Positions 1 through 64,000 of a stretch of DNA of 64,000 nt are shown one piece after another. The stretch comes from Propionibacteriaceae bacterium. Lineage in GTDB: Bacteria; Actinomycetota; Actinomycetes; Propionibacteriales; Propionibacteriaceae. A program made the translations under genes and the position numbers. The DNA is taken from positions 186,001 to 250,000 of the forward strand of contig JAISUR010000016.1 of assembly GCA_031271975.1 (NCBI GenBank), written 5' to 3'. The notes under the pieces were generated by a model, which saw only the letters and a program-made list of their open reading frames with translations, was not told the origin of the DNA and ran no database searches. Within the stretch, counting starts at the first letter, position 1. Each line of letters opens with the position of its first letter.

Positions 1-250
1 CGACGCTTTCGCTGAGTTGGGGTGCCCGCTGCTCGTCGGCGCTTCCCGGAAGCGTTTCCTGGGCGAGTTGCTGGAAGAAGGCAGCCAGCCCCGGCCGCCG
101 AAACAGCGCGACGACGCCACGTTGGCACTCACCGTGTTGCTCGCCGAGCGCGGCGTGTGGGGTGTGCGGACCCATTCGGTGCGGGCGCAACGCGACGCGA
201 TCGAGGTCGTCGGCCGTATGGGCGGCTCGCACTGCGCCGCGTTCCGGTAG
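1..250 (+). CDS. folP: Dihydropteroate synthase, C-terminal fragment
   Basis: The reading frame is open from base 2 and ends at TAG 248-250, so only about the last 82 residues are inside the window. It contains the C-terminal signature LVGASRKRFLG (the Ser-Arg-Lys-Arg-Phe loop that binds the pterin and phosphate groups in this family), followed by the alternation of Ala, Leu, Gly-x-Trp and Val-Arg typical of the last barrel strands. The enzyme joins 4-aminobenzoate to dihydropterin pyrophosphate in the cytoplasm. It is directly followed by folB and folK, the usual actinobacterial folate order, which supports the call. Confidence 0.9.
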   Translation, partial: DAFAELGCPLLVGASRKRFLGELLEEGSQPRPPKQRDDATLALTVLLAERGVWGVRTHSVRAQRDAIEVVGRMGGSHCAAFR

Positions 251-259
251 CCTTCTGCC

Positions 260-619
260 GTGCTCACAACACGACTGGCGGTCAACTCCATCCGATGCTC
301 GGGCAGGCACGGCGCGCTGCCCGGCGAGAAAGACGCGCCTCAGCCTTTCCTGGTCGATATCGCGGCGGAGGTGGTCCGGCCGGGGCAAGGCGACGACCTC
401 GCGCACACCGTGGACTATTCCGCACTAGCCAGCCTGGCCGCCGCAATTGTTGCCGCGGAAAGTTTCGACCTCATTGAGTCTTTGGCGGCTCGGATTGCGC
501 AAGCCTGCCTGGAAAACTGTTTGATCGAGAGAATTACCGTCCGGGTACACAAACCCGCAGCGCCCATGCCCGTGGAAGTCGGCGATGTGTTCGCTGAGGT
601 AACGGTCAGCCGGAGTTGA
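260..619 (+). CDS. folB: Dihydroneopterin aldolase
   Basis: A 119-residue protein, the normal length for FolB, which cleaves dihydroneopterin to hydroxymethyl-dihydropterin and glycolaldehyde in folate synthesis. Family features are the early CSGRHGALPGEK segment, the FLVDIA strand, the DDLAHTVDYSAL segment and the ESLAARIAQ helix followed by ERITVRVHKP. It starts with GTG nine bases after the folP stop, and its TGA stop overlaps the possible TTG start of folK. The genes are therefore probably one transcript. I infer the function from family resemblance and gene order. Confidence 0.88.
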   Translation: MLTTRLAVNSIRCSGRHGALPGEKDAPQPFLVDIAAEVVRPGQGDDLAHTVDYSALASLAAAIVAAESFDLIESLAARIAQACLENCLIERITVRVHKPAAPMPVEVGDVFAEVTVSRS

Positions 620-624
620 AGATA

Positions 625-1125
625 ATGTCACCGGTCGCTGCCTTCTCACTTGGAAGCAACTTGGGCGACCGCTTGGAGTTCCTCCAGCATGCGGTTTTCG
701 GGCTCTGCGGCGTGGGTCTGGCCAAGGTTCGGGTTTCCGCAGTTTATGAAACTGCGCCGGTGGATTACTTGGCGCAGCCCGATTTTCTGAATGCCGTGCT
801 GTTGGCTCAAAGCGATCTTGCGCCGGAGGATCTGTTGGACGCGGCGCTGCAAGTCGAAACGCGGCTGGGCAGGTCGCGTGCTGTGCCAAAAGGACCGCGC
901 TGCGTGGACATCGACTTGATTGCGGTCGGCGATGAAACCCGCGATACGCCGCGGCTGACCTTGCCGCATCCGCGGGCGGGTGGCCGCGCGTTCGTGCTCG
1001 TGCCTTGGCTCGAACTCGATCCGGACGCCTGGTTGCCCGGCAAGGGCCGCGTGGACGAATTGCTGGCCGGCCTGGACGCCACCGGCGTGCGCCGGACTTC
1101 GCTGGAGTTGGCGGTGCCGGTGTGA
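625..1125 (+). CDS. folK: Hydroxymethyl-dihydropterin pyrophosphokinase
   Basis: The start is taken as ATG 625, giving the expected N-terminus with the AFSLGSNLGDR motif. A TTG at 616 would add three residues and overlap the folB stop, so coupling is possible either way. The 166-residue product is the usual FolK length. It has the GPRCVDIDLIAVGD segment, whose aspartates bind magnesium and ATP, and the LPHPRAGGRAFVLVPWLELDPDA segment typical of the C-terminal half. It transfers pyrophosphate from ATP to the pterin and so makes the substrate of FolP. The 3' end overlaps the next gene (GTGA). Confidence 0.92.
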   Translation: MSPVAAFSLGSNLGDRLEFLQHAVFGLCGVGLAKVRVSAVYETAPVDYLAQPDFLNAVLLAQSDLAPEDLLDAALQVETRLGRSRAVPKGPRCVDIDLIAVGDETRDTPRLTLPHPRAGGRAFVLVPWLELDPDAWLPGKGRVDELLAGLDATGVRRTSLELAVPV

Positions 1126-1592
1126 CTACGGAAAAGGGCGGGCGGCTACGGATCACGGGTCCGGCGTGGGCGGTGTTCGCCGCCGTCCTGGGCGCTGGGC
1201 TTACGTGGACTGCCGCCGCTCTTGCCGCCGCGGCGGGCCTGTCGTTGCCGCGTTTCCCGCTGGCGGCTTCCGTGCTGTTGGCCGTCTTCGCGGTCGCCCT
1301 GCTGGTGGTTGGCTTGTTGGCGCGGCGGCGTTTGCGGCAATGGAAACCCAGTGTCGCCGTGCCGTTGTTGGCCTTGGGGAAAACCGCCGTGTGGGTGGGC
1401 GCCGCGCTATTTGGCGGCTACGTGGTCATCATTTTGCACAGTCTGCGCCTGAGTGCGGAGTTTCCCCGGGAGCGTTTCATCTCAGCGATCATCGCCGCAG
1501 TGGCCGCTGGTGTGCTCGTGTCAGCGGGCTACATAATCCAACACGCATGTCGAATTCCGCCCGATGATCAAGACAATTCCGGATCTGATTAA
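1122..1592 (+). CDS. DUF3180-type four-helix membrane protein
   Basis: A 156-residue protein with four hydrophobic helices, at about residues 13-34, 45-68, 82-108 and 122-144. The pattern and the position directly after folK match the DUF3180 family of actinobacteria, whose function is not established. The GTG start at 1122 overlaps the folK stop by four bases, which suggests translational coupling. The tail (DDQDNSGSD) is acidic and polar. It probably sits in the cytoplasmic membrane with short loops. I see no catalytic motif. Confidence 0.75.
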   Translation: MTTEKGGRLRITGPAWAVFAAVLGAGLTWTAAALAAAAGLSLPRFPLAASVLLAVFAVALLVVGLLARRRLRQWKPSVAVPLLALGKTAVWVGAALFGGYVVIILHSLRLSAEFPRERFISAIIAAVAAGVLVSAGYIIQHACRIPPDDQDNSGSD

Positions 1593-1664
1593 TGTTGCCG
1601 GATGATTGTGTGCTAGGTTTTTCTTTGGCTTTGTAGGTGGGACGGAGTCCCCTCATAAGGAGAG

Positions 1665-1985
1665 ATGATGGCGCAACGTACGCGTATTGAGTTGCTGGAC
1701 GACTTGGATGGCGGACCAGCTGAAGAGACGATCGTCTTTGGCTTGGATGGCAAGGCTTACGAGATAGATCTATCCACGAAGAACGCCGCAAAGTTGCGCG
1801 ACTTCTTGACGACATATGTCAATGCTGGCCGTAAAGTCAGCGGCACGCGGCGTCGTCGCGGCGTGGCTGGCACGGGCGACGCCGGCAATATCCGCGCCTG
1901 GGCGCAAGCGCAAGGGCTGCAGGTGTCCAGCCGCGGCCGCGTTTCCGCTGAGATCCGCCAGGCGTACGATCAGGCGCACAGCTGA
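1665..1985 (+). CDS. lsr2: Lsr2 nucleoid-associated protein
   Basis: A 106-residue protein matching Lsr2, the actinobacterial H-NS-like protein that bridges AT-rich DNA and silences foreign genes. The N-terminal dimerisation part contains ELLDDLDGGPAEETIVFGLDG and the KAYEIDLSTKNAAKLRDFL segment. A basic linker (GTRRRRG) leads to the C-terminal DNA-binding helix pair ending in RGRVSAEIRQAYDQAH, with the RGR motif that enters the minor groove. Start: two adjacent ATG codons at 1665 and 1668 follow an AAGGAGAG ribosome site. A small GGGAC/GTCCC hairpin lies in the leader at 1639-1651. Low-GC DNA at 8.5-12 kb would be a natural target. Confidence 0.95.
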   Translation: MMAQRTRIELLDDLDGGPAEETIVFGLDGKAYEIDLSTKNAAKLRDFLTTYVNAGRKVSGTRRRRGVAGTGDAGNIRAWAQAQGLQVSSRGRVSAEIRQAYDQAHS

Positions 1986-1990
1986 ACGTC

Positions 1991-2008
1991 ACTACGCTTG
2001 TAGCGAAC
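1991..2008 (+). promoter_or_regulatory. Candidate ClgR operator upstream of clpC
   Basis: Bases 1995-2005 read CGC-TTGTA-GCG and are flanked by ACTA and AAC. As I recall it, the Corynebacterium ClgR pattern is WNNWCGCYNANRGCGWWS, and this site fits it at all but one position. A second, overlapping perfect inverted repeat GCGAA-n5-TTCGC occupies 2003-2017. ClgR is known to activate clpC and clpP genes in Streptomyces and Corynebacterium. The site lies about 125 bases before the clpC start. Binding is an inference. Confidence 0.55.
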
Positions 2009-2059
2009 CCGCTTCGCAACCGGCTCCGCCCGGCGTTTACTGGTGTGGAAGTGATGGTT

Positions 2060-2086
2060 GGGAATCACCACTAGACTAATTCCGTT
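2060..2086 (+). promoter_or_regulatory. Candidate SigH/SigR-type ECF promoter of clpC
   Basis: GGGAAT (2060-2065) is followed after 18 bases by GTT (2084-2086). This matches the GGGAAT-N18-GTT pattern of the thiol- and heat-stress sigma factors SigR/SigH. Transcription would start about 35-40 bases before the clpC ATG, behind a good GGAGGA ribosome site. clpC is a known member of such regulons in related genera. A vegetative -10 (TAGACT, 2072-2077) is also possible in the same stretch. Confidence 0.5.
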
Positions 2087-2130
2087 CCTATATGGGACGG
2101 CCACCACTGCTGGATGGAGGAGTTGTGCCA

Positions 2131-4629
2131 ATGTTCGACCGCTTTACCGACCGTGCGCGTCGGGTGATTGTGCTCGCCCAAGACGAAGCGCGCATGCTCA
2201 ACAACAACTACATCGGGACGGAACACCTGCTTCTCGGCCTCATTCACGAGGGTGAGGGCGTCGCCGCCAAGGCGCTGGAGCAGATGGGCCTCTCGCTGGA
2301 GTCTGTGCGCGAGCAGGTCGAAGCGATCATTGGCCGCGGGCAGCAGTCGCCCAGCGGCCATATCCCGTTCACGCCGCGCGCCAAGAAAGTGCTGGAGTTC
2401 TCCATGCGCGAGGCGTTGCAGCTCAACCATCCTTACATCGGCACCGAGCACATCTTGCTGGGTCTGATCCGCGAGGGCGAGGGCGTTGCCGCGCAGGTGT
2501 TGATCAAGCTCGGCGCCGACCTCAGCCGGGTGCGCAACCAGGTGTTGCAGATGCTGTCCGGGTACCAGGAGAAGCAGGCGGCCACTTCGGGAGCTCCCGA
2601 GGCTGGCCCGGCGCAGACCGGCTCCACGATCCTCGACCAGTTCGGCCGCAACCTCACGCAGGCCGCGCGCGAGAACAAGCTGGACCCGGTGATCGGGCGC
2701 CACAAGGAGATAGAGCGCGTGATGACGGTGTTGTCGCGGCGCACCAAGAACAACCCGGTCCTTATCGGTGAGCCCGGCGTCGGCAAGACGGCCGTCGTGG
2801 AAGGCCTGGCGCAGGCGATTGTGCGCGGGGACGTGCCGGAGACGCTGCGCGATAAGAACATCTACACCCTCGACCTGGGCGCGTTGGTCGCCGGCTCGCG
2901 GTATCGCGGTGATTTCGAGGAACGCCTCAAGAAGGTGCTCAAAGAGATCAAGACGCGTGGCGACATCATCTTGTTCATCGACGAGATCCACACTCTGGTC
3001 GGCGCGGGCGCCGCAGAGGGCGCCATCGACGCGGCGTCGATTTTGAAGCCGATGCTCGCCCGCGGCGAGCTGCAGACGATCGGCGCGACGACGTTGGACG
3101 AGTATCGCAAGCACATCGAGAAGGACGCGGCGTTGGAGCGGCGTTTCCAGCCGATCCAGGTCGCCGAGCCGTCCATTGCGCTGACCATCGACATTTTGCG
3201 CGGCCTGCGGGATCGCTACGAGGCGCACCACCGCATCACGATCACGGACGGCGCGCTGACCGCCGCCGCCCAATTGGCCGACCGCTACGTCTCCGACCGT
3301 TTCCTGCCCGACAAAGCCATCGATTTGATCGACGAGGCCGGCGCGCGGCTGCGGATCAAGCGCATGACGGCTCCGCCGGATCTGCGTGAGTTCGACGAGG
3401 AGATCGCCGCCGTGAAGCTCCGCAAGGAGGCCGCGATCGACGCCCAAGATTTCGAGCTTGCCGCCCGGCTGCGCGATGACGAGCGCAAGTTGAATCTGGC
3501 GCGCGCCGAGAAGGAAGAAGCCTGGAAGGTGGGCGATCAAGATATCCCCGCGGAGGTCGACGAGGAGGCCATCGCGGAGGTGCTGTCCGGGGCCACCGGC
3601 ATCCCGGTGTTCAAGCTCACCGAGGAGGAGTCGGCCCGGCTGCTGCGCATGGAGGACGAGATCGGCAAGCGCATCATCGGCCAGCATGACGCCGTGCACG
3701 CCTTGTCGCGTTCGATCCGGCGCACGCGTGCTGGCTTAAAGGATCCGAAGCGGCCGTCCGGTTCGTTCATTTTCGCCGGGCCCTCGGGTGTGGGCAAGAC
3801 GGAGTTGACGAAGGCGCTGACCGAGTTCCTGTTCGGCGACGAGGACGCCCTGATCACGTTGGACATGAGCGAATACTCCGAGAAGCACACGGCTTCGCGG
3901 CTGTTCGGCTCGCCTCCGGGCTATGTCGGCTACGAGGAGGGTGGCCAGCTCACCGAGAAGGTGCGCCGCAAGCCGTTCTCCGTGGTGCTGTTCGACGAGA
4001 TCGAGAAGGCGCATCCAGACATCTTCAACTCGCTGTTGCAGATCTTGGACGAGGGCCGGCTCACGGACGCGCAAGGCCGCGTGGTCGACTTCAAGAACAC
4101 GGTGATCGTGATGACGACGAACCTCGGCACGCGCGACATTTCCAAGTCGGTGAACCTGGGCTTCTCCCAGGCCACGGACATCGCGGGCAGCTACGAGAAG
4201 ATGAAGGCGAAGGTCTCCGACGAGTTGAAGCAGCACTTCCGCCCGGAGTTCCTCAACCGCGTCGACGAGATCGTGGTCTTCCACCAGCTTTCCACTCAGG
4301 ACATCGAGAAGATCGTCGAGTTGATGATCGGCGAGATCGAGAACCGCCTCAAGGACAAGGACATGGGCATCGAGTTGACGCCCGCGGCCAAGGCACTGAT
4401 CGCCAAGCGCGGCTTCGACCCCATCCTGGGCGCCCGTCCGCTGCGCCGCGCCATCCAGCGCGACATAGAGGACATCCTGGCCGAGAAGATCCTCTTCTCC
4501 GAATTGAAGGCCGGCGAACTGGTCCGCGTGGACGTGGCTCCCGAAGGCGGCGAACAAGCGTTCACCTTCACGGGAGTTCCGAAGAGCCATATTCCGGACG
4601 TCCCAGCCGAACTGACCGCGGGCGCCTAA
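2131..4629 (+). CDS. clpC: ClpC AAA+ unfoldase
   Basis: An 832-residue Hsp100 protein that unfolds substrates for the ClpP peptidase. The start is ATG 2131 ([12 protein letters not shown]) behind GGAGGA. An upstream in-frame ATG at 2092 would add 13 unlikely residues. It has two N-terminal Clp repeats with [14 protein letters not shown] and [14 protein letters not shown]. The first ATPase domain has Walker A GEPGVGKT at 213-220 and [16 protein letters not shown] motif lies near 425-460. The second ATPase domain has GPSGVGKT from residue 550 and [15 protein letters not shown]. Length and domain order are normal. It is preceded by candidate ClgR and SigH/SigR sites, so it is likely stress-induced. 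Confidence 0.97.
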
Positions 4630-4678
4630 GCCACGTTCTCCGTCCGGCGCGCCGCCCGCCGTTTGGGCTTATCCGGGT

Positions 4679-4684
4679 CACAAT
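4679..4684 (+). promoter_or_regulatory. -10 element of a leaderless transcript
   Basis: CACAAT ends six bases before ATG 4691 and there is no ribosome site. The messenger probably begins at or next to the start codon. The stretch between the clpC stop and this site (4630-4678) also holds a GC-rich inverted segment around GGCGCGCC that could end the clpC transcript. Confidence 0.4.
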
Positions 4685-4690
4685 TGGCAC

Positions 4691-5248
4691 ATGACTTCGT
4701 TGCTGCGTCCGGTCGGCTCGAAGTCGGCCGGGACATATTGGGTGCGCCGACTGGTGCTTGTCATCCCAGTGTTACTGGTGGTTGGCTTGGCGGTCTGGCT
4801 GATCGGCTCGGGCGACGAGGGCGCTGTGGGCGAGCCCGTGGAGTCGCCTGTGGCGACGGGGCCGGCGGCGTGCAATTCGGCCAACGTGAGCATTTCGATT
4901 GTGGCGATCCCGCAGATCAAGACCTCTGCGCCGACGGCCACGTTCGTGATCTCTTTGGTGAACGACGCCGAGCATGTCTGCGTGATGGACGTGTCCAACT
5001 CCAACACCGAGATCACGATCGTCTCCGGCAAGGACCAGATTTGGAGCACGGCGGACTGCGACGAGTGGATCACCGCGGGCAAGCAGAGCGTGGACCAAGA
5101 CGACGCGTACGAGATCACTCTGGATTGGAAGCTGCGCCGCTCGTCCAGCAGTTGCAAGCACGCCAAGGCGGAGCTGAAGCCCGGCACCTACCAGATCAAA
5201 GTGGCCTGGCAGTCGGCGACGGGCAAGAAGTCCTTCCTGCTCGTGTGA
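4691..5248 (+). CDS. Membrane-anchored exported protein, function unknown
   Basis: A 185-residue protein with a basic N-terminus, one transmembrane helix at about residues 20-42 (LVLVIPVLLVVGLAVWLI), an acidic Gly/Pro-rich linker and an extracytoplasmic domain of about 125 residues. Four cysteines in the outer domain (ACNS, HVCVM, ADCDE, SCKHA) could form two disulfides. The alternating strand pattern (TATFVISLVNDAEHVC, TEITIVSG, AYEITLDWKLR, GTYQIKVAW) suggests an immunoglobulin-like beta sandwich. I do not recognise a named family. It stands alone between clpC and radA and appears to have its own leaderless promoter. Confidence 0.7.
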   Translation: MTSLLRPVGSKSAGTYWVRRLVLVIPVLLVVGLAVWLIGSGDEGAVGEPVESPVATGPAACNSANVSISIVAIPQIKTSAPTATFVISLVNDAEHVCVMDVSNSNTEITIVSGKDQIWSTADCDEWITAGKQSVDQDDAYEITLDWKLRRSSSSCKHAKAELKPGTYQIKVAWQSATGKKSFLLV

Positions 5249-5353
5249 CTCGGATGGCGTGCCCCGCCTGCGGCTAACTGCGGTCGACCGCGGCGGCTGT
5301 CGGCTGTCTGGTTGACGTGACTCCGGCGTGAGAAAACTGTCCTAGCTAGTCCT

Positions 5354-5359
5354 TAGAGT
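5354..5359 (+). promoter_or_regulatory. -10 element of leaderless radA transcript
   Basis: TAGAGT ends seven bases before ATG 5367. No Shine-Dalgarno sequence is present, which favours the ATG over the in-frame GTG at 5358, because that GTG would overlap the -10. Confidence 0.45.
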
Positions 5360-5366
5360 GGTCTGC

Positions 5367-6731
5367 ATGGCGAAGACGAGCGCGTACAGGTGTAGTGAGT
5401 GTGGTTGGGCAACTCCGCGGTGGGTGGGCCGCTGCGGCGAGTGCCAGGCTTGGGGGTCGGTGGCGCAAACTCAGGCCCCCACGCGCGTCTCCACGTCGGC
5501 GCCGGCGCGGGCCGCGCAGCCCATCCGCGAAGTCGATCCGGCCGAGGCCAAGGCTGTGCCGACGGGCCTGGGAGAGCTGGATCGCGTGTTGGGCAGCGGG
5601 TTGACGCCTGGAGGTGTGGTGCTGCTCGCCGGCGAGCCCGGCGTGGGCAAGTCGACGTTGTTGCTGGCCGTAGCCAGCCGGTGGGCGCAGGCGGGGCGGA
5701 AAGTGCTTTACGTCAGCGCTGAGGAGTCCGCGGCGCAGGTCGGGCGGCGGGCGCAGCGGATAGGGGCGCTCGCAGACGGGCTGTTTCTCGCCTCCGAGCA
5801 GGATCTCTCGGTGGTGTTGGGCCACATCGAGGAGGTGGCGCCGTCGCTGTTGGTGCTCGATTCCGTGCAAACCGTGTCGGTGCCGGGCGGCGATGGCGTG
5901 CCTGGCGGAGTGACGCAAGTCAAAGAGGTCACTCAGGCGCTGGTGCGGGTGGCCAAACAGCGCGGCTTGGCGGTGTTGCTGGTCGGGCATGTCACGAAGG
6001 AGGGCGCGGTGGCCGGCCCGCGCACATTGGAGCATCTCGTCGATGTGGTGCTCACGTTCGAGGGCGACAAGCATTCCGAGCTGCGCATCGTGCGCGCTTC
6101 CAAGAATCGCTTCGGCCCTGCTGACGAGATCGGCTGTTTCGAGATGACCGAGCGCGGCATCGCGGAGGTGGGCGATCCGTCCGGCTTGTTCGTGTCCCAC
6201 CACGACGAACCGGCATGTGGTTCCTGCCTGACGGTCGCGGTGGAGGGCAGGCGTCCGCTGCTGACCGAATTGCAGGCCCTGGTCGCCGCCAGTGCCGCGC
6301 AAAGCCCCAGGCGCGTCGCCAACGGTGTGGACGCCGGGCGGCTGTCGTTGCTGTTGGCGGTGTTGGGCCGCCGCGCGAAGGTGAAGCTGGGCCACAAGGA
6401 AGTCTATGTCTCCACGATCGGGGGAGCGAAGACGACTGATCCGGCCGCAGACCTGGCGATTGCCGTGGCCGTTGCCGCCGCGGCTGGCGACGAAGCGTTT
6501 GCGCGCCCCCTGGTCGCCTTGGGCGAAGTGGGCCTATCGGGAGAGGTGCGCAGAGTCTCCGGCTTGGAACGCCGCCTCGCGGAAGCCGCCCGACTCGGTG
6601 TCACCTTGGCTTTGGTGCCCGCTGGCAGCCGGGTCAAGGTCCCGGGCTTGGAAGTGGTGGAAGTGTCCACCCTCGCGCAAGCCCTTGCCATCCTGGGCGT
6701 CCGCAAGAAGGCCCGATTGGAGGCCGCTTGA
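5367..6731 (+). CDS. radA: DNA repair protein RadA
   Basis: A 454-residue protein of normal RadA (Sms) length, which helps process recombination intermediates. The N-terminal zinc finger uses Cys9, Cys12, Cys23 and Cys26 (CSECG...CGECQ). Walker A GEPGVGKST begins at residue 89, the RadA-specific KNRFG motif starts at about 246 (SKNRFGPADEIGCFEM), and the C-terminal third is the Lon-like domain (GGAKTTDPAADLAIAVA). ATG 5367 is chosen because a TAGAGT hexamer lies seven bases upstream. The gene appears to be transcribed alone. Confidence 0.95.
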   Translation: MAKTSAYRCSECGWATPRWVGRCGECQAWGSVAQTQAPTRVSTSAPARAAQPIREVDPAEAKAVPTGLGELDRVLGSGLTPGGVVLLAGEPGVGKSTLLLAVASRWAQAGRKVLYVSAEESAAQVGRRAQRIGALADGLFLASEQDLSVVLGHIEEVAPSLLVLDSVQTVSVPGGDGVPGGVTQVKEVTQALVRVAKQRGLAVLLVGHVTKEGAVAGPRTLEHLVDVVLTFEGDKHSELRIVRASKNRFGPADEIGCFEMTERGIAEVGDPSGLFVSHHDEPACGSCLTVAVEGRRPLLTELQALVAASAAQSPRRVANGVDAGRLSLLLAVLGRRAKVKLGHKEVYVSTIGGAKTTDPAADLAIAVAVAAAAGDEAFARPLVALGEVGLSGEVRRVSGLERRLAEAARLGVTLALVPAGSRVKVPGLEVVEVSTLAQALAILGVRKKARLEAA

Positions 6732-6752
6732 GAGGTAGGGCACTAGGTAGGG

Positions 6753-6758
6753 CATAAT
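6753..6758 (+). promoter_or_regulatory. -10 element of the vapBC module
   Basis: CATAAT ends seven bases before ATG 6766. Because it overlaps the other in-frame ATG (6757), it decides the start in favour of 6766. The preceding bases contain the tandem sequence GGTAGGGCA (6734-6742 and 6746-6754), which could be the antitoxin operator. Confidence 0.45.
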
Positions 6759-6765
6759 GGAGGGC

Positions 6766-6981
6766 ATGAAGAAGACGAGCGTGTACTTGGACGATCGCCG
6801 CGAGCAGGCATTGCGCGAGGTTTCCGGGTTGACGGGAATCTCGCAGGCCGAGTTGATTCGCAGCGGGATCGACCAGGTGATCGAGCAACACTTGCGTCCG
6901 CGGCCCAAGATGCGGGCGCGCGCACATGGCGTGCCCATTGCTTCCCGCGCCGCAGAGTTGATGGAAGGGTTTGGCCGGTGA
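6766..6981 (+). CDS. VapB-like ribbon-helix-helix antitoxin
   Basis: A 71-residue protein beginning MKKTSVYLDDRREQALREVS. The strand TSVYLDD followed by two helices with TGISQAELIRSGIDQVIEQHL is a ribbon-helix-helix DNA-binding fold. The basic tail (RPRPKMRARAHG) is the likely toxin-binding part. The gene ends in GTGA, overlapping the start of the PIN toxin. Such antitoxins neutralise the partner nuclease and repress their own operon. The assignment rests on the fold and on the partner. Confidence 0.8.
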   Translation: MKKTSVYLDDRREQALREVSGLTGISQAELIRSGIDQVIEQHLRPRPKMRARAHGVPIASRAAELMEGFGR

Positions 6982-7430
6982 TCGTCGTCGCGGACACTGG
7001 CGGCATCATCGAGGCTATCGACGACACCGCACCCCGGCACGATGCCTTTCGCGCTGTCTTGGAGCGCCCGGACTTGGATGTGCGCATCACGCCGCTGGTC
7101 ATGACAGAAGTGCACTATTTGCTGTCGGCCGCCGGAGCCCAGGACGTGGCGGCCGCATTCCTCGAAGATGTCACTGCGGGCTTCTATCGGGTGGAATCGC
7201 CGGCTGTGGCGGACCTGTCCAATGCTGCCAGCTTGATCGCGCGGTATCGCACCGCGATGGCGCGGCGGCGTCCCAAACCGGGGGGATTGGATCTGGCAGA
7301 CGCGGTGAACGTCGCCGTGGCGGCCCGTCTGGAGACCAATATCATCATCGCCACCGACCAGGATTATCGCCAGCTCAGCCCGCTGTCCCACCACAAGTAT
7401 TTCTTGCTCTGGCCCGACGATCTCGACTAG
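6978..7430 (+). CDS. VapC-like PIN-domain ribonuclease toxin
   Basis: A 150-residue PIN protein starting at GTG 6978, overlapping the antitoxin stop by four bases. Acidic residues expected in the metal site are present: Asp6 (VVADTGG), Glu44 (LVMTEVHYLL), Asp108 (DLADAVNVA) and Asp127 (ATDQDYR). VapC toxins cleave tRNA or rRNA when the antitoxin is lost. The module is convergent with a second PIN-like module at 7618-8404. It looks intact, and its target cannot be read from the sequence. Confidence 0.82.
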   Translation: MIVVADTGGIIEAIDDTAPRHDAFRAVLERPDLDVRITPLVMTEVHYLLSAAGAQDVAAAFLEDVTAGFYRVESPAVADLSNAASLIARYRTAMARRRPKPGGLDLADAVNVAVAARLETNIIIATDQDYRQLSPLSHHKYFLLWPDDLD

Positions 7431-7566
7431 GTGGACAGCCTGCTGCGTGACGAATGCCTCTATCGCATGCTCAGCGGATCGATTACGGGGATGCCGTGCG
7501 CAGCCGCGACGGTTGACATGTTTCGATCATGTGTTGCCAGCGCGCATCCAGGATCGGTGTGCAACA

Positions 7567-7584
7567 GTAGTACTCACGTACTAC
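7567..7584. terminator. Palindrome between the two toxin-antitoxin modules
   Basis: A perfect inverted repeat GTAGTAC-TCAC-GTACTAC (7-bp arms, 4-base loop) lies in the 187-bp gap between convergent modules, so it could be a bidirectional terminator. No T-run follows. The rest of the gap (7431-7617) holds no convincing gene. A weaker ACATG...CATGT inverted pair lies near 7520. Confidence 0.35.
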
Positions 7585-7617
7585 GCCGGGCAACGGGGCT
7601 TCCTCCACGCCAAGACG

Positions 7618-7992
7618 TCAAGATTCGCCAGGGGCCTGGAGCCACCAAACAAAGCCAGGCAAAACGGCGGATCTCGGCGGATCGTTGGCAAAGGCGATCA
7701 GGGCGCTGGCCAGTCTTGGCAGCGCGTTGACAGACCGCGGAAAGCGCTGGGAGTCACAGTAGATGATTCCGCTGTGGTCTTGGACAGCGGCCATGGCGGC
7801 TGGAAACGTCGTTACGTCAGCGGTGACCACGATCCGGCGTTCGCGCCAGGCGGCCGCCAGGACGTTCGTGTCGGGAGTTCCGCGGAGGTCTTCGCGCGCT
7901 ATGACCGCTTCGGCATCGACTCCGGCTTGTTGCAGGGCGGCGGCCAGCGATGGTGGATAGTGCTCGTCCAGTAAGAATGCAATGTCAGGCAT
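7618..7992 (-). CDS. DUF5615 PIN-like toxin
   Basis: A 124-residue protein starting MPDIAFLLDEHYPPSLAAAL. The LLDEHYPP opening, the GTPDTNVLAAAWRERRIVVTAD core and the later FPRSVNALPRLASALIAF helix match the DUF5615 PIN-like family of type II toxins (putative RNases). Asp9 and Glu10 and the Asp of VVTADV are the likely metal ligands. The start is ATG 7992, because the partner's TGA (7985-7987) overlaps it by eight bases. An ORF start at 8064 would only add out-of-family residues. Activity is inferred from the family. Confidence 0.75.
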   Translation of the reverse strand: MPDIAFLLDEHYPPSLAAALQQAGVDAEAVIAREDLRGTPDTNVLAAAWRERRIVVTADVTTFPAAMAAVQDHSGIIYCDSQRFPRSVNALPRLASALIAFANDPPRSAVLPGFVWWLQAPGES

Positions 7993-8404
7993 ACAGGGAT
8001 TGCCTGCGCTCCCACGCCTCGCGTGCCTGGCGTTGGGCATTGTGGACGCGCTCGACATCTGCATCGATCTCGGCCTTGTTATCTGCCCAATAAGCCAAGG
8101 CGCACTCGACCTCGCGCGCAGTCAATCCGGTGGCGGCCGCGACATTTGCCACGGTGCGGTCGGCCGGCTCGTGCTGCAGCCATGATTCGGCGACCGTCCA
8201 GACTTCGGGGCCTCCGGCCAAGGCCGCGATGCGTTGGCCATGAGGCGTCGACACGAACCGGATGCCAGGGTGCGCCTGCGTCCGCAGCCATTCGTCGAGG
8301 GCGGTATTGACCAAAGTCGACTTGGACCAGCCGCTGGACGCCATGTAGTCCGCCGCGGACTTCTCGATCGGATCGCTGAGGCGAACGCTGATGGCAAGGC
8401 TCAT
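7985..8404 (-). CDS. Antitoxin with ribbon-helix-helix start and DUF433-like tail
   Basis: A 139-residue partner of the DUF5615 toxin. The start MSLAISVRLSDPIEKSAADY has the strand-helix pattern of a ribbon-helix-helix domain with SGWSKSTLVNTALDEWLR as the second helix. The second half (VANVAAATGLTAREVECALAYWADNKAEIDADVE) resembles the helix-turn-helix of DUF433-type antitoxins. The gene overlaps the toxin start, so the pair is coupled. A repeated hexamer just upstream is a likely autoregulatory operator. The family call is moderate, the module call stronger. Confidence 0.7.
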   Translation of the reverse strand: MSLAISVRLSDPIEKSAADYMASSGWSKSTLVNTALDEWLRTQAHPGIRFVSTPHGQRIAALAGGPEVWTVAESWLQHEPADRTVANVAAATGLTAREVECALAYWADNKAEIDADVERVHNAQRQAREAWERRQSLYA

Positions 8405-8411
8405 GTTTACA

Positions 8412-8427
8412 ATGTATCACGATGTAT
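8412..8427 (-). promoter_or_regulatory. Candidate operator of the DUF5615 antitoxin
   Basis: ATGTAT occurs twice (8412-8417 and 8422-8427), exactly ten bases apart, seven bases upstream of the antitoxin ATG. Direct repeats one helical turn apart are typical targets for ribbon-helix-helix dimers. On the minus strand they read ATACAT and could overlap a -10 element. Confidence 0.4.
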
Positions 8428-8543
8428 GCACCATTGGGCTGGTGGGCACCGACCGTGCCGTTGCTGATAGGGATCGGACTCACTCACCCATACTCGACTT
8501 GGGCTTGTGTCAAACTCACATTCGCCAGTGATCGGCGTCAGGA

Positions 8544-8579
8544 CTCAGACCCGGACAAGGCCCTTGTCGGTCTCGAAGG
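8544..8579 (-). repeat. Left copy of a 36-bp direct repeat (duplicated 3' end of a glyoxalase-like gene)
   Basis: These 36 bases match 12149-12184 at 31 positions. The right copy is the last part of the VOC gene. Here the minus strand would read FETDKGLVRV and a stop in the same frame, against FETKKGLVRV in the intact gene. Identity ends abruptly on both sides. It is either an attachment-site duplication or the last remnant of a second VOC gene. Confidence 0.65.
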
Positions 8580-8672
8580 CGCTGCAGGGGGTCTGCTCAC
8601 CTGTGTGCACTGTTCTGGGCCCCCTCCTCACTTTGTCGTGGATGGTTGAATGACCCGCTGTGACAAGGGCAT

Positions 8673-8704
8673 TTGACACTGGGGGGGGGGAATTCCACTA
8701 GTGT
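8673..8704 (+). promoter_or_regulatory. Promoter-like site with a G10 tract between -35 and -10
   Basis: A perfect TTGACA (8673-8678) and a TAGTGT hexamer (8699-8704) are 20 bases apart, and the spacer contains ten consecutive G (8681-8690). Losing two or three G would give the optimal 17-18 bases, so slippage could switch the promoter. The rest of the 332-bp gap 8405-8736 is low-GC, has no convincing gene, and holds the operator and the 36-bp repeat listed separately. Confidence 0.55.
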
Positions 8705-8736
8705 AAAGAAAAATCGCCTATCGAAAGCAGGCTATA

Positions 8737-9177
8737 GTGAAATCCCTCCTCACCAAGATGTTGATTCCCCTTGTCGCAATAGGAAGTCTTGGCATCGGGG
8801 CCAGCGCGGCCTTTGCCTTCTCGGAACACGATGCTGGAGACATGAAGGCCCACGACGCCAAAGCCACGAATCTTAAGTATCACTTCGATGCAGTGTATGA
8901 AAAGCGCGGAAACACGAAGTACTACGGAGTCAAGTGGAAGGGAACTCTGTCAGCTCCCAAGGGTGTGACTGCTGAAGTCAAGCTCCGGTCCGACGCCTAC
9001 CCTTGGGTCTCAGCGGCTTATCTGAAGCCTACCGCAACTACTAGGTCAGTGAAATTTACCAAGAATATGTTCCCTGGCGACACGCTCTACCTGAGTACAT
9101 CGTCCATCCAACTGTGCCACTACGACTATTGGTGGATCCTTGACGATTGTCAGACGGCCAAGTACAAGCGTGGCTAA
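8737..9177 (+). CDS. Small secreted protein of the ABC-transporter island
   Basis: A 146-residue protein with a clear signal peptide (MKSLLTKMLIPLVAIGS, predicted cleavage after AFA at residue 27). The GTG start is preceded by AAAGCAGG. The mature part is rich in Lys, Tyr, Trp and Thr, with alternating strands (NTKYYGVKWKGTLSA, VTAEVKLRSDAYPWVSAAYLK). It has a C-terminal Cys pair (QLCHYDYWWILDDCQ) that could form a disulfide. Base composition is clearly lower in GC than its surroundings. Arrangement with the ABC ATPase and large permease resembles lactococcin-972-type bacteriocin loci, but I cannot place the sequence in that family. Confidence 0.75.
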   Translation: MKSLLTKMLIPLVAIGSLGIGASAAFAFSEHDAGDMKAHDAKATNLKYHFDAVYEKRGNTKYYGVKWKGTLSAPKGVTAEVKLRSDAYPWVSAAYLKPTATTRSVKFTKNMFPGDTLYLSTSSIQLCHYDYWWILDDCQTAKYKRG

Positions 9178-9202
9178 ACTAGACTTGTGACTTCTCCCTT
9201 GG

Positions 9203-9913
9203 GTGCTCTGTTGTGATGTGTCCGTTCCCTTGCTAGTCGCCGAAGGGCTTGAGGTCACCTTCGGTGATCGAAAGGTGTTGGCCGGGGCTTCGCTCCAAAT
9301 CGGCCCGGGTGAACGCCTCGCGATCCGGGGTACGTCCGGCTCTGGCAAGACCACGTTGTTGAGGGTGCTCGCCGGTATTCAGGTTCCCGACGCTGGACGG
9401 CTGCTGTTTGATGGCGAAGTACTTTCCGATTTGTCTGATGACAAGCGCTCCCGGTTACGGCTACGGGAATTTGGCTTCGTATTTCAGTTTGCCGACTTGG
9501 TTCCAGAATTAACGGTCAGTGAAAATATCGCGCTGCCGTTAGAATTTCTCGGAGTCAGGCGACCCGAGCGCAACAAACGCGTGCGTGAACTCATCGCCGC
9601 CATGGAATTGCAGAAGTGTTGTGACCAACTCCCACATTCGGTTTCCGGCGGAGAACGGCAACGGGCAGCCGTAGCCAGAGCCGTGATTCACCGGCCTCGA
9701 CTGTTGTTTGCGGATGAGCCGACTGGATCCCTTGACACCTATTCTCGGGACGGCGCCCTTTCAGTCTTGTCGCATGTCGTGCGACAGTTCGGATGCGCCT
9801 TGATTCTAGTCACGCATGATTCCTATGTGGCGCACACTTGCGAGCGAGCGGTTGAAATGATCGACGGCTGTGTGATGTCGGCGAACAGGTTGAATCCGTG
9901 GTTGCCCGACTAA
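9203..9913 (+). CDS. ABC transporter ATP-binding protein, MacB/LolD type
   Basis: About 236 residues. Walker A GTSGSGKTT starts at residue 43, the Q-loop is FVFQFADLVPELTV, the signature is SVSGGERQRAAVARA, Walker B is LLFADEPTGSLD and the switch is THD. The DEPTGSLD and VSGGERQR forms are typical of ATPases that pair with FtsX-like permeases. The start is uncertain: GTG 9203 and GTG 9218 are both in frame, and neither has a clear ribosome site. The 3' end overlaps the permease start by 16 bases. It is low in GC like its neighbours and is probably energised export or immunity for the secreted protein upstream. Confidence 0.88.
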   Translation: MLCCDVSVPLLVAEGLEVTFGDRKVLAGASLQIGPGERLAIRGTSGSGKTTLLRVLAGIQVPDAGRLLFDGEVLSDLSDDKRSRLRLREFGFVFQFADLVPELTVSENIALPLEFLGVRRPERNKRVRELIAAMELQKCCDQLPHSVSGGERQRAAVARAVIHRPRLLFADEPTGSLDTYSRDGALSVLSHVVRQFGCALILVTHDSYVAHTCERAVEMIDGCVMSANRLNPWLPD

Positions 9914-12135
9914 GTCATTCGGCGACGCTGTGGAAACTGACTGCGCGGGGTCTTTGGGGCGCGGGCGCGCAGGACCGAGTTCGCCTCGCCATCCAGGTGC
10001 TGGCTGTCGCCCTCGCCGTGATCCTCGGTGTCCTGGCATTGAGCATTCCGCAGGCGTTGGAAGCTGGCAAGGAGAGGTTCAGGACTCGGTATCCCGCATA
10101 CACCGACGCTGAGACTGGGCTGGTCTTGGGTGAGACGGACGAGTTGTATCACGGCAAAGTCGTCACCGTGTGGCAAGTTACTGCGGCTGGGGGAGACGTT
10201 CCAACTCCACCTGGTGTGGAAGCCATGCCGGCAGTAGGTCACATGGTTGTGTCGCCTGCCCTCAACGACGCGTTGCTTGGGGACCCAGCTATGCGACTCC
10301 GGTTTCCTGGCGCAGTGGATGGTGTCATTGGCGCACAAGGCCTGACTTCTCCAGACGAACTGCTCGCCCTGGTTGGAGTGCCTGCCGCAGGCGGTACGAA
10401 CGTTGCCGGGTTCGGAGTGTCCCCCACTGCGGTGCAAAGCTTGACGGAGGAATCCGCCCCTGAGTCTTTGGTCTCCGCTGAACTGCTGTTTCTGGTGTTG
10501 TTGCCGCTGCTTGGGTTCCTGGCCGCCGTGTCTCGCATGGCCGCGGGCACGCGGATGACGCGGCTAGGAGCTTTGCGGCTACTGGGCCTCTCGGTTGCCG
10601 ACTGCGCTCGACTGCAAGGGCGGCAACTAGCCATCGTCGCCGCGGTAGGCGCCACAATTGGGTGTTTCGCATATCAACCGTTCTCAGCAAGCCTCGGACT
10701 GAGTGGCGTTACGGGGCTGAGTTGGTTCCCAGAAGACACGCACGTGTGGTGGCCAATCTTGCTCTGCCTCGTTGTTGCTCTCGCATTGGTTGGCCGTCTT
10801 GTGGGCAGGGTGACAACTCGGGGAGCTTTCCTCAATCCATCACGGGCCCGAGTACCGAGAGGTTGGCCACGACTCTTGTTCTGGGGAATGGCATGCCTCT
10901 GTCTCGCGGGCGCAGGCTTGCTAGGTGGCATTTGGGCCGTTGTCGGCCCGCCCAAGCGCTGGTACAACAGCGACGTCCAGAATCCAGTCATGCTGGCGTG
11001 GCTGCTCCTCTCTCTCGTCGTCATGGTGTTCGCCGCAGAGCTGGCTCGCCGCCTCGCGTCCGGGCTGCTGGGCCGAGGGCTGAGGAGTTCCGCAGTGGCA
11101 CTCGGCCTGAGGCTGGCCAGATTCCGGCCACCGGGCAGTGCCGCTGCTCTGCTGAGTGTCAATCTGCTCATCCTCGTGACCGGGTTTTCGACCGCGCTGT
11201 TGAATCACGTTGTCGCCGCAACTTCGGGTGATGGGGAACCTGCTGAAGTGGAGGTGTGGGCCAGTGAGCTTCCAACAGGAGAGAGAACCGCCCTGATTGG
11301 GTTGCTGGAATCTGGTCGGTTCCGAGGCTATGCCGTCGTCGACGGAGTTATCGATGGGAGAGACGATGCGTGGGAAACAGTTCTCGTTGGCACGTGCGAA
11401 GCGCTCTTCCCGTCTGACACGGAATGCGCTGCCGTGGCCAGAGTTCCTGATGACGAAGGCAACCCCCTGCCTGGCCAAGTCGTCACGGTAGAAGTGCCAG
11501 GCAACGAGCCGGTCCACATTGGAGTCCCCGACATCGTGGTTCAGTCAGATGAGATCCGGTATCACGGCGTGCTGTTGGTGCTGGTCACAGATGCTCCTTG
11601 GCTCAAGGACGTGGTGGCCACGCATGTGCAGTTCTTCGTCGATGCGACGGGTGATGAGTATGACCGGTTGTTGGCAGCCTTGGCGGCGAGGTGCCCTTCT
11701 GCCGAGAGCAGCACATCCTTGGGCAGTTCCGGTCGTGAGATCCTGCTCCAGCAGCAGAGCATGCTGCGTCTGTTTTCTACCTTCGGTTTCGTCTTCTGTG
11801 TGTTGACCTTGTGTTTGGCGGGCCTGGGCCTGAGCCAGGATCAGCTTCGATCGATTACGGCGTTGCAACTCGTTGGAGTGTCGCGTTCAAACCTGCGGAA
11901 GGCGATGGCCGTGAGCAAAGCATTTTCTGTCGCCATTTCCACGGTGGGCGTGGTCTGCGTCACCATCTTGGGAGGGCATGCTTGGCCGGCGACTGCTGGT
12001 CTGGGCGCTGACTTGATTCCGGAACTCATTGCGCGCGTGGCGATCTCAGCCATCGTGGCCGTGGGAATGAGCGCCCTGATGGGCGTGCTCTTGGTTCGGC
12101 GTCTCGACCTCGCCCAGCCTGATGCCAGAGTCTGA
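9898..12135 (+). CDS. FtsX-like ABC permease
   Basis: A 745-residue membrane protein starting at GTG 9898 inside the end of the ATPase gene. A first helix at about 30-50 (LAIQVLAVALAVILGVLAL) is followed by an outer domain and then an FtsX module with the conserved loop RMTRLGALRLLGLSVADCARLQ. A middle helical block follows, then a second outer domain, and a second FtsX module near the C-terminus with QLRSITALQLVGVSRSNLRKAM. Two such modules are normal for MacB-class fused permeases. The cysteines at TCEALFPSDTECAAV probably lie outside. It forms a coupled unit with the ATPase. The transported substrate is unknown, and the upstream secreted protein is the best guess. Confidence 0.8.
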   Translation: MVARLSHSATLWKLTARGLWGAGAQDRVRLAIQVLAVALAVILGVLALSIPQALEAGKERFRTRYPAYTDAETGLVLGETDELYHGKVVTVWQVTAAGGDVPTPPGVEAMPAVGHMVVSPALNDALLGDPAMRLRFPGAVDGVIGAQGLTSPDELLALVGVPAAGGTNVAGFGVSPTAVQSLTEESAPESLVSAELLFLVLLPLLGFLAAVSRMAAGTRMTRLGALRLLGLSVADCARLQGRQLAIVAAVGATIGCFAYQPFSASLGLSGVTGLSWFPEDTHVWWPILLCLVVALALVGRLVGRVTTRGAFLNPSRARVPRGWPRLLFWGMACLCLAGAGLLGGIWAVVGPPKRWYNSDVQNPVMLAWLLLSLVVMVFAAELARRLASGLLGRGLRSSAVALGLRLARFRPPGSAAALLSVNLLILVTGFSTALLNHVVAATSGDGEPAEVEVWASELPTGERTALIGLLESGRFRGYAVVDGVIDGRDDAWETVLVGTCEALFPSDTECAAVARVPDDEGNPLPGQVVTVEVPGNEPVHIGVPDIVVQSDEIRYHGVLLVLVTDAPWLKDVVATHVQFFVDATGDEYDRLLAALAARCPSAESSTSLGSSGREILLQQQSMLRLFSTFGFVFCVLTLCLAGLGLSQDQLRSITALQLVGVSRSNLRKAMAVSKAFSVAISTVGVVCVTILGGHAWPATAGLGADLIPELIARVAISAIVAVGMSALMGVLLVRRLDLAQPDARV

Positions 12136-12148
12136 AGCGAAGTGACGG

Positions 12149-12184
12149 CTCAGACCCGGACCAAACCCTTCTTGGTCTCGAAGG
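12149..12184 (-). repeat. Right copy of the 36-bp direct repeat, inside the VOC gene end
   Basis: This segment is the last 35 bases of the glyoxalase-like gene (through its TGA at 12150-12152) plus one base. It matches 8544-8579 at 31 of 36 positions. Together the two copies bracket about 3.6 kb containing the secreted protein, ATPase and permease. Confidence 0.65.
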
Positions 12185-12785
12185 TCACGGCGTGGATACC
12201 GGGTTGGCCGTATTCGCTGGTGAATTCGATCTTGACGTCGTCGAAGGTGGGGCCGATCTTTTCGCCGAGCCATTCTTCGACGCGTTTGCGTTCGCCGCCG
12301 ATCTCGATGCCGACCAGCTTGATGGTGCCCTGCAGGGCGCTGGGCAGCACCTCGGGCTCGGAGTCCCATTTCAGGAAGTAGGGAAGCTGCGGATCGGACA
12401 GCAGGCCCTTGACGCCGATCTGGTGCCATTCGAGGAGGCGGCCGTCCGGGAAGCGGCGCGAACCCAGCACGGCGGCGCGGTCCAGGCGCTTTTCGAACGG
12501 GGCGAGATCGGGAACGGAGATGACCCAGCTCATCCAGCCGCCGCCCATTTCGGAGCGCGCCCGCACGGCCTGGCCATACGGGGCCTTCTCGGCGACGGGA
12601 TGCTCCAGGACTTCCACCACTTCGATGTAGCGGTCGTCGGCGAGCTCCAAGATGTAGTTCCGGGTGCCGAAGCGCGGGTGGAAGCCACCGTCGCGGAATC
12701 TGGCGCCCAGCTGCTTGCCCAGTCGATCAGCCTCAGCTTTCAAGCCGTTTGCTCCCACTGCGAAGGTCAGATGATCCACGTGCAT
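12150..12785 (-). CDS. VOC / glyoxalase_3-like protein
   Basis: A 211-residue protein beginning MHVDHLTFAVG, a typical start of the vicinal oxygen chelate fold in the glyoxalase-like domain 3 group. Later segments are GGFHPRFGTRNYILEL with DDRYIEVVEV, then WMSWVISVPDL and GIEIGGERKRVEEWLG, giving two paired modules. The His of the first motif and the Glu of YIEVV could be metal ligands. ATG 12785 is preferred to 12794, because a CACAAT hexamer at 12793-12798 ends seven bases before it (leaderless). Its 3' end is duplicated at 8.5 kb. The substrate is unknown. Confidence 0.75.
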   Translation of the reverse strand: MHVDHLTFAVGANGLKAEADRLGKQLGARFRDGGFHPRFGTRNYILELADDRYIEVVEVLEHPVAEKAPYGQAVRARSEMGGGWMSWVISVPDLAPFEKRLDRAAVLGSRRFPDGRLLEWHQIGVKGLLSDPQLPYFLKWDSEPEVLPSALQGTIKLVGIEIGGERKRVEEWLGEKIGPTFDDVKIEFTSEYGQPGIHAVTFETKKGLVRV

Positions 12786-12844
12786 GACCCCCATTGTGCT
12801 GCCGAATCCGGTTTCGCGCTAATCGGGCGTGTCCGCAGGCTCGC

Positions 12845-12850
12845 TAGGAT
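12845..12850 (+). promoter_or_regulatory. -10 element of a leaderless transcript
   Basis: TAGGAT ends six bases before the GTG at 12857. It supports that start and a transcript that continues into the CPBP protease gene. Confidence 0.45.
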
Positions 12851-12856
12851 GGTCCT

Positions 12857-13660
12857 GTGAGCGGCCAAACACCTACTGCGCGGGTGGGCCTGTCCACGTC
12901 CTCGGTGTTCCCCGAGTCGACGCCCGCAACGTTCGAGATCGCCAAGAAGCTGGGTTTCGAGTGCGTCGAGATCATGGTCGGCACGGACGGCGTCTCCACA
13001 GACATCGACGCTGTGCGCCGGATGAGCGAATACTACGAGTTGCCGGTCGCCGCAATCCACGCCCCCTGCCTCATCCTCACCGCGGCCGTGTGGGGCACGG
13101 ATCCTTGGGAGAAGCTGCGCATGTCGCTGGACGCCGCCAAGACCCTCGGCGCGGGCGTCGTGGTCGTGCATCCGCCTTTCCGCTGGCAAGGCGACTACGC
13201 CTCCAATTTCGTCAGCGGGGTGCGGCAGTTGGAACAAGACTCCGGAATGGTGATCGCCGTGGAGAACATGTATCCGTGGCGCACTCCTATAGGGATCGAG
13301 TTGCGGGCATATTCGCCCGACTGGGACCCTACCGATATTGGCGCCGCGCACCTGTGCCTCGACCTTTCCCACGCGTCGACGGCCCGGCAGTCGTCGCTGC
13401 GGCTCATCCAAACTTGGGGGCCCCGCCTGGCGCACGTTCACCTGACTGACGGCACGGGCATGGGCACCGACGACCATCTCCTGCCCGGCAAGGGCGACCA
13501 GCAGGCCGGCGAGGTGTTGGCGACGCTGGCCCGGCAGGGGTATGACAAGACGGTGATCCTGGAAGTGTCCACCTCGACGGCGTCCAACCGCATCGAACGC
13601 GAGGCGATGCTCGCCGAATGCCTGGCGTTCGCCCGTGAGCATCTGGCGGTGAAACAGTGA
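12857..13660 (+). CDS. Sugar phosphate isomerase/epimerase-like TIM-barrel protein
   Basis: A 267-residue protein of the xylose-isomerase-like (AP endonuclease 2) barrel superfamily. Recognisable strands are ARVGLSTSSVF, FECVEIMVGT, LPVAAIHAP, GAGVVVVHPP, MVIAVENMYPW, IGAAHLCLDLSHAS, LAHVHLTDGTG and TVILEVSTS. Glu, Asp and His residues at the strand ends (VEIM, VENM, DLSH, HLTD, ILEV) form the usual divalent metal site. GTG 12857 follows a TAGGAT -10 by six bases. The stop overlaps the next start (GTGA). Substrate unknown. Nearby asd and proC do not settle it. Confidence 0.82.
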   Translation: MSGQTPTARVGLSTSSVFPESTPATFEIAKKLGFECVEIMVGTDGVSTDIDAVRRMSEYYELPVAAIHAPCLILTAAVWGTDPWEKLRMSLDAAKTLGAGVVVVHPPFRWQGDYASNFVSGVRQLEQDSGMVIAVENMYPWRTPIGIELRAYSPDWDPTDIGAAHLCLDLSHASTARQSSLRLIQTWGPRLAHVHLTDGTGMGTDDHLLPGKGDQQAGEVLATLARQGYDKTVILEVSTSTASNRIEREAMLAECLAFAREHLAVKQ

Positions 13661-14427
13661 GTGGCGACGGCGTGCTCGCGCCCGCGGTTCCGGAGGCGAA
13701 AAGCCATCCCGGCATCGAGATCCTGCTCGTGCTCGGAATCTCGCTGGGCCGCTCGGCCGTTTACTCGATCCTGTCGATCGTCAACTCGCTCACGATGGAG
13801 GTGCCGCTCAACCAGCAGTCCACCTCGATGAACTCTTCGGTCACGCCCGACCGGCCCTGGCTCGACCTGGCCTACCAGGTAGCCAACATCGCCTTCCCGA
13901 TCGTCCCGGCGCTGCTCGCGCTGTATTTCCTGCGGCTGAGCCGCGACCGCATCGGATTCGACCTCAAACGTCCCGCATTCGACGCGTTGCTCGGCTTGGG
14001 CATCGCCGCCGGCATCGGCATCCCGGGCCTGGTGCTGTACTTCGCAGCCCGGGCCGCCGGGCTCAACCTCAACGTGCAGCCCGCCAACCTGGCCGCCAAC
14101 TGGTGGACGGTGCCTGTTTTGGTCGGCGCCGCGGCCATGAACGGCATCCTGGAAGAGGTCGTCATCATTGGCTTCTTCTTCGCCAAAGCCGCGGCGCTGA
14201 ATTGGCGGCCCTGGGTGATCATCGCCGCCAGCGCCCTGATCCGGGGCAGCTACCACCTATACCAAGGCTTCGGCGGGTTTGCGGGCAACATCGCAATGGG
14301 GGTCATATTCGGGCTCATCTATCTCAAGACCCGCCGCGTGGGGCCGCTCGTCGCCGCGCACACGTTCATCGACATCGCCGCCTTCGTCGGCTATTCGGCC
14401 TTGGCGCCGCTCACGGACTGGTTCTGA
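13657..14427 (+). CDS. CPBP (Abi) family intramembrane protease-like protein
   Basis: A 256-residue polytopic membrane protein. The CPBP motifs are in order: motif 1 GILEEVVIIGFFFAKA (paired glutamates), motif 2 SALIRGSYHLYQG (Arg and His) and motif 3 AAHTFIDIAAF (His). These are the putative metalloprotease residues of the family of CAAX prenyl proteases and bacteriocin self-immunity proteins. About seven hydrophobic segments are visible. The GTG start overlaps the previous stop, so the two genes are coupled. The role is unknown, and the conserved residues suggest it is active. Confidence 0.85.
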   Translation: MSGDGVLAPAVPEAKSHPGIEILLVLGISLGRSAVYSILSIVNSLTMEVPLNQQSTSMNSSVTPDRPWLDLAYQVANIAFPIVPALLALYFLRLSRDRIGFDLKRPAFDALLGLGIAAGIGIPGLVLYFAARAAGLNLNVQPANLAANWWTVPVLVGAAAMNGILEEVVIIGFFFAKAAALNWRPWVIIAASALIRGSYHLYQGFGGFAGNIAMGVIFGLIYLKTRRVGPLVAAHTFIDIAAFVGYSALAPLTDWF

Positions 14428-16274
<1,847 letters not shown>

Positions 16275-16282
16275 CCCTTGCT

Positions 16283-16308
16283 GATATGGCGGTAACGAAA
16301 AGCCGTTA
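16283..16308 (+). promoter_or_regulatory. Inverted repeat upstream of the ABC importer
   Basis: GGTAACG (16290-16296) and CGTTATC (16303-16309) form an imperfect inverted repeat with one mismatch in seven pairs, within the 73-bp gap after proC. It could be an operator of the importer operon or a weak proC terminator. No riboswitch fold is apparent in this short leader. Confidence 0.3.
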
Positions 16309-16347
16309 TCATTGGCACGCTTTGAACTCCTAGAAAGGTATTCAACA

Positions 16348-17364
16348 ATGAGGTTTGTCCGCCCTGCCGCCGCCCTTGCCGGGCTCGCGCTGTTGCTCAC
16401 CGGTTGCGGCCAGGTCGCTCCCACCACCACTTCCGATCCGGCCGCGTCCGGCGACGCCCCTGCCCCGCAGGACACCACGAAGGTCTCCATCGCCATGGAG
16501 GCCTGGCTCGGCTACGGCGCCTGGTACATCGCCGAAGACCAGGGCTATTTCGCCGCCAACGGCATCGAAGCCGATTTGCCCATGTTCGATTCGGACGCCG
16601 ACATGGTCGCGGCGTTCGTCAGCGGCCAAGTACAGGCGATGAACGTGGCTTCGCACACCGCGTTGAAGATGATGGAAGACGGCGTCGACATGAAGGTCGT
16701 GCTGCTGGAGGACGCTTCCACCTCCGCCGACGCGATCATCGCCACCGGCGACGTCAAGACCGTCGCCGATCTGAAGGGCAAGAAGGTGGCCTACGAAGAG
16801 GGCGCCACGTCTGACCTGCTGCTCAACTACGCGCTCGCCCAGAACGGCATGACCATCGCGGACATCGAGAAGATGCCGATGAACGCCTCCGATGCGGGTA
16901 CCGCGCTGATCGCCGGCCAGGTCCCCGCCGCCGTCACCTATGAGCCGTACATCACCGCCGCCCAAGGCGCCGGCTCGGTCAACATCGTCTACGAGGCGGG
17001 CGCCAAGCCGGGCCTGATCTCCGACGTGCTCGCCGTCCGCTCCGATTTCATCGCCAGCAACCCAGCAGCAGTCACCGCGCTGGTGAAGTCCTGGGGCCAA
17101 GCCGTCGACTACTACAACTCCAACACCGAGAATGCCCGCGCGATCATCTCCAAGGGCCTCGGCGAATCTCCGGAAGACCTGGCCACCGCGTTTGACGGCG
17201 TGCAGTACTTCGACCTGGCCGAGAACAAGGCGCAGTTGACCGGCGAGTTCCTCAAGACCACCTACCCGGATTTGCAGCAGGCGGCCGTCGCGGCCAACCT
17301 CATCCAGGGCACGGTGTCTCCGGCGGAAGCTGTCGATCTCACCGCCATCAACGCCGCCGGCTAG
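16348..17364 (+). CDS. NMT1/TauA-type ABC substrate-binding lipoprotein
   Basis: A 338-residue lipoprotein with lipobox LLLTGC (Cys20). It is behind AAAGG and starts at ATG 16348. The fold is that of the type II binding proteins for sulfonates, nitrate and thiamine precursors: WLGYGAWYIAEDQGYF, AAFVSGQVQAMNVASH, VADLKGKKVAYEEG, NASDAGTALIAGQVPAAVTYEPYI. The permease starts five bases downstream. The next genes are an ATPase and an M20 amidohydrolase, so it probably imports a compound with a cleavable amide bond. I cannot assign the ligand. Confidence 0.85.
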   Translation: MRFVRPAAALAGLALLLTGCGQVAPTTTSDPAASGDAPAPQDTTKVSIAMEAWLGYGAWYIAEDQGYFAANGIEADLPMFDSDADMVAAFVSGQVQAMNVASHTALKMMEDGVDMKVVLLEDASTSADAIIATGDVKTVADLKGKKVAYEEGATSDLLLNYALAQNGMTIADIEKMPMNASDAGTALIAGQVPAAVTYEPYITAAQGAGSVNIVYEAGAKPGLISDVLAVRSDFIASNPAAVTALVKSWGQAVDYYNSNTENARAIISKGLGESPEDLATAFDGVQYFDLAENKAQLTGEFLKTTYPDLQQAAVAANLIQGTVSPAEAVDLTAINAAG

Positions 17365-17368
17365 GTCG

Positions 17369-18148
17369 ATGGCCCGCATACGGCAACGGATCTCGCGGCG
17401 GCAGTACACCACTGTCGCCGTGGGAACCTTCGCCGTACTGCTGGGCGTGTGGTGGGCGGTCACCGCGACCGGAATGATCAGCCCGCTGTTCCTGCCTTCG
17501 CCCGGCTCCGTCGTGGCCCGGCTGGGCGAGCTCATGGCCACCGGCGACTTCTTCTCTGACGTCGGGCTGAGCACTTACCGGGTCACAGTCGGGTATCTCG
17601 CCGCCACCGTCATGGCGCTGGCCATCGGACCGCTCGTCGGCGTCTCGGCGGTATTCGAGGCGGCCGTCGAGCCGTTGATGGATTTCGTGCGCTACATGCC
17701 CGTCGTCGCCTTCGTGCCGCTGACCATCGTGTGGGCGGGCACGGACGACATCCAGAAGTTCCTGATCATCTGGATGGGCACCTTCTTCCAGCAAGTGCTC
17801 ATGGTGGCCGACGCCGTGCGCCAAGTGCCGCAACCACTGGTGCACCTCGGCGAAACTCTCGGCATGGGGCGCACGGCGATCCTGACGCAGATCGTTTTCC
17901 CGTCGGCTTGGCCAAGGGTTTGGGACGCCCTGCGTGTCACGCTCGGCTGGGCTTGGACGTGGCTGGTGGTGGCCGAGTTGGTCGCCGCCACCGGTGGCAT
18001 GGGCTATCGCATCAACGTCGCCAAGCGCTACCTGGCCACCGACACCATCATCGGCTATGTCCTCGTGCTGGGCATCCTGGGGCTGCTCTTCGACCAGGCG
18101 ATGCGGGCCATCGGCCGGGTCATGTTCGCTTATCAGAGGGTGCGCTGA
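17369..18148 (+). CDS. ABC permease, SsuC/TauC/ThiX type
   Basis: A 259-residue inner-membrane permease with about six helices. The EAA-type loop is [31 protein letters not shown], which docks the ATPase. The opening [12 protein letters not shown] and the [18 protein letters not shown] stretch are typical of the sulfonate/nitrate/thiamine-precursor group. It is the second gene of the importer operon and overlaps the ATPase start (TGATG). It should act with the lipoprotein before it and the ATPase after it. Confidence 0.9.
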
Positions 18149-18888
18149 TGATCGAAATACGCGGTTTGACCAAGGTCTTCCACAACGTGACAGCGCTGGA
18201 CGGCGTCGACTTGAGCTTGGACGAGAACGAGTTCGTCTCCTTGGTCGGGGTCTCCGGATGTGGCAAGTCGACCCTGCTCAACATCATTGCCGGGCTGGCC
18301 GAGCCGACCACCGGCGAAGTCCTCGTCGGCGGGCAACCGGTCACCGGACCGGGCAGGGACCGCGGAGTCGTATTCCAATCTTCCACGCTGCTGCCGTGGA
18401 AGACGGCGCAAGGCAACGTCGAGTTTGCCCTGCGCGGCGAGCCGATCAGCCGGGACGAGCGGCGCGCCCGGGCCCGGGAACACCTGGAGCTCGTGGGGCT
18501 GGCCGGTTTCGAGGACGCCTTCCCGGCGCAGCTTTCCGGAGGCATGCAGCAGCGCGTGGCGTTGGCCCGCTCGCTGTCCTACCGCCCGTCGATCTTGCTG
18601 ATGGACGAGCCGTTCGGCGCTCTCGACGCGTTGACCCGGCGAGACATGCAAGAGTTGCTGACCATCGTCTGGGAGGCGCACCGGCTCACAGTGTTGTTCG
18701 TCACCCATGACATTGAGGAAGCCGTCTACATTTCCGACCGGGTCGTCACGATGACTCCCAGGCCGGGCCGGATCTTGGCCGAGACCGCAGTCGCGTTGCC
18801 GCGCCCACGCCGCGTGGAGCAACAGTCCGAGCCCGAGTTCTTGCAGCTCACCGCCCACCTGTTGGCGCAAATCCGGGGCGCGGCGTGA
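18148..18888 (+). CDS. ABC importer ATPase, SsuB/TauB type
   Basis: A 246-residue ATPase with Walker [11 protein letters not shown]-loop [11 protein letters not shown], signature [16 protein letters not shown], Walker [13 protein letters not shown] and switch [16 protein letters not shown]. The SSTLLPW and [16 protein letters not shown] forms are those of the sulfonate/nitrate/taurine group. Its ATG overlaps the permease stop, and its end overlaps the M20 gene (GTGA). All four genes therefore look like one translationally coupled operon. Confidence 0.93.
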
Positions 18889-20030
18889 TCGGCCTGTTGG
18901 AAGCGCTGGTGCGCGCCGACTCCCAGAATCCGCCCGGCCGGGAAGCCGAGGCGGCTGACATCTTGGCTTCCTATCTTCACAATGCGGGATTGGCCGTCGA
19001 GGTGCGCGAAGTCGAATCCGGCCGTCCGAATGTGATCGCCCGATTAGCCGGCGACAGCCCCGAAGCGCTGCTGTTGAACGGCCATTTGGACACCGTCCCG
19101 GGCCGCTGGGAACCGCGCTGGGAGGGGGAGCGCTTCTACGGGCGTGGGGCGTGCGACATGAAGGCCGGCCTGGCTGCGATGGCTTACGCACTTGCCCGCG
19201 TGGCGCGGCACCAGGGGCGGAAACGCTCGGTCCTGTTCACGGCGGTCATCGACGAGGAGGTCTGGTTCAAGGGCACAAAGTCCCTCATCGCGGACGGCGC
19301 GCTGGCCGACTGCGTCTGCGGGTACGTCGCCGAGCCCACGTCGCTGACCATCGCCACCTCGTTGCAAGGGGCCGCCGAGTTCACCCTCCGGACGTCAGGC
19401 AGGGCGTCCCACGCCGGGATGGCCGAGCTGGGCGACAACGCGATCCGCTCCATGCTGCCGCTGCTGGCTGCCCTCGCGGAATACGCCGACTCGCTGCGCG
19501 GCAAAGGGGCCAACCTCGGCCTGCCAGTGGACCCCTCGGTAAACATCGGCACGATACGCGGCGGCGAAGTCGTGACGATGGTGCCGGCCGATTGCGAAGT
19601 CGCCTTCGACCGCCAGATCCTGCCCGGCGAATCCGTCGCCGACGTGGTCGCCGAAGTCCAGCGGGTCGTCCCGGCGCGTCTGGAACAGTCCTTCCCGCCC
19701 TGGCAGATCGACTCCGGCCACGATGTGGTCCGCGCCCTCGCCGACGCACACTTGGCAGCCCTTGGAAAGCCCGCCCAAACCTCGGTCTTCCGGGCCTATT
19801 GCGAGGTTGAGTTGCTGGCTGCCGCGGGCATCCCCGCGGTGATCTACGGGCCCGGCTCGATTGAGCAGGCGCATCGCCCGGACGAGTACGTTAACAAGCG
19901 CGAATTGGCTGCCGCCGCCCAAGTTTACGAGCGGCTAATTAGCGACTTCACCCGCTCAAGTCAAGAGGCAAATCAACGGGTGTCCACCAAGTTTGCAGAT
20001 CGGTCCAATGCCGATAGTGTTGGCCGGTAA
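18885..20030 (+). CDS. M20 family amidohydrolase (ArgE/DapE/YlmB-like)
   Basis: A 381-residue metallo-amidohydrolase. Predicted metal-site residues are His67 and Asp69 (NGHLDTVPG), Asp91 (RGACDMKAG) and Glu124-Glu125 (VIDEEVWFKG), with Glu of AEPTSL and the late His of EQAHRPDEYV. The dimerisation insert follows at about 170-280. It is coupled to the ABC importer, so it likely hydrolyses the imported compound. Options are a formylaminopyrimidine deformylase (YlmB, with a ThiXYZ-like importer) or an N-acyl amino acid deacylase. The C-terminal 25 residues are polar and probably disordered. Confidence 0.8.
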   Translation: MIGLLEALVRADSQNPPGREAEAADILASYLHNAGLAVEVREVESGRPNVIARLAGDSPEALLLNGHLDTVPGRWEPRWEGERFYGRGACDMKAGLAAMAYALARVARHQGRKRSVLFTAVIDEEVWFKGTKSLIADGALADCVCGYVAEPTSLTIATSLQGAAEFTLRTSGRASHAGMAELGDNAIRSMLPLLAALAEYADSLRGKGANLGLPVDPSVNIGTIRGGEVVTMVPADCEVAFDRQILPGESVADVVAEVQRVVPARLEQSFPPWQIDSGHDVVRALADAHLAALGKPAQTSVFRAYCEVELLAAAGIPAVIYGPGSIEQAHRPDEYVNKRELAAAAQVYERLISDFTRSSQEANQRVSTKFADRSNADSVGR

Positions 20031-20062
20031 CCCGAAACTTCACGTCCGTCTAAGGGGTCTTA

Positions 20063-20263
20063 ATGAGTGAGCCGGTATCCATCGACAGAGTGAAGTTCGT
20101 GACAGTCCAGGAGGTCGCCGAGATGATGCGGGTCTCCAGGATGAGCGTCTATCGGATGATCCACTCGGGCCGTTTGGAGGCCGTCCGGTTCGGCCGGACG
20201 TTCCGGATCTCAGAGAAGGCCGTCGACGAATTGCTGCGCTCCGCTTTCTACGAAGCGATGTAG
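20063..20263 (+). CDS. bldC: BldC-type MerR-family small DNA-binding protein
   Basis: A 66-residue helix-turn-helix protein. The core FVTVQEVAEMMRVSRMSVYRMIHSG...VRFGRTFRIS is nearly that of BldC, the actinobacterial regulator that binds DNA as head-to-tail oligomers on direct repeats. It starts at ATG 20063 behind AAGGGG. In many actinobacteria this gene is followed by the tiny bS22 gene, as here. Targets cannot be told from this window. Confidence 0.88.
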   Translation: MSEPVSIDRVKFVTVQEVAEMMRVSRMSVYRMIHSGRLEAVRFGRTFRISEKAVDELLRSAFYEAM

Positions 20264-20338
20264 CCGCACCGTCAGAATTTTCCCATCGCCGCCGTTCTCG
20301 GGTAACATTCAGTGGTTCGTTACTAGGAAGGGCTTTCA

Positions 20339-20440
20339 GTGGGTTCGGTCATCAAGAAGCGTCGCAAGAGGATGGCGAAGAAGAAGCACCGCAAGCTGCT
20401 CAAGAAGACTCGCATCCAGCGTCGCCGCGCCGGTCGCTGA
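20339..20440 (+). CDS. Small ribosomal protein bS22 (AURKAIP1/COX24 domain)
   Basis: A 33-residue, extremely basic protein: GTG start, then [20 protein letters not shown] and [12 protein letters not shown]. This is the actinobacterial mini-protein found in the small ribosomal subunit and called bS22 in mycobacterial structures. An AGGAAGG ribosome site precedes the GTG by eight bases. Position after bldC is conserved in the phylum. It is easily missed because of its size. Confidence 0.93.
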
Positions 20441-20444
20441 GCCT

Positions 20445-21092
20445 TTGAGCGTAGTCAAGCTCGTCCGGCACGGACAGGTTCACAATCCTGACGCCGTGCT
20501 GTATGCGCGGCTGCCAGGCTTCGGCTTGAGTGATTTGGGCCACCAAATGGCCGATCGGCTGGGCCAGTTCTTCACCGGAGCCAATCTCGTACATCTCGTT
20601 TGCTCGCCGCTGCAGCGCACCCAGGAGACGATGGCCCCCATCGCCGAGGCGCATCCCCATCTCCAAGTCCAGTTCGACAAACGCGTCATTGAGGCCGCGA
20701 ACGTCTTCGAAGGCAAGTCCTTCGGCAAACACAATGAATTGCTGCTCAAGCCGTCCAGTTGGTGGGCGCTGCGCAACCCGCTGCGGCCCAGTTGGGGCGA
20801 GCCGTACAAAGCCATCGCTGCCCGCATGCATGAGGCGATCGCCGACGCGCACCGGGTGGCCATGGCCTCCGGGGGCGACGCCGTCATCGTCACCCACGAA
20901 CTCCCGATTTGGATGGCGCGGCTGTCCGCGGAGGGCAAAATCCTGGTGCACGACCCGCGCCGCCGCCAAGCCCGGCTGGCCTCCGTCACCACGTTCACCG
21001 TCGCCGACGGCCGGGTGCGCTGGCTCGCCTATGAGGAGCCAGCAGCCGATTTGCTGCCCGTCAAGAAGCGCAGGTTTCGCCCGGGCGCGTAG
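20445..21092 (+). CDS. Histidine phosphatase family protein
   Basis: A 215-residue phosphoglycerate-mutase-like protein. The catalytic motif is LVRHGQVHNP (Arg-His-Gly). A second conserved element is CSPLQRTQETM, and IVTHELPIWM holds the second His. The TTG start at 20445 is four bases after the bS22 stop and gives MSVVKLVRHG, the expected short N-terminus. The basic C-terminus (VKKRRFRPGA) is unusual but of unknown meaning. Members dephosphorylate sugars, nucleotides or proteins, and the substrate cannot be deduced. Confidence 0.85.
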   Translation: MSVVKLVRHGQVHNPDAVLYARLPGFGLSDLGHQMADRLGQFFTGANLVHLVCSPLQRTQETMAPIAEAHPHLQVQFDKRVIEAANVFEGKSFGKHNELLLKPSSWWALRNPLRPSWGEPYKAIAARMHEAIADAHRVAMASGGDAVIVTHELPIWMARLSAEGKILVHDPRRRQARLASVTTFTVADGRVRWLAYEEPAADLLPVKKRRFRPGA

Positions 21093-21095
21093 GCT
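21090..21095 (+). promoter_or_regulatory. -10 element of leaderless mtr transcript
   Basis: TAGGCT overlaps the stop codon of the phosphatase gene and ends six bases before the mtr ATG at 21102. Confidence 0.4.
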
Positions 21096-21101
21096 CGGCA
21101 C

Positions 21102-22427
21102 ATGGAACATTTCGATCTGTGCGTGATCGGGTCAGGCACGGGCAACTCGCTGATCGGGCCTGAGTTCAGCCATTGGCGCGTCGCGCTCGTGGAGGGCGGC
21201 ACTTTCGGCGGCACCTGCCTCAACCGGGGGTGCATCCCCACCAAGATGCTCTGGGCGGCGGCACACGCGGCCGATGTGCGCGGCGCGGCCAAGCTCGGCG
21301 TGCACGCCAGCGCCGAGGTGTTTTGGCCTGAAGTGCGCGACCGGGTCTTTTCCCGCATCGACCCGATTTCGGCCAGTGGCGAACAGTGGCGTGAGTCCAA
21401 CCCGAACGTGACGTTGTACCGCACCTGGGGCGCGTTCACGGCTCCCGGCGTGCTGGCGGTCGGCGACGAGCAGATTACGGCTGACCGTTTCGTCATCGCC
21501 GCCGGATCCCGTCCGCACATCCCACAAGTCTTTCCGGAGGATCCGCGCATCCACACTTCTGACACGATCATGCGCATCCCCGAGTTGCCCAAGCGGTTGG
21601 TGATTGTCGGCGGCGGCGCCATCGCGGCCGAGTTCGCCTACATCTTCGCCGCGTTCGGCGTCGAGGTGACGCTGTTACACCGCGGTCCCAGGCTGCTGCG
21701 CACGGCCGACGAGCAGGTGGCCGAGCGTTTCACGCAACTGTTGGGCGGCCGTGTCAACCTGCGGCTGCGGCAAGAGGTCATCTCGGTGGACGTCTCCGGT
21801 GAGGTGGTTTGGCTGCTGACCCGGGACCCGGACGGCATCGAGTATTCCTTCGAGGGCGACTTGGTGCTGGTAGCGACCGGCCGTGTGCCGAGCGATGTCG
21901 GCGCCCCGGCGGCAGGCATCGTCACCTCAGACGGGCGCATCATCGTCGATGAGTATCAGCGCGCGAACGTGCCCGGCGTTTGGGCGCTGGGCGACGTGAG
22001 TTCGCCGGTGCAGCTCAAGCACTTGGCCAACGCCGAGGCGCGGACGGTGCGGCACAACCTGCTGCATGAGGATCTGATCGCCACTGACAAACGCTATGTG
22101 CCCCGCGCCGTGTTTTCCGGTCCGGAAGTGGCTTGGGTGGGTGCCACCGAACAGGAGTTGCGGGGCCAGCCATATGCGGCCACCGTCCGCGAATACTCTT
22201 CTGTGGCTTACGGCTGGGCGCTGGAAGACACCGACCATTTCGTCAAACTGCTCACCGACAAGGGCATTCTGCTGGGTGCCCACATCGTTGGGCCACAGGC
22301 GGCCACCTTGCTGCAACCGCTGATCGGCGCCATGGGGCGCAACGCCCACGATGTCGCGCGCGGCCAATACTGGATTCACCCGGCGCTTGCCGAAGTGGTG
22401 GAGAACGCCCTGCTCGACACGCCCTGA
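21102..22427 (+). CDS. mtr: Mycothione reductase
   Basis: A 441-residue FAD-dependent disulfide reductase that uses NADPH to reduce mycothiol disulfide, keeping the actinobacterial thiol pool reduced. The FAD motif is CVIGSGTGNSLI. The redox cysteines are Cys39 and Cys44 (GGTCLNRGCIPTKM), the NAD(P)H motif is LVIVGGGAIAAEFAYIF, and the second FAD motif is GVWALGDVSSPVQLKHLANAEA. The catalytic pair is His426 and Glu431 (HPALAEVVENALL). The GTGNS and C-terminal motif distinguish Mtr from glutathione reductase. mshD at 29 kb supplies another mycothiol step. Confidence 0.92.
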   Translation: MEHFDLCVIGSGTGNSLIGPEFSHWRVALVEGGTFGGTCLNRGCIPTKMLWAAAHAADVRGAAKLGVHASAEVFWPEVRDRVFSRIDPISASGEQWRESNPNVTLYRTWGAFTAPGVLAVGDEQITADRFVIAAGSRPHIPQVFPEDPRIHTSDTIMRIPELPKRLVIVGGGAIAAEFAYIFAAFGVEVTLLHRGPRLLRTADEQVAERFTQLLGGRVNLRLRQEVISVDVSGEVVWLLTRDPDGIEYSFEGDLVLVATGRVPSDVGAPAAGIVTSDGRIIVDEYQRANVPGVWALGDVSSPVQLKHLANAEARTVRHNLLHEDLIATDKRYVPRAVFSGPEVAWVGATEQELRGQPYAATVREYSSVAYGWALEDTDHFVKLLTDKGILLGAHIVGPQAATLLQPLIGAMGRNAHDVARGQYWIHPALAEVVENALLDTP

Positions 22428-22470
22428 CATCCAGCCTGAGAGCGCCTGAGCAAATCTAAGGGAACCTTAG
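22424..22470 (+). promoter_or_regulatory. CTGAn direct repeats and a palindrome upstream of the surface protein gene
   Basis: CTGAC (22424), CTGAG (22436) and CTGAG (22446) are spaced 12 and 10 bases, followed by the palindrome CTAAGG-GAA-CCTTAG at 22456-22470. A similar triple lies upstream of the PstS-like gene (57917-57942). Direct repeats near 11-base spacing are typical for OmpR/PhoP-class regulators. The rest of the 135-bp gap up to 22562 shows a GACGAGAGGA ribosome site only. Confidence 0.35.
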
Positions 22471-22562
22471 GGCTATTCCCGCAACATTCTGGCGCTGGGC
22501 CACATGTAATAGGTAGAGGACTTTGAGGTCCGTCACCGTCCCCAGACGAGAGGAATCACCAC

Positions 22563-25184
22563 ATGCGTTCGCTGGTTCGCCCCCTTGCAATCATCGCGGC
22601 GGCATCCATGGCCGCCATGGCCCTCGTGGCCACACCCACCGCCGAAGCGGCCCAACACGTGCCGATCACCGGAAAGATCACCGACTCGCGGGGCAATCCG
22701 CTCGTCGACTTGAACTACGAGTACGACAACGTGGAGTGCGAGCTGCAAGACGGCAAGGTCGTTGACAAGTTTCCCGACGACTTCGGCGTCGGCATCACCG
22801 GGGGCGAATGGGTCGACGACCATTGGACCGACGACGCGGGCGAGTTCACCATCAACGGGGTCAAAGGCGACTGCTACCAGTTCATATTGTTCGACGCCTA
22901 CGGCTGGGAAACACCGCTCGTCTACAACGGCGAGATTGCTGGCTTCGCGCTGCTGCAGCCCGGCGCCACCGACGTCGTTATCACCACGATGCCGGAGCCA
23001 TCCAAACCGGTGAAGGTGCATTTCGAAGGGGCCACCGCCGGGTCGTTCGCGCAGTTGGTGTGGCTGGACACCTACGGTGAATGGGAAGAGATCGCCGAGT
23101 CGCGCATCGGCGGCCAGTTGGATTCCGTGAAGGCGATGTGGCCCGACGCGACCGATTGGGACACCTCCGCCGTCTTCTACGTGATCCCCGGCCAGACGTA
23201 CACCTTCAGCTACAGCGGCGACGCCGGGGCCTATGCGCAGAACATGGACGGCTCCAACTACTACTTGTATTGGCCGGGCCCCGACGTGCCGGTCTATTCC
23301 GGCACCGGTGACAGCCCCGACACGGCCAGCTTCACACTTCGCCCGGCGGCGGCTATCGACGGCAAAGTGATCTTGGGCGATGCCGATGCGGCCGACACCA
23401 AGGTGACGCTCTACCATGCCGCCGACTTGAACAAAGACCCCTACACGGCCGCAGAAGAAGCCCGGCTGCTGAAGTCCGAATCCAAGCCCGCCCGCGTTTC
23501 CAGCCGTGCCGCGAGCACCCGCGACGAGGATCCGTACTGGTATGTCTACCAGGCTTTCACCGTCCCGGTCGCCGACGACGGCTCCTACAGCCTCACTGGT
23601 CTGATCCCGGGCGAGAAATACGTGCTGTCCGTCGACAACCCCACGTACCTGCCGCATTGGCTGGGCGGAGCAGTCGGCGGCGCCGACGAAGTCTGGCTGG
23701 AAGACCTGGAAATGGCCACCGCGCCGGCCACCGTGTCCGACATCAAGCTGACTCAGCGCGCCGGGGTCATCTCCGGTTCGGTGCGCGGCTGGCTGGCGCG
23801 CGGCGCGCTGCCGCTCGGTTCGCAGTGGAGCGCCACGGCTATCAACCTCTCCACCTATTCGCAGTACGCCTCTGAGATCACTTCGGCGGGCAAGTACCGG
23901 ATCCCGCAGGTGCCGGCCGGCGTCTACCTCGTCCAGGCGTACACCTTCTGGACTGACGGATACTTCGATTACCGGCTCTACGGTGGGTTCGAGCAGGTGG
24001 TCACCGTGCAGAACGGCCAGTCAACTCCGCTCGACATCGTGTTTGAGAACCGCGAAGGCTGGGACGAATACGCCATCGGCGACGTGGCGGTGAACGTCGA
24101 AGGCCGCGAGGTCATCTACCAAGACGACTCGTGGACCGAGTATGACGATCCGGAAGTAGGCGACGTGTACACGGCGGTCGGCGAGACCAGCGAGGGTACG
24201 GTCAGCCCGTCGTTCGGCTACACGTGGTATTCCGACCGCGACATCTACTCCGACCAGGACACTTTGACGGTCGGGCGCAATATGATCCAGAAGCCGCTCG
24301 GTGTGCTGGCGAAGGCCAGTGGCGAGCAGGCTTGGCCTGGTTTCGCGACCGCCAACCTGGGCGAGGTGCGGGCTGACCAGTACTTGGAGGCCGAATCTGA
24401 GCCGGAAATCACATCTGGCGACAACGCCCGAGTCGGCGTCCCCATCGTTGTGGATCCGGGCACATGGGATCCCGAGCCCGACTCGATCGCCTACGAGTGG
24501 TACGCCGATGACGAGTTGATCGCCGGCGCGGACAGGCCGATCTACACGCCCAAGGAATCGGACCTGGGCAAGGAGATCTACGTCGTGGTCACCATCTCCA
24601 AGGAAGGGTACGCCACTGAGCGGTATCCGCTTTGGGCGGGCACAGTGGAGATCGACCTGAACGTGGTGATTTCCGGCACCGCCAAGGTGGGCAAGACGCT
24701 GACATCTACAGTCAACGCCAGCGCCTACGAGTTGGAGTATCAGTGGCTGCGCAACGGCGAGCCGTTCGACGGGGCCGACGGTCCCGAGTTGAAGTTGACG
24801 AAGTACTGGGCGGGCCGCTACATCTCGCTGCAGGTGACCGCGTTGGCGAATGACGAGATTATCGCGCAGCAGACCTCCGACGAGATCTACATGGCGAAGT
24901 TGAAGTCAAAGATGTCGGTCAAGACGACGCGCACGCCGACGGCCAGCCGCTCCGGGAAGCTGAAGGTCACGATCAAGGTGCCTGGCGACAAAGTGCCGTC
25001 GGGCAAGATCAAGGTGAGCGTCAAGGGCTACTCGAAGACGTACAAGCTGTCGGTGTCCGATAAGGGTGTGCAGAAGGTCACGCTGCCGAAGCTGGGCCGC
25101 GGCACGTACACGATCACCATCAAGTACTACGACAACTCGCACAACACGACGGTGACCAAGAAGATCAAGAAGACGGTTCGCTAA
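22563..25184 (+). CDS. Large secreted multidomain surface protein
   Basis: An 873-residue exported protein with a signal peptide (MRSLVRPLAIIAAASMAAMA, cleavage near AEA-AQ at about 32). Beta-rich carboxypeptidase-regulatory-like segments follow (HVPITGKITDSRGNPLVDL, AAIDGKVILGDADAADTKVT, AGVISGSVRGWLARGALPL), then Ig-like repeats (VVISGTAKVGKTLTS...YELEYQWLRNGEPFDG) and a Lys-rich Ig-like end (VPSGKIKVSVKGYSK...HNTTVTKKIKKTVR). There is no LPXTG motif or terminal membrane helix, so attachment may be by charge. It may be an adhesin or wall protein. It overlaps the convergent DUF2510 gene by four bases. Confidence 0.8.
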   Translation: MRSLVRPLAIIAAASMAAMALVATPTAEAAQHVPITGKITDSRGNPLVDLNYEYDNVECELQDGKVVDKFPDDFGVGITGGEWVDDHWTDDAGEFTINGVKGDCYQFILFDAYGWETPLVYNGEIAGFALLQPGATDVVITTMPEPSKPVKVHFEGATAGSFAQLVWLDTYGEWEEIAESRIGGQLDSVKAMWPDATDWDTSAVFYVIPGQTYTFSYSGDAGAYAQNMDGSNYYLYWPGPDVPVYSGTGDSPDTASFTLRPAAAIDGKVILGDADAADTKVTLYHAADLNKDPYTAAEEARLLKSESKPARVSSRAASTRDEDPYWYVYQAFTVPVADDGSYSLTGLIPGEKYVLSVDNPTYLPHWLGGAVGGADEVWLEDLEMATAPATVSDIKLTQRAGVISGSVRGWLARGALPLGSQWSATAINLSTYSQYASEITSAGKYRIPQVPAGVYLVQAYTFWTDGYFDYRLYGGFEQVVTVQNGQSTPLDIVFENREGWDEYAIGDVAVNVEGREVIYQDDSWTEYDDPEVGDVYTAVGETSEGTVSPSFGYTWYSDRDIYSDQDTLTVGRNMIQKPLGVLAKASGEQAWPGFATANLGEVRADQYLEAESEPEITSGDNARVGVPIVVDPGTWDPEPDSIAYEWYADDELIAGADRPIYTPKESDLGKEIYVVVTISKEGYATERYPLWAGTVEIDLNVVISGTAKVGKTLTSTVNASAYELEYQWLRNGEPFDGADGPELKLTKYWAGRYISLQVTALANDEIIAQQTSDEIYMAKLKSKMSVKTTRTPTASRSGKLKVTIKVPGDKVPSGKIKVSVKGYSKTYKLSVSDKGVQKVTLPKLGRGTYTITIKYYDNSHNTTVTKKIKKTVR

Positions 25185-26032
25185 CCGACGGTGAGGTTCT
25201 CCAGGGCGTATTCCGCGTCGCTCTGGAGAGCCTCCTCCAAAGTGTCCGGGATGGACGAGTAGAACACCGAGTAGGTGCGCTCGCCCGTGTTGACCATGAG
25301 GAACAGCACCCGGTCGTAGGTGGCGTTGAGGCCGGGGATGTCGAAGCCGATCTTCGTGTCGATGAGCCAGCCGGGCTGGCCGTCCACGGTGTAGCTGGAG
25401 CTGGAGATGTCGGTGCGCGTGACAGCCGTGTTGGAATAGAAGGCGCCCATGGCGCAGTTCAGGATCAGGTCAGCGCCCTCCTGGACGCTGCCAAAGCCGT
25501 CCCCGGAATACACTTCGGCGATCAGGACGCTGGCCACCCAGCTACTGTTCCCGTCGCCGTATCCCTCTTGGTCCACCACGATCTGTTCGTAGGCCATTTC
25601 GGCGAAAGCCAGCCGATTGTCTCTCCGCACCCCGCTCCAAGGGGAGCCCAACTCCGGGTAGGACAGCAGGCCCCCATAGACGCGGCCGGCGCCGGACTGC
25701 GGCTTGGATTCGTTGCTGCTCGACGTGGGGCAGTAGTCCATGGGGGCAGTCGAGACCGCGGGGCCCGGGTCAGTGTCGATGACCTGGCCGATGCCGGGGA
25801 AGTTCTGCGCGATGATGACGACGACAAGCCCAATGATCGCGACGCCGCAGGCTGCCCCGATGATCAAACCCCAAGGCCGGGTCTTGGGCCTGGGAACAGT
25901 CTGCTCCGCCGAGTATCCGGGCGGCAGCGCGGTCGGATCCGAGTTGAGGTATGGCGTCCACGCCGTTCCCGTCCAATAGCGATACATCCCGGGCTGCTGC
26001 CCGGGGTCGGGATACCATCCAGGATTGCTCAC
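25181..26032 (-). CDS. DUF2510 domain membrane-anchored protein
   Basis: A 283-residue protein. The N-terminus NPGWYPDPGQQPGMYRYWTG is a DUF2510 domain (short WYPDP...RYWDG motif, cytoplasmic). A transmembrane helix at about 55-77 (LIIGAACGVAIIGLVVVII) follows, then an extracytoplasmic domain of about 200 residues with two cysteines (DYCPTSS, ILNCAMG). GTG 26032 follows a TAAGCT hexamer by six bases, so the transcript is leaderless. The stop codon overlaps that of the surface protein gene in a tail-to-tail CTAA. Function unknown. Confidence 0.78.
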   Translation of the reverse strand: MSNPGWYPDPGQQPGMYRYWTGTAWTPYLNSDPTALPPGYSAEQTVPRPKTRPWGLIIGAACGVAIIGLVVVIIAQNFPGIGQVIDTDPGPAVSTAPMDYCPTSSSNESKPQSGAGRVYGGLLSYPELGSPWSGVRRDNRLAFAEMAYEQIVVDQEGYGDGNSSWVASVLIAEVYSGDGFGSVQEGADLILNCAMGAFYSNTAVTRTDISSSSYTVDGQPGWLIDTKIGFDIPGLNATYDRVLFLMVNTGERTYSVFYSSIPDTLEEALQSDAEYALENLTVG

Positions 26033-26038
26033 GCGCCC

Positions 26039-26044
26039 AGCTTA
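26039..26044 (-). promoter_or_regulatory. -10 element of the leaderless DUF2510 transcript
   Basis: On the minus strand TAAGCT ends six bases before GTG 26032, the same geometry as at asd (14433-14438). Confidence 0.4.
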
Positions 26045-26120
26045 CTGATCCCTGCTGTGACTTCACTGTCAGCCCGGCGCGATCTGGGATCTCAGACACA
26101 GTCTGAGTGTCCCGCCTCAG

Positions 26121-26999
26121 TCACACCACGGATCGGTGGTGTTCCACGGCGACGGGCCGGCCGTTCGCGTCCAGGTGGATGACGACGGCGGAGGCCGTTG
26201 TCAGCGTGGGGTCGTGGACTCCCAGGGCGTCGAGCATGATCGGCAGCACGGGCCGGTGCCCGCAGACCACCGTGGGCGTGCCGGCGGCCGTGCGTTCGGC
26301 GATGTCAAGCACCAGCCGGGCGGCTTGGCCTGGGCGGTCGGCGGCGGCTTCTTCGGACAGCGCGGCCCAGCTTTCGATGGAGAGTTTGGCGCCTTTCGCA
26401 TAAGGCTCCAGGGTTTGGATGCAGCGGGTCGACGTGCTGGAGGTGAGTCGGGCGGCGCCGTATGCCGCGAACAGGCCCACCAGGGCGGCGGCTTGGCGAT
26501 GCCCGCGCTCGTTTACGGGCCGGGTCGGGTCGGCTTTGGGCGCCCATTGCGAGCGGCTGACGGCCTTGCCGTGCCGGACGATGATGAGCGGCGTGGTTTC
26601 GGGCAACGCGGCTGCCTGCTTGATCAGGCCCGGGTCCTCGGGATAGGAGACCCGCGCCAACGCCTTGTCGATCGGCAGCCAGCGGATCTTGTCCACCTCG
26701 TCGTTGGGCCGGTGCGCGGCCACGGAGACCACCGAGCCGAGCCAATACTGGACTTCCTTTTCCCCAGCGGCGACTTCGTAGCTGATCGGGTCGAGTGGCG
26801 GGCCGAGGCGCGCGGTGACGCCAGTTTCTTCGCGGGTTTCCCGGGCGGCGCAGGCGGGCAGTGATTCGCCGGCTTCGAGTTTGCCTTTGGGAAGGCTCCA
26901 GTCGTCATAGCGGGGCCGGTGCACCAACAGCACTTCCAGGTCGGCGCGCTGGCGCAGGCATACGATACCCGCCGCCTGGAGTTGGTTAGTGGCTGCCAC
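26121..26999 (-). CDS. MutT1-like Nudix hydrolase fused to a histidine phosphatase domain
   Basis: A 292-residue two-domain protein. The Nudix box GKLEAGESLPACAARETREETGV spans residues 39-61. The second half is a phosphatase domain with IIVRHGKAVSR and VVCGHRPVLPIM. This fusion matches mycobacterial MutT1, which hydrolyses 8-oxo-GTP and diadenosine polyphosphates and whose second domain releases phosphate. It starts four bases after the ppk stop, so it belongs to the glnR-mshD-ppk unit. The link with polyphosphate and nucleotide hygiene is plausible. Confidence 0.88.
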   Translation of the reverse strand: MAATNQLQAAGIVCLRQRADLEVLLVHRPRYDDWSLPKGKLEAGESLPACAARETREETGVTARLGPPLDPISYEVAAGEKEVQYWLGSVVSVAAHRPNDEVDKIRWLPIDKALARVSYPEDPGLIKQAAALPETTPLIIVRHGKAVSRSQWAPKADPTRPVNERGHRQAAALVGLFAAYGAARLTSSTSTRCIQTLEPYAKGAKLSIESWAALSEEAAADRPGQAARLVLDIAERTAAGTPTVVCGHRPVLPIMLDALGVHDPTLTTASAVVIHLDANGRPVAVEHHRSVV

Positions 27000-27003
27000 A
27001 GGC

Positions 27004-29109
27004 TCAGCGTACCGCGCGCCGTTGGCCGACCTGCGCGATCAGGTGCTCTTGGATATCCAGCAGCGGTTTGCCGTCCACCGCGGTACGCTGCGTCCAGGTA
27101 TCGCCGGACAGCCACCAGGAGGCCGTGCCCTCGTCGAAGGCGATGTCGAAAAGGTGCTCGATCTGCGCGATGTGGCGCGGATGGTTGATGCCGACGAGCA
27201 CTTCGACGCGGCGGTCAAGGTTGCGGTGCATCAAGTCGGAGGAGCCGATGGCCACGCGCGGGTTGCCGGCGTTCGCGAACCAGTAGGCCCGCGAGTGTTC
27301 CAGGAAGCGGCCCAAGATGGAACGCACCCGGATGTTCTCGCTCAAGCCGGGGATGCCCGGGCGCACCGAACAGATGCCGCGCACCCACATGTCCACTTTG
27401 ACGCCCGCCTGCGAGGCCCGGTACAACGCGTCCGTCAGCGTTTCGTCGATGATGGAGTTCACCTTGATCCGGATGCCGCTGGGCAGCCCCTTGGCGTGGT
27501 TGTCGATCTCGTTCTGGATGGCTCTGAGCAGGCCCTTCCGCACGCCCTCGGGAGCGACCAGCATCCGCTTGTACGTCTCTTCCGACTCAGTCGCGATGTG
27601 GTTGAAGACGTTTTCCACGTCGCGCGCGATGAACGGGTTGGCCGTCAACAGGCCCATGTCTTCGTAGATGCGCGCCGTCTGGTGGTTGTAGTTGCCGGTG
27701 CCGACATGGCAGTAGGTGCGCAGATTCTCGCCCTCTTCGCGCACGACCATCGCCAGCTTGCAGTGGGTCTTCAAGCCGACCAGCCCGTAGATGACGTGGC
27801 AGCCGGCGGCCTTCAGCTTGGTGGCCCAGTTGATGTTCGTCTCTTCGTCGAAGCGGGCCTTCAACTCGACGACGACCATCACGGACTTGCCACGCCGGGC
27901 GGCTTTGATCAGCGCGTCGATGATGGGCGAGGAATCCTCGGCGGTGCGGTAGAGCGTCTGCCGGATTGTCAGCACGTCCGGATCTTCCGCGGCCTGCTCG
28001 ATGAAGCGCTGCACACTGGTGGCGAAGGCGTCGTAGGGATGCTGCAGCAGCACGTCGCGGCTGCGCAGCGCGGCGAAGATGTCGGCGGATTCGGAACGCT
28101 CGACAATAGCCAGCTCCGGGTGCGTCTTGGGCAGGAAAGACGGGTATTTCAGCGATTCACGCTCCAGGTCGGCGAACTGGCTCAAAGCGCTCAGGTCCAG
28201 CATGGACGGCAGCCGGATCACTTCCGACTCCTGCATGCCCAGCTCGTCCAGCAGCCGTTCCAGCATGGCTGTGTCCATGTGGTCTTCGACTTCGAGGCGT
28301 ACCGGCGGCCGGTCGGTGCGGCGGCCTTGGAGTTCTTTCTCCAGCGCCGTGAGCAGGTTCTCCGCGTCGTCTTCTTCGACTTCGAGGTCTTCATTGCGGG
28401 TGACGCGGAAGGCTGCCGAGGATTCGATCTGCATGCCCCGGTAGATGCCCTTGCCCAACTGCTGCGTCATGATCAGCTCGATCGGGATGAAGCGGTCGTG
28501 CCCCAGCGGGACGAAGCGGGGCAGGTTGTTGGGAACCTTCACGCGGCCGAAGCGTTTGCGGCCGGTGCGCGGGTTGCGCAGGGTGACGGCCAGCGAGACC
28601 GACAGGCCGGAGACGTATGGCATCGGGTGCGACTGGTCCACCGCGACGGGATCCAGCACGGGACGGATCCGGGCGCCGAAGTGGCTGTCGATGAACTCGC
28701 GTTCGGCGTCGGTCAGCTCGGCCCAGGTGAGGATGTGGATGCCGCTGGCCGCGAGTTCGGGGCGGATAACGTTGTCGAACAGGGCGTAGGCCTCAGCCGT
28801 TACCTCGCGGGTCTGCCGAAAGATGATGTCGTACAGCTCGCGGGGCAGGTATCCCGAGGATGAGCGCAGTGCGATGTCGGCGTTGATGCGGCGCTTCAGG
28901 CCGGCCACCCGGACCCGGAAGAACTCGTCCAGGTTGGAGAAGAAGATCGAAAGGAAGCGGGTGCGTTCCAGCAGCGGCACCCGCAGGTCGTCGCGCGCCA
29001 AGTCCAGCACCCGCCGATTGAACGCAAGCCAGCTCAACTCCCGGTCGGAGAAGCGGTTGGACGGCAACTCGGGCAGCGCGTCAGCCGATTCCAACGATTC
29101 GACGCTCAT
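27004..29109 (-). CDS. ppk: Polyphosphate kinase 1
   Basis: A 701-residue enzyme that reversibly polymerises the terminal phosphate of ATP. It starts at ATG 29109 (MSVESLESADALPELP). The frame is open further upstream, but that part overlaps mshD. Family motifs are FSDRELSWLAFNRRVLDLA, DEFFRVRVAGLKRRI, TIRQTLYRTAEDS and the active-site segments VGLKTHCKLAMVV and YCHVGTGNYNHQTARIYED with the two catalytic-region histidines. The start overlaps the mshD stop (ATGA). mutT1 follows four bases later. Joint control by the GlnR-type gene upstream would link phosphate storage to nitrogen state. Confidence 0.94.
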   Translation of the reverse strand: MSVESLESADALPELPSNRFSDRELSWLAFNRRVLDLARDDLRVPLLERTRFLSIFFSNLDEFFRVRVAGLKRRINADIALRSSSGYLPRELYDIIFRQTREVTAEAYALFDNVIRPELAASGIHILTWAELTDAEREFIDSHFGARIRPVLDPVAVDQSHPMPYVSGLSVSLAVTLRNPRTGRKRFGRVKVPNNLPRFVPLGHDRFIPIELIMTQQLGKGIYRGMQIESSAAFRVTRNEDLEVEEDDAENLLTALEKELQGRRTDRPPVRLEVEDHMDTAMLERLLDELGMQESEVIRLPSMLDLSALSQFADLERESLKYPSFLPKTHPELAIVERSESADIFAALRSRDVLLQHPYDAFATSVQRFIEQAAEDPDVLTIRQTLYRTAEDSSPIIDALIKAARRGKSVMVVVELKARFDEETNINWATKLKAAGCHVIYGLVGLKTHCKLAMVVREEGENLRTYCHVGTGNYNHQTARIYEDMGLLTANPFIARDVENVFNHIATESEETYKRMLVAPEGVRKGLLRAIQNEIDNHAKGLPSGIRIKVNSIIDETLTDALYRASQAGVKVDMWVRGICSVRPGIPGLSENIRVRSILGRFLEHSRAYWFANAGNPRVAIGSSDLMHRNLDRRVEVLVGINHPRHIAQIEHLFDIAFDEGTASWWLSGDTWTQRTAVDGKPLLDIQEHLIAQVGQRRAVR

Positions 29110-29948
29110 GTAGCCTCCCAAAGGACATCCCGGTGCACCTGCTCGAAACCGGCCCTGTCGTACATTCTTACCGGTTTCTCCTCGCTCGCGTCCACATACA
29201 GGAACACAGTCTGCACCCCTTGTTGACGCAGGTGGTCCAGCCCCGCGTCCAGCAGCGCCCGGCCCAAACCTTGGCCTTGCGCCCACTCGGCCACTCCAAT
29301 CACGTACACCTCGCCGCGGTCGGGAGTCTCCCGCTTCGTCCAGTGGAATCCGGCCAGCCGGCCCCCCGCGAATACGAGCAGCAGCCCCGCTGGGTCGAAC
29401 CAGCTTTCGGCCATCCGCTCGCGGAAATCCGCCGCCGTCATGCGGCCCTGTTCCGGGTGGTGGGCGAACGCGGCGGCGTTGACGGCGGCGAGGGCATCCA
29501 AGTCCGCCTCGCGGTAGCCGCGCACGGTGAAGCCGTCCGGAAGCCTGGCCTCGGAGTCGGAGCCGGGCCCGAGAGCGCGTTCCATGACCAGCAGTTCGCG
29601 TATGCCGCGATAGTCCAGTTTGGCGGCCAGAGCCTGGGCTGGCGGCAGGTTCCCGAACGCCCAGACCGGAACCTGGCGCCCCAACTGCGCCAACATCGCC
29701 GTGGCTATCCCACGGCGGCGGAATTCCGGTGCCACCATCAACTGCGCCGTCCCCATCCGGGTGTCGTGCTGCAGGTAGCCCGCCAACTGGCCATCTTGCC
29801 AGTGCAGCAGATGGCGGCATTGTTCATGGAGATTGAAATAGCCCTGTTCGCTGAGCGGGCTGTTGCCCGGCCCGTCGGCAGCCTCCACGTGGCGGGCCAG
29901 TGCGGCCACGTTGGACCGCTCGGTGGAGTTGAGCCATTCGATGAACAT
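29106..29948 (-). CDS. mshD: Mycothiol synthase (acetyltransferase)
   Basis: A 280-residue protein with two GNAT domains, which acetylates Cys-GlcN-inositol in the last step of mycothiol synthesis. The first domain has TAQLMVAPEFRRRGIATAML. The second has EVYVIGVAEWAQGQGLGRALLDAGLDHL and VFLYVDASEEKPVRMYDRAGFE, with the Q/RxxGxG/A acetyl-CoA loops. ATG 29948 (MFIEWLNSTERS) is chosen: the open frame upstream would run back into glnR. The order glnR then mshD is the same as in Mycobacterium. It is coupled to ppk by an ATGA overlap. Confidence 0.92.
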   Translation of the reverse strand: MFIEWLNSTERSNVAALARHVEAADGPGNSPLSEQGYFNLHEQCRHLLHWQDGQLAGYLQHDTRMGTAQLMVAPEFRRRGIATAMLAQLGRQVPVWAFGNLPPAQALAAKLDYRGIRELLVMERALGPGSDSEARLPDGFTVRGYREADLDALAAVNAAAFAHHPEQGRMTAADFRERMAESWFDPAGLLLVFAGGRLAGFHWTKRETPDRGEVYVIGVAEWAQGQGLGRALLDAGLDHLRQQGVQTVFLYVDASEEKPVRMYDRAGFEQVHRDVLWEAT

Positions 29949-29982
29949 GGTGACTGTGTGCCAGGCCCGGCCCGCCGGGTGC

Positions 29983-30663
29983 TCAGTCGCCGGTCCGGGC
30001 GGCGTCGGGTGAGAAGCGGTAGCCCACGTTGCGGACTGTGCCGATGAGGGCTTCGTGGTCGGGCCCCAGCTTGGCGCGCAGCCGCCGGATGTGCACATCG
30101 ACCGTGCGCGTGCCGCCGTAGTAGTCGTAGCCCCACACGTCCGCGAGCAGGTGTTCGCGGCTGAAGACCCGGCCCGGGTGCTGCACCAAGTACTTCAGCA
30201 GCTCGAATTCGGTGTAGGTCAGATCGAGCGGCGCGCCTTCTTTGGTGGCGGAGTATGCCGCGTCGTCGATGGTGATTCCGCCCGCGGAGATCAGCGAGTC
30301 GTTGGCGGCCGCGGCCACGAGCAGCCGGATGCGCGCGTCCAGCTCGGCTGGGCCGGCGGAGTCGATGACGAAATCGGACAGGCCCCATTCGGCGGAGATC
30401 GCGGCCAAACCGGATTCAGCGATTACCAGCAGCAGCGGGATTGTGGAGCCCGACGAGTTGAACAGTCGCGCCATCATGCGGGCGCCGGCCAAGTCGTCCC
30501 GCCCGTCCAGCACGACCAGGTCGGCTTTGGCGGATTCGGTGAGCGCTTGTGTGTCGGCGGGAACCGTGACGACCTCGTGGGGGAGTAGCTCAAGGACGGG
30601 CAACGCCTGTTGGCCCGATGCCGCTTTGGCGAGTTCATTGCTGACCAGCAGCAAGAGCGCCAT
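29983..30663 (-). CDS. glnR: GlnR-type OmpR-family transcriptional regulator
   Basis: A 226-residue atypical response regulator. The N-terminal receiver-like part is VVLDGRDDLAGARMMARL...IPLLLVIAESGLAAISAEWG, close to actinobacterial GlnR. The winged helix part is LTYTEFELLKYLVQHPGRVFSREHLLADVWGYDYYGGTRTVDVHIRRLRAKLG. GlnR governs nitrogen genes without a cognate kinase. It starts at ATG 30663 behind GAGGAG. mshD begins 34 bases after its stop. No GlnR box could be found with confidence in this window. Confidence 0.88.
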   Translation of the reverse strand: MALLLLVSNELAKAASGQQALPVLELLPHEVVTVPADTQALTESAKADLVVLDGRDDLAGARMMARLFNSSGSTIPLLLVIAESGLAAISAEWGLSDFVIDSAGPAELDARIRLLVAAAANDSLISAGGITIDDAAYSATKEGAPLDLTYTEFELLKYLVQHPGRVFSREHLLADVWGYDYYGGTRTVDVHIRRLRAKLGPDHEALIGTVRNVGYRFSPDAARTGD

Positions 30664-30808
30664 GGCAACTCCTCATCCACATTTGGGCACAGGTTGCGGG
30701 CAACCAGGGCCGGGGGACCGTCACTTGGACGGTTATCTCATATCGTAGTTTGCCAGGTTCCGGGTTTTCTGGCGAAATTGCCGTCTCACAGCTGCCCTGG
30801 CGCAGTCT

Positions 30809-30969
30809 CATGCGCCCGGAGGGGTGCCCCTGGCGGGGCACACGGACTCCGTCCGAGATCCCGGACCCCCACCCCACAAAGTTCTTCGATACTTTGCGGG
30901 GACCCCGGAACGCCACCCCACACAGTTCTTCGATACTTTGCGGGGACCCCGGAACGAGTCCGGGATGAC
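30809..30969. repeat. Composite palindromic repeat, copy A, with an 88-bp insertion
   Basis: It contains the GGTGCCCC...GGGGCAC, CGGACTCCGTCCG and GATCCCGGA...TCCGGGATGAC stems shared with the copies at 45.7 and 58 kb. The last stem is split by two 44-bp units. It lies 19 bases beyond the LacI-type gene's stop, in the 324-bp gap between that gene and glnR. The rest of the gap holds only the glnR leader. Confidence 0.75.
30866..30953. repeat. Two tandem 44-bp units inserted in copy A
   Basis: The units 30869-30912 and 30913-30956 differ at one base. Each contains AGTTCTTCGATACTTTGCGG and ends in CCCCGGAACG. Removing exactly 30866-30953 restores the uninterrupted stem seen at 58.1 and 62.1 kb. 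CCCGGA is present at both edges. Confidence 0.75.
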
Positions 30970-30987
30970 GGCGTGTCGAAGGCGGTG

Positions 30988-32028
30988 TCAGGCGGGGGCG
31001 AGCGACGAGCGCTCGGTCCAGGATGTCGCCAGGGTGGTCATCGCCGGGGGACGGCTCGGGTCCGCGATGCGGGCCGCGAGGGCTTCGGCCGCGCACAGGC
31101 CGAGCTCGTAGGCGGGCTGGGCGATGACTGAAAGTGGGGGACGCAGCACCGTCGTCCAGTCGGTGTCGTCGAAGCCGAAGATGGCGATGTCCGCCGGCCA
31201 GGCCAGGTTTTCGGCGTTGGCGGCGTCCACGATGCCCAGCATGAACGAATCATCCAGGCCGAACAGCGCCGTGGGCCGGTCCGGGCCGCGCAGCAAGTCG
31301 AGAACCGCGTCGCGCACGCCCTCGCGATGGCGCGCTTTGGGCCGGTAGCGGTCTGGGACTTCGATGCCGGCGTTGGCCATCGCGTCCAAATACCCGCGGA
31401 AGCGGTCCTCCATGGTGGTGATCCGGCAGAACTCCTGTTTCGAGTCGGCGCCGCCGTGTTCCGGCGTGGCGATGCGGGTGTGCCCGGCGGCGATGGCCCT
31501 GCTGACTGCCCGGCGCGCCGCGTCATAGTTGTCCACGACCACGACGTCTGTTTCCAGTTCGGGTATGTAGCGGTCCACTTGCACCACCGCTTGGCCGCGG
31601 TCGACCGCCGCCTGTAGGTGCTCGTGTTTGTCCAATGACGCCGGGGTGAGCAGGATCCCGTCCACCCGGTTCTCCATCAGCACGCGCAGGCCGCGCTCCT
31701 CCTTGGCAGGGGACTCGTCGGTGTTGACCAGAATGACGTCGTAGTCGTTGGCGCGGGCACCGTCCGAGAAGCCGCGGATCACCCGGGCGAAGAAGGGATT
31801 GGCCACGTCGGCGACCAGCGCTCCGAGCGTCATGGTGCGTCCGGTCACCATCGAGCGGGCAACGGCGTTGATCGAGTAATCGAGTTTGGCGGCGGCAGCC
31901 AGCACTTTGGCCCGGGAGCGTTCGCTCACCGAACCGTAGCCGCCGAGAGCCCGGGCCGCGGTAGCCCGCGACACGCCGGCTTCCCGCGCCACATCGAAAA
32001 TCGAGGCGGGTGCCGCGCCACTTGCCAT
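30988..32028 (-). CDS. LacI-family repressor of the fructosamine operon
   Basis: A 346-residue regulator from ATG 32028 (MASGAAPASIFDVAREAG). An ATG at 32061 would add 11 residues. The helix-turn-helix is IFDVAREAGVSRATAARALGGYGSVSERSR with the hinge helix after KVLAAAAKLDYSINAVARSMVTGRT. The ligand domain has the periplasmic-binding-like pattern (LGALVADVANPFFARVIRG, DGILLTPAS, ALFGLDDSFMLG, DIAIFGFDDTDW). It is divergent from the frl-like operon, and two matching operators lie between them. The inducer is probably a phosphorylated fructosamine or related sugar. Confidence 0.88.
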   Translation of the reverse strand: MASGAAPASIFDVAREAGVSRATAARALGGYGSVSERSRAKVLAAAAKLDYSINAVARSMVTGRTMTLGALVADVANPFFARVIRGFSDGARANDYDVILVNTDESPAKEERGLRVLMENRVDGILLTPASLDKHEHLQAAVDRGQAVVQVDRYIPELETDVVVVDNYDAARRAVSRAIAAGHTRIATPEHGGADSKQEFCRITTMEDRFRGYLDAMANAGIEVPDRYRPKARHREGVRDAVLDLLRGPDRPTALFGLDDSFMLGIVDAANAENLAWPADIAIFGFDDTDWTTVLRPPLSVIAQPAYELGLCAAEALAARIADPSRPPAMTTLATSWTERSSLAPA

Positions 32029-32091
32029 GGTCACGCGGTGAGTATAACGGGCCCGGCTCATAACGTCTGGATAAAGCTCTACGCCAACCTC

Positions 32092-32097
32092 TTGACA
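32092..32097 (+). promoter_or_regulatory. -35 element of the fructosamine operon
   Basis: A perfect TTGACA. The expected -10 position (about 32114-32120) falls inside the first operator, consistent with repression by blocking polymerase. No good -10 hexamer is visible, so the promoter may need help or lie elsewhere. Confidence 0.4.
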
Positions 32098-32111
32098 ATG
32101 GCCCGAAAAAG

Positions 32112-32153
32112 TGAGAGCGTGCTCAATAAGAACTGAATGAGAACGTGCTCAAT
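32112..32153 (+). promoter_or_regulatory. Two LacI-type operators
   Basis: TGAGAGCGTGCTCAAT (32112-32127) and TGAGAACGTGCTCAAT (32138-32153) differ at one base and are 26 bases apart. Each core GAG-n-RCGT-n-CTC is a near-perfect palindrome centred on CG, the usual form for LacI-family sites. They lie between the repressor gene and the operon it faces. Confidence 0.7.
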
Positions 32154-32225
32154 CCCAAGAATCCCGATCCTCCAAGCGCGCGCCGGACGGGAAACAAGAC
32201 CACACACACCAAGGAGTCAAGCCAA

Positions 32226-33224
32226 ATGGCAACCAACACCCTGCCGCTGTCGCCGATAGCGGCGGATTATCAGGAGAAGCTGCAAGAGACGGTCGACCTG
32301 TACCCGAAAATCGAAGAGTTCATCAACTCGCTGGCCGGGCCCAAGAACGTCTACTTCGTGGGAGCGGGCGGCTCGCTGATCGCGTCTTTCCCCGCCTACT
32401 ACCTGCTGCATCGCATGGTGGACATCCCCGTCTATCAGATCCAGTCGGATGAGTTGAACTTCGGCCGTCCCAAGGCGCTGGGCCCCGGGTCGCTGGCCAT
32501 CGTCGCTTCGTACACCGGCACCACCAAAGAGACCGTCGCCGCCGCCAAGTACGCCAAGGAGGCCGGAGCCACCGTGTTCTCGGTCTGCAAGGAAGGCAGC
32601 CCGCTGGCCAAGACGTCCGATTTTGCCATCACCGGCGGTTCGGATGCCCTTGAACTCATCGCCGCCTACTGCCTTTGCGCCAAGCTCGGCGTCGACCTGG
32701 ACTACGCCAAGGTCAAGGCCACCTTCGCGGCCCTGCCCGCTGCGTTCGCGGCCACTGTGGAACAGAATGAGTCCAAGGTGCATGACATCGCGGTCGCACT
32801 CAAGGACGAGCCCATCACCTACATCGTCGGGTCCGGCCCCTCGCACGGCTGGGCCTACGGGTTGGCGATGTGCTACCTGCAGGAGATGCAGTGGAAGCAC
32901 GCCGTTTCCTTCAACGCCGGCGAGTTCTTCCAAGGCGCTATGGAGGTCGTCACGGACGAGACGCCGGTGATCTGCCTGCTCGGTGAGGACGCCTCCCGGC
33001 CGGTGGCCGAGCGCGCCCAGCGTTTCCTGGAGACGTATGCCAAGCAGAAGGCGCACTACATCGACTCGAAGACTTTCGAGTTGCCGGGCATCGATCCCGC
33101 CTGCCGCGAGATCGTGTCACCGCTGATCATCGCGCAGGTGATCCACCGGTTGGCGGCCCACTACGAGGCGGTGCGGGGTCACGCCCTGTCGCAACGCCGC
33201 TACATGTTCCGAGTCAACTACTGA
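32226..33224 (+). CDS. SIS-domain fructosamine-6-phosphate deglycase (FrlB-like)
   Basis: A 332-residue protein with two sugar isomerase (SIS) halves. The first has NVYFVGAGGSLIASFPAYYL and ASYTGTTKETVAAAKYAKEAGA. The second has ITYIVGSGPSHGWAYGLAMCYLQEMQWKHAVSFNAGEFFQGAME. The end RGHALSQRRYMFRVNY is typical of FrlB-type deglycases, which split fructoselysine-6-phosphate into glucose-6-phosphate and the amine. ATG 32226 follows AAGGAG. A PfkB kinase, binding protein and permeases follow, the gene set of the Bacillus frl operon. The amino moiety is unknown. Confidence 0.85.
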   Translation: MATNTLPLSPIAADYQEKLQETVDLYPKIEEFINSLAGPKNVYFVGAGGSLIASFPAYYLLHRMVDIPVYQIQSDELNFGRPKALGPGSLAIVASYTGTTKETVAAAKYAKEAGATVFSVCKEGSPLAKTSDFAITGGSDALELIAAYCLCAKLGVDLDYAKVKATFAALPAAFAATVEQNESKVHDIAVALKDEPITYIVGSGPSHGWAYGLAMCYLQEMQWKHAVSFNAGEFFQGAMEVVTDETPVICLLGEDASRPVAERAQRFLETYAKQKAHYIDSKTFELPGIDPACREIVSPLIIAQVIHRLAAHYEAVRGHALSQRRYMFRVNY

Positions 33225-33225
33225 C

Positions 33226-34062
33226 ATGCGCATCGTCGCTATCGGGGACAACTGCCTCGACTGGTACCTCGACCGCCAAAAGATCTACCCGGGCGGGAAT
33301 ACGGTCAACGTCGCAGTGTTCACCCATCGCCTCGGCGCCGAAGCGGCCTATATCGGCCAATTCGGCGCCGACCGGGCGGGCGACATCATGATTTCGGCGC
33401 TGCGAGCCGAAGGAGTCGATTGCGGCCGCATCCGGCAGGTGCCCGGGCGCAGTGGCTACGCCACGGTGCGCAACATCGACGGGGAGCGAGTCTTCCAGGG
33501 CGGCTCCAATGGAGTGGTGGTTTTCGCGCCGGATGCCGATGACTTGGCCCACATGGCCGGCGCCGACCTGATACATACTGGCGACTGTTCCTTCTTGGAG
33601 GACTACGTGGCCGAGTTTGCGGCCATAGCGCCAGTCAGCTTCGATTTCTCCATCCGCCCGGACGACTATTGCCAACCCTTGCTTCCCCACGTCAAGATCG
33701 CCAGCTTCTCGCGTCCCGGCCTGGCCGCGGCCGACATCCAGGATTTCATCGCCTGGGCGCACAGCTTCGGCCCTGAACAAGTCCACGTCACCCAGGGTGA
33801 GAACGGGTCGTGGGTCTCGCAGGGGCAGGGGATCCACCACGAACCGTCTGTGCCGACACAAGTGTGTGACACTTTAGGCGCGGGCGATTCGTTCATTTCC
33901 GCCATGCTGATCGGCCGCCTGCAAGGCAAGCCGCTTGATCAGGCCGCAGCCTTTGCGGCCCGTTTCGCCGCAAAGGCCTGCCAAGGCTACGGGGCGTTCG
34001 GCTACGAGGCCGACGCGGCGGACATGACCGTCGCGCCGGACCACTACGCACATGTCTCATAA
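33226..34062 (+). CDS. PfkB-family fructosamine kinase (FrlD-like)
   Basis: A 278-residue ribokinase-fold kinase starting one base after the deglycase stop. Features are AIGDNCLDWYLDRQKIYPGGNTVNVAVFTHRLGA (substrate-side glycines, as in FrlD), FSIRPDDYCQPLL, and DTLGAGDSFISAML with the catalytic base Asp221. It would phosphorylate the imported Amadori compound at C6 to give the deglycase substrate. The close resemblance in the YPGGN and CQGYGAFGY segments makes fructoselysine-type kinases the best match. Other sugars cannot be excluded. Confidence 0.83.
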   Translation: MRIVAIGDNCLDWYLDRQKIYPGGNTVNVAVFTHRLGAEAAYIGQFGADRAGDIMISALRAEGVDCGRIRQVPGRSGYATVRNIDGERVFQGGSNGVVVFAPDADDLAHMAGADLIHTGDCSFLEDYVAEFAAIAPVSFDFSIRPDDYCQPLLPHVKIASFSRPGLAAADIQDFIAWAHSFGPEQVHVTQGENGSWVSQGQGIHHEPSVPTQVCDTLGAGDSFISAMLIGRLQGKPLDQAAAFAARFAAKACQGYGAFGYEADAADMTVAPDHYAHVS

Positions 34063-34089
34063 CACATCAAACTCAAAGGAGAGAGAACA

Positions 34090-35412
34090 GTGAGAAAGCA
34101 AGTAATCGCCATCCTGGCCGCATTGTCATTGGCGACGGTGTTGGCCGGCTGCGGTGGCACCCCGGATTCCGGCAGCAGCAGTGGCGGGGATCAGCCCGCC
34201 GGCGAAGTGAGCGGCAAGATCTCGTTCCTGCACAAGTGGACGGATGACCAATATGCCTACATCTACGCTGACCTTGTCAACGAGTATTTGGCCGCTCATC
34301 CCGGCGTGGAGATCGACATGCAGGCCGTCGGCGACCAGCCGATCAAGGACCAGCTCCGCGTGCTGACCTCGGCTGATGAGCTGCCGGACATCTTCTTCGC
34401 CTGGCCGGGCGACTTCGCCAAGAAGTTCATCCGGGGCGGCTTCGCCGCAGATCTGACTGAGTACCTCGCGGGTGACTGGGGCGACGCTTTCGCCGACTCC
34501 GCACTGGGCGCGTACTCCTACGATGGCAAGAACTACGGTGTGCCGATCAACCAGAACGCCAAGGTCTTCGCGTATTCGAAGAGCGCCTTCGAAAAGGCCG
34601 GGATCTCTGTGCCGACCACCTACGAAGAACTGCTGGCCACCTGCGAGCCGCTCAAAGCGGCCGGTTACAACCCGATCGCCTTCGGAAACCAGTACGGCTG
34701 GCCGGCGATTCACTACATCACGCAGCTCAACGCCGAGTATGTGCCGGCCGACGTCCGCAACGCCGATTACAACCCGGCTGGCGGCGCGTTCACCGATCCG
34801 GGCTACGAGCAGGCGCTGACCACGTTCAAGGATCTGATCGACAAGTGCTCGAAGACTGGCTCCAACGGCATTTCCCACGAGACCGCCCAGGCGGAACTGA
34901 CCACCGGCAAGGCCGGCATGCAGTACGTCGAGGTGCTCGAATTCGTCTCGCTCGACAACACCGAGTCGGTGCCGGCCGAGTTCGTGGACGACTGGGACTT
35001 CTTCGCCTTCCCGCCGATCGCGGGCGCGGCGGGTACCCCCGGAGCCATCACCGGCGCTCCGGACGGCTTCCTGGTCAATGCGAAGAGCCAGAACATGGCC
35101 CTGGCCATCGACTTCCTGAAGTTCCTGACCAGCAAGAGCTCTGAAGGCGCCATCGCCAAGGCCTTCCAGTGGCCGCCGGCAGTGGACGGCGCCGCAGAAG
35201 ATGCCGGATTGAACGAGAAGACGGTTCGCGCCACCGACCTGATGGGCTCCGCCGTTGAGACCGCCGTTTGGCTCGACACCGAAACGCACGCTGAGGTTGC
35301 CCAGGAGTATCTGGCCGGCGTGGAGAAGTTGCTTGCCAATGAAATGACTCCCGCCCAGGTGATGGAGTCTGTGCGTGCGACCGCTAAGCGTGTCGCCGAA
35401 GAAAACTCGTAG
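34090..35412 (+). CDS. ABC sugar-type substrate-binding lipoprotein (FrlO-like)
   Basis: A 440-residue lipoprotein, lipobox LAGC at Cys21, starting at GTG 34090 behind AAAGGAGAG. The family is the carbohydrate type 1 binding proteins: KISFLHKWTDDQYAYIYADLVNEYLAAHPGVEIDM, LPDIFFAWPGDFAKKFI, GVPINQNAKVFAYSKSAFEKAGISVPTTYEELL. A Gly/Ser linker follows the lipid cysteine. Neighbours suggest fructosamines as ligand, delivered to the two permeases after it. Confidence 0.88.
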   Translation: MRKQVIAILAALSLATVLAGCGGTPDSGSSSGGDQPAGEVSGKISFLHKWTDDQYAYIYADLVNEYLAAHPGVEIDMQAVGDQPIKDQLRVLTSADELPDIFFAWPGDFAKKFIRGGFAADLTEYLAGDWGDAFADSALGAYSYDGKNYGVPINQNAKVFAYSKSAFEKAGISVPTTYEELLATCEPLKAAGYNPIAFGNQYGWPAIHYITQLNAEYVPADVRNADYNPAGGAFTDPGYEQALTTFKDLIDKCSKTGSNGISHETAQAELTTGKAGMQYVEVLEFVSLDNTESVPAEFVDDWDFFAFPPIAGAAGTPGAITGAPDGFLVNAKSQNMALAIDFLKFLTSKSSEGAIAKAFQWPPAVDGAAEDAGLNEKTVRATDLMGSAVETAVWLDTETHAEVAQEYLAGVEKLLANEMTPAQVMESVRATAKRVAEENS

Positions 35413-35471
35413 GAACTCGCGGTGTGGGCGGTTCACCGTCGAGCCGCCCACACCAACCTCCGGGAGGGAAC

Positions 35472-36347
35472 ATGAAAGTCCGTCGCGGCATCGGGTATCT
35501 GTGGATATTGCCGGCGATCATGCTGTTGCTGGTATTCGTCTACTACCCGATCGTGGAGAATTTCCGGCTCAGCCTGTACAAGTGGAACGCCTTCCAGCCC
35601 GAGCCCAAGTTCGTTGGGCTGAGCAACTATGAACGCGTCTTCGCCGATGAGGTCTTCTACACTTCCATCTTCAACAACGTCGGGTATGCGGTCATCTCGG
35701 TGATCTTCCAGGTCGGGATCGCGCTGGTGCTCGCGGCCGTCTTGGAAGGTGTGGTGGCGCCCCGGCTGCGCGGGCTATTGCGCACCATCTACTTCATCCC
35801 GGCCACCATCTCGATCACCATCATCGGCTTGCTGTTCCGCAAGATCTACGAGGGCGAAGGCCTGTTCAACGCCTTCCTGGGCCTGTTCGGGATCGAGTCG
35901 GCACACGCCTGGCTGGGCGAAACGTCCACGGCGATCTGGTCGGTGATAGCCATGAGCCAATGGCAGAACTTGGGCTACACGACAATGCTATTTGTGGTGG
36001 CCATCCAGCGCATCCCGCGCGAGTACTACGACGCTGCGGCCGTCGACGGCGCCGGCCCGGTGCGCACTTTCTTCTCTGTCACGGTGCCCCTGGTGCGGGA
36101 GATGACGACGCTGCTGATGATCGTCACCATTTCCGGTGCCTTCCTGGTGTTCAACGAGATCATGGCCACCACCCAGGGCTCGCCGGGCAACTCCAGCCAA
36201 GTGTTGGGCACTTGGCTCTACCAGTCTGCTTTCAAGAATGACGATATGGGCTACGCCGCAGTGGTCGCCGTCGTCATCTTCGCGATCACCTTCACCGCGG
36301 CCCTGCTCCAGTTGGGCTACGGACGTCTGAGGAGGGTTGAGCTATGA
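35472..36347 (+). CDS. ABC sugar permease (FrlN-like)
   Basis: A 291-residue MalF-type permease with six helices. It starts at ATG 35472 behind GGGAGG. An ORF start at 35424 is less likely. The EAA loop is YYDAAAVDGAGPVRTFFSVTVPLVREMTTLL. Opening helix LWILPAIMLLLVFVYYPIVENFRLSLYKW is typical of the family. The stop overlaps the next start (ATGA). It works as a heterodimer with the next gene. Confidence 0.92.
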   Translation: MKVRRGIGYLWILPAIMLLLVFVYYPIVENFRLSLYKWNAFQPEPKFVGLSNYERVFADEVFYTSIFNNVGYAVISVIFQVGIALVLAAVLEGVVAPRLRGLLRTIYFIPATISITIIGLLFRKIYEGEGLFNAFLGLFGIESAHAWLGETSTAIWSVIAMSQWQNLGYTTMLFVVAIQRIPREYYDAAAVDGAGPVRTFFSVTVPLVREMTTLLMIVTISGAFLVFNEIMATTQGSPGNSSQVLGTWLYQSAFKNDDMGYAAVVAVVIFAITFTAALLQLGYGRLRRVEL

Positions 36348-37201
36348 CCGCCGCCACGCTCCCGATCATGCGCAAGCGCCGCATGAAGATCACGCCCGCC
36401 CGGGTCATCCTCGGGGCCGTCCTGGTGTCGTTCGCGATACTGGTGATCTACCCGCTGTTCTGGATGGCGATCTCCGGCTTCAAGACCAACGCCGAGTTGT
36501 ACGGCGATCCGTGGGGCCTGCCCGGCGAATGGCGTATTCAGAACTACGTTCGCGCCTACGAGTATGGCGTGGTCCACTACATCGGCAACTCGTTCATCGT
36601 CACCGCGGGCTCCATCGTGCTGGTGGTGCTGGTCTCCAGCTTCGCCGCGTTTGCGCTGGTACGGGTGAAGATTCCTTTCAACGGACTGTTGACCGGCCTG
36701 ATCCTGGGCGGCCTGATGCTCTCGGAGACGGTGGCGCTGGTGCCGCTGTTCAGGATCATGAAGGCCATCGGCCTGTACAACTCGCTTTTCGGCATCATCA
36801 TTTTGTATACGGCGTTCCGCGTGCCGTTCATCACGTTCCTGATCCGGGCGTACATGATCGACTTGCCGCAAGAGGTGTTCGACTCGGCCGTCGTGGACGG
36901 CTGCAACACTTGGCAGATCTTCTGGCGCATCACGATGCCGCTGTGCTTCCCGATCCTGATTTCGGCCGCGATCCTGCAGGCCTTGTTCAGTTGGAACGAG
37001 TTCGTCTTCGCGTTGGTGTTCATCAAAGACGATGTGCTGAAGACGATGCCGGTGGGCCTGATGGCCCTGCAATCCAGATTGACTACCAACTGGCCGGTGG
37101 TGTTTGCTGGCCTGACGATTGCCGCGCTGCCGATGGTGCTGGCGTTCCTGTTCGGGCAGCGGCACTTCGTGAAGGGCATCACGGAGGGCATTGGAAAGTA
37201 G
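36344..37201 (+). CDS. ABC sugar permease (FrlM-like)
   Basis: A 285-residue MalG-type permease. The first helix is RVILGAVLVSFAILVIYPLFWMAISGFKTNAEL. The EAA loop is VFDSAVVDGCNTWQIFWRITMPLCFPILIS, and it ends FLFGQRHFVKGITEGIGK. No ATPase gene is in the cluster, so a shared MsmX/MsiK-type ATPase elsewhere on the chromosome must power the pair, as in Bacillus. Confidence 0.92.
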   Translation: MTAATLPIMRKRRMKITPARVILGAVLVSFAILVIYPLFWMAISGFKTNAELYGDPWGLPGEWRIQNYVRAYEYGVVHYIGNSFIVTAGSIVLVVLVSSFAAFALVRVKIPFNGLLTGLILGGLMLSETVALVPLFRIMKAIGLYNSLFGIIILYTAFRVPFITFLIRAYMIDLPQEVFDSAVVDGCNTWQIFWRITMPLCFPILISAAILQALFSWNEFVFALVFIKDDVLKTMPVGLMALQSRLTTNWPVVFAGLTIAALPMVLAFLFGQRHFVKGITEGIGK

Positions 37202-37258
37202 CCAGGGTCCGGTTAGCAGTCCCGGACGGTTCATGTATTGCAGAAAGATGAGGAAGGA

Positions 37259-38500
37259 GTGCTGCAGCTCAAGCGGCTGTTGCTGCCCGCCGGCTCCCTG
37301 ACGCCGGAATGTAGATGGATTGTTGGTATTGAAGCGGTCTTGGCCGGGGCGAAGTTCTCGGTCCCGTTCTTGACGCTGTACCTGGCTCAGTGCCTGGGAT
37401 TGAGTTTCGCGATGGCCGGCCTGTTGGTGGCCATCCGCGGTTGCGGTGGCCTGATGGCCGGCTTCGTGTGCGGGGCTGCCGCAGACTTCTTGGGAGAGAA
37501 GAAGGTGCTCGGCGTGCTGGTGGTCGGCCAGATCGCCTGTGCCGCCGCGATACCCCATCTGTTGGAGTTTCCCGAGCTGGTCGCGGGGTTCTTCTTGCTG
37601 GGTTTCTTCATCAATGGCACCGCTCCGGTGTTCGCCTCCCTGCTGGTGCGCTCCATGCCGATCACCGGTTGGACGCAGGCGTATTCGGCCGAATATTGGG
37701 CAGTCAACGTGGGTTTCGCGGTGACCGCGATCTGCGGTGGCTGGGTGGCGGCCGTCGACTACGCGATGCTGTTCTACCTGGAGGCGGGCTTGTCTTGCGG
37801 CGCGCTGCTGCTGGCGATGGTGAAGTTGCCCACGTCCAACAAACCGCGCCGCCAACGTGCAAACCGCAAACCGACGCCCTGTGGCATCTTGCGCCGCGCG
37901 GGCCATGTCCTGGATCGGGTGCTGATCGCCGCCCAAGACAAGTTGGCGGTTGCCTTGATCAGCGCGTCCTTCCTTTTCGCGCTGTGTCTGAGCCAAATGA
38001 CGTCGACACTGCCCCTGGACATGGAGTTGCAGGGGTACTCCCCGGATCAGTATGGCTACGTGATCTTCTGGAACGGGGCGCTGCTCTCACTTGTGCAGAT
38101 CTCCGCGGGCAAGGTGATCGCGGACATGCGCAAAATGCGCCTCTTGGTATCGGCGGCGGTCATTTCCGGGGCGGGCTACGCGCTGCTGTCGTTCACAGTG
38201 ACCCCGTTGTGGTTCGTGCTGATTTGCGTGACGATCTGGACGGCGGGGGAGATGGTGGATGCCCCAGTGCGTTCGACAGTCGTCAGTTCGCTGGCCAAGT
38301 CGGGCTCGCGCGGCCGCTATCTCGGACTGCTGACGGCCGCGCTGACCGCGGGCTACTGCTTCGGCCCGCTGCTCGGCGGCTGGCTGCTGGAATCCTTCGG
38401 CAGGATCGCCCTTTGGCTCTGCACGGGATTGCTCGCCGGCGTGGCCGCCGGAATCCGTTTCGCCGTCGCACGGCGCATCGAGCGACGTCTGGCCACTTGA
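37259..38500 (+). CDS. Major facilitator superfamily transporter
   Basis: About 413 residues with twelve predicted helices. The loop between helices 2 and 3 has GAAADFLGEKKVLGVLVVGQ in the place of the MFS motif GxxxDRxGxR. The central loop is basic (NKPRRQRANRKP). Start uncertain: a TTG at 37238, GTG 37259 and TTG 37280 are in frame, and AGGAAGGAG (37251-37259) would best serve the last. It lies 58 bases after the permease and is probably part of the operon. Possibly it exports or imports a sugar or amine. No substrate can be given. Confidence 0.82.
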   Translation: MLQLKRLLLPAGSLTPECRWIVGIEAVLAGAKFSVPFLTLYLAQCLGLSFAMAGLLVAIRGCGGLMAGFVCGAAADFLGEKKVLGVLVVGQIACAAAIPHLLEFPELVAGFFLLGFFINGTAPVFASLLVRSMPITGWTQAYSAEYWAVNVGFAVTAICGGWVAAVDYAMLFYLEAGLSCGALLLAMVKLPTSNKPRRQRANRKPTPCGILRRAGHVLDRVLIAAQDKLAVALISASFLFALCLSQMTSTLPLDMELQGYSPDQYGYVIFWNGALLSLVQISAGKVIADMRKMRLLVSAAVISGAGYALLSFTVTPLWFVLICVTIWTAGEMVDAPVRSTVVSSLAKSGSRGRYLGLLTAALTAGYCFGPLLGGWLLESFGRIALWLCTGLLAGVAAGIRFAVARRIERRLAT

Positions 38501-38601
38501 GCCCTGACGGCGGCACACGCCCGGTCGGGTCATGCGGTGAGGATGCCGGCGTTCGCGTGGAGAGCAGAGCCAGACCCCCTTGCTCACCTTCATTCCATTG
38601 G

Positions 38602-38690
38602 CGTCATGCCGGGCTTGTTCCGGCATCTCGGACGTAGTCCGGTTTGCATGTCGGCTTGTTTCGGGTTTCCGGGCGTGGTTCGGTCTTGTT
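38602..38690. repeat. Composite palindromic repeat, copy B
   Basis: It begins with GTCATGCCGGGCTTGTTCC, continues through a CGGACGTAGTCCG stem and ends in a second unit, CTTGTTTCGGGTTTCCGGGC followed by GTGGTTCGGTCTTGTT. The last part recurs at 41283-41319 with four differences. It lies between the MFS gene and the 38.7-41.2 kb module. The rest of the 256-bp gap holds the promoter region listed next. Confidence 0.7.
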
Positions 38691-38700
38691 TGTCTGGTTA

Positions 38701-38739
38701 GGGTTCGTCGGGCGCTATGATGTGGGGTGTAGCGAACCC
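38701..38739 (+). promoter_or_regulatory. Promoter-like region with a 7-bp inverted repeat
   Basis: TATGAT (38716-38721) is a good -10 element. It is framed by a perfect inverted repeat GGGTTCG (38701-38707) and CGAACCC (38733-38739), which may be an operator. AGAGGAG and the TTG start of the next gene follow. No clear -35. Confidence 0.45.
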
Positions 38740-38756
38740 CCGCAGAGGAGTCCCCG

Positions 38757-40118
38757 TTGTCTGGTTATGAAGATATGCCGCGGCTCGTTGGCGAGTTAAA
38801 GCGCGCGGCGATTGACGCGTATATGAAGAGCCATGCGTGGTTGCCAGCCGGTGATCATTACATGCCGAAGCATCCGGTGGATTGGGGTGCGCCGTACACG
38901 AGTGTGGAAGTGACCAGGCCCAAGAAAGACGGGACTGGCGGTGGCCGGTTCACCGCGTTGACGGAGGGCGCTCCTGGCACTGAGGATTCCAGGTATGTGG
39001 GCGCGTTCAACAGTGTGCGTTCGTGGGTTGATAGCACGGTCGAGTTGCTGGTCAGGATTCCGGACGGGTCCTCGTATGACGGCCCGTACCAACAGTTGGC
39101 CGGGTTCTTCCTCTACTTGCCGCGGCCTGGCAAGGCTGGGGTCAATCTGCAGTTCTTGAGGAATTGGGCCTGGTTGCGTGAGGCATTGGATCATGACCGG
39201 ATGCGGGGCCAGTTCGTCGAGGCGTTCGATGCTTATATTGATGCGCTGCCGGGTGTGGTGGCGAATTTCAGCGGGATGGTGTTGGCGTTGATGGCTGGGT
39301 TGAAGGCCGAGCAGGTGTTGATGCGGAACGCCCGCGAGGACGCGGTGAGGATTGTGGAGTCGGCGATCGCGTCGTTTAACGAGTGTGTGGCTGTGGGAGA
39401 GTCTTCGTATGAGAAGGCTTGGGACAAAGGTTTTGCGGTCACCTCGACGATCGCGAGTGCGATCAGCCTGCTGGTCCCGGGCGGTATCGGGTTTTCCATC
39501 ACCGCCGGCACAATTGCCATCACGCTGGCTGATTCTGCACCCAAACTCGCCGACTACGCGTTCCCACCAGCGCCCGGCCTGGTCTTCGACGATGTGCGGA
39601 AAGCCACGGCACAGGCCGTCAGCAGTCTGCTTCTGGTCATAGAAGAGGTGGAAAAAGGCATGAGCCTGGTGCAGAAGGATAATCGGATTAAGGTGTTGGG
39701 GAATGAGAAGCAGAAGCCGTTTGATCTCGACAGTGGGTTGCGGCATGCTCGGCGACCGGCGGATTTCCAGTTGAATCCTGCTATCAGTGAGGATGCGGTC
39801 GGTGTTGTGCTTGGGGCGTTGGATGGTATCGGGGACGTACTTAGGAAGGCCCGGGCCAGGTTGTTGTGTACGGAGTATTACAGCGCGTGGTGGCGCCCGA
39901 TCGGCTTGGGTATGGGCTCGTATGGGTTCCGGCAGGATTGGCTGGGCCTGCTGTCCGATGTGGACAAGCGACTGGATGACTTGCGCGAGGAAGTCGTGGA
40001 CGCCCGTGCCCGGTTTGATTTGGGCGCGCGGGCTTTGATTCAGCAGGACTGCGACATCGCCAAACAGTTGCAGGAATATGCGGACAACTATGTTGACCCG
40101 TATCCGAATCTGCTGTGA
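38757..40118 (+). CDS. Unrecognised 453-residue helical protein
   Basis: TTG start, six bases after AGAGGAG. No signal peptide. The protein is largely helical. A central hydrophobic segment at about 220-262 (VTSTIASAISLLVPGGIGFS, then ITAGTIAITLAD) could insert in a membrane, and a coiled C-terminal part (DVDKRLDDLREEVVDARARF) follows. The N-terminal part has many aromatic residues (HAWLPAGDHYMPKHPVDWGAPY). The gene reads through to overlap a lipoprotein gene. Codon use is less GC-rich than in the core genes. I recognise no family. A pore-forming or secreted toxin with a lipoprotein partner is one idea. Confidence 0.7.
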   Translation: MSGYEDMPRLVGELKRAAIDAYMKSHAWLPAGDHYMPKHPVDWGAPYTSVEVTRPKKDGTGGGRFTALTEGAPGTEDSRYVGAFNSVRSWVDSTVELLVRIPDGSSYDGPYQQLAGFFLYLPRPGKAGVNLQFLRNWAWLREALDHDRMRGQFVEAFDAYIDALPGVVANFSGMVLALMAGLKAEQVLMRNAREDAVRIVESAIASFNECVAVGESSYEKAWDKGFAVTSTIASAISLLVPGGIGFSITAGTIAITLADSAPKLADYAFPPAPGLVFDDVRKATAQAVSSLLLVIEEVEKGMSLVQKDNRIKVLGNEKQKPFDLDSGLRHARRPADFQLNPAISEDAVGVVLGALDGIGDVLRKARARLLCTEYYSAWWRPIGLGMGSYGFRQDWLGLLSDVDKRLDDLREEVVDARARFDLGARALIQQDCDIAKQLQEYADNYVDPYPNLL

Positions 40119-40129
40119 AAGGGAGCCAA

Positions 40130-41242
40130 GTGACCAGGAGAAGAAGGTTGCGTGCCGGTATGGCCGTGTTGGTCACGCTGGCTTGTTCGATCAGCATGGC
40201 TGGTTGCGCGCCGGCCAAAGAACTCGGGCCCAAAGAAGTCGTCGAAGCCTACTTGCAGGCGATAGCCGACGGCCACGCCACAGACGCGCTGTCATACGAT
40301 CTGTCACTCGTTGTGTTGCGTTACGGAGAGCCGGGGCCGCTGCTCACAGACGCGGTGCTCGCAGAGAGCCGTGAGCTGGCGCCGATGGCTGTTGTGACCG
40401 TGTCAGATCCGGAGCTTGATGGGCTCGGAGACGCTGAAGTCGTGGCGCAATACAAACTGGGCGACGAAATGATTGAGCACACCTTCGAACTAAGCCACCA
40501 CGACGCCGAGGGAGCCGACTACAAGCCCGGGTGGTATCTGTCTGACACATCGACAAACGTGTGGCTGGAGTCAGACGACTGGACATTGCATGTGGGCGAC
40601 GGGTCGGCGATCGGCTTGAATCTGTCTGGCGTACCCGTGGATCCGTCCTCACACGTCACGCTCTTTCCCGGCGTATACCAGCTTTCGGTTTCGAATCCGG
40701 GAGTGGTTCTTACCGGGGGAGAATTCACGGTTTGGACCACGAGTTCCGCGCTGGTCCAAACGCCTGTGGAGGCTTCCTTGTCGTTGACTGATGGGTTGCA
40801 GGAGCGGATCGGTCAGGAGGCGCAGAAGATGTTCGAGGCTTGTTTGAATCAGCCTCTGGCGGTCACGACGTGCGGTTTTGGCATGGAGGGCTTGTTGGAG
40901 GCCGGGGTGGACGAGTCGACGATCAAGTGGGAGATGGTTGACGAACGGGGACAAGACAGCGGGACGCCGGGGTTTGATATGTCTACGTGGGAGTGGTGTT
41001 TGCGTGACGGCTTGGCCATGCCGACCGGGGCGGAGTACGGCTCGGACATCGGCGCGTACGAGTTGCGGCTCAAGAGCGCGAAAATGAAGGACGGTTCCGA
41101 GGTTGGGCGCTCTGTTCGTGGCACTTCCACGCTGCAGGTCACCAGTCCTTGCGTGGACATCAGCGATCCGGATTATCCCAAGATGACCTTCGCCGACACG
41201 GTGGGAACCCTGCAACCGGACACGACAATGACATTTTGCTGA
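40130..41242 (+). CDS. Lipoprotein paired with the 453-residue protein
   Basis: A 370-residue lipoprotein. GTG 40130 follows GGGAG closely, and a GTG at 40115 would overlap the previous stop. Basic start (TRRRRLRAG), hydrophobic core and lipobox SMAGC (Cys26). The N-terminal part (LGPKEVVEAYLQAIADGHATDALSYD) resembles the NTF2-like DUF4878 fold of actinobacterial lipoproteins. The rest is beta-rich with several Cys (FEACLN, TTCGFG, EWCLRD, SPCVD, TFC). It would face outside. Its pairing with the upstream gene suggests a shared, unknown job. Confidence 0.75.
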   Translation: MTRRRRLRAGMAVLVTLACSISMAGCAPAKELGPKEVVEAYLQAIADGHATDALSYDLSLVVLRYGEPGPLLTDAVLAESRELAPMAVVTVSDPELDGLGDAEVVAQYKLGDEMIEHTFELSHHDAEGADYKPGWYLSDTSTNVWLESDDWTLHVGDGSAIGLNLSGVPVDPSSHVTLFPGVYQLSVSNPGVVLTGGEFTVWTTSSALVQTPVEASLSLTDGLQERIGQEAQKMFEACLNQPLAVTTCGFGMEGLLEAGVDESTIKWEMVDERGQDSGTPGFDMSTWEWCLRDGLAMPTGAEYGSDIGAYELRLKSAKMKDGSEVGRSVRGTSTLQVTSPCVDISDPDYPKMTFADTVGTLQPDTTMTFC

Positions 41243-41270
41243 GCGGCACCCCAACGGCCCATTCCATCCG

Positions 41271-41319
41271 TGTCATGCCGGGCTTGTTCCGGGATTTTCG
41301 GGCGTGGTTCGGTGTTGTT
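41271..41319. repeat. Composite palindromic repeat, copy C
   Basis: It begins GTCATGCCGGGCTTGTTCC and goes straight into the unit also found at the end of copy B. The flanking CATTCCAT at 41260 also matches the sequence before copy B (38591). The 149-bp gap 41243-41391 otherwise holds only a -10 element. Confidence 0.65.
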
Positions 41320-41379
41320 GGTGGCAGTACGGCATGCCCAGGAGGCGCATGAATGTGTGCCCGGTTCCGTTCTGGCCGG

Positions 41380-41385
41380 TACGAT
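41380..41385 (+). promoter_or_regulatory. -10 element of a leaderless transcript
   Basis: TACGAT ends six bases before ATG 41392 and fixes that start over the upstream in-frame ATG region at 41353. Confidence 0.45.
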
Positions 41386-41391
41386 GGCGGA

Positions 41392-41781
41392 ATGATCTAT
41401 CCGACGGTCGAACAGATCGCCGCCGAGGTCCGGCAGTGCTTGGACGCGGGCGATCAAACGGCCGCGATGCGGGTGCTGGCCGACGGAGTCAATCGGCTGC
41501 ATTGGGCGGTCGATGCTGGCCAGCTAGACGACGCGATCGGCCAAGAGCCGCCGTCCACCGGTGATATTCGCTGGGACACTCTTCTTGCCGCCAGTGTTCG
41601 CTACCGGCTGCACGCCATCGGCGTCGACCCGCCGGCGTGGACACTGAAGCCGCCGCTGCCGAAGTTCTTCGCGCCGTTTGCCTGGACGAAAGAGAAGTTC
41701 TACCTCGACTGGGCGGGCGCTCCGGCGGAGTTCCTCCGCGTGGGCATATTGATGCACGAACGGGAGTTGTCCACAGCATGA
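41392..41781 (+). CDS. Small partner of a nucleotidyltransferase, function unknown
   Basis: A 129-residue protein (MIYPTVEQIAAEVRQCL). The first half is helical (QIAAEVRQCLDAGDQTAAMRVLADGVNRLHWAV). The second half is Pro and aromatic rich (PPLPKFFAPFAWTKEKFYLDW). The stop overlaps the start of the nucleotidyltransferase gene (ATGA). Nucleotidyltransferase toxins of the AbiEii and MNT types are usually paired with a small antitoxin upstream, so this may be one. It does not look like a known antitoxin family, so the call rests on context. Confidence 0.6.
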   Translation: MIYPTVEQIAAEVRQCLDAGDQTAAMRVLADGVNRLHWAVDAGQLDDAIGQEPPSTGDIRWDTLLAASVRYRLHAIGVDPPAWTLKPPLPKFFAPFAWTKEKFYLDWAGAPAEFLRVGILMHERELSTA

Positions 41782-42344
41782 GCACTGTTGGGGCGAGAAT
41801 GGACCGGGATGGCATCTTGCGTTTGCTGACCCAGGTCGGATGTCTGCTGGAGAGCCAGGGCCAGACGGCCGAGTTGTATGTTGTTGGCGGCGCGGCGATG
41901 GCGCTCACTCTTGACAGCCGCCGGACCACCGCTGACATTGATGCTTCAGTCTCCGGCGCATCCGACGCGTTCTGGGCTGCTGTGGAGACTGTGGGGCGTG
42001 ATAACGGGCTGCCGCCGGACTGGTTAAACACGACGGCGACTATGTTCTTCACCAATGAGCCGGACAGCGACGCGGTCGAGTTCAACATGCCCGGGTTGCG
42101 GGTCCTGGCGGGCTCCGCGAAGCACTTGATCGCCATGAAACTGCGGGCGCTGCGGGAGCGCGACATGGACGACTTGGAAGTCTTGTTCCGGGCTGCTGGC
42201 GTGACGACCCCGGAGCAGGCGGCGGCTGTCCACGACCAACTGTTTGACGACACCTATCCCGGATACTGGCCCGAGGACGAGGCGCTGTTCCGTGCCCGCG
42301 AGGTGTTTGCCCGCGCGGCAAGACTGGGCCGCCCGCTCGCATAG
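41778..42344 (+). CDS. DUF6036-type nucleotidyltransferase
   Basis: A 188-residue protein. The nucleotidyltransferase core is YVVGGAAMALTLDSRRTTADIDAS: the GG motif followed by Asp-x-Asp, the metal-binding pair of the DNA polymerase beta fold. LRVLAGSAKHLIAMKLRALRERDMDDLEVL is the helix and lysine segment typical of AbiEii-like and DUF6036 proteins, several of which are toxins that modify tRNA. It is coupled to the gene before it. Together they look like a two-gene toxin-antitoxin or phage-defence module bounded by repeats C and D. Confidence 0.75.
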   Translation: MSTVGARMDRDGILRLLTQVGCLLESQGQTAELYVVGGAAMALTLDSRRTTADIDASVSGASDAFWAAVETVGRDNGLPPDWLNTTATMFFTNEPDSDAVEFNMPGLRVLAGSAKHLIAMKLRALRERDMDDLEVLFRAAGVTTPEQAAAVHDQLFDDTYPGYWPEDEALFRAREVFARAARLGRPLA

Positions 42345-42351
42345 TACCCGT

Positions 42352-42392
42352 GTCATGCCGGGCAAGTTCTGGCGTGTCGGACGCAGTCCGGT
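42352..42392. repeat. Composite palindromic repeat, copy D
   Basis: GTCATGCCGGGCAAGTTCTG, then GGCGTGTCGGACGCAGTCCG. It is a degenerate short copy, eight bases after the nucleotidyltransferase stop and just beyond the stop of the minus-strand SIS gene. Confidence 0.6.
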
Positions 42393-42405
42393 CTAGTTGG
42401 TCTGG

Positions 42406-43422
42406 TCAGTACTCCAGCCGCTTGTAGTACCGCCGGACGGTGAGCGGGTGGTCGCGCAGGGCGGCGATGTGCTCGGCGAGGCGTTCCAAGACAGTGGCGA
42501 GGACGGCAGGGGCGATCAGGGCGCGTGTTGCCGGGCTCAGGCCGGGTAGGTCGAAATCTGCGGCGTCGACCACGTGGAGTGTGCCGCCGACGCTGGGCAC
42601 GAAGCGAGCCACGCGTTCGGCGAGTTCCCGACCGGCGTCCTCGCCTTTGAGCAGCAGCATGTCCACTCCGGGTTCGACGAGTTCGAGGGTGCCGTGGAAG
42701 AAGTCGAGGGCGTGGATGGGCCTGGTCCAGATCCACTGCATCTCTTCGAGGATGCACATGCCGAAATACCACGCCTCGTACCAGGCGTTCCCCCCGGACG
42801 AGATCAAGATCGGCTTGGTTGCGGCGGCGAGCTTGGCGGCCAGTTCGGCGGCGCGCGGCTCGAAGGCCTGCTTTGCCGCGACCAGCCCCGCAGGAAGGTG
42901 GCGCAACTCGGCGGCGATGTCGGAGGCTTCGGCCCACTCACCGCGGTGCTCCAAGACAGCCAGGGCCAGCAGCAAGGTTTGCGTCAGATAGCACTCCGAA
43001 GATGTGTCGTCGGCGACCGGGTTGCAGAAATTGATGTCGGCTTCGACGGCCATGGGCGTGCCCGCCGTGCCGGTGAAGGTCATGACTCTGGCACCCTTGC
43101 CCTTGGCGTAGCGCAGTGCGGCGACGGCTTCTTGCGTCGTGCCGGAGACCGAGCAGAAGACCACTAGCGATTTCGGGCCCAAATTGGCGTTCCCTCCGGC
43201 GATCAACTCCGTGGAGCGCTCCATAAACGTGGGGAAGCTGGAGCGGGTTTGTAGCAGGCGGGCCGCCGGGTAGGTGAGCAGCGCGACCCCGCCGGCGCTG
43301 GCGAAGAAGATGTTCTCGATGCCGCTGTCCAATTCGCGGACTACCGCCGCGCGGATCTGGTCGGCTGCCGCGACGGCGGCGGTTTGGGTTTCGAGGTGAT
43401 GGTTGAGATCTATGTTGAGCAT
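42406..43422 (-). CDS. Second FrlB-like SIS-domain protein
   Basis: A 338-residue protein starting at ATG 43422 behind a strong GGAGGGG. Two SIS halves are visible: NIFFASAGGVALLTYPAARLL with VFCSVSGTTQEAVAALRYAKGKGA, and PILISSGGNAWYEAWYFGMCILEEMQWIWTRPIHALDFFHGTLE. The end LRDHPLTVRRYYKRLEY matches the FrlB signature of the gene at 32226. It is probably a deglycase or isomerase for another phosphorylated sugar-amine. It is divergent from the proline racemase-type operon, with FadR-like operators between them. No kinase is adjacent. Confidence 0.8.
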   Translation of the reverse strand: MLNIDLNHHLETQTAAVAAADQIRAAVVRELDSGIENIFFASAGGVALLTYPAARLLQTRSSFPTFMERSTELIAGGNANLGPKSLVVFCSVSGTTQEAVAALRYAKGKGARVMTFTGTAGTPMAVEADINFCNPVADDTSSECYLTQTLLLALAVLEHRGEWAEASDIAAELRHLPAGLVAAKQAFEPRAAELAAKLAAATKPILISSGGNAWYEAWYFGMCILEEMQWIWTRPIHALDFFHGTLELVEPGVDMLLLKGEDAGRELAERVARFVPSVGGTLHVVDAADFDLPGLSPATRALIAPAVLATVLERLAEHIAALRDHPLTVRRYYKRLEY

Positions 43423-43438
43423 TGCCCCTCCGGAAAAG

Positions 43439-43470
43439 TTGTCTGACAAGTAGTATAAAGAGTCTGACAA
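43439..43470 (-). promoter_or_regulatory. Two GntR/FadR-type operators around a promoter
   Basis: TTGTCTGACAA (43439-43449) is a perfect palindrome and fits the FadR-subfamily pattern TNGTNNNACNA exactly. GAGTCTGACAA (43460-43470) fits at all but one base, 21 bases away. On the minus strand a TATACT -10 (43453-43458) sits between them, with TTGCAT (43475-43480) 16 bases upstream as -35. One operator covers the start point, the other the spacer. This is a classic repression layout for the SIS gene. Confidence 0.65.
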
Positions 43471-43529
43471 CATATGCAAGCTGCGTCCATCCTGCGTCGG
43501 GCGGTAGCCAGGTGGCGATGGGAAGCAAC

Positions 43530-43535
43530 TACACT
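43530..43535 (+). promoter_or_regulatory. -10 element of a leaderless transcript
   Basis: TACACT ends six bases before ATG 43542 and supports that start over ATG 43518. Confidence 0.4.
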
Positions 43536-43541
43536 CATGCC

Positions 43542-44558
43542 ATGGCTGTGACAAGCGTCGAGACCGTCGATTACCACACCGGCGGCGAACCTTTCCGCAT
43601 CATCGAGAACCCTCCGCCGATCCTGGGCGACACCGTTGCCGAACGGCGCGTTTTCGCCATCGGCGACCCGCAGGTGGACGGGCTGCGCCGGTTGCTCTGT
43701 TTCGAGCCGCGCGGCCACGCCGACATGTACGGTGGCATGATCGTCCCTCCCGATGATCCGGGCGCCGATCTCGGCGTGTTGTTCTGGCACAAGGACGGCT
43801 TTTCGACGGCCTGCGGGCATGGCACCATCGCGTTGGGCGCCTGGGCTGTCAACTCTGGCCGGGTGGCCGCACCTGCTGACGGCGTGACGGACGTCGTCAT
43901 CGACGTGCCCTCTGGGCGGGTGACTGCGCGGGTCCACACCTCGGGCGGGAAAGTCCAACTCGTGGATTTCATCAACGTGCCCAGCTACCTGGTGGCCGAA
44001 AAAGTGGCGTTGACAACGCAATACGGGCCGGTCGAGGTGGCTGTGGGCTACGGCGGCGCGATCTACGCGCATCTCGACGCGGCCAGTGTGGGCATGGAGG
44101 TTACGCCCGAACACCACCTCGACCTGATCGCCGTCGGCCGTGAGATCAAGTGGGCCCTCAACGACACCGAAGTCGCCAAGCACCCTTCCGATTCCCGCCT
44201 CGACGGCATCTACGGCACGATCATCTACGACGACTTCGGACGCGACGCGCAGGGCCGCCTGCACCAGCGCAACGTCACGATCTTCGCCGATGGCGAGGTG
44301 GACCGTTCGCCGTGCGGTTCGGGCACCGCATCCCGCGTCGCCGTGCTGCACGCCGCGGGCCAGATGGCTCCCGGTGACGTTCTTGTCCATGATTCAATCG
44401 TCGGCTCGCGTTTCATCGCCGAAATCGCCGAAGTCGTCGCAGCAGACGGCCGGCAGGCCGTCGTCCCCGTGGTTTCCGGAACCGCGTACAAAGTGGGGGA
44501 AATGAGATTCACCGTCGATCCGGACGACGATTTAGTACCAGGATTCGTGTTGAGATGA
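43542..44558 (+). CDS. Proline racemase family protein
   Basis: A 338-residue enzyme of the racemase/hydroxyproline epimerase family. The N-terminal motif is VDYHTGGEPFRI. Both catalytic cysteines are present: one in FSTACGHGTIALGAW and one in VDRSPCGSGTASRVAVL. Two-cysteine members are racemases or 4-hydroxyproline epimerases. Trans-3-hydroxyproline dehydratases usually replace one, though the GSGTASR context is closer to that group. ATG 43542 follows TACACT by six bases. It overlaps the ornithine cyclodeaminase-type gene, so the two probably act on the same cyclic amino acid. Confidence 0.85.
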   Translation: MAVTSVETVDYHTGGEPFRIIENPPPILGDTVAERRVFAIGDPQVDGLRRLLCFEPRGHADMYGGMIVPPDDPGADLGVLFWHKDGFSTACGHGTIALGAWAVNSGRVAAPADGVTDVVIDVPSGRVTARVHTSGGKVQLVDFINVPSYLVAEKVALTTQYGPVEVAVGYGGAIYAHLDAASVGMEVTPEHHLDLIAVGREIKWALNDTEVAKHPSDSRLDGIYGTIIYDDFGRDAQGRLHQRNVTIFADGEVDRSPCGSGTASRVAVLHAAGQMAPGDVLVHDSIVGSRFIAEIAEVVAADGRQAVVPVVSGTAYKVGEMRFTVDPDDDLVPGFVLR

Positions 44559-45457
44559 CCCAATTGCCCTTTATCACCGCTGACCAGATCCGGGCCAGCG
44601 TCACGTTCCAACAAGCAGTCGAGGCGTTGGAAGCCGAGTTGCGTTCCGGCCTGGACCTGGACGCCCAGCCGCCGCGCCAATCCGCCCCCATTTCCAATGG
44701 CGAATGGCTGCTCATGCCCTCCCAGATCGGCGACGCCGTGGGCATCAAAGTCCTCACTGTCGCCTGGCACAATCCGGCCCGCGGGCTGGCCCGCATCCAG
44801 GGCCTCTATCTGTTGTTCGATTCCGACACGCTCACGCCCATCGCGGTGTTGGACGGCACGTCGTTGACGGAAGTGCGCACGCCTGCCGTTTCGGTCGCCG
44901 CCACCCGGGCGTTCCTCGGGGAGTCGCCCGAGGTGCTCGTTTTCGGGGCGGGTCCGCAGGCGCTGGGCCATGTGCGTGCGTTCAGCGAGGTGGTCGGCAT
45001 CGGCAAAGTGACGCACGTCGCGCTGAACGGCGGCCCGGAGAACATCCCGGTGCTGTTGCCCGATGATCCAGCCGTGCCCGGTTTGGTGGCGAGCGCCGAT
45101 CTGATCCTTTGCAACACTACGGCCCGCGAGCCGCTTTTCGATTCGAGTCCGGTGAAGGACTCCGCGGTCGTCGTGGCCATGGGTTCGCATGAGCCCGCCG
45201 CCCGCGAGCTGGATTCGGCGCTGCTGGCCCGCTCCACGGTGATCGCGGAGCACATCGGCACCGCGCTGCGCGAAGCCGGCGACATCATCATCCCGGTCAA
45301 CGAAGGCGCCCTGGATCCGGCCCAGCTCGTGGAGTGGTCGGCGGTGGCCCGCGGCGAAGTGACGGTTCCCCGCGACCGCCCGATCGTCTTCAAGTCCACC
45401 GGCCTGGCCTGGGAAGACCTGGTGACCGCCAACCTGGCCTTCAAAGCAGCCATCTGA
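44555..45457 (+). CDS. Ornithine cyclodeaminase / mu-crystallin family protein
   Basis: A 300-residue NAD(P)-binding protein. Segments are LLMPSQIGDAVGIKVLTVAWHNPARGLARIQGLYLLFDSDTLTPIAVLDGTSLTEVRTPAVSVAA (family-typical, split here by many small residues), then VLVFGAGPQALGHVRAF (nucleotide fold) and VVVAMGSHEPAARELDSALLA. With a proline racemase partner it may be a pyrroline-2-carboxylate (ketimine) reductase rather than a cyclodeaminase. It is coupled by an ATGA overlap. Confidence 0.85.
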   Translation: MTQLPFITADQIRASVTFQQAVEALEAELRSGLDLDAQPPRQSAPISNGEWLLMPSQIGDAVGIKVLTVAWHNPARGLARIQGLYLLFDSDTLTPIAVLDGTSLTEVRTPAVSVAATRAFLGESPEVLVFGAGPQALGHVRAFSEVVGIGKVTHVALNGGPENIPVLLPDDPAVPGLVASADLILCNTTAREPLFDSSPVKDSAVVVAMGSHEPAARELDSALLARSTVIAEHIGTALREAGDIIIPVNEGALDPAQLVEWSAVARGEVTVPRDRPIVFKSTGLAWEDLVTANLAFKAAI

Positions 45458-45487
45458 CAAGCGCAACGACGCAAGCATCCTGAACAA

Positions 45488-45778
45488 GTCATGCCGGGCT
45501 TGTTCCGGCATCCAACCCCACCCGTCATGCCGGACTTGTTCCGGGATCCAACCGCACCCGTCATGCCGGACTTGTTCCGGCATCCAACCGCACCCGTCAT
45601 GCCGGGCTTGTTCCGGCATCCAACCCCACCCGTCATGCCGGGCTTGTTCCGGCATCCAACCCCACCCGTCATGCCGGACTTGTTCCGGCATCTTGGGACG
45701 AAGTCCCATGCGCCCCACAGGGCGCCCCTACCGGGGCACGCGGACTCCGTCCGAGATCCCAGAACTTGTCCGGGATGA
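45488..45778. repeat. Composite palindromic repeat, copy E, with a six-copy 36-bp tandem array
   Basis: GTCATGCCGG recurs at 45488, 45524, 45560, 45596, 45632 and 45668, exactly 36 bases apart. Each unit has a GCCGG/CCGGC stem. The last unit continues into the full element with GGGACGAAGTCCC, GGGCGCCCC, GGGGCACGC, CGGACTCCGTCCG and GATCCCAGAAC...CCGGGATGAC stems (to 45778). It fills the 332-bp gap between convergent genes. Open frames across it are not genes. Confidence 0.85.
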
Positions 45779-45789
45779 CGGATGCTGGT

Positions 45790-47130
45790 TTACCGCGCTA
45801 TGGCAGTAATCGTTCCGGTGTACATCCCCATCCCACAGGAATACGGGTAGACGCCCGGCGCGGCCAGCGAAATGTCCACGAGGTTGCTGCCTTTGTTGAG
45901 GAAGATCAGGTCGTTGACGCCCAGCTTCGTGACGTTCAGCGAACTGGAGCAGTCGAGGTTTTGCACGTCGAAGTTCAACTGCGTCGTTTCGCCCGCGTAG
46001 ATGACGGTGTCGTGCGGGGCGTAGCCGTGGCTGACCTGGATGGTAGCCAACTGGCGGCCGCCTTCGTCGACCACATTGGATGTCCGGGCTGTGGCCGTCG
46101 GCGTGGTGACGGTCTGGGCGGGGGCCAGTATCGCGGCCGCTCCGGAGGCGTTCAACACCGCGAAGGCGATCACGACGACGCCGACGTAGTGGAAGAAGCG
46201 GTCGGTCTTGATCAGCGTCGACACGGAGCCCACACCCATCAGGCCAGGGGCGGTGCCGAGGGCGAACAGCGACATGGTGAGGGCCGCCGTCAGTGGGTCT
46301 CCGGTGGATAGCGCGTAGACCTGCACGGATTGCGTGAACGCGCAGGGCAGGAAGAACGACGCCGCGCCGAGCGCCAACCCAGTCCAGTCGCGGTACCCGC
46401 CCTTGGCTTCGACCAGGTTTGCCAGCGAGCTCGGCAAGGTGAAGCTGGTCCCGGCCAAGCGCGGCGAGATCCCGGTCAGGCGCAAGCCGAGCAAACCCAT
46501 TACCACGGCGACGGCCAGCATCAAGATCGCCAACACTGGACCCGACATCGTGAACGTCGAACCAATCGCGCCGAGCACGCCTCCCAGCAGTCCGAAGCCC
46601 ACGATGCGGCCAGCGTTGAACATGAGTTGCGGCCGCAGCCGTTGCGCCGTAGTGGCATCCGGATGAGCTTCGGCGAAGCTTGCCGACAGCGAGATGACCA
46701 CGCCGCCGACCAGCGCCATGCAGGTGGATACGCTCGCGGCCACCCCCAGCAAGGCGACAAAGACAAGATTGCCCGAAGCCGCTCCCGCGGTGAGCGAATC
46801 GGCGAACGAAAACAAGCCCAACTTGTTGGCCGCCAGGGCCAGCGCGATGACCGCGCCTGCGGCAACAGCCACGTCGATCCAAACCTTGGAATCTGCGGTC
46901 AGCCAGGGTTCCTTGGTGCGTCCAATGAGGTACCCGGCCTTCTTGACGGCCTTGGAAATCTCGCCGCGATCGATTTCGCCCGCGCTGGTGATGACCGCCT
47001 GCCCCTTGCGCGCCGAGACACTGACCTGCTGCACACCCGGGATGCGCCGGAGCGCCTTGCCCACCCGCTGCTCGCAAGCGGCGCAAGTCATGCCCTGCAC
47101 ATAGACGACCGTGGAATGAGGCTCCGCCAC
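45790..47130 (-). CDS. HMA domain - SafE/DsbD-like membrane - cupredoxin fusion protein
   Basis: A 446-residue fusion. Residues 1-70 form a heavy-metal-associated domain with the CxxC metal site at Cys16 and Cys19 (GMTCAAC). Then about seven helices of the SafE/DsbD-like transport family follow (VALLGVAASVSTCMALVGGVVISLS, FFLPCAFTQSVQVYALSTGDP). The last 110 residues form a cupredoxin-like outer domain ending in YPYSCGMGMYTGTI. Such fusions handle copper or transfer electrons across the membrane. GTG 47130 follows a minus-strand TACACT by seven bases. An open frame extends upstream but lacks family residues. Confidence 0.82.
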   Translation of the reverse strand: MAEPHSTVVYVQGMTCAACEQRVGKALRRIPGVQQVSVSARKGQAVITSAGEIDRGEISKAVKKAGYLIGRTKEPWLTADSKVWIDVAVAAGAVIALALAANKLGLFSFADSLTAGAASGNLVFVALLGVAASVSTCMALVGGVVISLSASFAEAHPDATTAQRLRPQLMFNAGRIVGFGLLGGVLGAIGSTFTMSGPVLAILMLAVAVVMGLLGLRLTGISPRLAGTSFTLPSSLANLVEAKGGYRDWTGLALGAASFFLPCAFTQSVQVYALSTGDPLTAALTMSLFALGTAPGLMGVGSVSTLIKTDRFFHYVGVVVIAFAVLNASGAAAILAPAQTVTTPTATARTSNVVDEGGRQLATIQVSHGYAPHDTVIYAGETTQLNFDVQNLDCSSSLNVTKLGVNDLIFLNKGSNLVDISLAAPGVYPYSCGMGMYTGTITAIAR

Positions 47131-47137
47131 GGGTCCG

Positions 47138-47143
47138 AGTGTA
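47138..47143 (-). promoter_or_regulatory. -10 element of the leaderless fusion-protein transcript
   Basis: On the minus strand TACACT ends seven bases before GTG 47130. Confidence 0.35.
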
Positions 47144-47242
47144 TACGCATATCCAAGAAAAGTGGCTTCCGTCCGGTCGCCGTCCGGTATGGCGGTTGGG
47201 GGACCAGGGCAAAGCGGAGGGGAACACTTCTCTGAGAGGCGA

Positions 47243-47248
47243 TAGTCT
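47243..47248 (+). promoter_or_regulatory. -10 element of the leaderless 47.3-48.7 kb operon
   Basis: TAGTCT ends six bases before GTG 47255, which supports the small membrane protein as the first gene. Confidence 0.45.
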
Positions 47249-47254
47249 GGAAAG

Positions 47255-47437
47255 GTGCTAGTTCCGTTGAGTGTCACCGGCGGCGTGCTGGTGGGTGGCT
47301 GCGTGGCGGTTATGGCGGTGGCCGTGTTCGTCATCGTGCGGATGGTGCGGGTGTCGCGGCGCCCCCACGTCGCGGCTGACATTTCGGAAGACACTACCAA
47401 GCCTGTATTGGGGGAAAATGTTCGAGATCCCGAGTGA
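47255..47437 (+). CDS. Small single-helix membrane protein
   Basis: A 60-residue protein. One helix spans about residues 7-30 (VTGGVLVGGCVAVMAVAVFVIV), followed by a basic stop-transfer stretch (RMVRVSRRPH) and an acidic tail. The GTG lies six bases after a TAGTCT hexamer, and the end overlaps the nitrobindin gene by 20 bases. This supports real translation despite its size. Function unknown. Confidence 0.6.
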   Translation: MLVPLSVTGGVLVGGCVAVMAVAVFVIVRMVRVSRRPHVAADISEDTTKPVLGENVRDPE

Positions 47438-47912
47438 CCTGAATCCGGCGCTGGCCGGGCTGGCCTGGCTGCGCGGGCGCTGGGAGGGGACCGGTTTCCT
47501 GGAGTGGCCGGGCATGCAGAAGTTGTCGTATGCCATCCAGGTGGACTTCGCGGACAACGGCGGCGACTACCTGCACTACCTTTCCCAGAGTTTCGAGATT
47601 GACGAAGATGGACGGCCTGTGAAGGCGCTGGCGATGGAGACCGGCTTTTGGCGGCCGCTGCCGGACGCGACCGTGGACGTGATGATGTGCAGCCCGGACG
47701 GCTTTGCGGAGATCTGGTTCGGAAAGCTGCAACCGGGCCGCGTCGATTTGGTGACCGACGCAGTCGCGCGCACCAAGGACGCGAAGGTGGCCTATACGGC
47801 TGGCCGCCGGCTTTACGGCTTGGTGGAGGGCAAGCTGATGTTCGCTTTCGACCGGGCCACCGAAGACGAGCCGCTGCGCCCATACGTGTGGGCGACGCTG
47901 GAGCGCAAGTGA
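47418..47912 (+). CDS. Nitrobindin-like heme-binding beta-barrel (FABP family, DUF1794)
   Basis: A 164-residue protein. The diagnostic GRWEGTG motif (GxWxGxG) near residue 20 and the repeated strands (YAIQVDFADNGGDYLHYLSQSFE, ETGFWRPLPDATVDVMM, RVDLVTDAVARTKDAKVAYTAGRRLYGL) match the actinobacterial FABP/nitrobindin family, which binds heme and can isomerise peroxynitrite. The usual axial histidine is not obvious to me. It is followed by a coupled YgfZ gene, a common actinobacterial order. Confidence 0.8.
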   Translation: MFEIPSDLNPALAGLAWLRGRWEGTGFLEWPGMQKLSYAIQVDFADNGGDYLHYLSQSFEIDEDGRPVKALAMETGFWRPLPDATVDVMMCSPDGFAEIWFGKLQPGRVDLVTDAVARTKDAKVAYTAGRRLYGLVEGKLMFAFDRATEDEPLRPYVWATLERK

Positions 47913-48748
47913 GGCTGCACTACGGCGATCCGTTTCGCGAGCAGAAGCTGCTCGTCGCAGGCGAGGCGTCCTGCGAGGGGTTTCCCAGGTTTGAGATCGC
48001 CGGGCCGGAACGCCTGAGTTGGCTGCACGCGATCACGGCACAGGACTTCGCCAGATTGCAGCCGCACGTTCCGGTGTCCGCCTACATCCTCAACTATCAG
48101 GGTCACATCATCCACGCGCTCTGGGGCGAAGACGACGGCCAGGTCTTCCACGCGCAGACCGAACCCGGGCATGAAGCCGACCTGCTGGCGTGGCTGGGTT
48201 CGATGGTCTTCGCCACCAAGGTGGAAATGCGGTCCGCGCCGGTGGAACCCGCGGCCGAGAAACCCCCGGCCGGCTCGTGGGCCTACGACGCCTTGCGCAT
48301 AGCGGCCGGCACTCCGCGCATTTTCCGCGATACCGACGACAGGACGCTGCCCAACGAGTTGGCCATGCCCGACGGCGACCGGCTGGGCGCGTCCGTCCAC
48401 CTCAAGAAGGGCTGCTACCCCGGTCAAGAAACCGTCGCCCGCGTCTACAACATCGGCCGCCCACCCAGGCGCTTGACGCGGCTGCTGCTGGACGGCTCCG
48501 AAGACCGGCTGCCGGACATGGGCGCGGACGTGCTGCTCGAAGGGGAGATAGTCGGCCGAATGGGCACGTCGGCGATCCACTACGAACTCGGCCCCATCGG
48601 CCTAGCCCTGCTCAAACGCGATGTCCCGACCGGCGCCGCGCTGACCGTGGACGGCATAGCGGCTAGCCAGCAGGTGATCGTCGACCCCGACGTGGGCCTG
48701 CATTTCCAAGCCGCGCAAGCGGTCGGCGGCAAGCGCTGGCTGTTGTGA
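47909..48748 (+). CDS. ygfZ: YgfZ/GcvT folate-binding iron-sulfur protein
   Basis: A 279-residue protein. The signature KKGCYPGQETVARVYN (K-G-C-Y-x-G-Q-E) with its conserved cysteine identifies YgfZ, which uses tetrahydrofolate to help assemble or repair iron-sulfur proteins. The N-terminal half (RLSWLHAITAQDFARLQPHVPVSAYILNYQGHIIHAL) is the GcvT-like barrel. GTG 47909 overlaps the nitrobindin stop. The folate operon at the start of the window provides its cofactor. Confidence 0.9.
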   Translation: MRLHYGDPFREQKLLVAGEASCEGFPRFEIAGPERLSWLHAITAQDFARLQPHVPVSAYILNYQGHIIHALWGEDDGQVFHAQTEPGHEADLLAWLGSMVFATKVEMRSAPVEPAAEKPPAGSWAYDALRIAAGTPRIFRDTDDRTLPNELAMPDGDRLGASVHLKKGCYPGQETVARVYNIGRPPRRLTRLLLDGSEDRLPDMGADVLLEGEIVGRMGTSAIHYELGPIGLALLKRDVPTGAALTVDGIAASQQVIVDPDVGLHFQAAQAVGGKRWLL

Positions 48749-48832
48749 ATATCTTTCCCAGTCGGGACGCTTCGGCACGGCGCCTGCCAGGCCCTACGAT
48801 GTGACTCAAGGGCAATTGGGATGGAGAACACG

Positions 48833-49672
48833 ATGCCGAACGCGAAGGTCTATTTCACCAAAGACGTCAGTTCTGCGGGCCTGTTGGCCGCGTACCAGGC
48901 GTTGGGCAAGGAACTGCCCGGCAAGGTCCTCGTCAAGCTGCACATGGGTGAAGAGGGCAACACCAACTACCTCGATCCGGAGTTGTTGCGCGATCTGACG
49001 GCCGAAGTCAACGGCACGTTCGGCGACGCGAACACCGGCTACGGCGGGGCGCGGAGCACTGCGGAGGGCCATCGCCGCGTCGCGGCGGAACACGGCTTCA
49101 CCTACGCGCCGGTGGACATCCTCGACGAAGACGGCGACATCGAAGTTCCCGCCAACGGCAAGCGCATCAAGCGCGCCATCATCTCGTCCCACGTGAAGGA
49201 CTACGACTCGTTCGTCTCGGTGGCCCACTTCAAGGGGCACGCCATGGCCGGCTTCGGCGGCACGCTGAAGAACCTGGCGGTCGGCGTCGCGTCTTCCCGC
49301 GGCAAGCTCGACCTGCACGGCTCCAGGTTCAACTACCACGGCGAGGAGTTCTTGGAGCGCCTGGCGGAGTATTCCAAGGCCATCATCGATTCGATGGGCG
49401 AGAACATCGTCTATCTGAACGTGCTCTGCAATCTGTCGACCTCTTGCGACTGTGATTCGAACGCTCCCGACTCCGAGCTGGCTGACATCGGCATCGTGTC
49501 GTCGCTGGACCCGATCGCCATCGACCAAGCCTCGGTAGACCTGCTGGTGAAGTACGGCGGTGAGAAGTCCGCGCTGCTGGATGTCATCGATTCCCACAAG
49601 GGCACTTATACGCTCGGCTACGGCGAGCAGATCGGGCTGGGCACCCGCGCCTACGACTTGGTCGAGTTGTAG
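48833..49672 (+). CDS. DUF362 domain protein
   Basis: A 279-residue protein (MPNAKVYFTKDVSSAG). Segments are VLVKLHMGEEGNTNYLDPELLRDL, YGGARSTAEGHRRVAAEHGF, VSVAHFKGHAMAGFGGTLKNLAVGVAS and PIAIDQASVDLL, as in DUF362. Several cysteines (VLCNLSTSCDCDS) might hold an iron-sulfur cluster. No ferredoxin domain is attached. ATG 48821 is also possible. GGAG stands six bases before 48833 and AAGGG seven before 48821. A TACGAT -10 lies at 48795-48800. The gene is convergent with typA. Function unknown. Confidence 0.8.
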   Translation: MPNAKVYFTKDVSSAGLLAAYQALGKELPGKVLVKLHMGEEGNTNYLDPELLRDLTAEVNGTFGDANTGYGGARSTAEGHRRVAAEHGFTYAPVDILDEDGDIEVPANGKRIKRAIISSHVKDYDSFVSVAHFKGHAMAGFGGTLKNLAVGVASSRGKLDLHGSRFNYHGEEFLERLAEYSKAIIDSMGENIVYLNVLCNLSTSCDCDSNAPDSELADIGIVSSLDPIAIDQASVDLLVKYGGEKSALLDVIDSHKGTYTLGYGEQIGLGTRAYDLVEL

Positions 49673-49675
49673 CGG

Positions 49676-51535
49676 CTACTTCTTCGCCCGCGAGCGCAAC
49701 TTGGCGCGTTCGGTCTGGTCGAGGACGGTCTTGCGGATGCGCACCGCCGCCGGGGTCACCTCCAGGCATTCGTCTTCGCGGCAGAACTCCAGCGCCTGCT
49801 CCAAACTCATCAGCCGTGGCGGGATCAGGCGTTCCAGTTCTTCGCCCGTCGACGACCGGACGTTGGTCAGCTTCTTTTCCTTCGTCGGGTTAACGTCCAT
49901 GTCCTCGGGGCGCGGGTTCTCGCCGACGACCATGCCCTCGTAAACCTCTTGGCCGGGTGCCACGAACAGGACGCCGCGCTCCTGCAGGTTGAACAGCGCG
50001 TACGACGTGACAGCGCCGAGCCGGTCTGCCACCAGCGAACCGGTCGAGCGGGTGCGGATCTCGCCGGACCAGGGCTCGTACCCTTCGAAAACGTGGTGCA
50101 TGATGCCCGTGCCGCGCGTCTCGGTGAGGAATTCGGTGCGGAAGCCGATCAGCCCGCGGGCGGGGATGACATATTCGACGCGCACCCAGCCGGTGCCGTG
50201 GTTTACCATCTGCTCCATGCGGGCGCGGCGCGTGCCCATGAGTTGGGTGACCGTGCCCACGTGCTCCTCGGGGATGTCCACGGTGAGGCGCTCGACGGGC
50301 TCGTGCAGCACGCCGTCGATCTTGCGGGTCAGCACTTGGGGTTTGCCGACAGTCAGCTCGAAACTCTCGCGGCGCATCAACTCGACCAGCACGGCCAGTT
50401 GCAGTTCGCCGCGGCCTTGCACTTCCCAGGTGTCGGGCCGGTCGGTGTTCAGCACCCGGATGGACACGTTGCCGACCAACTCGGTGTCCAGGCGGCCCTT
50501 CACCAGCCGGGCGGTCAGCAGCTTGCCGGACTTGCCGGCCAGTGGTGACGTGTTGATGCCGATCGTCATGGAGATAGACGGCTCGTCGACGGTGATCAGC
50601 GGCAGCGGGCGCGGATCGTCCGGGTCGGCGATGGTCTCGCCGATGGTGATTTCGGGGATGCCCGCTATGGCCACGATGTCGCCCGGGCCCGCCGATTCGG
50701 CGGGTGTGCGGTCCAGCGCCTTGGTGATCAGCAGTTCGGAGAGGCGCACGTTCGTGATCGTGCCGTCGGCCCGGCACCACGCCACCTGCTGTCCGCGGGT
50801 GATGGTGCCCTCCATGATGCGGCACAGCGCCAGGCGGCCCAAGTACGGCGACGCGTCAAGGTTGGTGACGTGGGCCTGCAGCGGCGCGCCCTCGGTGTAG
50901 ACGGGGGCGGGAATCGTCTCGCGGATGAGCGTGAACAGCGGCTCCAGGTTCGGCGAATCCGGCATTTCGCCGTCACCGGGTTGGGACATGGACGCGCGCC
51001 CGGCCTTGGCGGCGCAGTAGATGACTGGGAAGTCGAGCAGGTCGGCCTCGTCGTCGTCGATCAGGTCGAGGAACAGCGCGTACACCTCGTCGAGCACCTC
51101 GGCGATGCGGGCGTCGGCGCGGTCCACCTTATTAATTACGACGATGATGGGCAGTTTCTTCGCGAGCGCCTTGCGCAGCACGAAACGGGTCTGCGGCAGC
51201 GGCCCCTCGGAGGCGTCCACCAGCAGCAGCACGCCGTCCACCATCTCCAGGCCGCGTTCCACCTCGCCGCCGAAATCGGCGTGGCCCGGGGTGTCCACGA
51301 TGTTGATGGTCAGCGTCGAGCCGTCGGCCAGCTTGTGATCCACGGCGGTGTTCTTGGCCAGGATGGTGATGCCCTTCTCGCGTTCCAGGTCCATGGAATC
51401 CATCACCCGGGTGTCGACGTCCTGGTTCTCCCGGAACGCGCCCGACTGCCACAGCATCGCGTCGACGAGCGTCGTCTTCCCGTGGTCGACGTGCGCGATG
51501 ATCGCGACGTTCCTCAGATCTGCGCGGACAGCCAT
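49676..51535 (-). CDS. typA: Translational GTPase TypA/BipA
   Basis: A 619-residue ribosome-binding GTPase involved in large-subunit assembly and stress growth. G1 [11 protein letters not shown], the switch segment [15 protein letters not shown]3 [16 protein letters not shown] and G4 [11 protein letters not shown] are followed by domains III and V and the TypA-specific C-terminal domain ([31 protein letters not shown]). It starts at ATG 51535 behind GAGGAG. The frame is open ten codons upstream. It is convergent with the DUF362 gene. Confidence 0.96.
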
Positions 51536-51549
51536 TGGTCTCCTCGAAA

Positions 51550-51712
51550 GTAGGCAACCCAACAAGCCTACCGGTATGCGCGGCGGTGTGCCGCCAGTGT
51601 GATCGTGTCCCGATCGTGACCACTCAATTTCGCCTCAAACACCCCTCGGCGCCCACTATTCGGATACCGTGTCTCACGACGATCCCGATTCTTTTGGACC
51701 GGGGCGGTTTTT
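51550..51712. promoter_or_regulatory. Divergent typA/transcarboxylase intergenic region
   Basis: The region holds a 6-bp inverted repeat GTAGGC...GCCTAC (51550-51571) in the typA leader. It also holds a GGACC...GGTCC stem around GGGGCGG and a run of seven T near 51697-51718, just before the 5S gene. The latter could act as an attenuator or a fortuitous stem. No clear ribosome site precedes ATG 51740. Confidence 0.3.
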
Positions 51713-51739
51713 TTGGTCCGACCATGAAAGACTACGCAT

Positions 51740-53245
51740 ATGAGTCAGCGAAACATCGGAGTTACTGAGCTCGTCCTACGTGACGGCCACCAAAGCCTGC
51801 TTGCCACACGAATGGCCCTCGAAGACATGGTTGATGCCTGCGAGGCTATCGACAAGGCGGGTTACTACAGCGTCGAGTGCTGGGGCGGAGCTACGTACGA
51901 CTCCTGTATCCGGTTCCTCAACGAGGATCCCTGGGTGCGCCTGCGCACCTTCCGTGAATTGATGCCGAACACCAAGCTGCAGATGCTCCTGCGCGGGCAG
52001 AACCTGCTCGGCTACCGCCACTACGAAGATGAAGTGGTGAAGCGCTTCGTGTTGAAGTCCGCCGAGAACGGCATGGACATCTTCCGCGTGTTCGACGCCC
52101 TCAACGATCCGCGCAACCTGGAACAGTCAATGAGGTTTGTCCAGGTGGCCAAGGAGATCAATCCCAACGTCCACGCCCAAGGCACCATCTGCTACACCAT
52201 CTCGCCGGTGCACACCGTCGAAGGCTATGTGAAGGTGGCCGGCCAGTTGCTCGACATGGGCGCTGAGTCGATCTGCTTGAAGGACATGGCGGCCCTGCTT
52301 CAGCCGCAGCCCGCCTACGACATCATCAAGGGCATCAAGGAGACGTACGGCGCCGGGACCCAGATCCAGGTGCACTGCCACTCCACCTCCGGCGTCACGC
52401 TGGTCGCGCTGCAGAAGGCCATTGAGGCTGGCGCGGACGTGGTGGACACGTCGATCTCGTCGTTGTCGCTCGGCCCCGGGCACAACCCGACCGAGTCGTT
52501 CGTGGCCATGCTCGAAGGCACGGAATACTCCACGTCCCTGGAGTACGACACGCTGCTGGACATCCGCGACCACTTCGCGAAGATCCGCCCGCGCTACAAG
52601 GCGTTCGAGTCCGCCGTCCTGGTGGACACCGACATCTTGAAGTCGCAGATCCCCGGCGGCATGCTCTCCAACCTGGAGGCGCAGCTCAAGGCTCAAGGCG
52701 CCGGCGACAAGCTGCGCGAAGTGATGGAAGAGATTCCGCGCGTGAAGGCCGATTCCGGGCATCCGCCGCTGGTCACGCCCACGTCGCAGATCGTCGGCAC
52801 GCAGGCCGTGTTCAACGTGCTGATGGGCCCCTACAAGCGGATGACGGGCGAGTTCGCCGATCTGATGCTGGGCTACTATGGCGCGTCGCTGGGCGAACGC
52901 AATCCGGAAGTCGTCGCCATCGCGGAGAAGCAGGCCAACAAGCCGGTCATCACCGACCGCCCCGCCAACCACTTGGAGCCCGAATGGGAGTCCTTGGTGG
53001 CCGAGGCCTCCAAGCTGGAAGGCTACGACGGCTCCGAGGAAGACGTGCTGACGTACGCCATGTTCCCGAACGTAGCGCCGACGTTCTTCTCCGGCCGCGC
53101 GGCTGGGCCGAAGTCCGTCGCCATGACGGAAGCCCAGTTGAAGGCCGCCCAAGAAGGCGGCGGCGCTTCCGGCATCGCGGGCCCGGTCAACTACAAGATC
53201 TCTCTCGGTGGGCGCGAGCACACCGTCAAGGTCGAGCCGGCATAG
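51740..53245 (+). CDS. Methylmalonyl-CoA carboxytransferase 5S subunit
   Basis: A 501-residue carboxyltransferase that moves CO2 from biotin to pyruvate, giving oxaloacetate in the Wood-Werkman propionate cycle. TELVLRDGHQSLLATRM opens the metal barrel. Lys181 (SICLKDMAAL) is the residue carbamylated in the Propionibacterium enzyme (K184 there), and His212 and His214 (VHCHSTSG) are cobalt/zinc ligands. The C-terminal PYC-like domain follows. Length agrees with the known 5S subunit. First gene of the operon. Confidence 0.95.
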   Translation: MSQRNIGVTELVLRDGHQSLLATRMALEDMVDACEAIDKAGYYSVECWGGATYDSCIRFLNEDPWVRLRTFRELMPNTKLQMLLRGQNLLGYRHYEDEVVKRFVLKSAENGMDIFRVFDALNDPRNLEQSMRFVQVAKEINPNVHAQGTICYTISPVHTVEGYVKVAGQLLDMGAESICLKDMAALLQPQPAYDIIKGIKETYGAGTQIQVHCHSTSGVTLVALQKAIEAGADVVDTSISSLSLGPGHNPTESFVAMLEGTEYSTSLEYDTLLDIRDHFAKIRPRYKAFESAVLVDTDILKSQIPGGMLSNLEAQLKAQGAGDKLREVMEEIPRVKADSGHPPLVTPTSQIVGTQAVFNVLMGPYKRMTGEFADLMLGYYGASLGERNPEVVAIAEKQANKPVITDRPANHLEPEWESLVAEASKLEGYDGSEEDVLTYAMFPNVAPTFFSGRAAGPKSVAMTEAQLKAAQEGGGASGIAGPVNYKISLGGREHTVKVEPA

Positions 53246-53258
53246 GGCGGCGGTAGTA

Positions 53259-54818
53259 ATGGCAGCACAACCAGTCCCAATGGCTGACCGCGTCAAGGCG
53301 CTGCAAGACGCCCGGGCGAAGAACAAGGCCGGCGGTGGCGAAGCTCGCATCGAGAAGCAGCATGCCCAAGGGAAGCTGACGGCACGCGAGCGCATCGACG
53401 CGCTATTGGACGAGGACACCTTCCAAGAGGTAGGCCTGTTCCGGAAGAACCGCACGACGACGTTCGGCATGGACAAAGCGGACATGCCGGCCGAAGGCGT
53501 CGTGACGGGTTCCGGCACGGTGCTGGGCCGTCCCATCCATGTGGCCGCGCAAGACTTCACGGTCATGGGCGGCTCGGCGGGCGAAAGCCACAACAAGAAG
53601 GTCACCGAGCAGATGTTCGCCGCTGTGCAGGCGGGCACGCCGTTCGTCATCTTCAACGATTCGGGCGGCGCGCGCATCCAGGAGGGCATTGATTCCCTGT
53701 CTGGGTACGGCATGGTGTTCTACGCCAACGTGCAGGCATCCGGCGTTATCCCGCAGGTGTGCATCATCGCCGGCCCGTGCGCGGGCGGCGCGGTGTATTC
53801 GCCAGCCCTGGCCGACTACGTGATCCAGACGCGCAAGGCGCAGATGTTTATCACCGGCCCCGGCGTCATCAAGCAGGTGACGGGCGAGGAGATCTCCGCC
53901 GACGCGCTCGGTGGCGCAGACGCGCACCAGCAGGTTTCCGGCGTCAACCACTTCGTGGCCGACACGGACGAAGAGGCAGTCCTGATCTGCAAGAAGCTGC
54001 TCAGCTTCCTCCCGCAGAACTGCGACGAGGAGCCGCCGATCGTCGATCTGGATCCGGACATGTCCTACGATCCGGAGATCGGCGCGATCGTCCCGGTCGC
54101 CGACAAGCAGGGCTACGACGTGCGCGACGTGATCCGGCGCGTTGTCGACTGCGAGGATTTCCTGGAAGTCCAGGCGGGCTACGCGCAGAACATCGTGGTG
54201 GGCTATGCCCGCATCAATGGCCGGAGCGTCGGCATCGTCGCCAACCAGCCGTCGAAGATGGCCGGCGTGCTCGATATCAACGCCTCCGACAAGGGGTCCC
54301 GCTTCGTCAACACGTGTGACGCGTTCAACATCCCGATCCTGACTTTCGTCGACGTGCCCGGATACTTGCCGGGTGTCGCGCAGGAGCATGGCGGCATCAT
54401 CCGCCACGGCGCGAAGATGTTGTACGCGTATTCGCGGGCGACGGTGCCGCTGATCACGGTCATCCTGCGCAAGGCCTACGGCGGCTCGTATCTGGCCATG
54501 GCGGCGCGCGATTTGGGCGCCGACAAGGTATTCGCCTGGCCGACGGCGGAGGTCGCCGTGATGGGCGCCGAAGGTGCGGCCGCGGTGGTCTTCCGCAAGG
54601 AGATCGAGGCGGCCGAGGATCCGGCGGCGGCGCGCGAAGAGAAGATCCAGGAATACCGGGACACCTTCTCTACACCGTTCATGGCTGCGGCGCGTGGTCT
54701 GGTAGATGAGATCATCGATCCTGGCGAGACCAGGGCGAAGGTCGCATACGCGTTGGAGTTGCTGGCCAAGAAGCGCAAGGCCAGCCCGCACAAGCGACAC
54801 GGCATCGAGCCGGTTTAG
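53259..54818 (+). CDS. Methylmalonyl-CoA carboxytransferase 12S subunit
   Basis: A 519-residue crotonase-fold subunit that transfers the carboxyl group from methylmalonyl-CoA to biotin. It starts MAAQPVPMADRVKALQDARA. Features are KLTARERIDALLDEDTFQE, the N-terminal oxyanion-hole loop FNDSGGARIQEGIDSLSGYG, GPCAGGAVYSPALADYVIQT and the C-terminal loop RKAYGGSYLAMAARDLGAD. Fourteen bases separate it from the 5S gene, without a strong ribosome site. It resembles acyl-CoA carboxylase beta subunits, but the neighbours settle the role. Confidence 0.94.
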   Translation: MAAQPVPMADRVKALQDARAKNKAGGGEARIEKQHAQGKLTARERIDALLDEDTFQEVGLFRKNRTTTFGMDKADMPAEGVVTGSGTVLGRPIHVAAQDFTVMGGSAGESHNKKVTEQMFAAVQAGTPFVIFNDSGGARIQEGIDSLSGYGMVFYANVQASGVIPQVCIIAGPCAGGAVYSPALADYVIQTRKAQMFITGPGVIKQVTGEEISADALGGADAHQQVSGVNHFVADTDEEAVLICKKLLSFLPQNCDEEPPIVDLDPDMSYDPEIGAIVPVADKQGYDVRDVIRRVVDCEDFLEVQAGYAQNIVVGYARINGRSVGIVANQPSKMAGVLDINASDKGSRFVNTCDAFNIPILTFVDVPGYLPGVAQEHGGIIRHGAKMLYAYSRATVPLITVILRKAYGGSYLAMAARDLGADKVFAWPTAEVAVMGAEGAAAVVFRKEIEAAEDPAAAREEKIQEYRDTFSTPFMAAARGLVDEIIDPGETRAKVAYALELLAKKRKASPHKRHGIEPV

Positions 54819-54827
54819 GAGTCTGAC

Positions 54828-55043
54828 ATGTCAAACGAAGCCGAACTCACCGAACTCGTCAAGAAGCTGACGAGCCAAGTCGCCGATCTCCAATTCCAGG
54901 TCAAGAGCTTGAAGGCGCAAACTGGGGCTACAGTTCCCGAGGAACATCTCGCCTCGATTGCCGCCGGCGTGGCCGCATATCTCGGTTACGAGGGCGAACC
55001 CCGCCAGCCGCATTTCAACGCTCCCAGGCCCGCAAGTCGTTAA
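54828..55043 (+). CDS. Small helical subunit of the transcarboxylase operon
   Basis: A 71-residue protein. A heptad-like helix (ELTELVKKLTSQVADLQFQVKSLKAQ) is followed by EEHLASIAAGVAAYLGYEGE, as in the small epsilon-like proteins between the 12S and biotin genes of propionibacteria. It probably helps assembly, but no catalytic function is known. A GGAG ribosome site is placed well. Confidence 0.75.
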   Translation: MSNEAELTELVKKLTSQVADLQFQVKSLKAQTGATVPEEHLASIAAGVAAYLGYEGEPRQPHFNAPRPASR

Positions 55044-55052
55044 GGAAAGACA

Positions 55053-55415
55053 ATGAAACTGAAAGTAACTGTTGACCAGGTTCCCTACGATGTCGACGTC
55101 GAGGTCGTGAAGGACGCCGCCCCGCTGGGCGCTGTCGTGATCGGCGGCGGCGGGCCCACGCAGGCTCCGGCCCCGAGCGGCGGCGGCGCTGCCGCTGCGG
55201 CGGGCAACGCCGTCCCGGCCCCGCTGGCCGGCACAGTGCTGCGCCACTCGGTGGAAGTTGGCGCGAAGGTGAACGCCGGCGACGTGCTGTTGGTCTTGGA
55301 AGCCATGAAGATGGAGACGGATGTCACCAGCCCGCGCGCTGGCACGGTGAAGGCGTTCCTGGCCGATCCCGGCACCGCCGTAGCCGTAGGCCAAGGCCTA
55401 GTAGAGGTTGAATAA
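55053..55415 (+). CDS. Transcarboxylase 1.3S biotin carboxyl carrier subunit
   Basis: A 120-residue biotin carrier. Lys86 in EAMKMETD is the biotinylated residue. The N-terminal MKLKVTVDQVPYDVDVEVV binds the 12S/5S subunits, and an Ala/Pro/Gly linker (GGGGPTQAPAPSGGGAAAAA) gives mobility. It resembles the 1.3S subunit of Propionibacterium (123 residues). It is the last gene of the operon, followed by a hairpin. No biotin carboxylase gene is near, as expected for a transcarboxylase. Confidence 0.95.
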   Translation: MKLKVTVDQVPYDVDVEVVKDAAPLGAVVIGGGGPTQAPAPSGGGAAAAAGNAVPAPLAGTVLRHSVEVGAKVNAGDVLLVLEAMKMETDVTSPRAGTVKAFLADPGTAVAVGQGLVEVE

Positions 55416-55464
55416 GGCCTTAGGCCTCATTCAAACCGAGCGTAACCGAGAGTCCCAAGGACGC

Positions 55465-55503
55465 TGTTCTGGTTACCTGGGCATCCCCCAGGTAACCAGA
55501 ACA
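55465..55503. terminator. 17-bp perfect hairpin, bidirectional terminator
   Basis: TGTTCTGGTTACCTGGG pairs with CCCAGGTAACCAGAACA around a 5-base loop (CATCC). It stands between the biotin carrier gene (+) and the small minus-strand gene whose last codons lie in the stem. No T-run follows, as is common in high-GC actinobacteria. Confidence 0.75.
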
Positions 55504-55571
55504 ATCAGGGCGATCAGAAACACGGCGCAGAAGCCGCCACTGATCCACCATGCTCGCATCGTTGGTGGCAT
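55473..55571 (-). CDS. 32-residue membrane peptide
   Basis: MPPTMRAWWISGGF followed by CAVFLIALIVLVTWGMPR and a stop: a short single-helix protein starting two bases after the stop of the lipoprotein gene (TGA-AC-ATG). Its last nine codons are also the left part of the terminator hairpin. It may be translated by re-initiation after the lipoprotein. Tiny and unrecognised, so moderate doubt remains. Confidence 0.45.
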   Translation of the reverse strand: MPPTMRAWWISGGFCAVFLIALIVLVTWGMPR

Positions 55572-55573
55572 GT

Positions 55574-56923
55574 TCAGTCTCTGAGTTCTTGATAGACGCT
55601 CTCTTTGTAGAGCCAGTCGCCATTGGCGTCCACGTAGCCCTGGTAGCGGGCGGTTTGCGCGAAGTAGACGATGCCCGTCGGGATTTGCGGGCCGGCGTAC
55701 CACCACTTCACCCAGACGCTGCCGGATGATCGGGCACCGGAGGCCCAGAAGGCGTGGTCGTTGTCCTCCCACTGGCAGGTGAGGCGGTCCCAGCCGTACC
55801 AGTCGTCGGTGCATGACGGCAGGTCGAATTGGGCTCCGGTGGCCAGCGAGTAGGCCCGAGTCCTGTCGGCGTTTGTGGCGAATAGTGCGATCGGGTTGGA
55901 AAAGCCCGGCACGCCGGTAGCCTCGCCAGTCGTCAGATCGACGACGATCAGGCCGCTGCCGTTGACCACGCCACACCACAGGCTGCCGTCTTCGCAGTCG
56001 ATTCCGCGTTCCACGTCGGTGCTGGCCAACACATTCAGATCCAGGTCGAGCAGATTGTTCACGCCGTTGCTGTCAGTCCCCCAATATGCGACGGGCTCGT
56101 CCCAGGGGCCCAGGACCACTCCCACGCCGTTTGGATACTCGGGCACCACGTTCAACGAGCGGTCGACCAAGTAGGAGGACTCGGTTTCGACGTCTTCCAC
56201 CTCCGCGTAATTGCCATGGAATCTGCCGCACCCGATCGATTCGGACAGCACTTGGCCGGTGACGCTCATGAAGCGGTTGGGCTGGCCCGGTTCGCCTTCG
56301 TCGTCGTCGTTGAGGCAGAACGGGCGATCCGGCTCGGCGACGGAGGCCAGGTAGTCCAGGAAAGTGTCTTCCTGCAGGGGCGCGCTGGCGGTCAGGAAGG
56401 CGGGCAAGTCGAGGAACTTGTTTGTCTTCAGGTCGTAGGCGGCGGTGGTGTCGTCGAGCCGGTAGTTCCATTCGTTGTTGTAGGCGGCGATGATCCGGTC
56501 GGCGACGCAACTGACGAAGTACGGGTGCTCGACGGGGATCTCGGCTGTCCGCTCACCGGTCAACGCCAGGACTTCGAGCGCGGTGGGCGTGCTCACGACT
56601 ACGCGGGTGGGGTTGCCGTCGGCGCCCAGGCAATAGTCGTAGCTGAGGTATTTGCTCTCGATGCGCTCCCCGGTGGCGGTGACGAAGCCCAAGCGATTGA
56701 TGATGTCCGTCCCGCTCTCCCCGGTGTACTCCAGCATGTTGATGCCCCACAGCATCGGGCGGCCATCGGCGAGCGACATGCCACGGGTTGGCTCTGCGGT
56801 GGCGGTGGGAGTGGCGACGGTTTCCACTGGCGCCGGCTCGGATGTCGCAGGCGGTGTTGGCGAAGCCGTGCACCCCGCCAACACCACTGCCGCGGCGGCG
56901 AGCGCCGCGAGTTTGGCTTTCAC
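55574..56923 (-). CDS. Lipoprotein, probably beta-propeller-like
   Basis: A 449-residue lipoprotein, lipobox LAGC at Cys18, followed by a Thr/Pro linker. The rest consists of strand-turn repeats (YDYCLGADGNPTRVVVSTPTALEVLALTGERT, TAAYDLKTNKFLDLPAF, LLDLDLNVLASTDVE, LIVVDLTTGEATGVPG), as in WG- or WD-like propellers, and several Cys. It starts inside the end of the PstS-like gene (ATGA), so the two form one operon. Function unknown, perhaps a companion of the binding protein. Confidence 0.75.
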   Translation of the reverse strand: MKAKLAALAAAAVVLAGCTASPTPPATSEPAPVETVATPTATAEPTRGMSLADGRPMLWGINMLEYTGESGTDIINRLGFVTATGERIESKYLSYDYCLGADGNPTRVVVSTPTALEVLALTGERTAEIPVEHPYFVSCVADRIIAAYNNEWNYRLDDTTAAYDLKTNKFLDLPAFLTASAPLQEDTFLDYLASVAEPDRPFCLNDDDEGEPGQPNRFMSVTGQVLSESIGCGRFHGNYAEVEDVETESSYLVDRSLNVVPEYPNGVGVVLGPWDEPVAYWGTDSNGVNNLLDLDLNVLASTDVERGIDCEDGSLWCGVVNGSGLIVVDLTTGEATGVPGFSNPIALFATNADRTRAYSLATGAQFDLPSCTDDWYGWDRLTCQWEDNDHAFWASGARSSGSVWVKWWYAGPQIPTGIVYFAQTARYQGYVDANGDWLYKESVYQELRD

Positions 56924-57867
56924 TTCAGCCCCACATATCCGGCTTCGGCGATGAGGGCTTTGCCGGCGTCCGATTCCAGCCAGGCGACGATCTGGCGGGC
57001 GGCGGAGTCGGCGGGCTCGTCGGCGCGGACCACAGCGTAGAACTGGTTGATGTGCGGGTATTCGCCGGAGCCGATCGTGTCGGCGTTGGGGGCGACGCCG
57101 TCCACGGCCAACAGCTTGATGTCGGGCATGGCCAGCATCGACGTAACGTAGTAGTAGACGGAGTAGCCCAGCGCGTTGCCGGTGTTGGCGTAGCTGGCCA
57201 CACCCTCAACCAGGCCCGACATTTCGCCGGTGACGAAGTCGGTCGGGGCCTCGGCCATCTTGGTGTCGCCCATGATGAGTTTGCGCATCAGCGCTTGCGA
57301 GCCGGAATCCTCCGGGCGCTGGTAAGCGACGATTTCCTGGTCGGCACCGCCGACCTTCTTCCAGTTCTTGATCTTGCCGGAGTAGATGTCGCGCAGTTGG
57401 TCCGTCGTGACGGAGTCGACCTTGTTGGACGAGTTCGTCAGGAACACCAACGCGTCGCGGCCGATCGGGTGTTTCTCGATTTCAACGCCAGAATCCTTGA
57501 GTTTCTGCGCGGTGCCGGAGTCGGCCTCGTAGGCCAGCAGCAGCGCCGGGCGCCATTCAGGGTCGTCGCTGGCCAGGTTCGAGTAGGCCACCGGCGTGGA
57601 GTTGAACTCGATCCAGGCGTCGGCGTCCACTTCGGAGCAGCCGGTCAGCCGCTGGACAAGGAGGGAGGCCAGCGGGATGTTGGCCGTGGAGCCGTCGATC
57701 TTGGGGAGCGTTTCCAGGGTGAATGTGGGCATGTTCGGGTCGGTGACCGGGGCGGTGGCCGTTTCGACAGGGGTCGGGGTCGGGGTGTCAGCCGGGGGTG
57801 TGGTCGCGGCCGGCGTGCAGCCAGCCAGCAGCATGAGGGCGATGCCTGCGATGGTGATCTTCTTCAT
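56920..57867 (-). CDS. PstS-like phosphate-type binding lipoprotein
   Basis: A 315-residue lipoprotein starting at ATG 57867 behind GGAGG, lipobox LAGC (Cys17). The fold and motifs are of the PstS family: DGSTANIPLASLLVQRLTG, PIGRDALVFLTNSSNKVDSVTTDQLRDIYSGKIKNWKKVGG, RPEDSGSQALMRKLIM and GNALGYSVYYYV. PstS proteins bind phosphate outside the membrane, with Ser, Thr and Asp in these loops. No pstCAB genes are next to it, so it may be an orphan sensor. Three CTGAn repeats precede it. Confidence 0.85.
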   Translation of the reverse strand: MKKITIAGIALMLLAGCTPAATTPPADTPTPTPVETATAPVTDPNMPTFTLETLPKIDGSTANIPLASLLVQRLTGCSEVDADAWIEFNSTPVAYSNLASDDPEWRPALLLAYEADSGTAQKLKDSGVEIEKHPIGRDALVFLTNSSNKVDSVTTDQLRDIYSGKIKNWKKVGGADQEIVAYQRPEDSGSQALMRKLIMGDTKMAEAPTDFVTGEMSGLVEGVASYANTGNALGYSVYYYVTSMLAMPDIKLLAVDGVAPNADTIGSGEYPHINQFYAVVRADEPADSAARQIVAWLESDAGKALIAEAGYVGLK

Positions 57868-57911
57868 GGGGTCCTCCGTTCGGGCTAAGTTGTTGCGCCA
57901 GTTGTAGCAAG

Positions 57912-57943
57912 CCAAACTGAAGCCGTGCTGAGAGCCGCTGAGC
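57912..57943 (-). promoter_or_regulatory. Direct repeats resembling a PHO box
   Basis: On the minus strand gCTCAGCGGC, tCTCAGCACGG and cTTCAGTTTGG follow each other at 10-11 base steps. Actinobacterial PhoP boxes are 11-base direct repeats beginning GTTCA. Each unit shares the TCA core. The site is 45 bases upstream of the PstS-like gene. A GTGCTGAG...CTCAGCAC inverted pair overlaps it. Confidence 0.4.
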
Positions 57944-58022
57944 AGATTCGGCGCTTTCTCAGCACCTCAGGTCGTTACTTCTCAGATTCTTGGGAAAGTT
58001 TAGGTGACCGGACACTAACCCC

Positions 58023-58133
58023 GTCATGCCGGGCAAGTTCGGGCATCTTGGGACGAAGTCCCATGCACCCTGGAAGGGTGCCCCTGCGGGGCACACGGAC
58101 TACGTCCGAGATCCCGGAACGAGTCCGGGATGA
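58023..58133. repeat. Composite palindromic repeat, copy F
   Basis: The most complete single copy: a GCCGGGC...GGGC stem, GGGACGAAGTCCC, CACCCTGGAAGGGTG, GCCCCTGCGGGGCAC, CGGACTACGTCCG and GATCCCGGAACGAGTCCGGGAT in a row. It ends 22 bases beyond the deoD stop and fills most of the 288-bp gap 57868-58155. Confidence 0.8.
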
Positions 58134-58155
58134 CTCGGAAATGACTTGTCAGCAC

Positions 58156-58881
58156 CTAGGCGAATGCCGCGGCGGCGGCCAGCCGGAGGGCATCGGTGAA
58201 GCGGGTCTCGCGTTCTTCGGCGGACATGTCGTGGGTGTGGTCGGCCAGGTGGTCGGAAACTGTCAGGACGGTCAGGGCGCCCTTGCCGAACTCGGCGGCG
58301 ACGCCGTACAGCGAAGCGGCCTCCATCTCCACGCCCAGCACGCCGTGGGTGGTCATCGCGTCGAACTGGCCCGGGATCTTGAAGTAGAAATGGTCGGAGC
58401 TGATGATCGGCCCGGCCTTCACCTTGGGGTCTCCTGCGGCGGCCGCCCAGGCTGCTGCGGCCATGGCGAAGTCGGCGGTCGCGGAGAAATGCGTGCCCGG
58501 GATGCGCAATTCGTTCATCGACGACGTGGTGTGCGCGCCCGTGCCGATGATCACGTCGCCAACCTGCACTTTGGGCGAGATCCCGCCGGCGGTGCCCACA
58601 CGCACGATGCGTTCCACGCCGTAAATGGAGAACAGTTCGGTGGCGTAGATAGCGATCGAGGGCATGCCCATGCCGGAGGCCATGATCGACAGCGGTCGGC
58701 CTTGGAACGGGCCCGGCACGTTGTATGTGCCGGTGAACCCGGAGATGGCGCGCACCTGCGTGACCAGCTTGGCGTCGTCCAGGATCGCTGCGGCCATGCG
58801 CTCGGCCCGCTTCGGGTCTCCCGGCATCAAAACGGCCGGGGCGAAATCGCCGGGATTGGCGGAAATGTGCGGTGTGGGCAT
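58156..58881 (-). CDS. deoD: Purine nucleoside phosphorylase, DeoD type
   Basis: A 241-residue enzyme of the hexameric bacterial type. The start MPTPHISANPGDFAPAVLMPGDPKRAE, GMGMPSIAIYATEL, RVGTAGGISPKVQVGDVIIGTGA, GVLGVEMEAASLYGVA and VSDHL match it. It splits purine nucleosides with phosphate to base and ribose-1-phosphate. It starts nine bases after the phosphomutase stop. A TAGCCT hexamer formed partly by that stop ends six bases before the ATG, so it may also have a leaderless start. Confidence 0.95.
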   Translation of the reverse strand: MPTPHISANPGDFAPAVLMPGDPKRAERMAAAILDDAKLVTQVRAISGFTGTYNVPGPFQGRPLSIMASGMGMPSIAIYATELFSIYGVERIVRVGTAGGISPKVQVGDVIIGTGAHTTSSMNELRIPGTHFSATADFAMAAAAWAAAAGDPKVKAGPIISSDHFYFKIPGQFDAMTTHGVLGVEMEAASLYGVAAEFGKGALTVLTVSDHLADHTHDMSAEERETRFTDALRLAAAAAFA

Positions 58882-58890
58882 GGCTATAGG

Positions 58891-60642
58891 CTACCCGAAC
58901 AGCGCGGCTTGCAGGTCTGCTTTGATGGCGTCCAGGCGGGCGCTGGCCCGCTTCCGCACGTCGGTGAGGGCGTCGAAGTCGGCGTCCGGGCTGGCGGGTT
59001 CGACCACTTCCAGGTAGCACTTCACCTTCGGTTCGGTTCCGGATGGGCGCACGATCACGCGGTCGTCGCGTTCGGTGAGCAGTAGCACGCCGTCGGTGGG
59101 CGGCAAGCCCGCGTAGCCTTCGGCAAGGTCTGCGACCGTGGCCACGGCGGAGCCAGCCAAGGCGGCGGGCGGGTGTTCGCGCAGTTTCGCCATCGTCACC
59201 GGAATCTGCTCCAGGTCGGAGAAGCGGGCCGATAGTTGGCTGGTCAGATAAAGGCCGTGCTGGCGCGCCAGGTCGTCCAGCAGATCGGCGATGGAACGCT
59301 CGGTGCCCTTGAGTTTCGCCACCAGCGCGGCGACCAGCACAGCCGTCGAGAGCCCATCTTTGTCATGCACCAAGTCGGGGCGGACGCAGTATCCGATGGC
59401 CTCCTCATAGGCGAAGGCCAGGGAAGGCACGCGACCCATCCATTTGAAGCCTGTCAAGGTATTTTGGTAGGCCAGGCCATGCGCGGCGGCGATGCGGCCC
59501 AACAGGCGCGAACTGACGATGGAGTTCACGAGCACGGCGTGGCCCGCGCCGTCGGCGAGGCCGTGGGCGACCGCTTCGGCCAACACACAGCCCAACTCGT
59601 CGCCGTGCAGCATCCGCCAACCGCTGCGGGGATCTGGGATGGCCACGGCACAGCGGTCCGCGTCCGGGTCGTTGGCCAACACCACGTCCGCTTCCAGACG
59701 CTGGGCCAGGCCCAAGGCGAGGTCGATGGCTCCCGGCTCTTCAGGATTGGGGAACGCGACAGTGGGGAAGGCGGGGTCGGGCTCGGCCTGCTCGGGGACG
59801 GGGTGCACTTCCTCGAAACCGGCCTGGCCGAGGGCATCGAGGGCTACTTTGCCGCCGACGCCATGCATGGCCGTGTGGACGATGCTGATGGGGGCCGGCG
59901 TTCCCAGATAGCCGTCCAGCAGATAGGCCGACTCGGCGACCGCCGTCGTGTATTCGGCGACCAGTTCGCGGTCCACGTCCTTCCAGCCCGATGTCGCCAG
60001 CGGAATCTCGTTGGCCGGCGGCGCCGCTGCGATACAGGCTGCGATCCCGGTGTCGTGGGGCGGGACGATCTGGGCGCCGCGTTCTGGGCCCGAGACCATG
60101 CGCCCGCCGAGATAGACCTTGTAGCCGTTATCCTGCGGCGGATTGTGCGAGGCCGTCACCATGACGCCCGCGTCGGCCTCCAACTGCCGCACGGCGTAGG
60201 CCAACACCGGGGTGGGTACGCGGTCCGGCAGCAAGATCGCCTCGCCGCCGGCGGCGGTAATCACTTCGACAGTGTCCAGGGCGAACTGCCGCGAAAGCTT
60301 GCGGGCGTCGTTGCCGACCACCACACGTGGCGGCCGGTCCACCTGCTGGCCCGATTCCGGCAGGGCGTCCAGCGGTGTCTTCGGAGAGCGGAAGAGGTAG
60401 TCGATCAGGCCATACGCCGCACGGATCACGACGGCGCGGTTCATCCGGTTGGGGCCCGCGCCCAGCGCGCCGCGCAGCCCGGCGGTTCCGAATTGGAGCG
60501 TGCTCGCAAAGCGGTCGGCGAGGTCGTCTTGGGCGGAAGGATCGGTCTTGGCTGCTTCGATCAGCGCGCCCAATTCGGCGCGGGTGTTCTCATCGGGGTC
60601 TGCCGCGAGCCAGGCTGCGGCTTGCTTTTCGAGGTCTGGCAT
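58891..60642 (-). CDS. Phosphohexomutase / phosphopentomutase-type enzyme
   Basis: A 583-residue alpha-D-phosphohexomutase. Active-site phosphoserine loop VTASHNPPQDNGYKVY, metal loop NDPDADRCAVA, sugar loop YEEAIGYCVRPDLVHDKDG and phosphate loop VRPSGTEPKVKCYLE are all present. FASTLQFGTAGLRGALG opens it. Its place between deoA and deoD suggests it converts ribose- or deoxyribose-1-phosphate to the 5-phosphate, though glucose or mannose phosphates are possible. AGGAGAG precedes ATG 60642, and a TATCCT -10 (60693-60698, minus) may serve it. Confidence 0.88.
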   Translation of the reverse strand: MPDLEKQAAAWLAADPDENTRAELGALIEAAKTDPSAQDDLADRFASTLQFGTAGLRGALGAGPNRMNRAVVIRAAYGLIDYLFRSPKTPLDALPESGQQVDRPPRVVVGNDARKLSRQFALDTVEVITAAGGEAILLPDRVPTPVLAYAVRQLEADAGVMVTASHNPPQDNGYKVYLGGRMVSGPERGAQIVPPHDTGIAACIAAAPPANEIPLATSGWKDVDRELVAEYTTAVAESAYLLDGYLGTPAPISIVHTAMHGVGGKVALDALGQAGFEEVHPVPEQAEPDPAFPTVAFPNPEEPGAIDLALGLAQRLEADVVLANDPDADRCAVAIPDPRSGWRMLHGDELGCVLAEAVAHGLADGAGHAVLVNSIVSSRLLGRIAAAHGLAYQNTLTGFKWMGRVPSLAFAYEEAIGYCVRPDLVHDKDGLSTAVLVAALVAKLKGTERSIADLLDDLARQHGLYLTSQLSARFSDLEQIPVTMAKLREHPPAALAGSAVATVADLAEGYAGLPPTDGVLLLTERDDRVIVRPSGTEPKVKCYLEVVEPASPDADFDALTDVRKRASARLDAIKADLQAALFG

Positions 60643-60760
60643 CGTCTCTCCTGGGGTGGGCCGGGTGGCGTGACTTGCGGAGTACTGCCCTCAGGATACC
60701 GGTACCAACGCGACGTCGTGGGCGAACTGGAAAAGCAGAGCTCTGACGAGCGCGCAGCGC

Positions 60761-62050
60761 TCACAACTGCTCGGGTACCCGGTCGAGGATCAACTGTCGC
60801 TGCGGCTCCTCGGCGCCGATCTCCCATGCGCCTTCCAGGGCTTCCAAGGCCCTGGCGAACAACTCCGCGGTGTCGGTATGCAACGTCATCAGAGGCTGTC
60901 CGGCCCGGACATGATCGCCCGGTTTGGCGTGCAGCACGATTCCGGCGCGGGCTTGGACGGGATCTTCCTTGCGGGCCCGGCCGGCGCCCAAACGCCACGC
61001 GGCGACGCCGACGCCGAGGGCGTCCAGCCTTGTCAGCACGCCATCGGCGGTCGCTGGGACGTCTTGGCTTTCGCGGGCCCAGCCGAGATCGGCGTCCGGA
61101 TCGCCGCCTTGCGCCGCCACCATCTTTCGCCAGCAGTCCATGGCCTTGCCGTTGGCCAGATTCGCGGCCGGGTCGGCGTCCACTCCGGCGAGGCGGAGCA
61201 TTTCCGCGGCCAGCGCGAGCGTCAACTCGACGACGTCTGCCGGGCCGCCGCCGGCGAGCACTTCCACGGATTCGCGCACTTCCAAGGCGTTGCCGACCGT
61301 CAATCCCAGCGGCGTGGACATGTCCGTGATCAGCGCGGCCGTTTTCACGCCATGCGCCGCGCCCAGTCCCACCATCGTCTCGGCCAACTGCTTGGCGCGT
61401 TCCGGTTCGCGCATGAAAGCACCCGTGCCGCATTTCACGTCCAACACCAGAGCGGAAGTGCCCTCGGCGATCTTCTTGGACATGATTGAGGACGAGATCA
61501 GCGGGATCGAATCGACCGTTCCTGTCACGTCGCGCAGCGAATAGAGCTTGCGGTCGGCCGGGGCCAAGCCCGCGCCGGCCTGCGCGACCACCGCGCCGAC
61601 TTCGGCCAACTGCCGCCGCATCTGGTCGTTGCTGAGCGCGCCGGACCAGCCCGGGATCGATTCCAGCTTGTCGAGCGTGCCACCCGTGTAGCCCAAACCG
61701 CGCCCGGAAAGCTGCGGCACCGCCACGCCATACGAGGCGACGAGCGGGCCCAGCGGCAGTGTGATCTTGTCGCCGATACCGCCCGTGGAGTGTTTGTCCG
61801 CGGTGGGTTTGCCGAGGCCAGAAAAGTCGAGGCGTTCTCCGGTGGCGATCATCGCAGCTGTCCACCGGGCCAGCTCGCCCGGCGTCATGCCGTTCAGGAA
61901 GACAGCCATCGCCAGCGCGGCCATTTGCTCCTCCGCGACCGCGCCGCGCGTGTAGGCGTCCAGCACCCAGTCGATCTGGGCGTCGGAGAGCGCCCGGCCG
62001 TCGCGCTTGGCGGTGATGACCTGGACCGCGTCGAAAGGCTCGGTTGTCAT
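60761..62050 (-). CDS. deoA: Thymidine phosphorylase
   Basis: A 429-residue enzyme that splits thymidine or uridine with phosphate. The family signature SGRGLGYTGGTLDKLESIPG, the phosphate loop KPTADKHSTGGIGDKITLPLGPLVASYG, and the substrate segment YSLRDVTGTVDSIPLISSSIMSKKIAEG are clear, with VLDVKCGTGAFM. Start overlaps the cdd stop (ATGA). It belongs to the nucleoside import and salvage operon. The phosphomutase follows after 118 bases that contain no other gene. Confidence 0.96.
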   Translation of the reverse strand: MTTEPFDAVQVITAKRDGRALSDAQIDWVLDAYTRGAVAEEQMAALAMAVFLNGMTPGELARWTAAMIATGERLDFSGLGKPTADKHSTGGIGDKITLPLGPLVASYGVAVPQLSGRGLGYTGGTLDKLESIPGWSGALSNDQMRRQLAEVGAVVAQAGAGLAPADRKLYSLRDVTGTVDSIPLISSSIMSKKIAEGTSALVLDVKCGTGAFMREPERAKQLAETMVGLGAAHGVKTAALITDMSTPLGLTVGNALEVRESVEVLAGGGPADVVELTLALAAEMLRLAGVDADPAANLANGKAMDCWRKMVAAQGGDPDADLGWARESQDVPATADGVLTRLDALGVGVAAWRLGAGRARKEDPVQARAGIVLHAKPGDHVRAGQPLMTLHTDTAELFARALEALEGAWEIGAEEPQRQLILDRVPEQL

Positions 62051-62532
62051 GTTGGTTCGCCCCCAGGCCGGACTTCGTCCGGAGATCCCGGAACGAGTCC
62101 GGGATGACGGTTGCGGGAGTCAGGATGAGGGTTGGTGGCCCGTTCCGGCGGCACATAGTCGAGCCAGTGCTGCGGCAAGAGGTCGGCGAGGGTCACTTCG
62201 CCTTGCGGGGACAGGATCGGCAGGTCCGGGCCCCCGTGTTCCAGCAGGAGTTGGCGGCAGCGGCCACACGGGGTGACCAACTCGCCGTCGCCGTGGACAC
62301 AGAGGAAAGCCGTCAGGCGGCCACCGCCGGTGGCGTACAGGCTGGAGATCAGCCCGCATTCGCCGCAGAGCGTCAAACCGAGCGAGGAGTTCTCGATGTT
62401 GCAGCCGACCAGCACCCGCCCGTCGTCGGCGTATGCCGCCGCGCCCACGGTGTAGTTGGAGTAGGGCGCATAGGCTTTCGCCGCCACCTCGGTCGCCGCG
62501 TCCAGCAGCGTCTTCCAGTCGATCGCGCTCAT
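62047..62532 (-). CDS. cdd: Cytidine deaminase with a repeat-encoded C-terminal extension
   Basis: A 161-residue protein. AYAPYSNYTVGAAAYADDGRVLVGCNIENSS and LTLCGECGLISSLYATGG hold the catalytic Glu and a zinc Cys (CGE instead of the usual CAE), and VTPCGRCRQLLLEHGGPDL the other two cysteines. The normal enzyme would end near YVPPERA. The last 23 residues (SRNRHPGLVPGSPDEVR and PGGEPT) come from palindromic repeat copy G. The stop still overlaps the deoA start, and its own ATG overlaps the permease stop. Confidence 0.9.
   Translation of the reverse strand: MSAIDWKTLLDAATEVAAKAYAPYSNYTVGAAAYADDGRVLVGCNIENSSLGLTLCGECGLISSLYATGGGRLTAFLCVHGDGELVTPCGRCRQLLLEHGGPDLPILSPQGEVTLADLLPQHWLDYVPPERATNPHPDSRNRHPGLVPGSPDEVRPGGEPT
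62068..62107. repeat. Composite palindromic repeat, copy G, inside cdd
   Basis: CCGGACTTCGTCCGG followed by GATCCCGGAACGAGTCCGGG ATGAC: the last two stems of the element, within the 3' end of the cdd reading frame. It adds in-frame residues without a stop. Confidence 0.8.
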
Positions 62533-63803
62533 CCCTTGTACGGCTGTCCTTCCTGCGCCGGCGGGCGCACCTTGCCGACAAAGCCGGCCACCGCGAAGAT
62601 CGTAATCAGATACGGGGCCATCAACATGAACTGCGACGGGATGCCCACACCGACCACTGACAAGGCGTTTTGCAGGTTGTCCGCAAAGCCGAACAGCAGA
62701 GCGGCGGCGACGGCGCCGCGCGGGCTCCAACCGCCCAAGATCATCGCCGCCAGCGCGATGTAGCCGCGTCCCGCGCTCATCTCTTTTCCGAACGCCAGGC
62801 CATTCGCCACCGTGAAGAATGCGCCGCCCAGGCCGGCGATCGCGCCGCCCAGGATCGTGTTGCGCACGCGGGTGGCGTTCACCTTGATGCCGACCGTGTC
62901 CGCAGCCTTTGGGTGTTCGCCGCAGGCGCGCATCCGCAAACCCCAGCGGCTGCGGTAGAGCATGATCTGCAGGACGACAACCGCCGCGTACATGATGTAG
63001 ACCAGCACGTTCTGGTTGAAAAGCACTGGGCCCAACACCGGGATCAGCGACAGGCCCGGGATCGGCAAGGTCGGCAGCACGGTGGGCACCGCGAAGACGT
63101 CCTTGTGCTCGGACAGCACCGTGGAGAAAAGGTAGCTGGTGAAGCCGGTGACCAGCACATTCAGCACGACGCCGACAATGATGTGGTCCACCCAGTAGCG
63201 CACCGCGAACAGGGCCAGCAGCGCGCCGACCAGCGCGCCCGCGACCGGGGCGGCCAGCAGGCCCAGCCACGGATTCAGGGTCAACGAGCCGACGACCGCG
63301 GCCAGGAAAGCCCCGGCCAGCAATTGGCCCTCAATGGCGACGTTGATCACGCCCACGTGCTCGCACACGCAGCCGGCCATGGCACCGAAGATCAGCGGCA
63401 CCGACAGGAACAGCGTGCCCTGCAGCAGGCCGGTGACTTGCAGCGATTGTTCGGACCCGGCCACCGCGCGGACCAAGAAGGCGACCACGAAGCAGAAGCC
63501 GAAGCCCAGCGGCAGCCCCACCGGTGTCTTCTTGCGGGCCGCGGTGAGCTGCCAGGCCCAGATGCCCAGCCCGATCTCGATGACCGTGCACACCAGCGCC
63601 GTGACTTGCGAGGGGACGGCGAACTGGATGCGGCTGAAGCCGGTGTTCACCGAGATGCCGCTCCACACGTCGCCGCCCACACTGAGCCCGAATCCGACCA
63701 GGGAGATGACGGCGAGAATGCCGTAGATGATGGGGAACTTCCAGTTGATGGGGGCCAGTGCCTTGGAATCCATGGCCGGCAGTTCGATCGTTTGGGCGCT
63801 CAT
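62529..63803 (-). CDS. ABC nucleoside-type permease
   Basis: A 424-residue membrane protein of the branched-chain/ribose-type permease family, nucleoside (NupQ/YufQ-like) branch. Features are FGAMAGCVCEHVGVINVAIEGQLLAGAFLAAV, RYWVDHIIVGVVLNVLVTGFTSYLF, GLRMRACGEHPKAADTVGIKVNATRVRNTILGGAIAGLGGAFF and GYIALAAMILGGWSPRG. The start MSAQTIELPAMDSK is preceded by GGAGG and overlaps the end of the next upstream permease. Together with cdd and deoA it indicates import of nucleosides. Confidence 0.92.
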   Translation of the reverse strand: MSAQTIELPAMDSKALAPINWKFPIIYGILAVISLVGFGLSVGGDVWSGISVNTGFSRIQFAVPSQVTALVCTVIEIGLGIWAWQLTAARKKTPVGLPLGFGFCFVVAFLVRAVAGSEQSLQVTGLLQGTLFLSVPLIFGAMAGCVCEHVGVINVAIEGQLLAGAFLAAVVGSLTLNPWLGLLAAPVAGALVGALLALFAVRYWVDHIIVGVVLNVLVTGFTSYLFSTVLSEHKDVFAVPTVLPTLPIPGLSLIPVLGPVLFNQNVLVYIMYAAVVVLQIMLYRSRWGLRMRACGEHPKAADTVGIKVNATRVRNTILGGAIAGLGGAFFTVANGLAFGKEMSAGRGYIALAAMILGGWSPRGAVAAALLFGFADNLQNALSVVGVGIPSQFMLMAPYLITIFAVAGFVGKVRPPAQEGQPYKG

Positions 63804-64000
63804 GCCGCCACCTCCTTCACCTTGCGGCGGCGTTCGGGATCGGGCAACCGGAAGATCGCCCGCACCAAAGGCGGCGCCGCGATGAACAAGACGATCACCG
63901 ATTGCAGCACCAGAATCACGTCGATCGGCGTCGAAGTGAACGCCTGCATCGTGTAGCCACCCGCGCGCAGCCCGCCAAAGAGCAGGCCGGCCGCCACGAT
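63800..64000 (-). CDS. ABC nucleoside-type permease, C-terminal fragment
   Basis: The frame is open to the window end and shows the last 66 or so residues of a second permease: AGLLFGGLRAGGYTMQAFTSTPIDVILVLQSVIVLFIAAPPLVRAIF, with a basic tail. The form matches the partner permease (NupP/YufP type) of the gene after it, which starts inside its stop codon. The 5' end lies outside the window. Confidence 0.85.
   Translation of the reverse strand: MVAAGLLFGGLRAGGYTMQAFTSTPIDVILVLQSVIVLFIAAPPLVRAIFRLPDPERRRKVKEVAA

Follow-up and report, generated by a model that had tools for sequence, protein, structure and literature searches.

A G10 tract in the promoter spacer of a small secretion operon of a Propionibacteriaceae bacterium: a probable mutable-spacer promoter and its recurrence before genes for exported proteins

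Is a run of ten G residues between the −35 and −10 boxes of a putative promoter a mutable spacer that governs the genes behind it? The run lies in the window, that is, the whole 64-kb stretch of DNA analysed in this study (G000:C16:186001-250000), which belongs to a 2.70-Mb draft genome in 49 contigs. By direct reading of the plus strand, the −35 hexamer TTGACA (8673-8678; 6/6 positions) is followed by a 20-nt spacer (8679-8698) consisting of CT, G10 and AATTCCAC, and then by the −10 element TAGTGT (8699-8704). The G10 homopolymer, the proposed mutable tract, occupies positions 8681-8690 and is the only G run longer than six in the window. All of these elements are exactly where the preliminary description had placed them. 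It had also called the hexamer the best −35 box of the window: the match is indeed perfect, but the hexamer is not unique, as there are 17 copies of TTGACA in the window on the two strands together. The −10 element is a weak one of the TAnnnT type, agreeing with TATAAT at 3/6 positions, and 32 nt separate it from the GTG start codon (8737) of a predicted secreted protein.

Neither a sigma-70-type promoter with a 16-18-nt spacer nor a terminator-like site was found on the plus strand between 7500 and 9800. The former result leaves TTGACA-N20-TAGTGT as the only evident promoter candidate for the operon. An in-frame TAA stop codon (8704-8706) lies between the G tract and the start codon of the secreted protein. 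Thus, a coding role of the tract in the frame of this protein is excluded, and the length of the G run cannot shift this frame. A riboswitch or another RNA element was rejected, since no Rfam family reaches its gathering score in 8400-9300 and the fold of the predicted leader (8711-8790) is unremarkable (z 0.69). An 8-bp palindrome, CACTAGTG, at 8697-8704 overlaps the −10 box and is a possible operator. The vector-like look of GAATTCCACTAGTG was considered and set aside as coincidence, because the site is located inside a 254-kb contig.

What would such a promoter control? The first gene (8737-9177, plus strand, with the stop codon ending at 9177) encodes a 146-aa protein with a signal peptide-like N-terminus and no Pfam or NCBIfam family above the cut-off. 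It is followed on the same strand by the gene of an ABC transporter ATPase (9203-9913; LolD, lactococcin-972 exporter or MacB-like; PF00005, 1.4e-32) and by that of a 745-aa FtsX-like permease (9898-12135; PF02687, 6.8e-4, below the curated cut-off), which overlaps the end of the ATPase gene. The ATPase matches TIGR02211 (1.4e-57) and TIGR03608 (2.1e-51) in NCBIfam, both under their cut-offs; it scores 174 bits against TIGR03608, whose cut-off is 255, and the LolD model scores higher, likewise below its cut-off. The three genes (8737-12135) would be co-transcribed. The earlier idea of a secreted-protein promoter with adjoining transporter genes is upheld, the homopolymer lying in the spacer of the one evident candidate.

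The cargo itself is harder to name. A lactococcin 972 bacteriocin peptide was tried and rejected, as the protein has no Pfam match near the cut-off and no NCBIfam match. An orthologue of PPA1880 of Cutibacterium (Propionibacterium) acnes was rejected as well, because the 146-aa protein has no PT repeats. A function from structure was set aside, since the AlphaFold model is of low confidence (mean pLDDT 56) and its best PDB match (E 0.03) is not significant. A bacteriocin-like or self-protection role is possible. Other genes nearby resemble toxin-antitoxin systems: a ribbon-helix-helix protein followed by a PIN-domain protein at 6757-7430, and, on the minus strand at 7618-8404 and divergent from the secretion operon, a DUF5615/PIN-like protein with a small upstream partner of no family.

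Promoters with a mutable spacer have a homopolymer of about eight or more residues between the boxes, a spacer near 17-18 nt, so that small changes cross the optimum, and a surface or secreted product; their tracts vary between cells or strains, and transcription follows the tract length. Here, the homopolymer is G10, the spacer is 20 nt in length, and the signal peptide-like N-terminus predicts secretion. In the reading that I prefer, G10 is probably a mutable spacer in the promoter of the operon 8737-12135. Slippage at G10 would alter the −35/−10 spacing; the assembled 20-nt spacer would be weak or off, and tracts shorter by two or three G (18 or 17 nt) would be on. The outcome would be a lineage-level or population-level switch for the small secreted protein and the neighbouring ABC/FtsX-type transporter. 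By the yardstick of PPA1880, the 20-nt spacer is expected to represent the OFF or low state. The link between spacer length and transcription would be the one known from PPA1880 and porA, and I infer the switching at the window locus as well as its rate.

The promoter may be real and the tract static. G10 would then fix a low promoter strength and change on the evolutionary time scale only, which is not phase variation in the usual sense. Relatives of the operon bear on this. No match to the secreted protein was found in the 29 other genomes of the genus. In the family set (197 genomes, E 0.01 or better), it has four matches, its own genome included, and the only convincing homologue (38% identity) is in genome G194. 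G194 has homologues of all three genes in identical order, preceded by TTGACA-N19-TAGCCT, and the longest G stretch in this spacer is G5. Conservation of the operon thus does not extend to the long tract. As far as the two sequences can tell, the box pair is kept in G194, which counts for the promoter, and the long tract is not, which speaks for a static tract. The boxes are not in register in an automatic alignment of the G194 and window upstream regions, so the equivalence of the G194 boxes rests on position and motif. The permease has matches in 4/30 genus genomes, own included, and the best non-self match (G024) is apparently truncated by a contig end.

Long homopolymers are generally unstable, which argues against a static tract. 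According to the accessible text of Scholz 2016 (PMC4746626), 54 variable tracts are known from 90 C. acnes genomes and their lengths follow clades, suggesting slow accumulation of changes rather than active switching. Against this stands PPA1880, whose tract lengths vary between strains together with secretion, in the accessible part of Holland 2010 (PMC3224659). Duplicated promoters with unequal tracts also count against a static tract: in one Clostridia MAG, paralogous promoters carry G12, G10 and G10, and the flanks of the G12/G10 pair are 82% (upstream) and 93% (downstream) identical. Another length difference was found between two MAG contigs, L238 and L252, which are alike over about 4.57 kb save for one substitution and one 3-base indel. 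The indel lies in a poly-G spacer (19 vs 16 nt), and the surplus consists of GGA rather than of G alone. Just beyond the 4.57 kb, BLAST shows the contigs to differ in length once more, by about 54 bases that are probably a repeat, after which they match up to 5.19 kb. The two contigs are filed under Clostridia and Spirochaetaceae, and at least one of these labels is probably wrong. The L238/L252 and Clostridia MAG cases bear on the promoter class in other phyla and not on the window locus. Altogether, a static tract is an unlikely explanation.

Could the G run have come to lie near an unrelated TTGACA by chance, with the true promoter elsewhere? The 17 copies of TTGACA and the weak −10 element would allow it. 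By a first-order Markov model, 64 kb should contain about 0.2 runs of ten or more G, so G10 alone is only mildly surprising. The whole 2.7-Mb genome has five G runs of nine or longer, and about 47 are expected on both strands by my own arithmetic, in which the Markov values of the window are extrapolated to the genome. Thus, long G runs are scarce in this genome. Two of the five are flanked by TTGAC[A/G] and TAnnnT and precede genes whose products have predicted signal peptides. The second site (contig 45, L017 4302-4311, minus strand) reads TTGACG, four bases, G10, AAAC and TACCGT; its spacer is 18 nt, and 38 bases lie between TACCGT and the ATG. The product, 1417 aa long, starts with a signal peptide-like sequence and carries alpha-galactosidase, F5/8-type, FIVAR and Ig-like domains. 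The remaining three runs lie where the sequence is G-rich or repetitive, and one is close to the end of a contig.

The full layout, TTGACAN{2,9}G9N{0,8}TANNNT, was found in 3/394 genomes of an even sample of the class (own, G096 and G897), and the reversed pattern in none. The layout is therefore rare across most of the class, and a chance origin of the combination is unlikely by these sequence counts. Together with the second copy in the same genome and the lack of another plus-strand promoter in 7500-9800, this rarity makes a chance neighbourhood quite improbable, even though a TTGACA-like box is missing at many G≥9 tracts of the relatives. The layout extends beyond the window, to the second site in the same genome and to further sites in relatives.

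How often does the mutable-spacer layout recur in the relatives? The pattern TTGACNN{0,9}G8 was found in 4/30 genus genomes at 8 distinct sites by my own count, with one match of the reversed control. Its G9 version was found in 21/198 family genomes at 32 distinct sites (own count), some of them coding, in repeats or at contig ends; the reversed control has 5 matches in 4 genomes. G≥9 tracts of 11 family genomes were then taken irrespective of a box. They amount to 131 rows, of which 112 were analysed (G178, 11/22; G184, 18/22; G188, 7/9; G176, 7/8; G186, 19/20; the other six complete), and 91 remain after 21 tracts close to stretch ends were dropped. A TTGACA-like box (5/6 or better) lies 0-9 nt upstream of 19/91 tracts. 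The reversed hexamer gives 5 matches and the mirrored downstream side also 5, and beyond 0-9 nt upstream, the box counts per ten nt drop to the control level. A perfect TTGACA stands beside 12/91 tracts, one of which (G026) is in a coding sequence. No TTGACA-like box accompanies 72/91 tracts, so long G runs form in the absence of such promoters as well.

The −10 side and the products were compared for 26 distinct TTGACA-type tracts drawn from all whole-genome loci, a set from which sites with short flanks were removed and which retains the coding tract L039/L021 (G026) and the doubtful L178/L185. TAnnnT starts 0-9 nt past the tract 20 times at these 26 tracts (at least once at 19/26, never at 7/26) and 6 times at 76 tracts without a −35 box. 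Eight of the 20 are directly at the tract end, and the local background is about 2.8 per ten positions. By my own crude hydrophobicity rule, which was used in all counts of this kind, signal peptide-like products follow 15/26 TTGACA-type tracts vs 10/83 control tracts (Fisher p 7e-6), or 15/25 vs 45/242 gene-like ORFs in the same kind of loci (p 2e-5). G188 has three such tracts, each before a different secreted protein; two of these proteins have signal peptides that resemble each other. The spacers are 19 and 22 nt, and the third tract lacks a clear TAnnnT. In G024, the promoters of two paralogous secreted proteins have spacers of 16 nt (G8) and 20 nt (G10). In G184, such tracts precede a small secreted protein, a lipoprotein-like WG-repeat protein and an ABC transporter. 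As judged by eye, ABC transporter genes are at or beside the tract at 4/18 loci (window, L066, L073 and L079), and a lipoprotein-like second gene occurs at 5/18 loci (L037, L067, L069, L078 and L081).

Some tracts of the relatives are of other kinds. The G11 of L039 (420-444; G026) falls within the part of a gene that encodes the signal peptide of a large repeat protein; as assembled, it is out of frame with the remainder, and it is a candidate coding-type contingency locus in the genus. The G10 of L034 (G010:C24) is inside the reading frame, in frame as assembled, of a gene that I take to be polyphosphate kinase-like. In L075, L068, L174 and L070, a long G run beside TTGAC stands at the contig end or no more than about 40 bases from it. 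Assemblies seem to break there, so the counts may be lower bounds.

Outside the family, TTGACANN{0,8}G9 was found in 12/396 genomes of an even sample of the phylum, own included, and reversed in 1/396. Five products of the 11 other loci pass the signal-peptide rule, and that of L176 is also signal-like by eye; one further stretch ends at the tract, and the others have no signal-like product. A pan-bacterial scan with TTGACAN{5,12}G9TANNTT gave at least 118 stretches from many phyla, mostly MAGs; the matches listed are in an order that is unknown and have no reversed control of their own. At the 121 sites among the matches listed, spacer lengths from 14 to 21 nt occur 14, 16, 11, 17, 31, 20, 9 and 3 times, which differs from a uniform distribution (chi-square p 4e-5). 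These sites are not independent, falling into 91 assemblies or near-identical groups by my own grouping. One Alphaproteobacteria MAG, Emb289P3bin118, holds 12 of the 121 listed sites (WQWV01 contigs L218, L230, L256, L262, L264, L272, L285, L290, L300 and L305). Each has G9, the spacer is 18 nt at 10 of the 12, and this genome is thus rich in promoters of the kind. The 18-19-nt peak of the 121 sites is thus inflated. With one site per assembly (91, matches listed), the numbers for 14 to 21 nt are 10, 9, 9, 14, 18, 20, 9 and 2; the peak at 18-19 nt persists but is weaker (p 0.005). Signal peptide-like products lie downstream at 65/106 of the listed sites and at 51/82 with one site per assembly, against 109/424 for gene-like ORFs of the same stretches (p 1e-11 and 6e-10, respectively).

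A small RNA of Helicobacter reportedly uses a G repeat as its RNA target, and the tract might likewise act other than by spacing, as a regulator site, a DNA structure or an RNA target in a longer transcript; the palindrome over the −10 box would suit the first of these, but the −10-like elements mostly just past the tract at TTGACA-type sites and the 18-19-nt peak among the pan-bacterial matches listed fit spacing, and with no Rfam family around the tract and no unusual fold in the predicted leader, this alternative is very improbable.

For the mutable spacer, then, sequence comparison establishes the anatomy of the site, its non-randomness and its recurrence before genes for exported proteins. 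A broader proposal stands at about even odds in my estimation. Poly-G spacer promoters would form a widespread class that precedes exported proteins more often than other genes, in Actinomycetota (Propionibacteriaceae and other lineages), uncultured Spirochaetes, Bacilli, Clostridia, Planctomycetes, Acidobacteria and others, with several at once in some genomes. The window would hold one of the two such switches of its genome, with control over a small secreted protein and the ABC/FtsX transporter that belongs to it; the operon may serve antagonism or self-protection. The recurrence before exported-protein genes, across an actinobacterial family and well beyond, is more interesting than the single locus. 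With the present analysis, one odd tract becomes a switch that can be tested and whose state is predicted. Should the tracts vary in length, some of the secreted and surface proteins of uncultured bacteria would be on in part of a species and off in the rest, and this mixture could be read directly from metagenome reads at the tracts.

Is a promoter of this kind new? The porA and fetA promoters of Neisseria have a poly-G/C spacer whose length sets the transcription of a surface product. They drive Gram-negative outer-membrane proteins and their length effect was measured, whereas that of the window locus is one that I infer. Lactococcin 972-type operons consist of genes for a small secreted protein, an ABC ATPase and a membrane protein. 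The gene layout of the window operon is alike, but its secreted protein matches no family and its model has no significant fold match.

No survey of poly-G promoter spacers across bacteria was found in the accessible text of the open PMC literature, the C. acnes papers PMC6560440 and PMC3772855 included. Homopolymers in coding genes are the subject of the accessible part of Orsi 2010 (PMC2831843). In Bifidobacterium breve, replication slippage at G tracts is described in the available portion of PMC9187656; the tracts under study there are in the coding sequence of pilus genes, unlike the spacer tract of the window, and promoter-spacer tracts are also mentioned. The available text of Scholz 2016 (PMC4746626) places HPT_37 of C. 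acnes, upstream of PPA1943, between the −10 and −35 boxes, which makes it another actinobacterial homopolymer of this position, with a two-fold expression difference. Unlike the window tract, it is short (C5/C7), precedes an enzyme gene, and was compared in two strains from different clades. With PPA1880, HPT_37 and the B. breve promoter-spacer tracts as precedents in the accessible sources, the earlier remark that such spacers are seldom described in high-GC actinobacteria has to be corrected.

The closest precedent is PPA1880. The accessible text of Holland 2010 (PMC3224659) describes a G stretch in its putative promoter, with 11, 13 or 15 G in different strains and spacers of 18, 20 and 23 nt, and secretion in the strain with the 18-nt spacer only; the authors offer the alternative that the tract is coding. 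At two loci of the present study, L074 (G089) and L075 (G094), the same TTGACAAAATCGC box stands before G14 and G15, respectively, and PT repeats and LPHTG are present in the protein of L074. By this resemblance, I take them to be the PPA1880 locus or a close relative. As far as the accessible text goes, PPA1880 differs from the window locus in its product, a PT-repeat protein rather than a 146-aa protein without PT repeats, and in that tract lengths of several strains were set beside secretion, whereas the window locus is known from one length. On the same footing, the two share a G run in the −35/−10 spacer, a secreted product and apparently the same family, and the 20-nt spacer assembled here is one of the states observed at PPA1880. 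My verdict is that the window locus is probably a mutable-spacer promoter of the porA/PPA1880 type, a kind already known.
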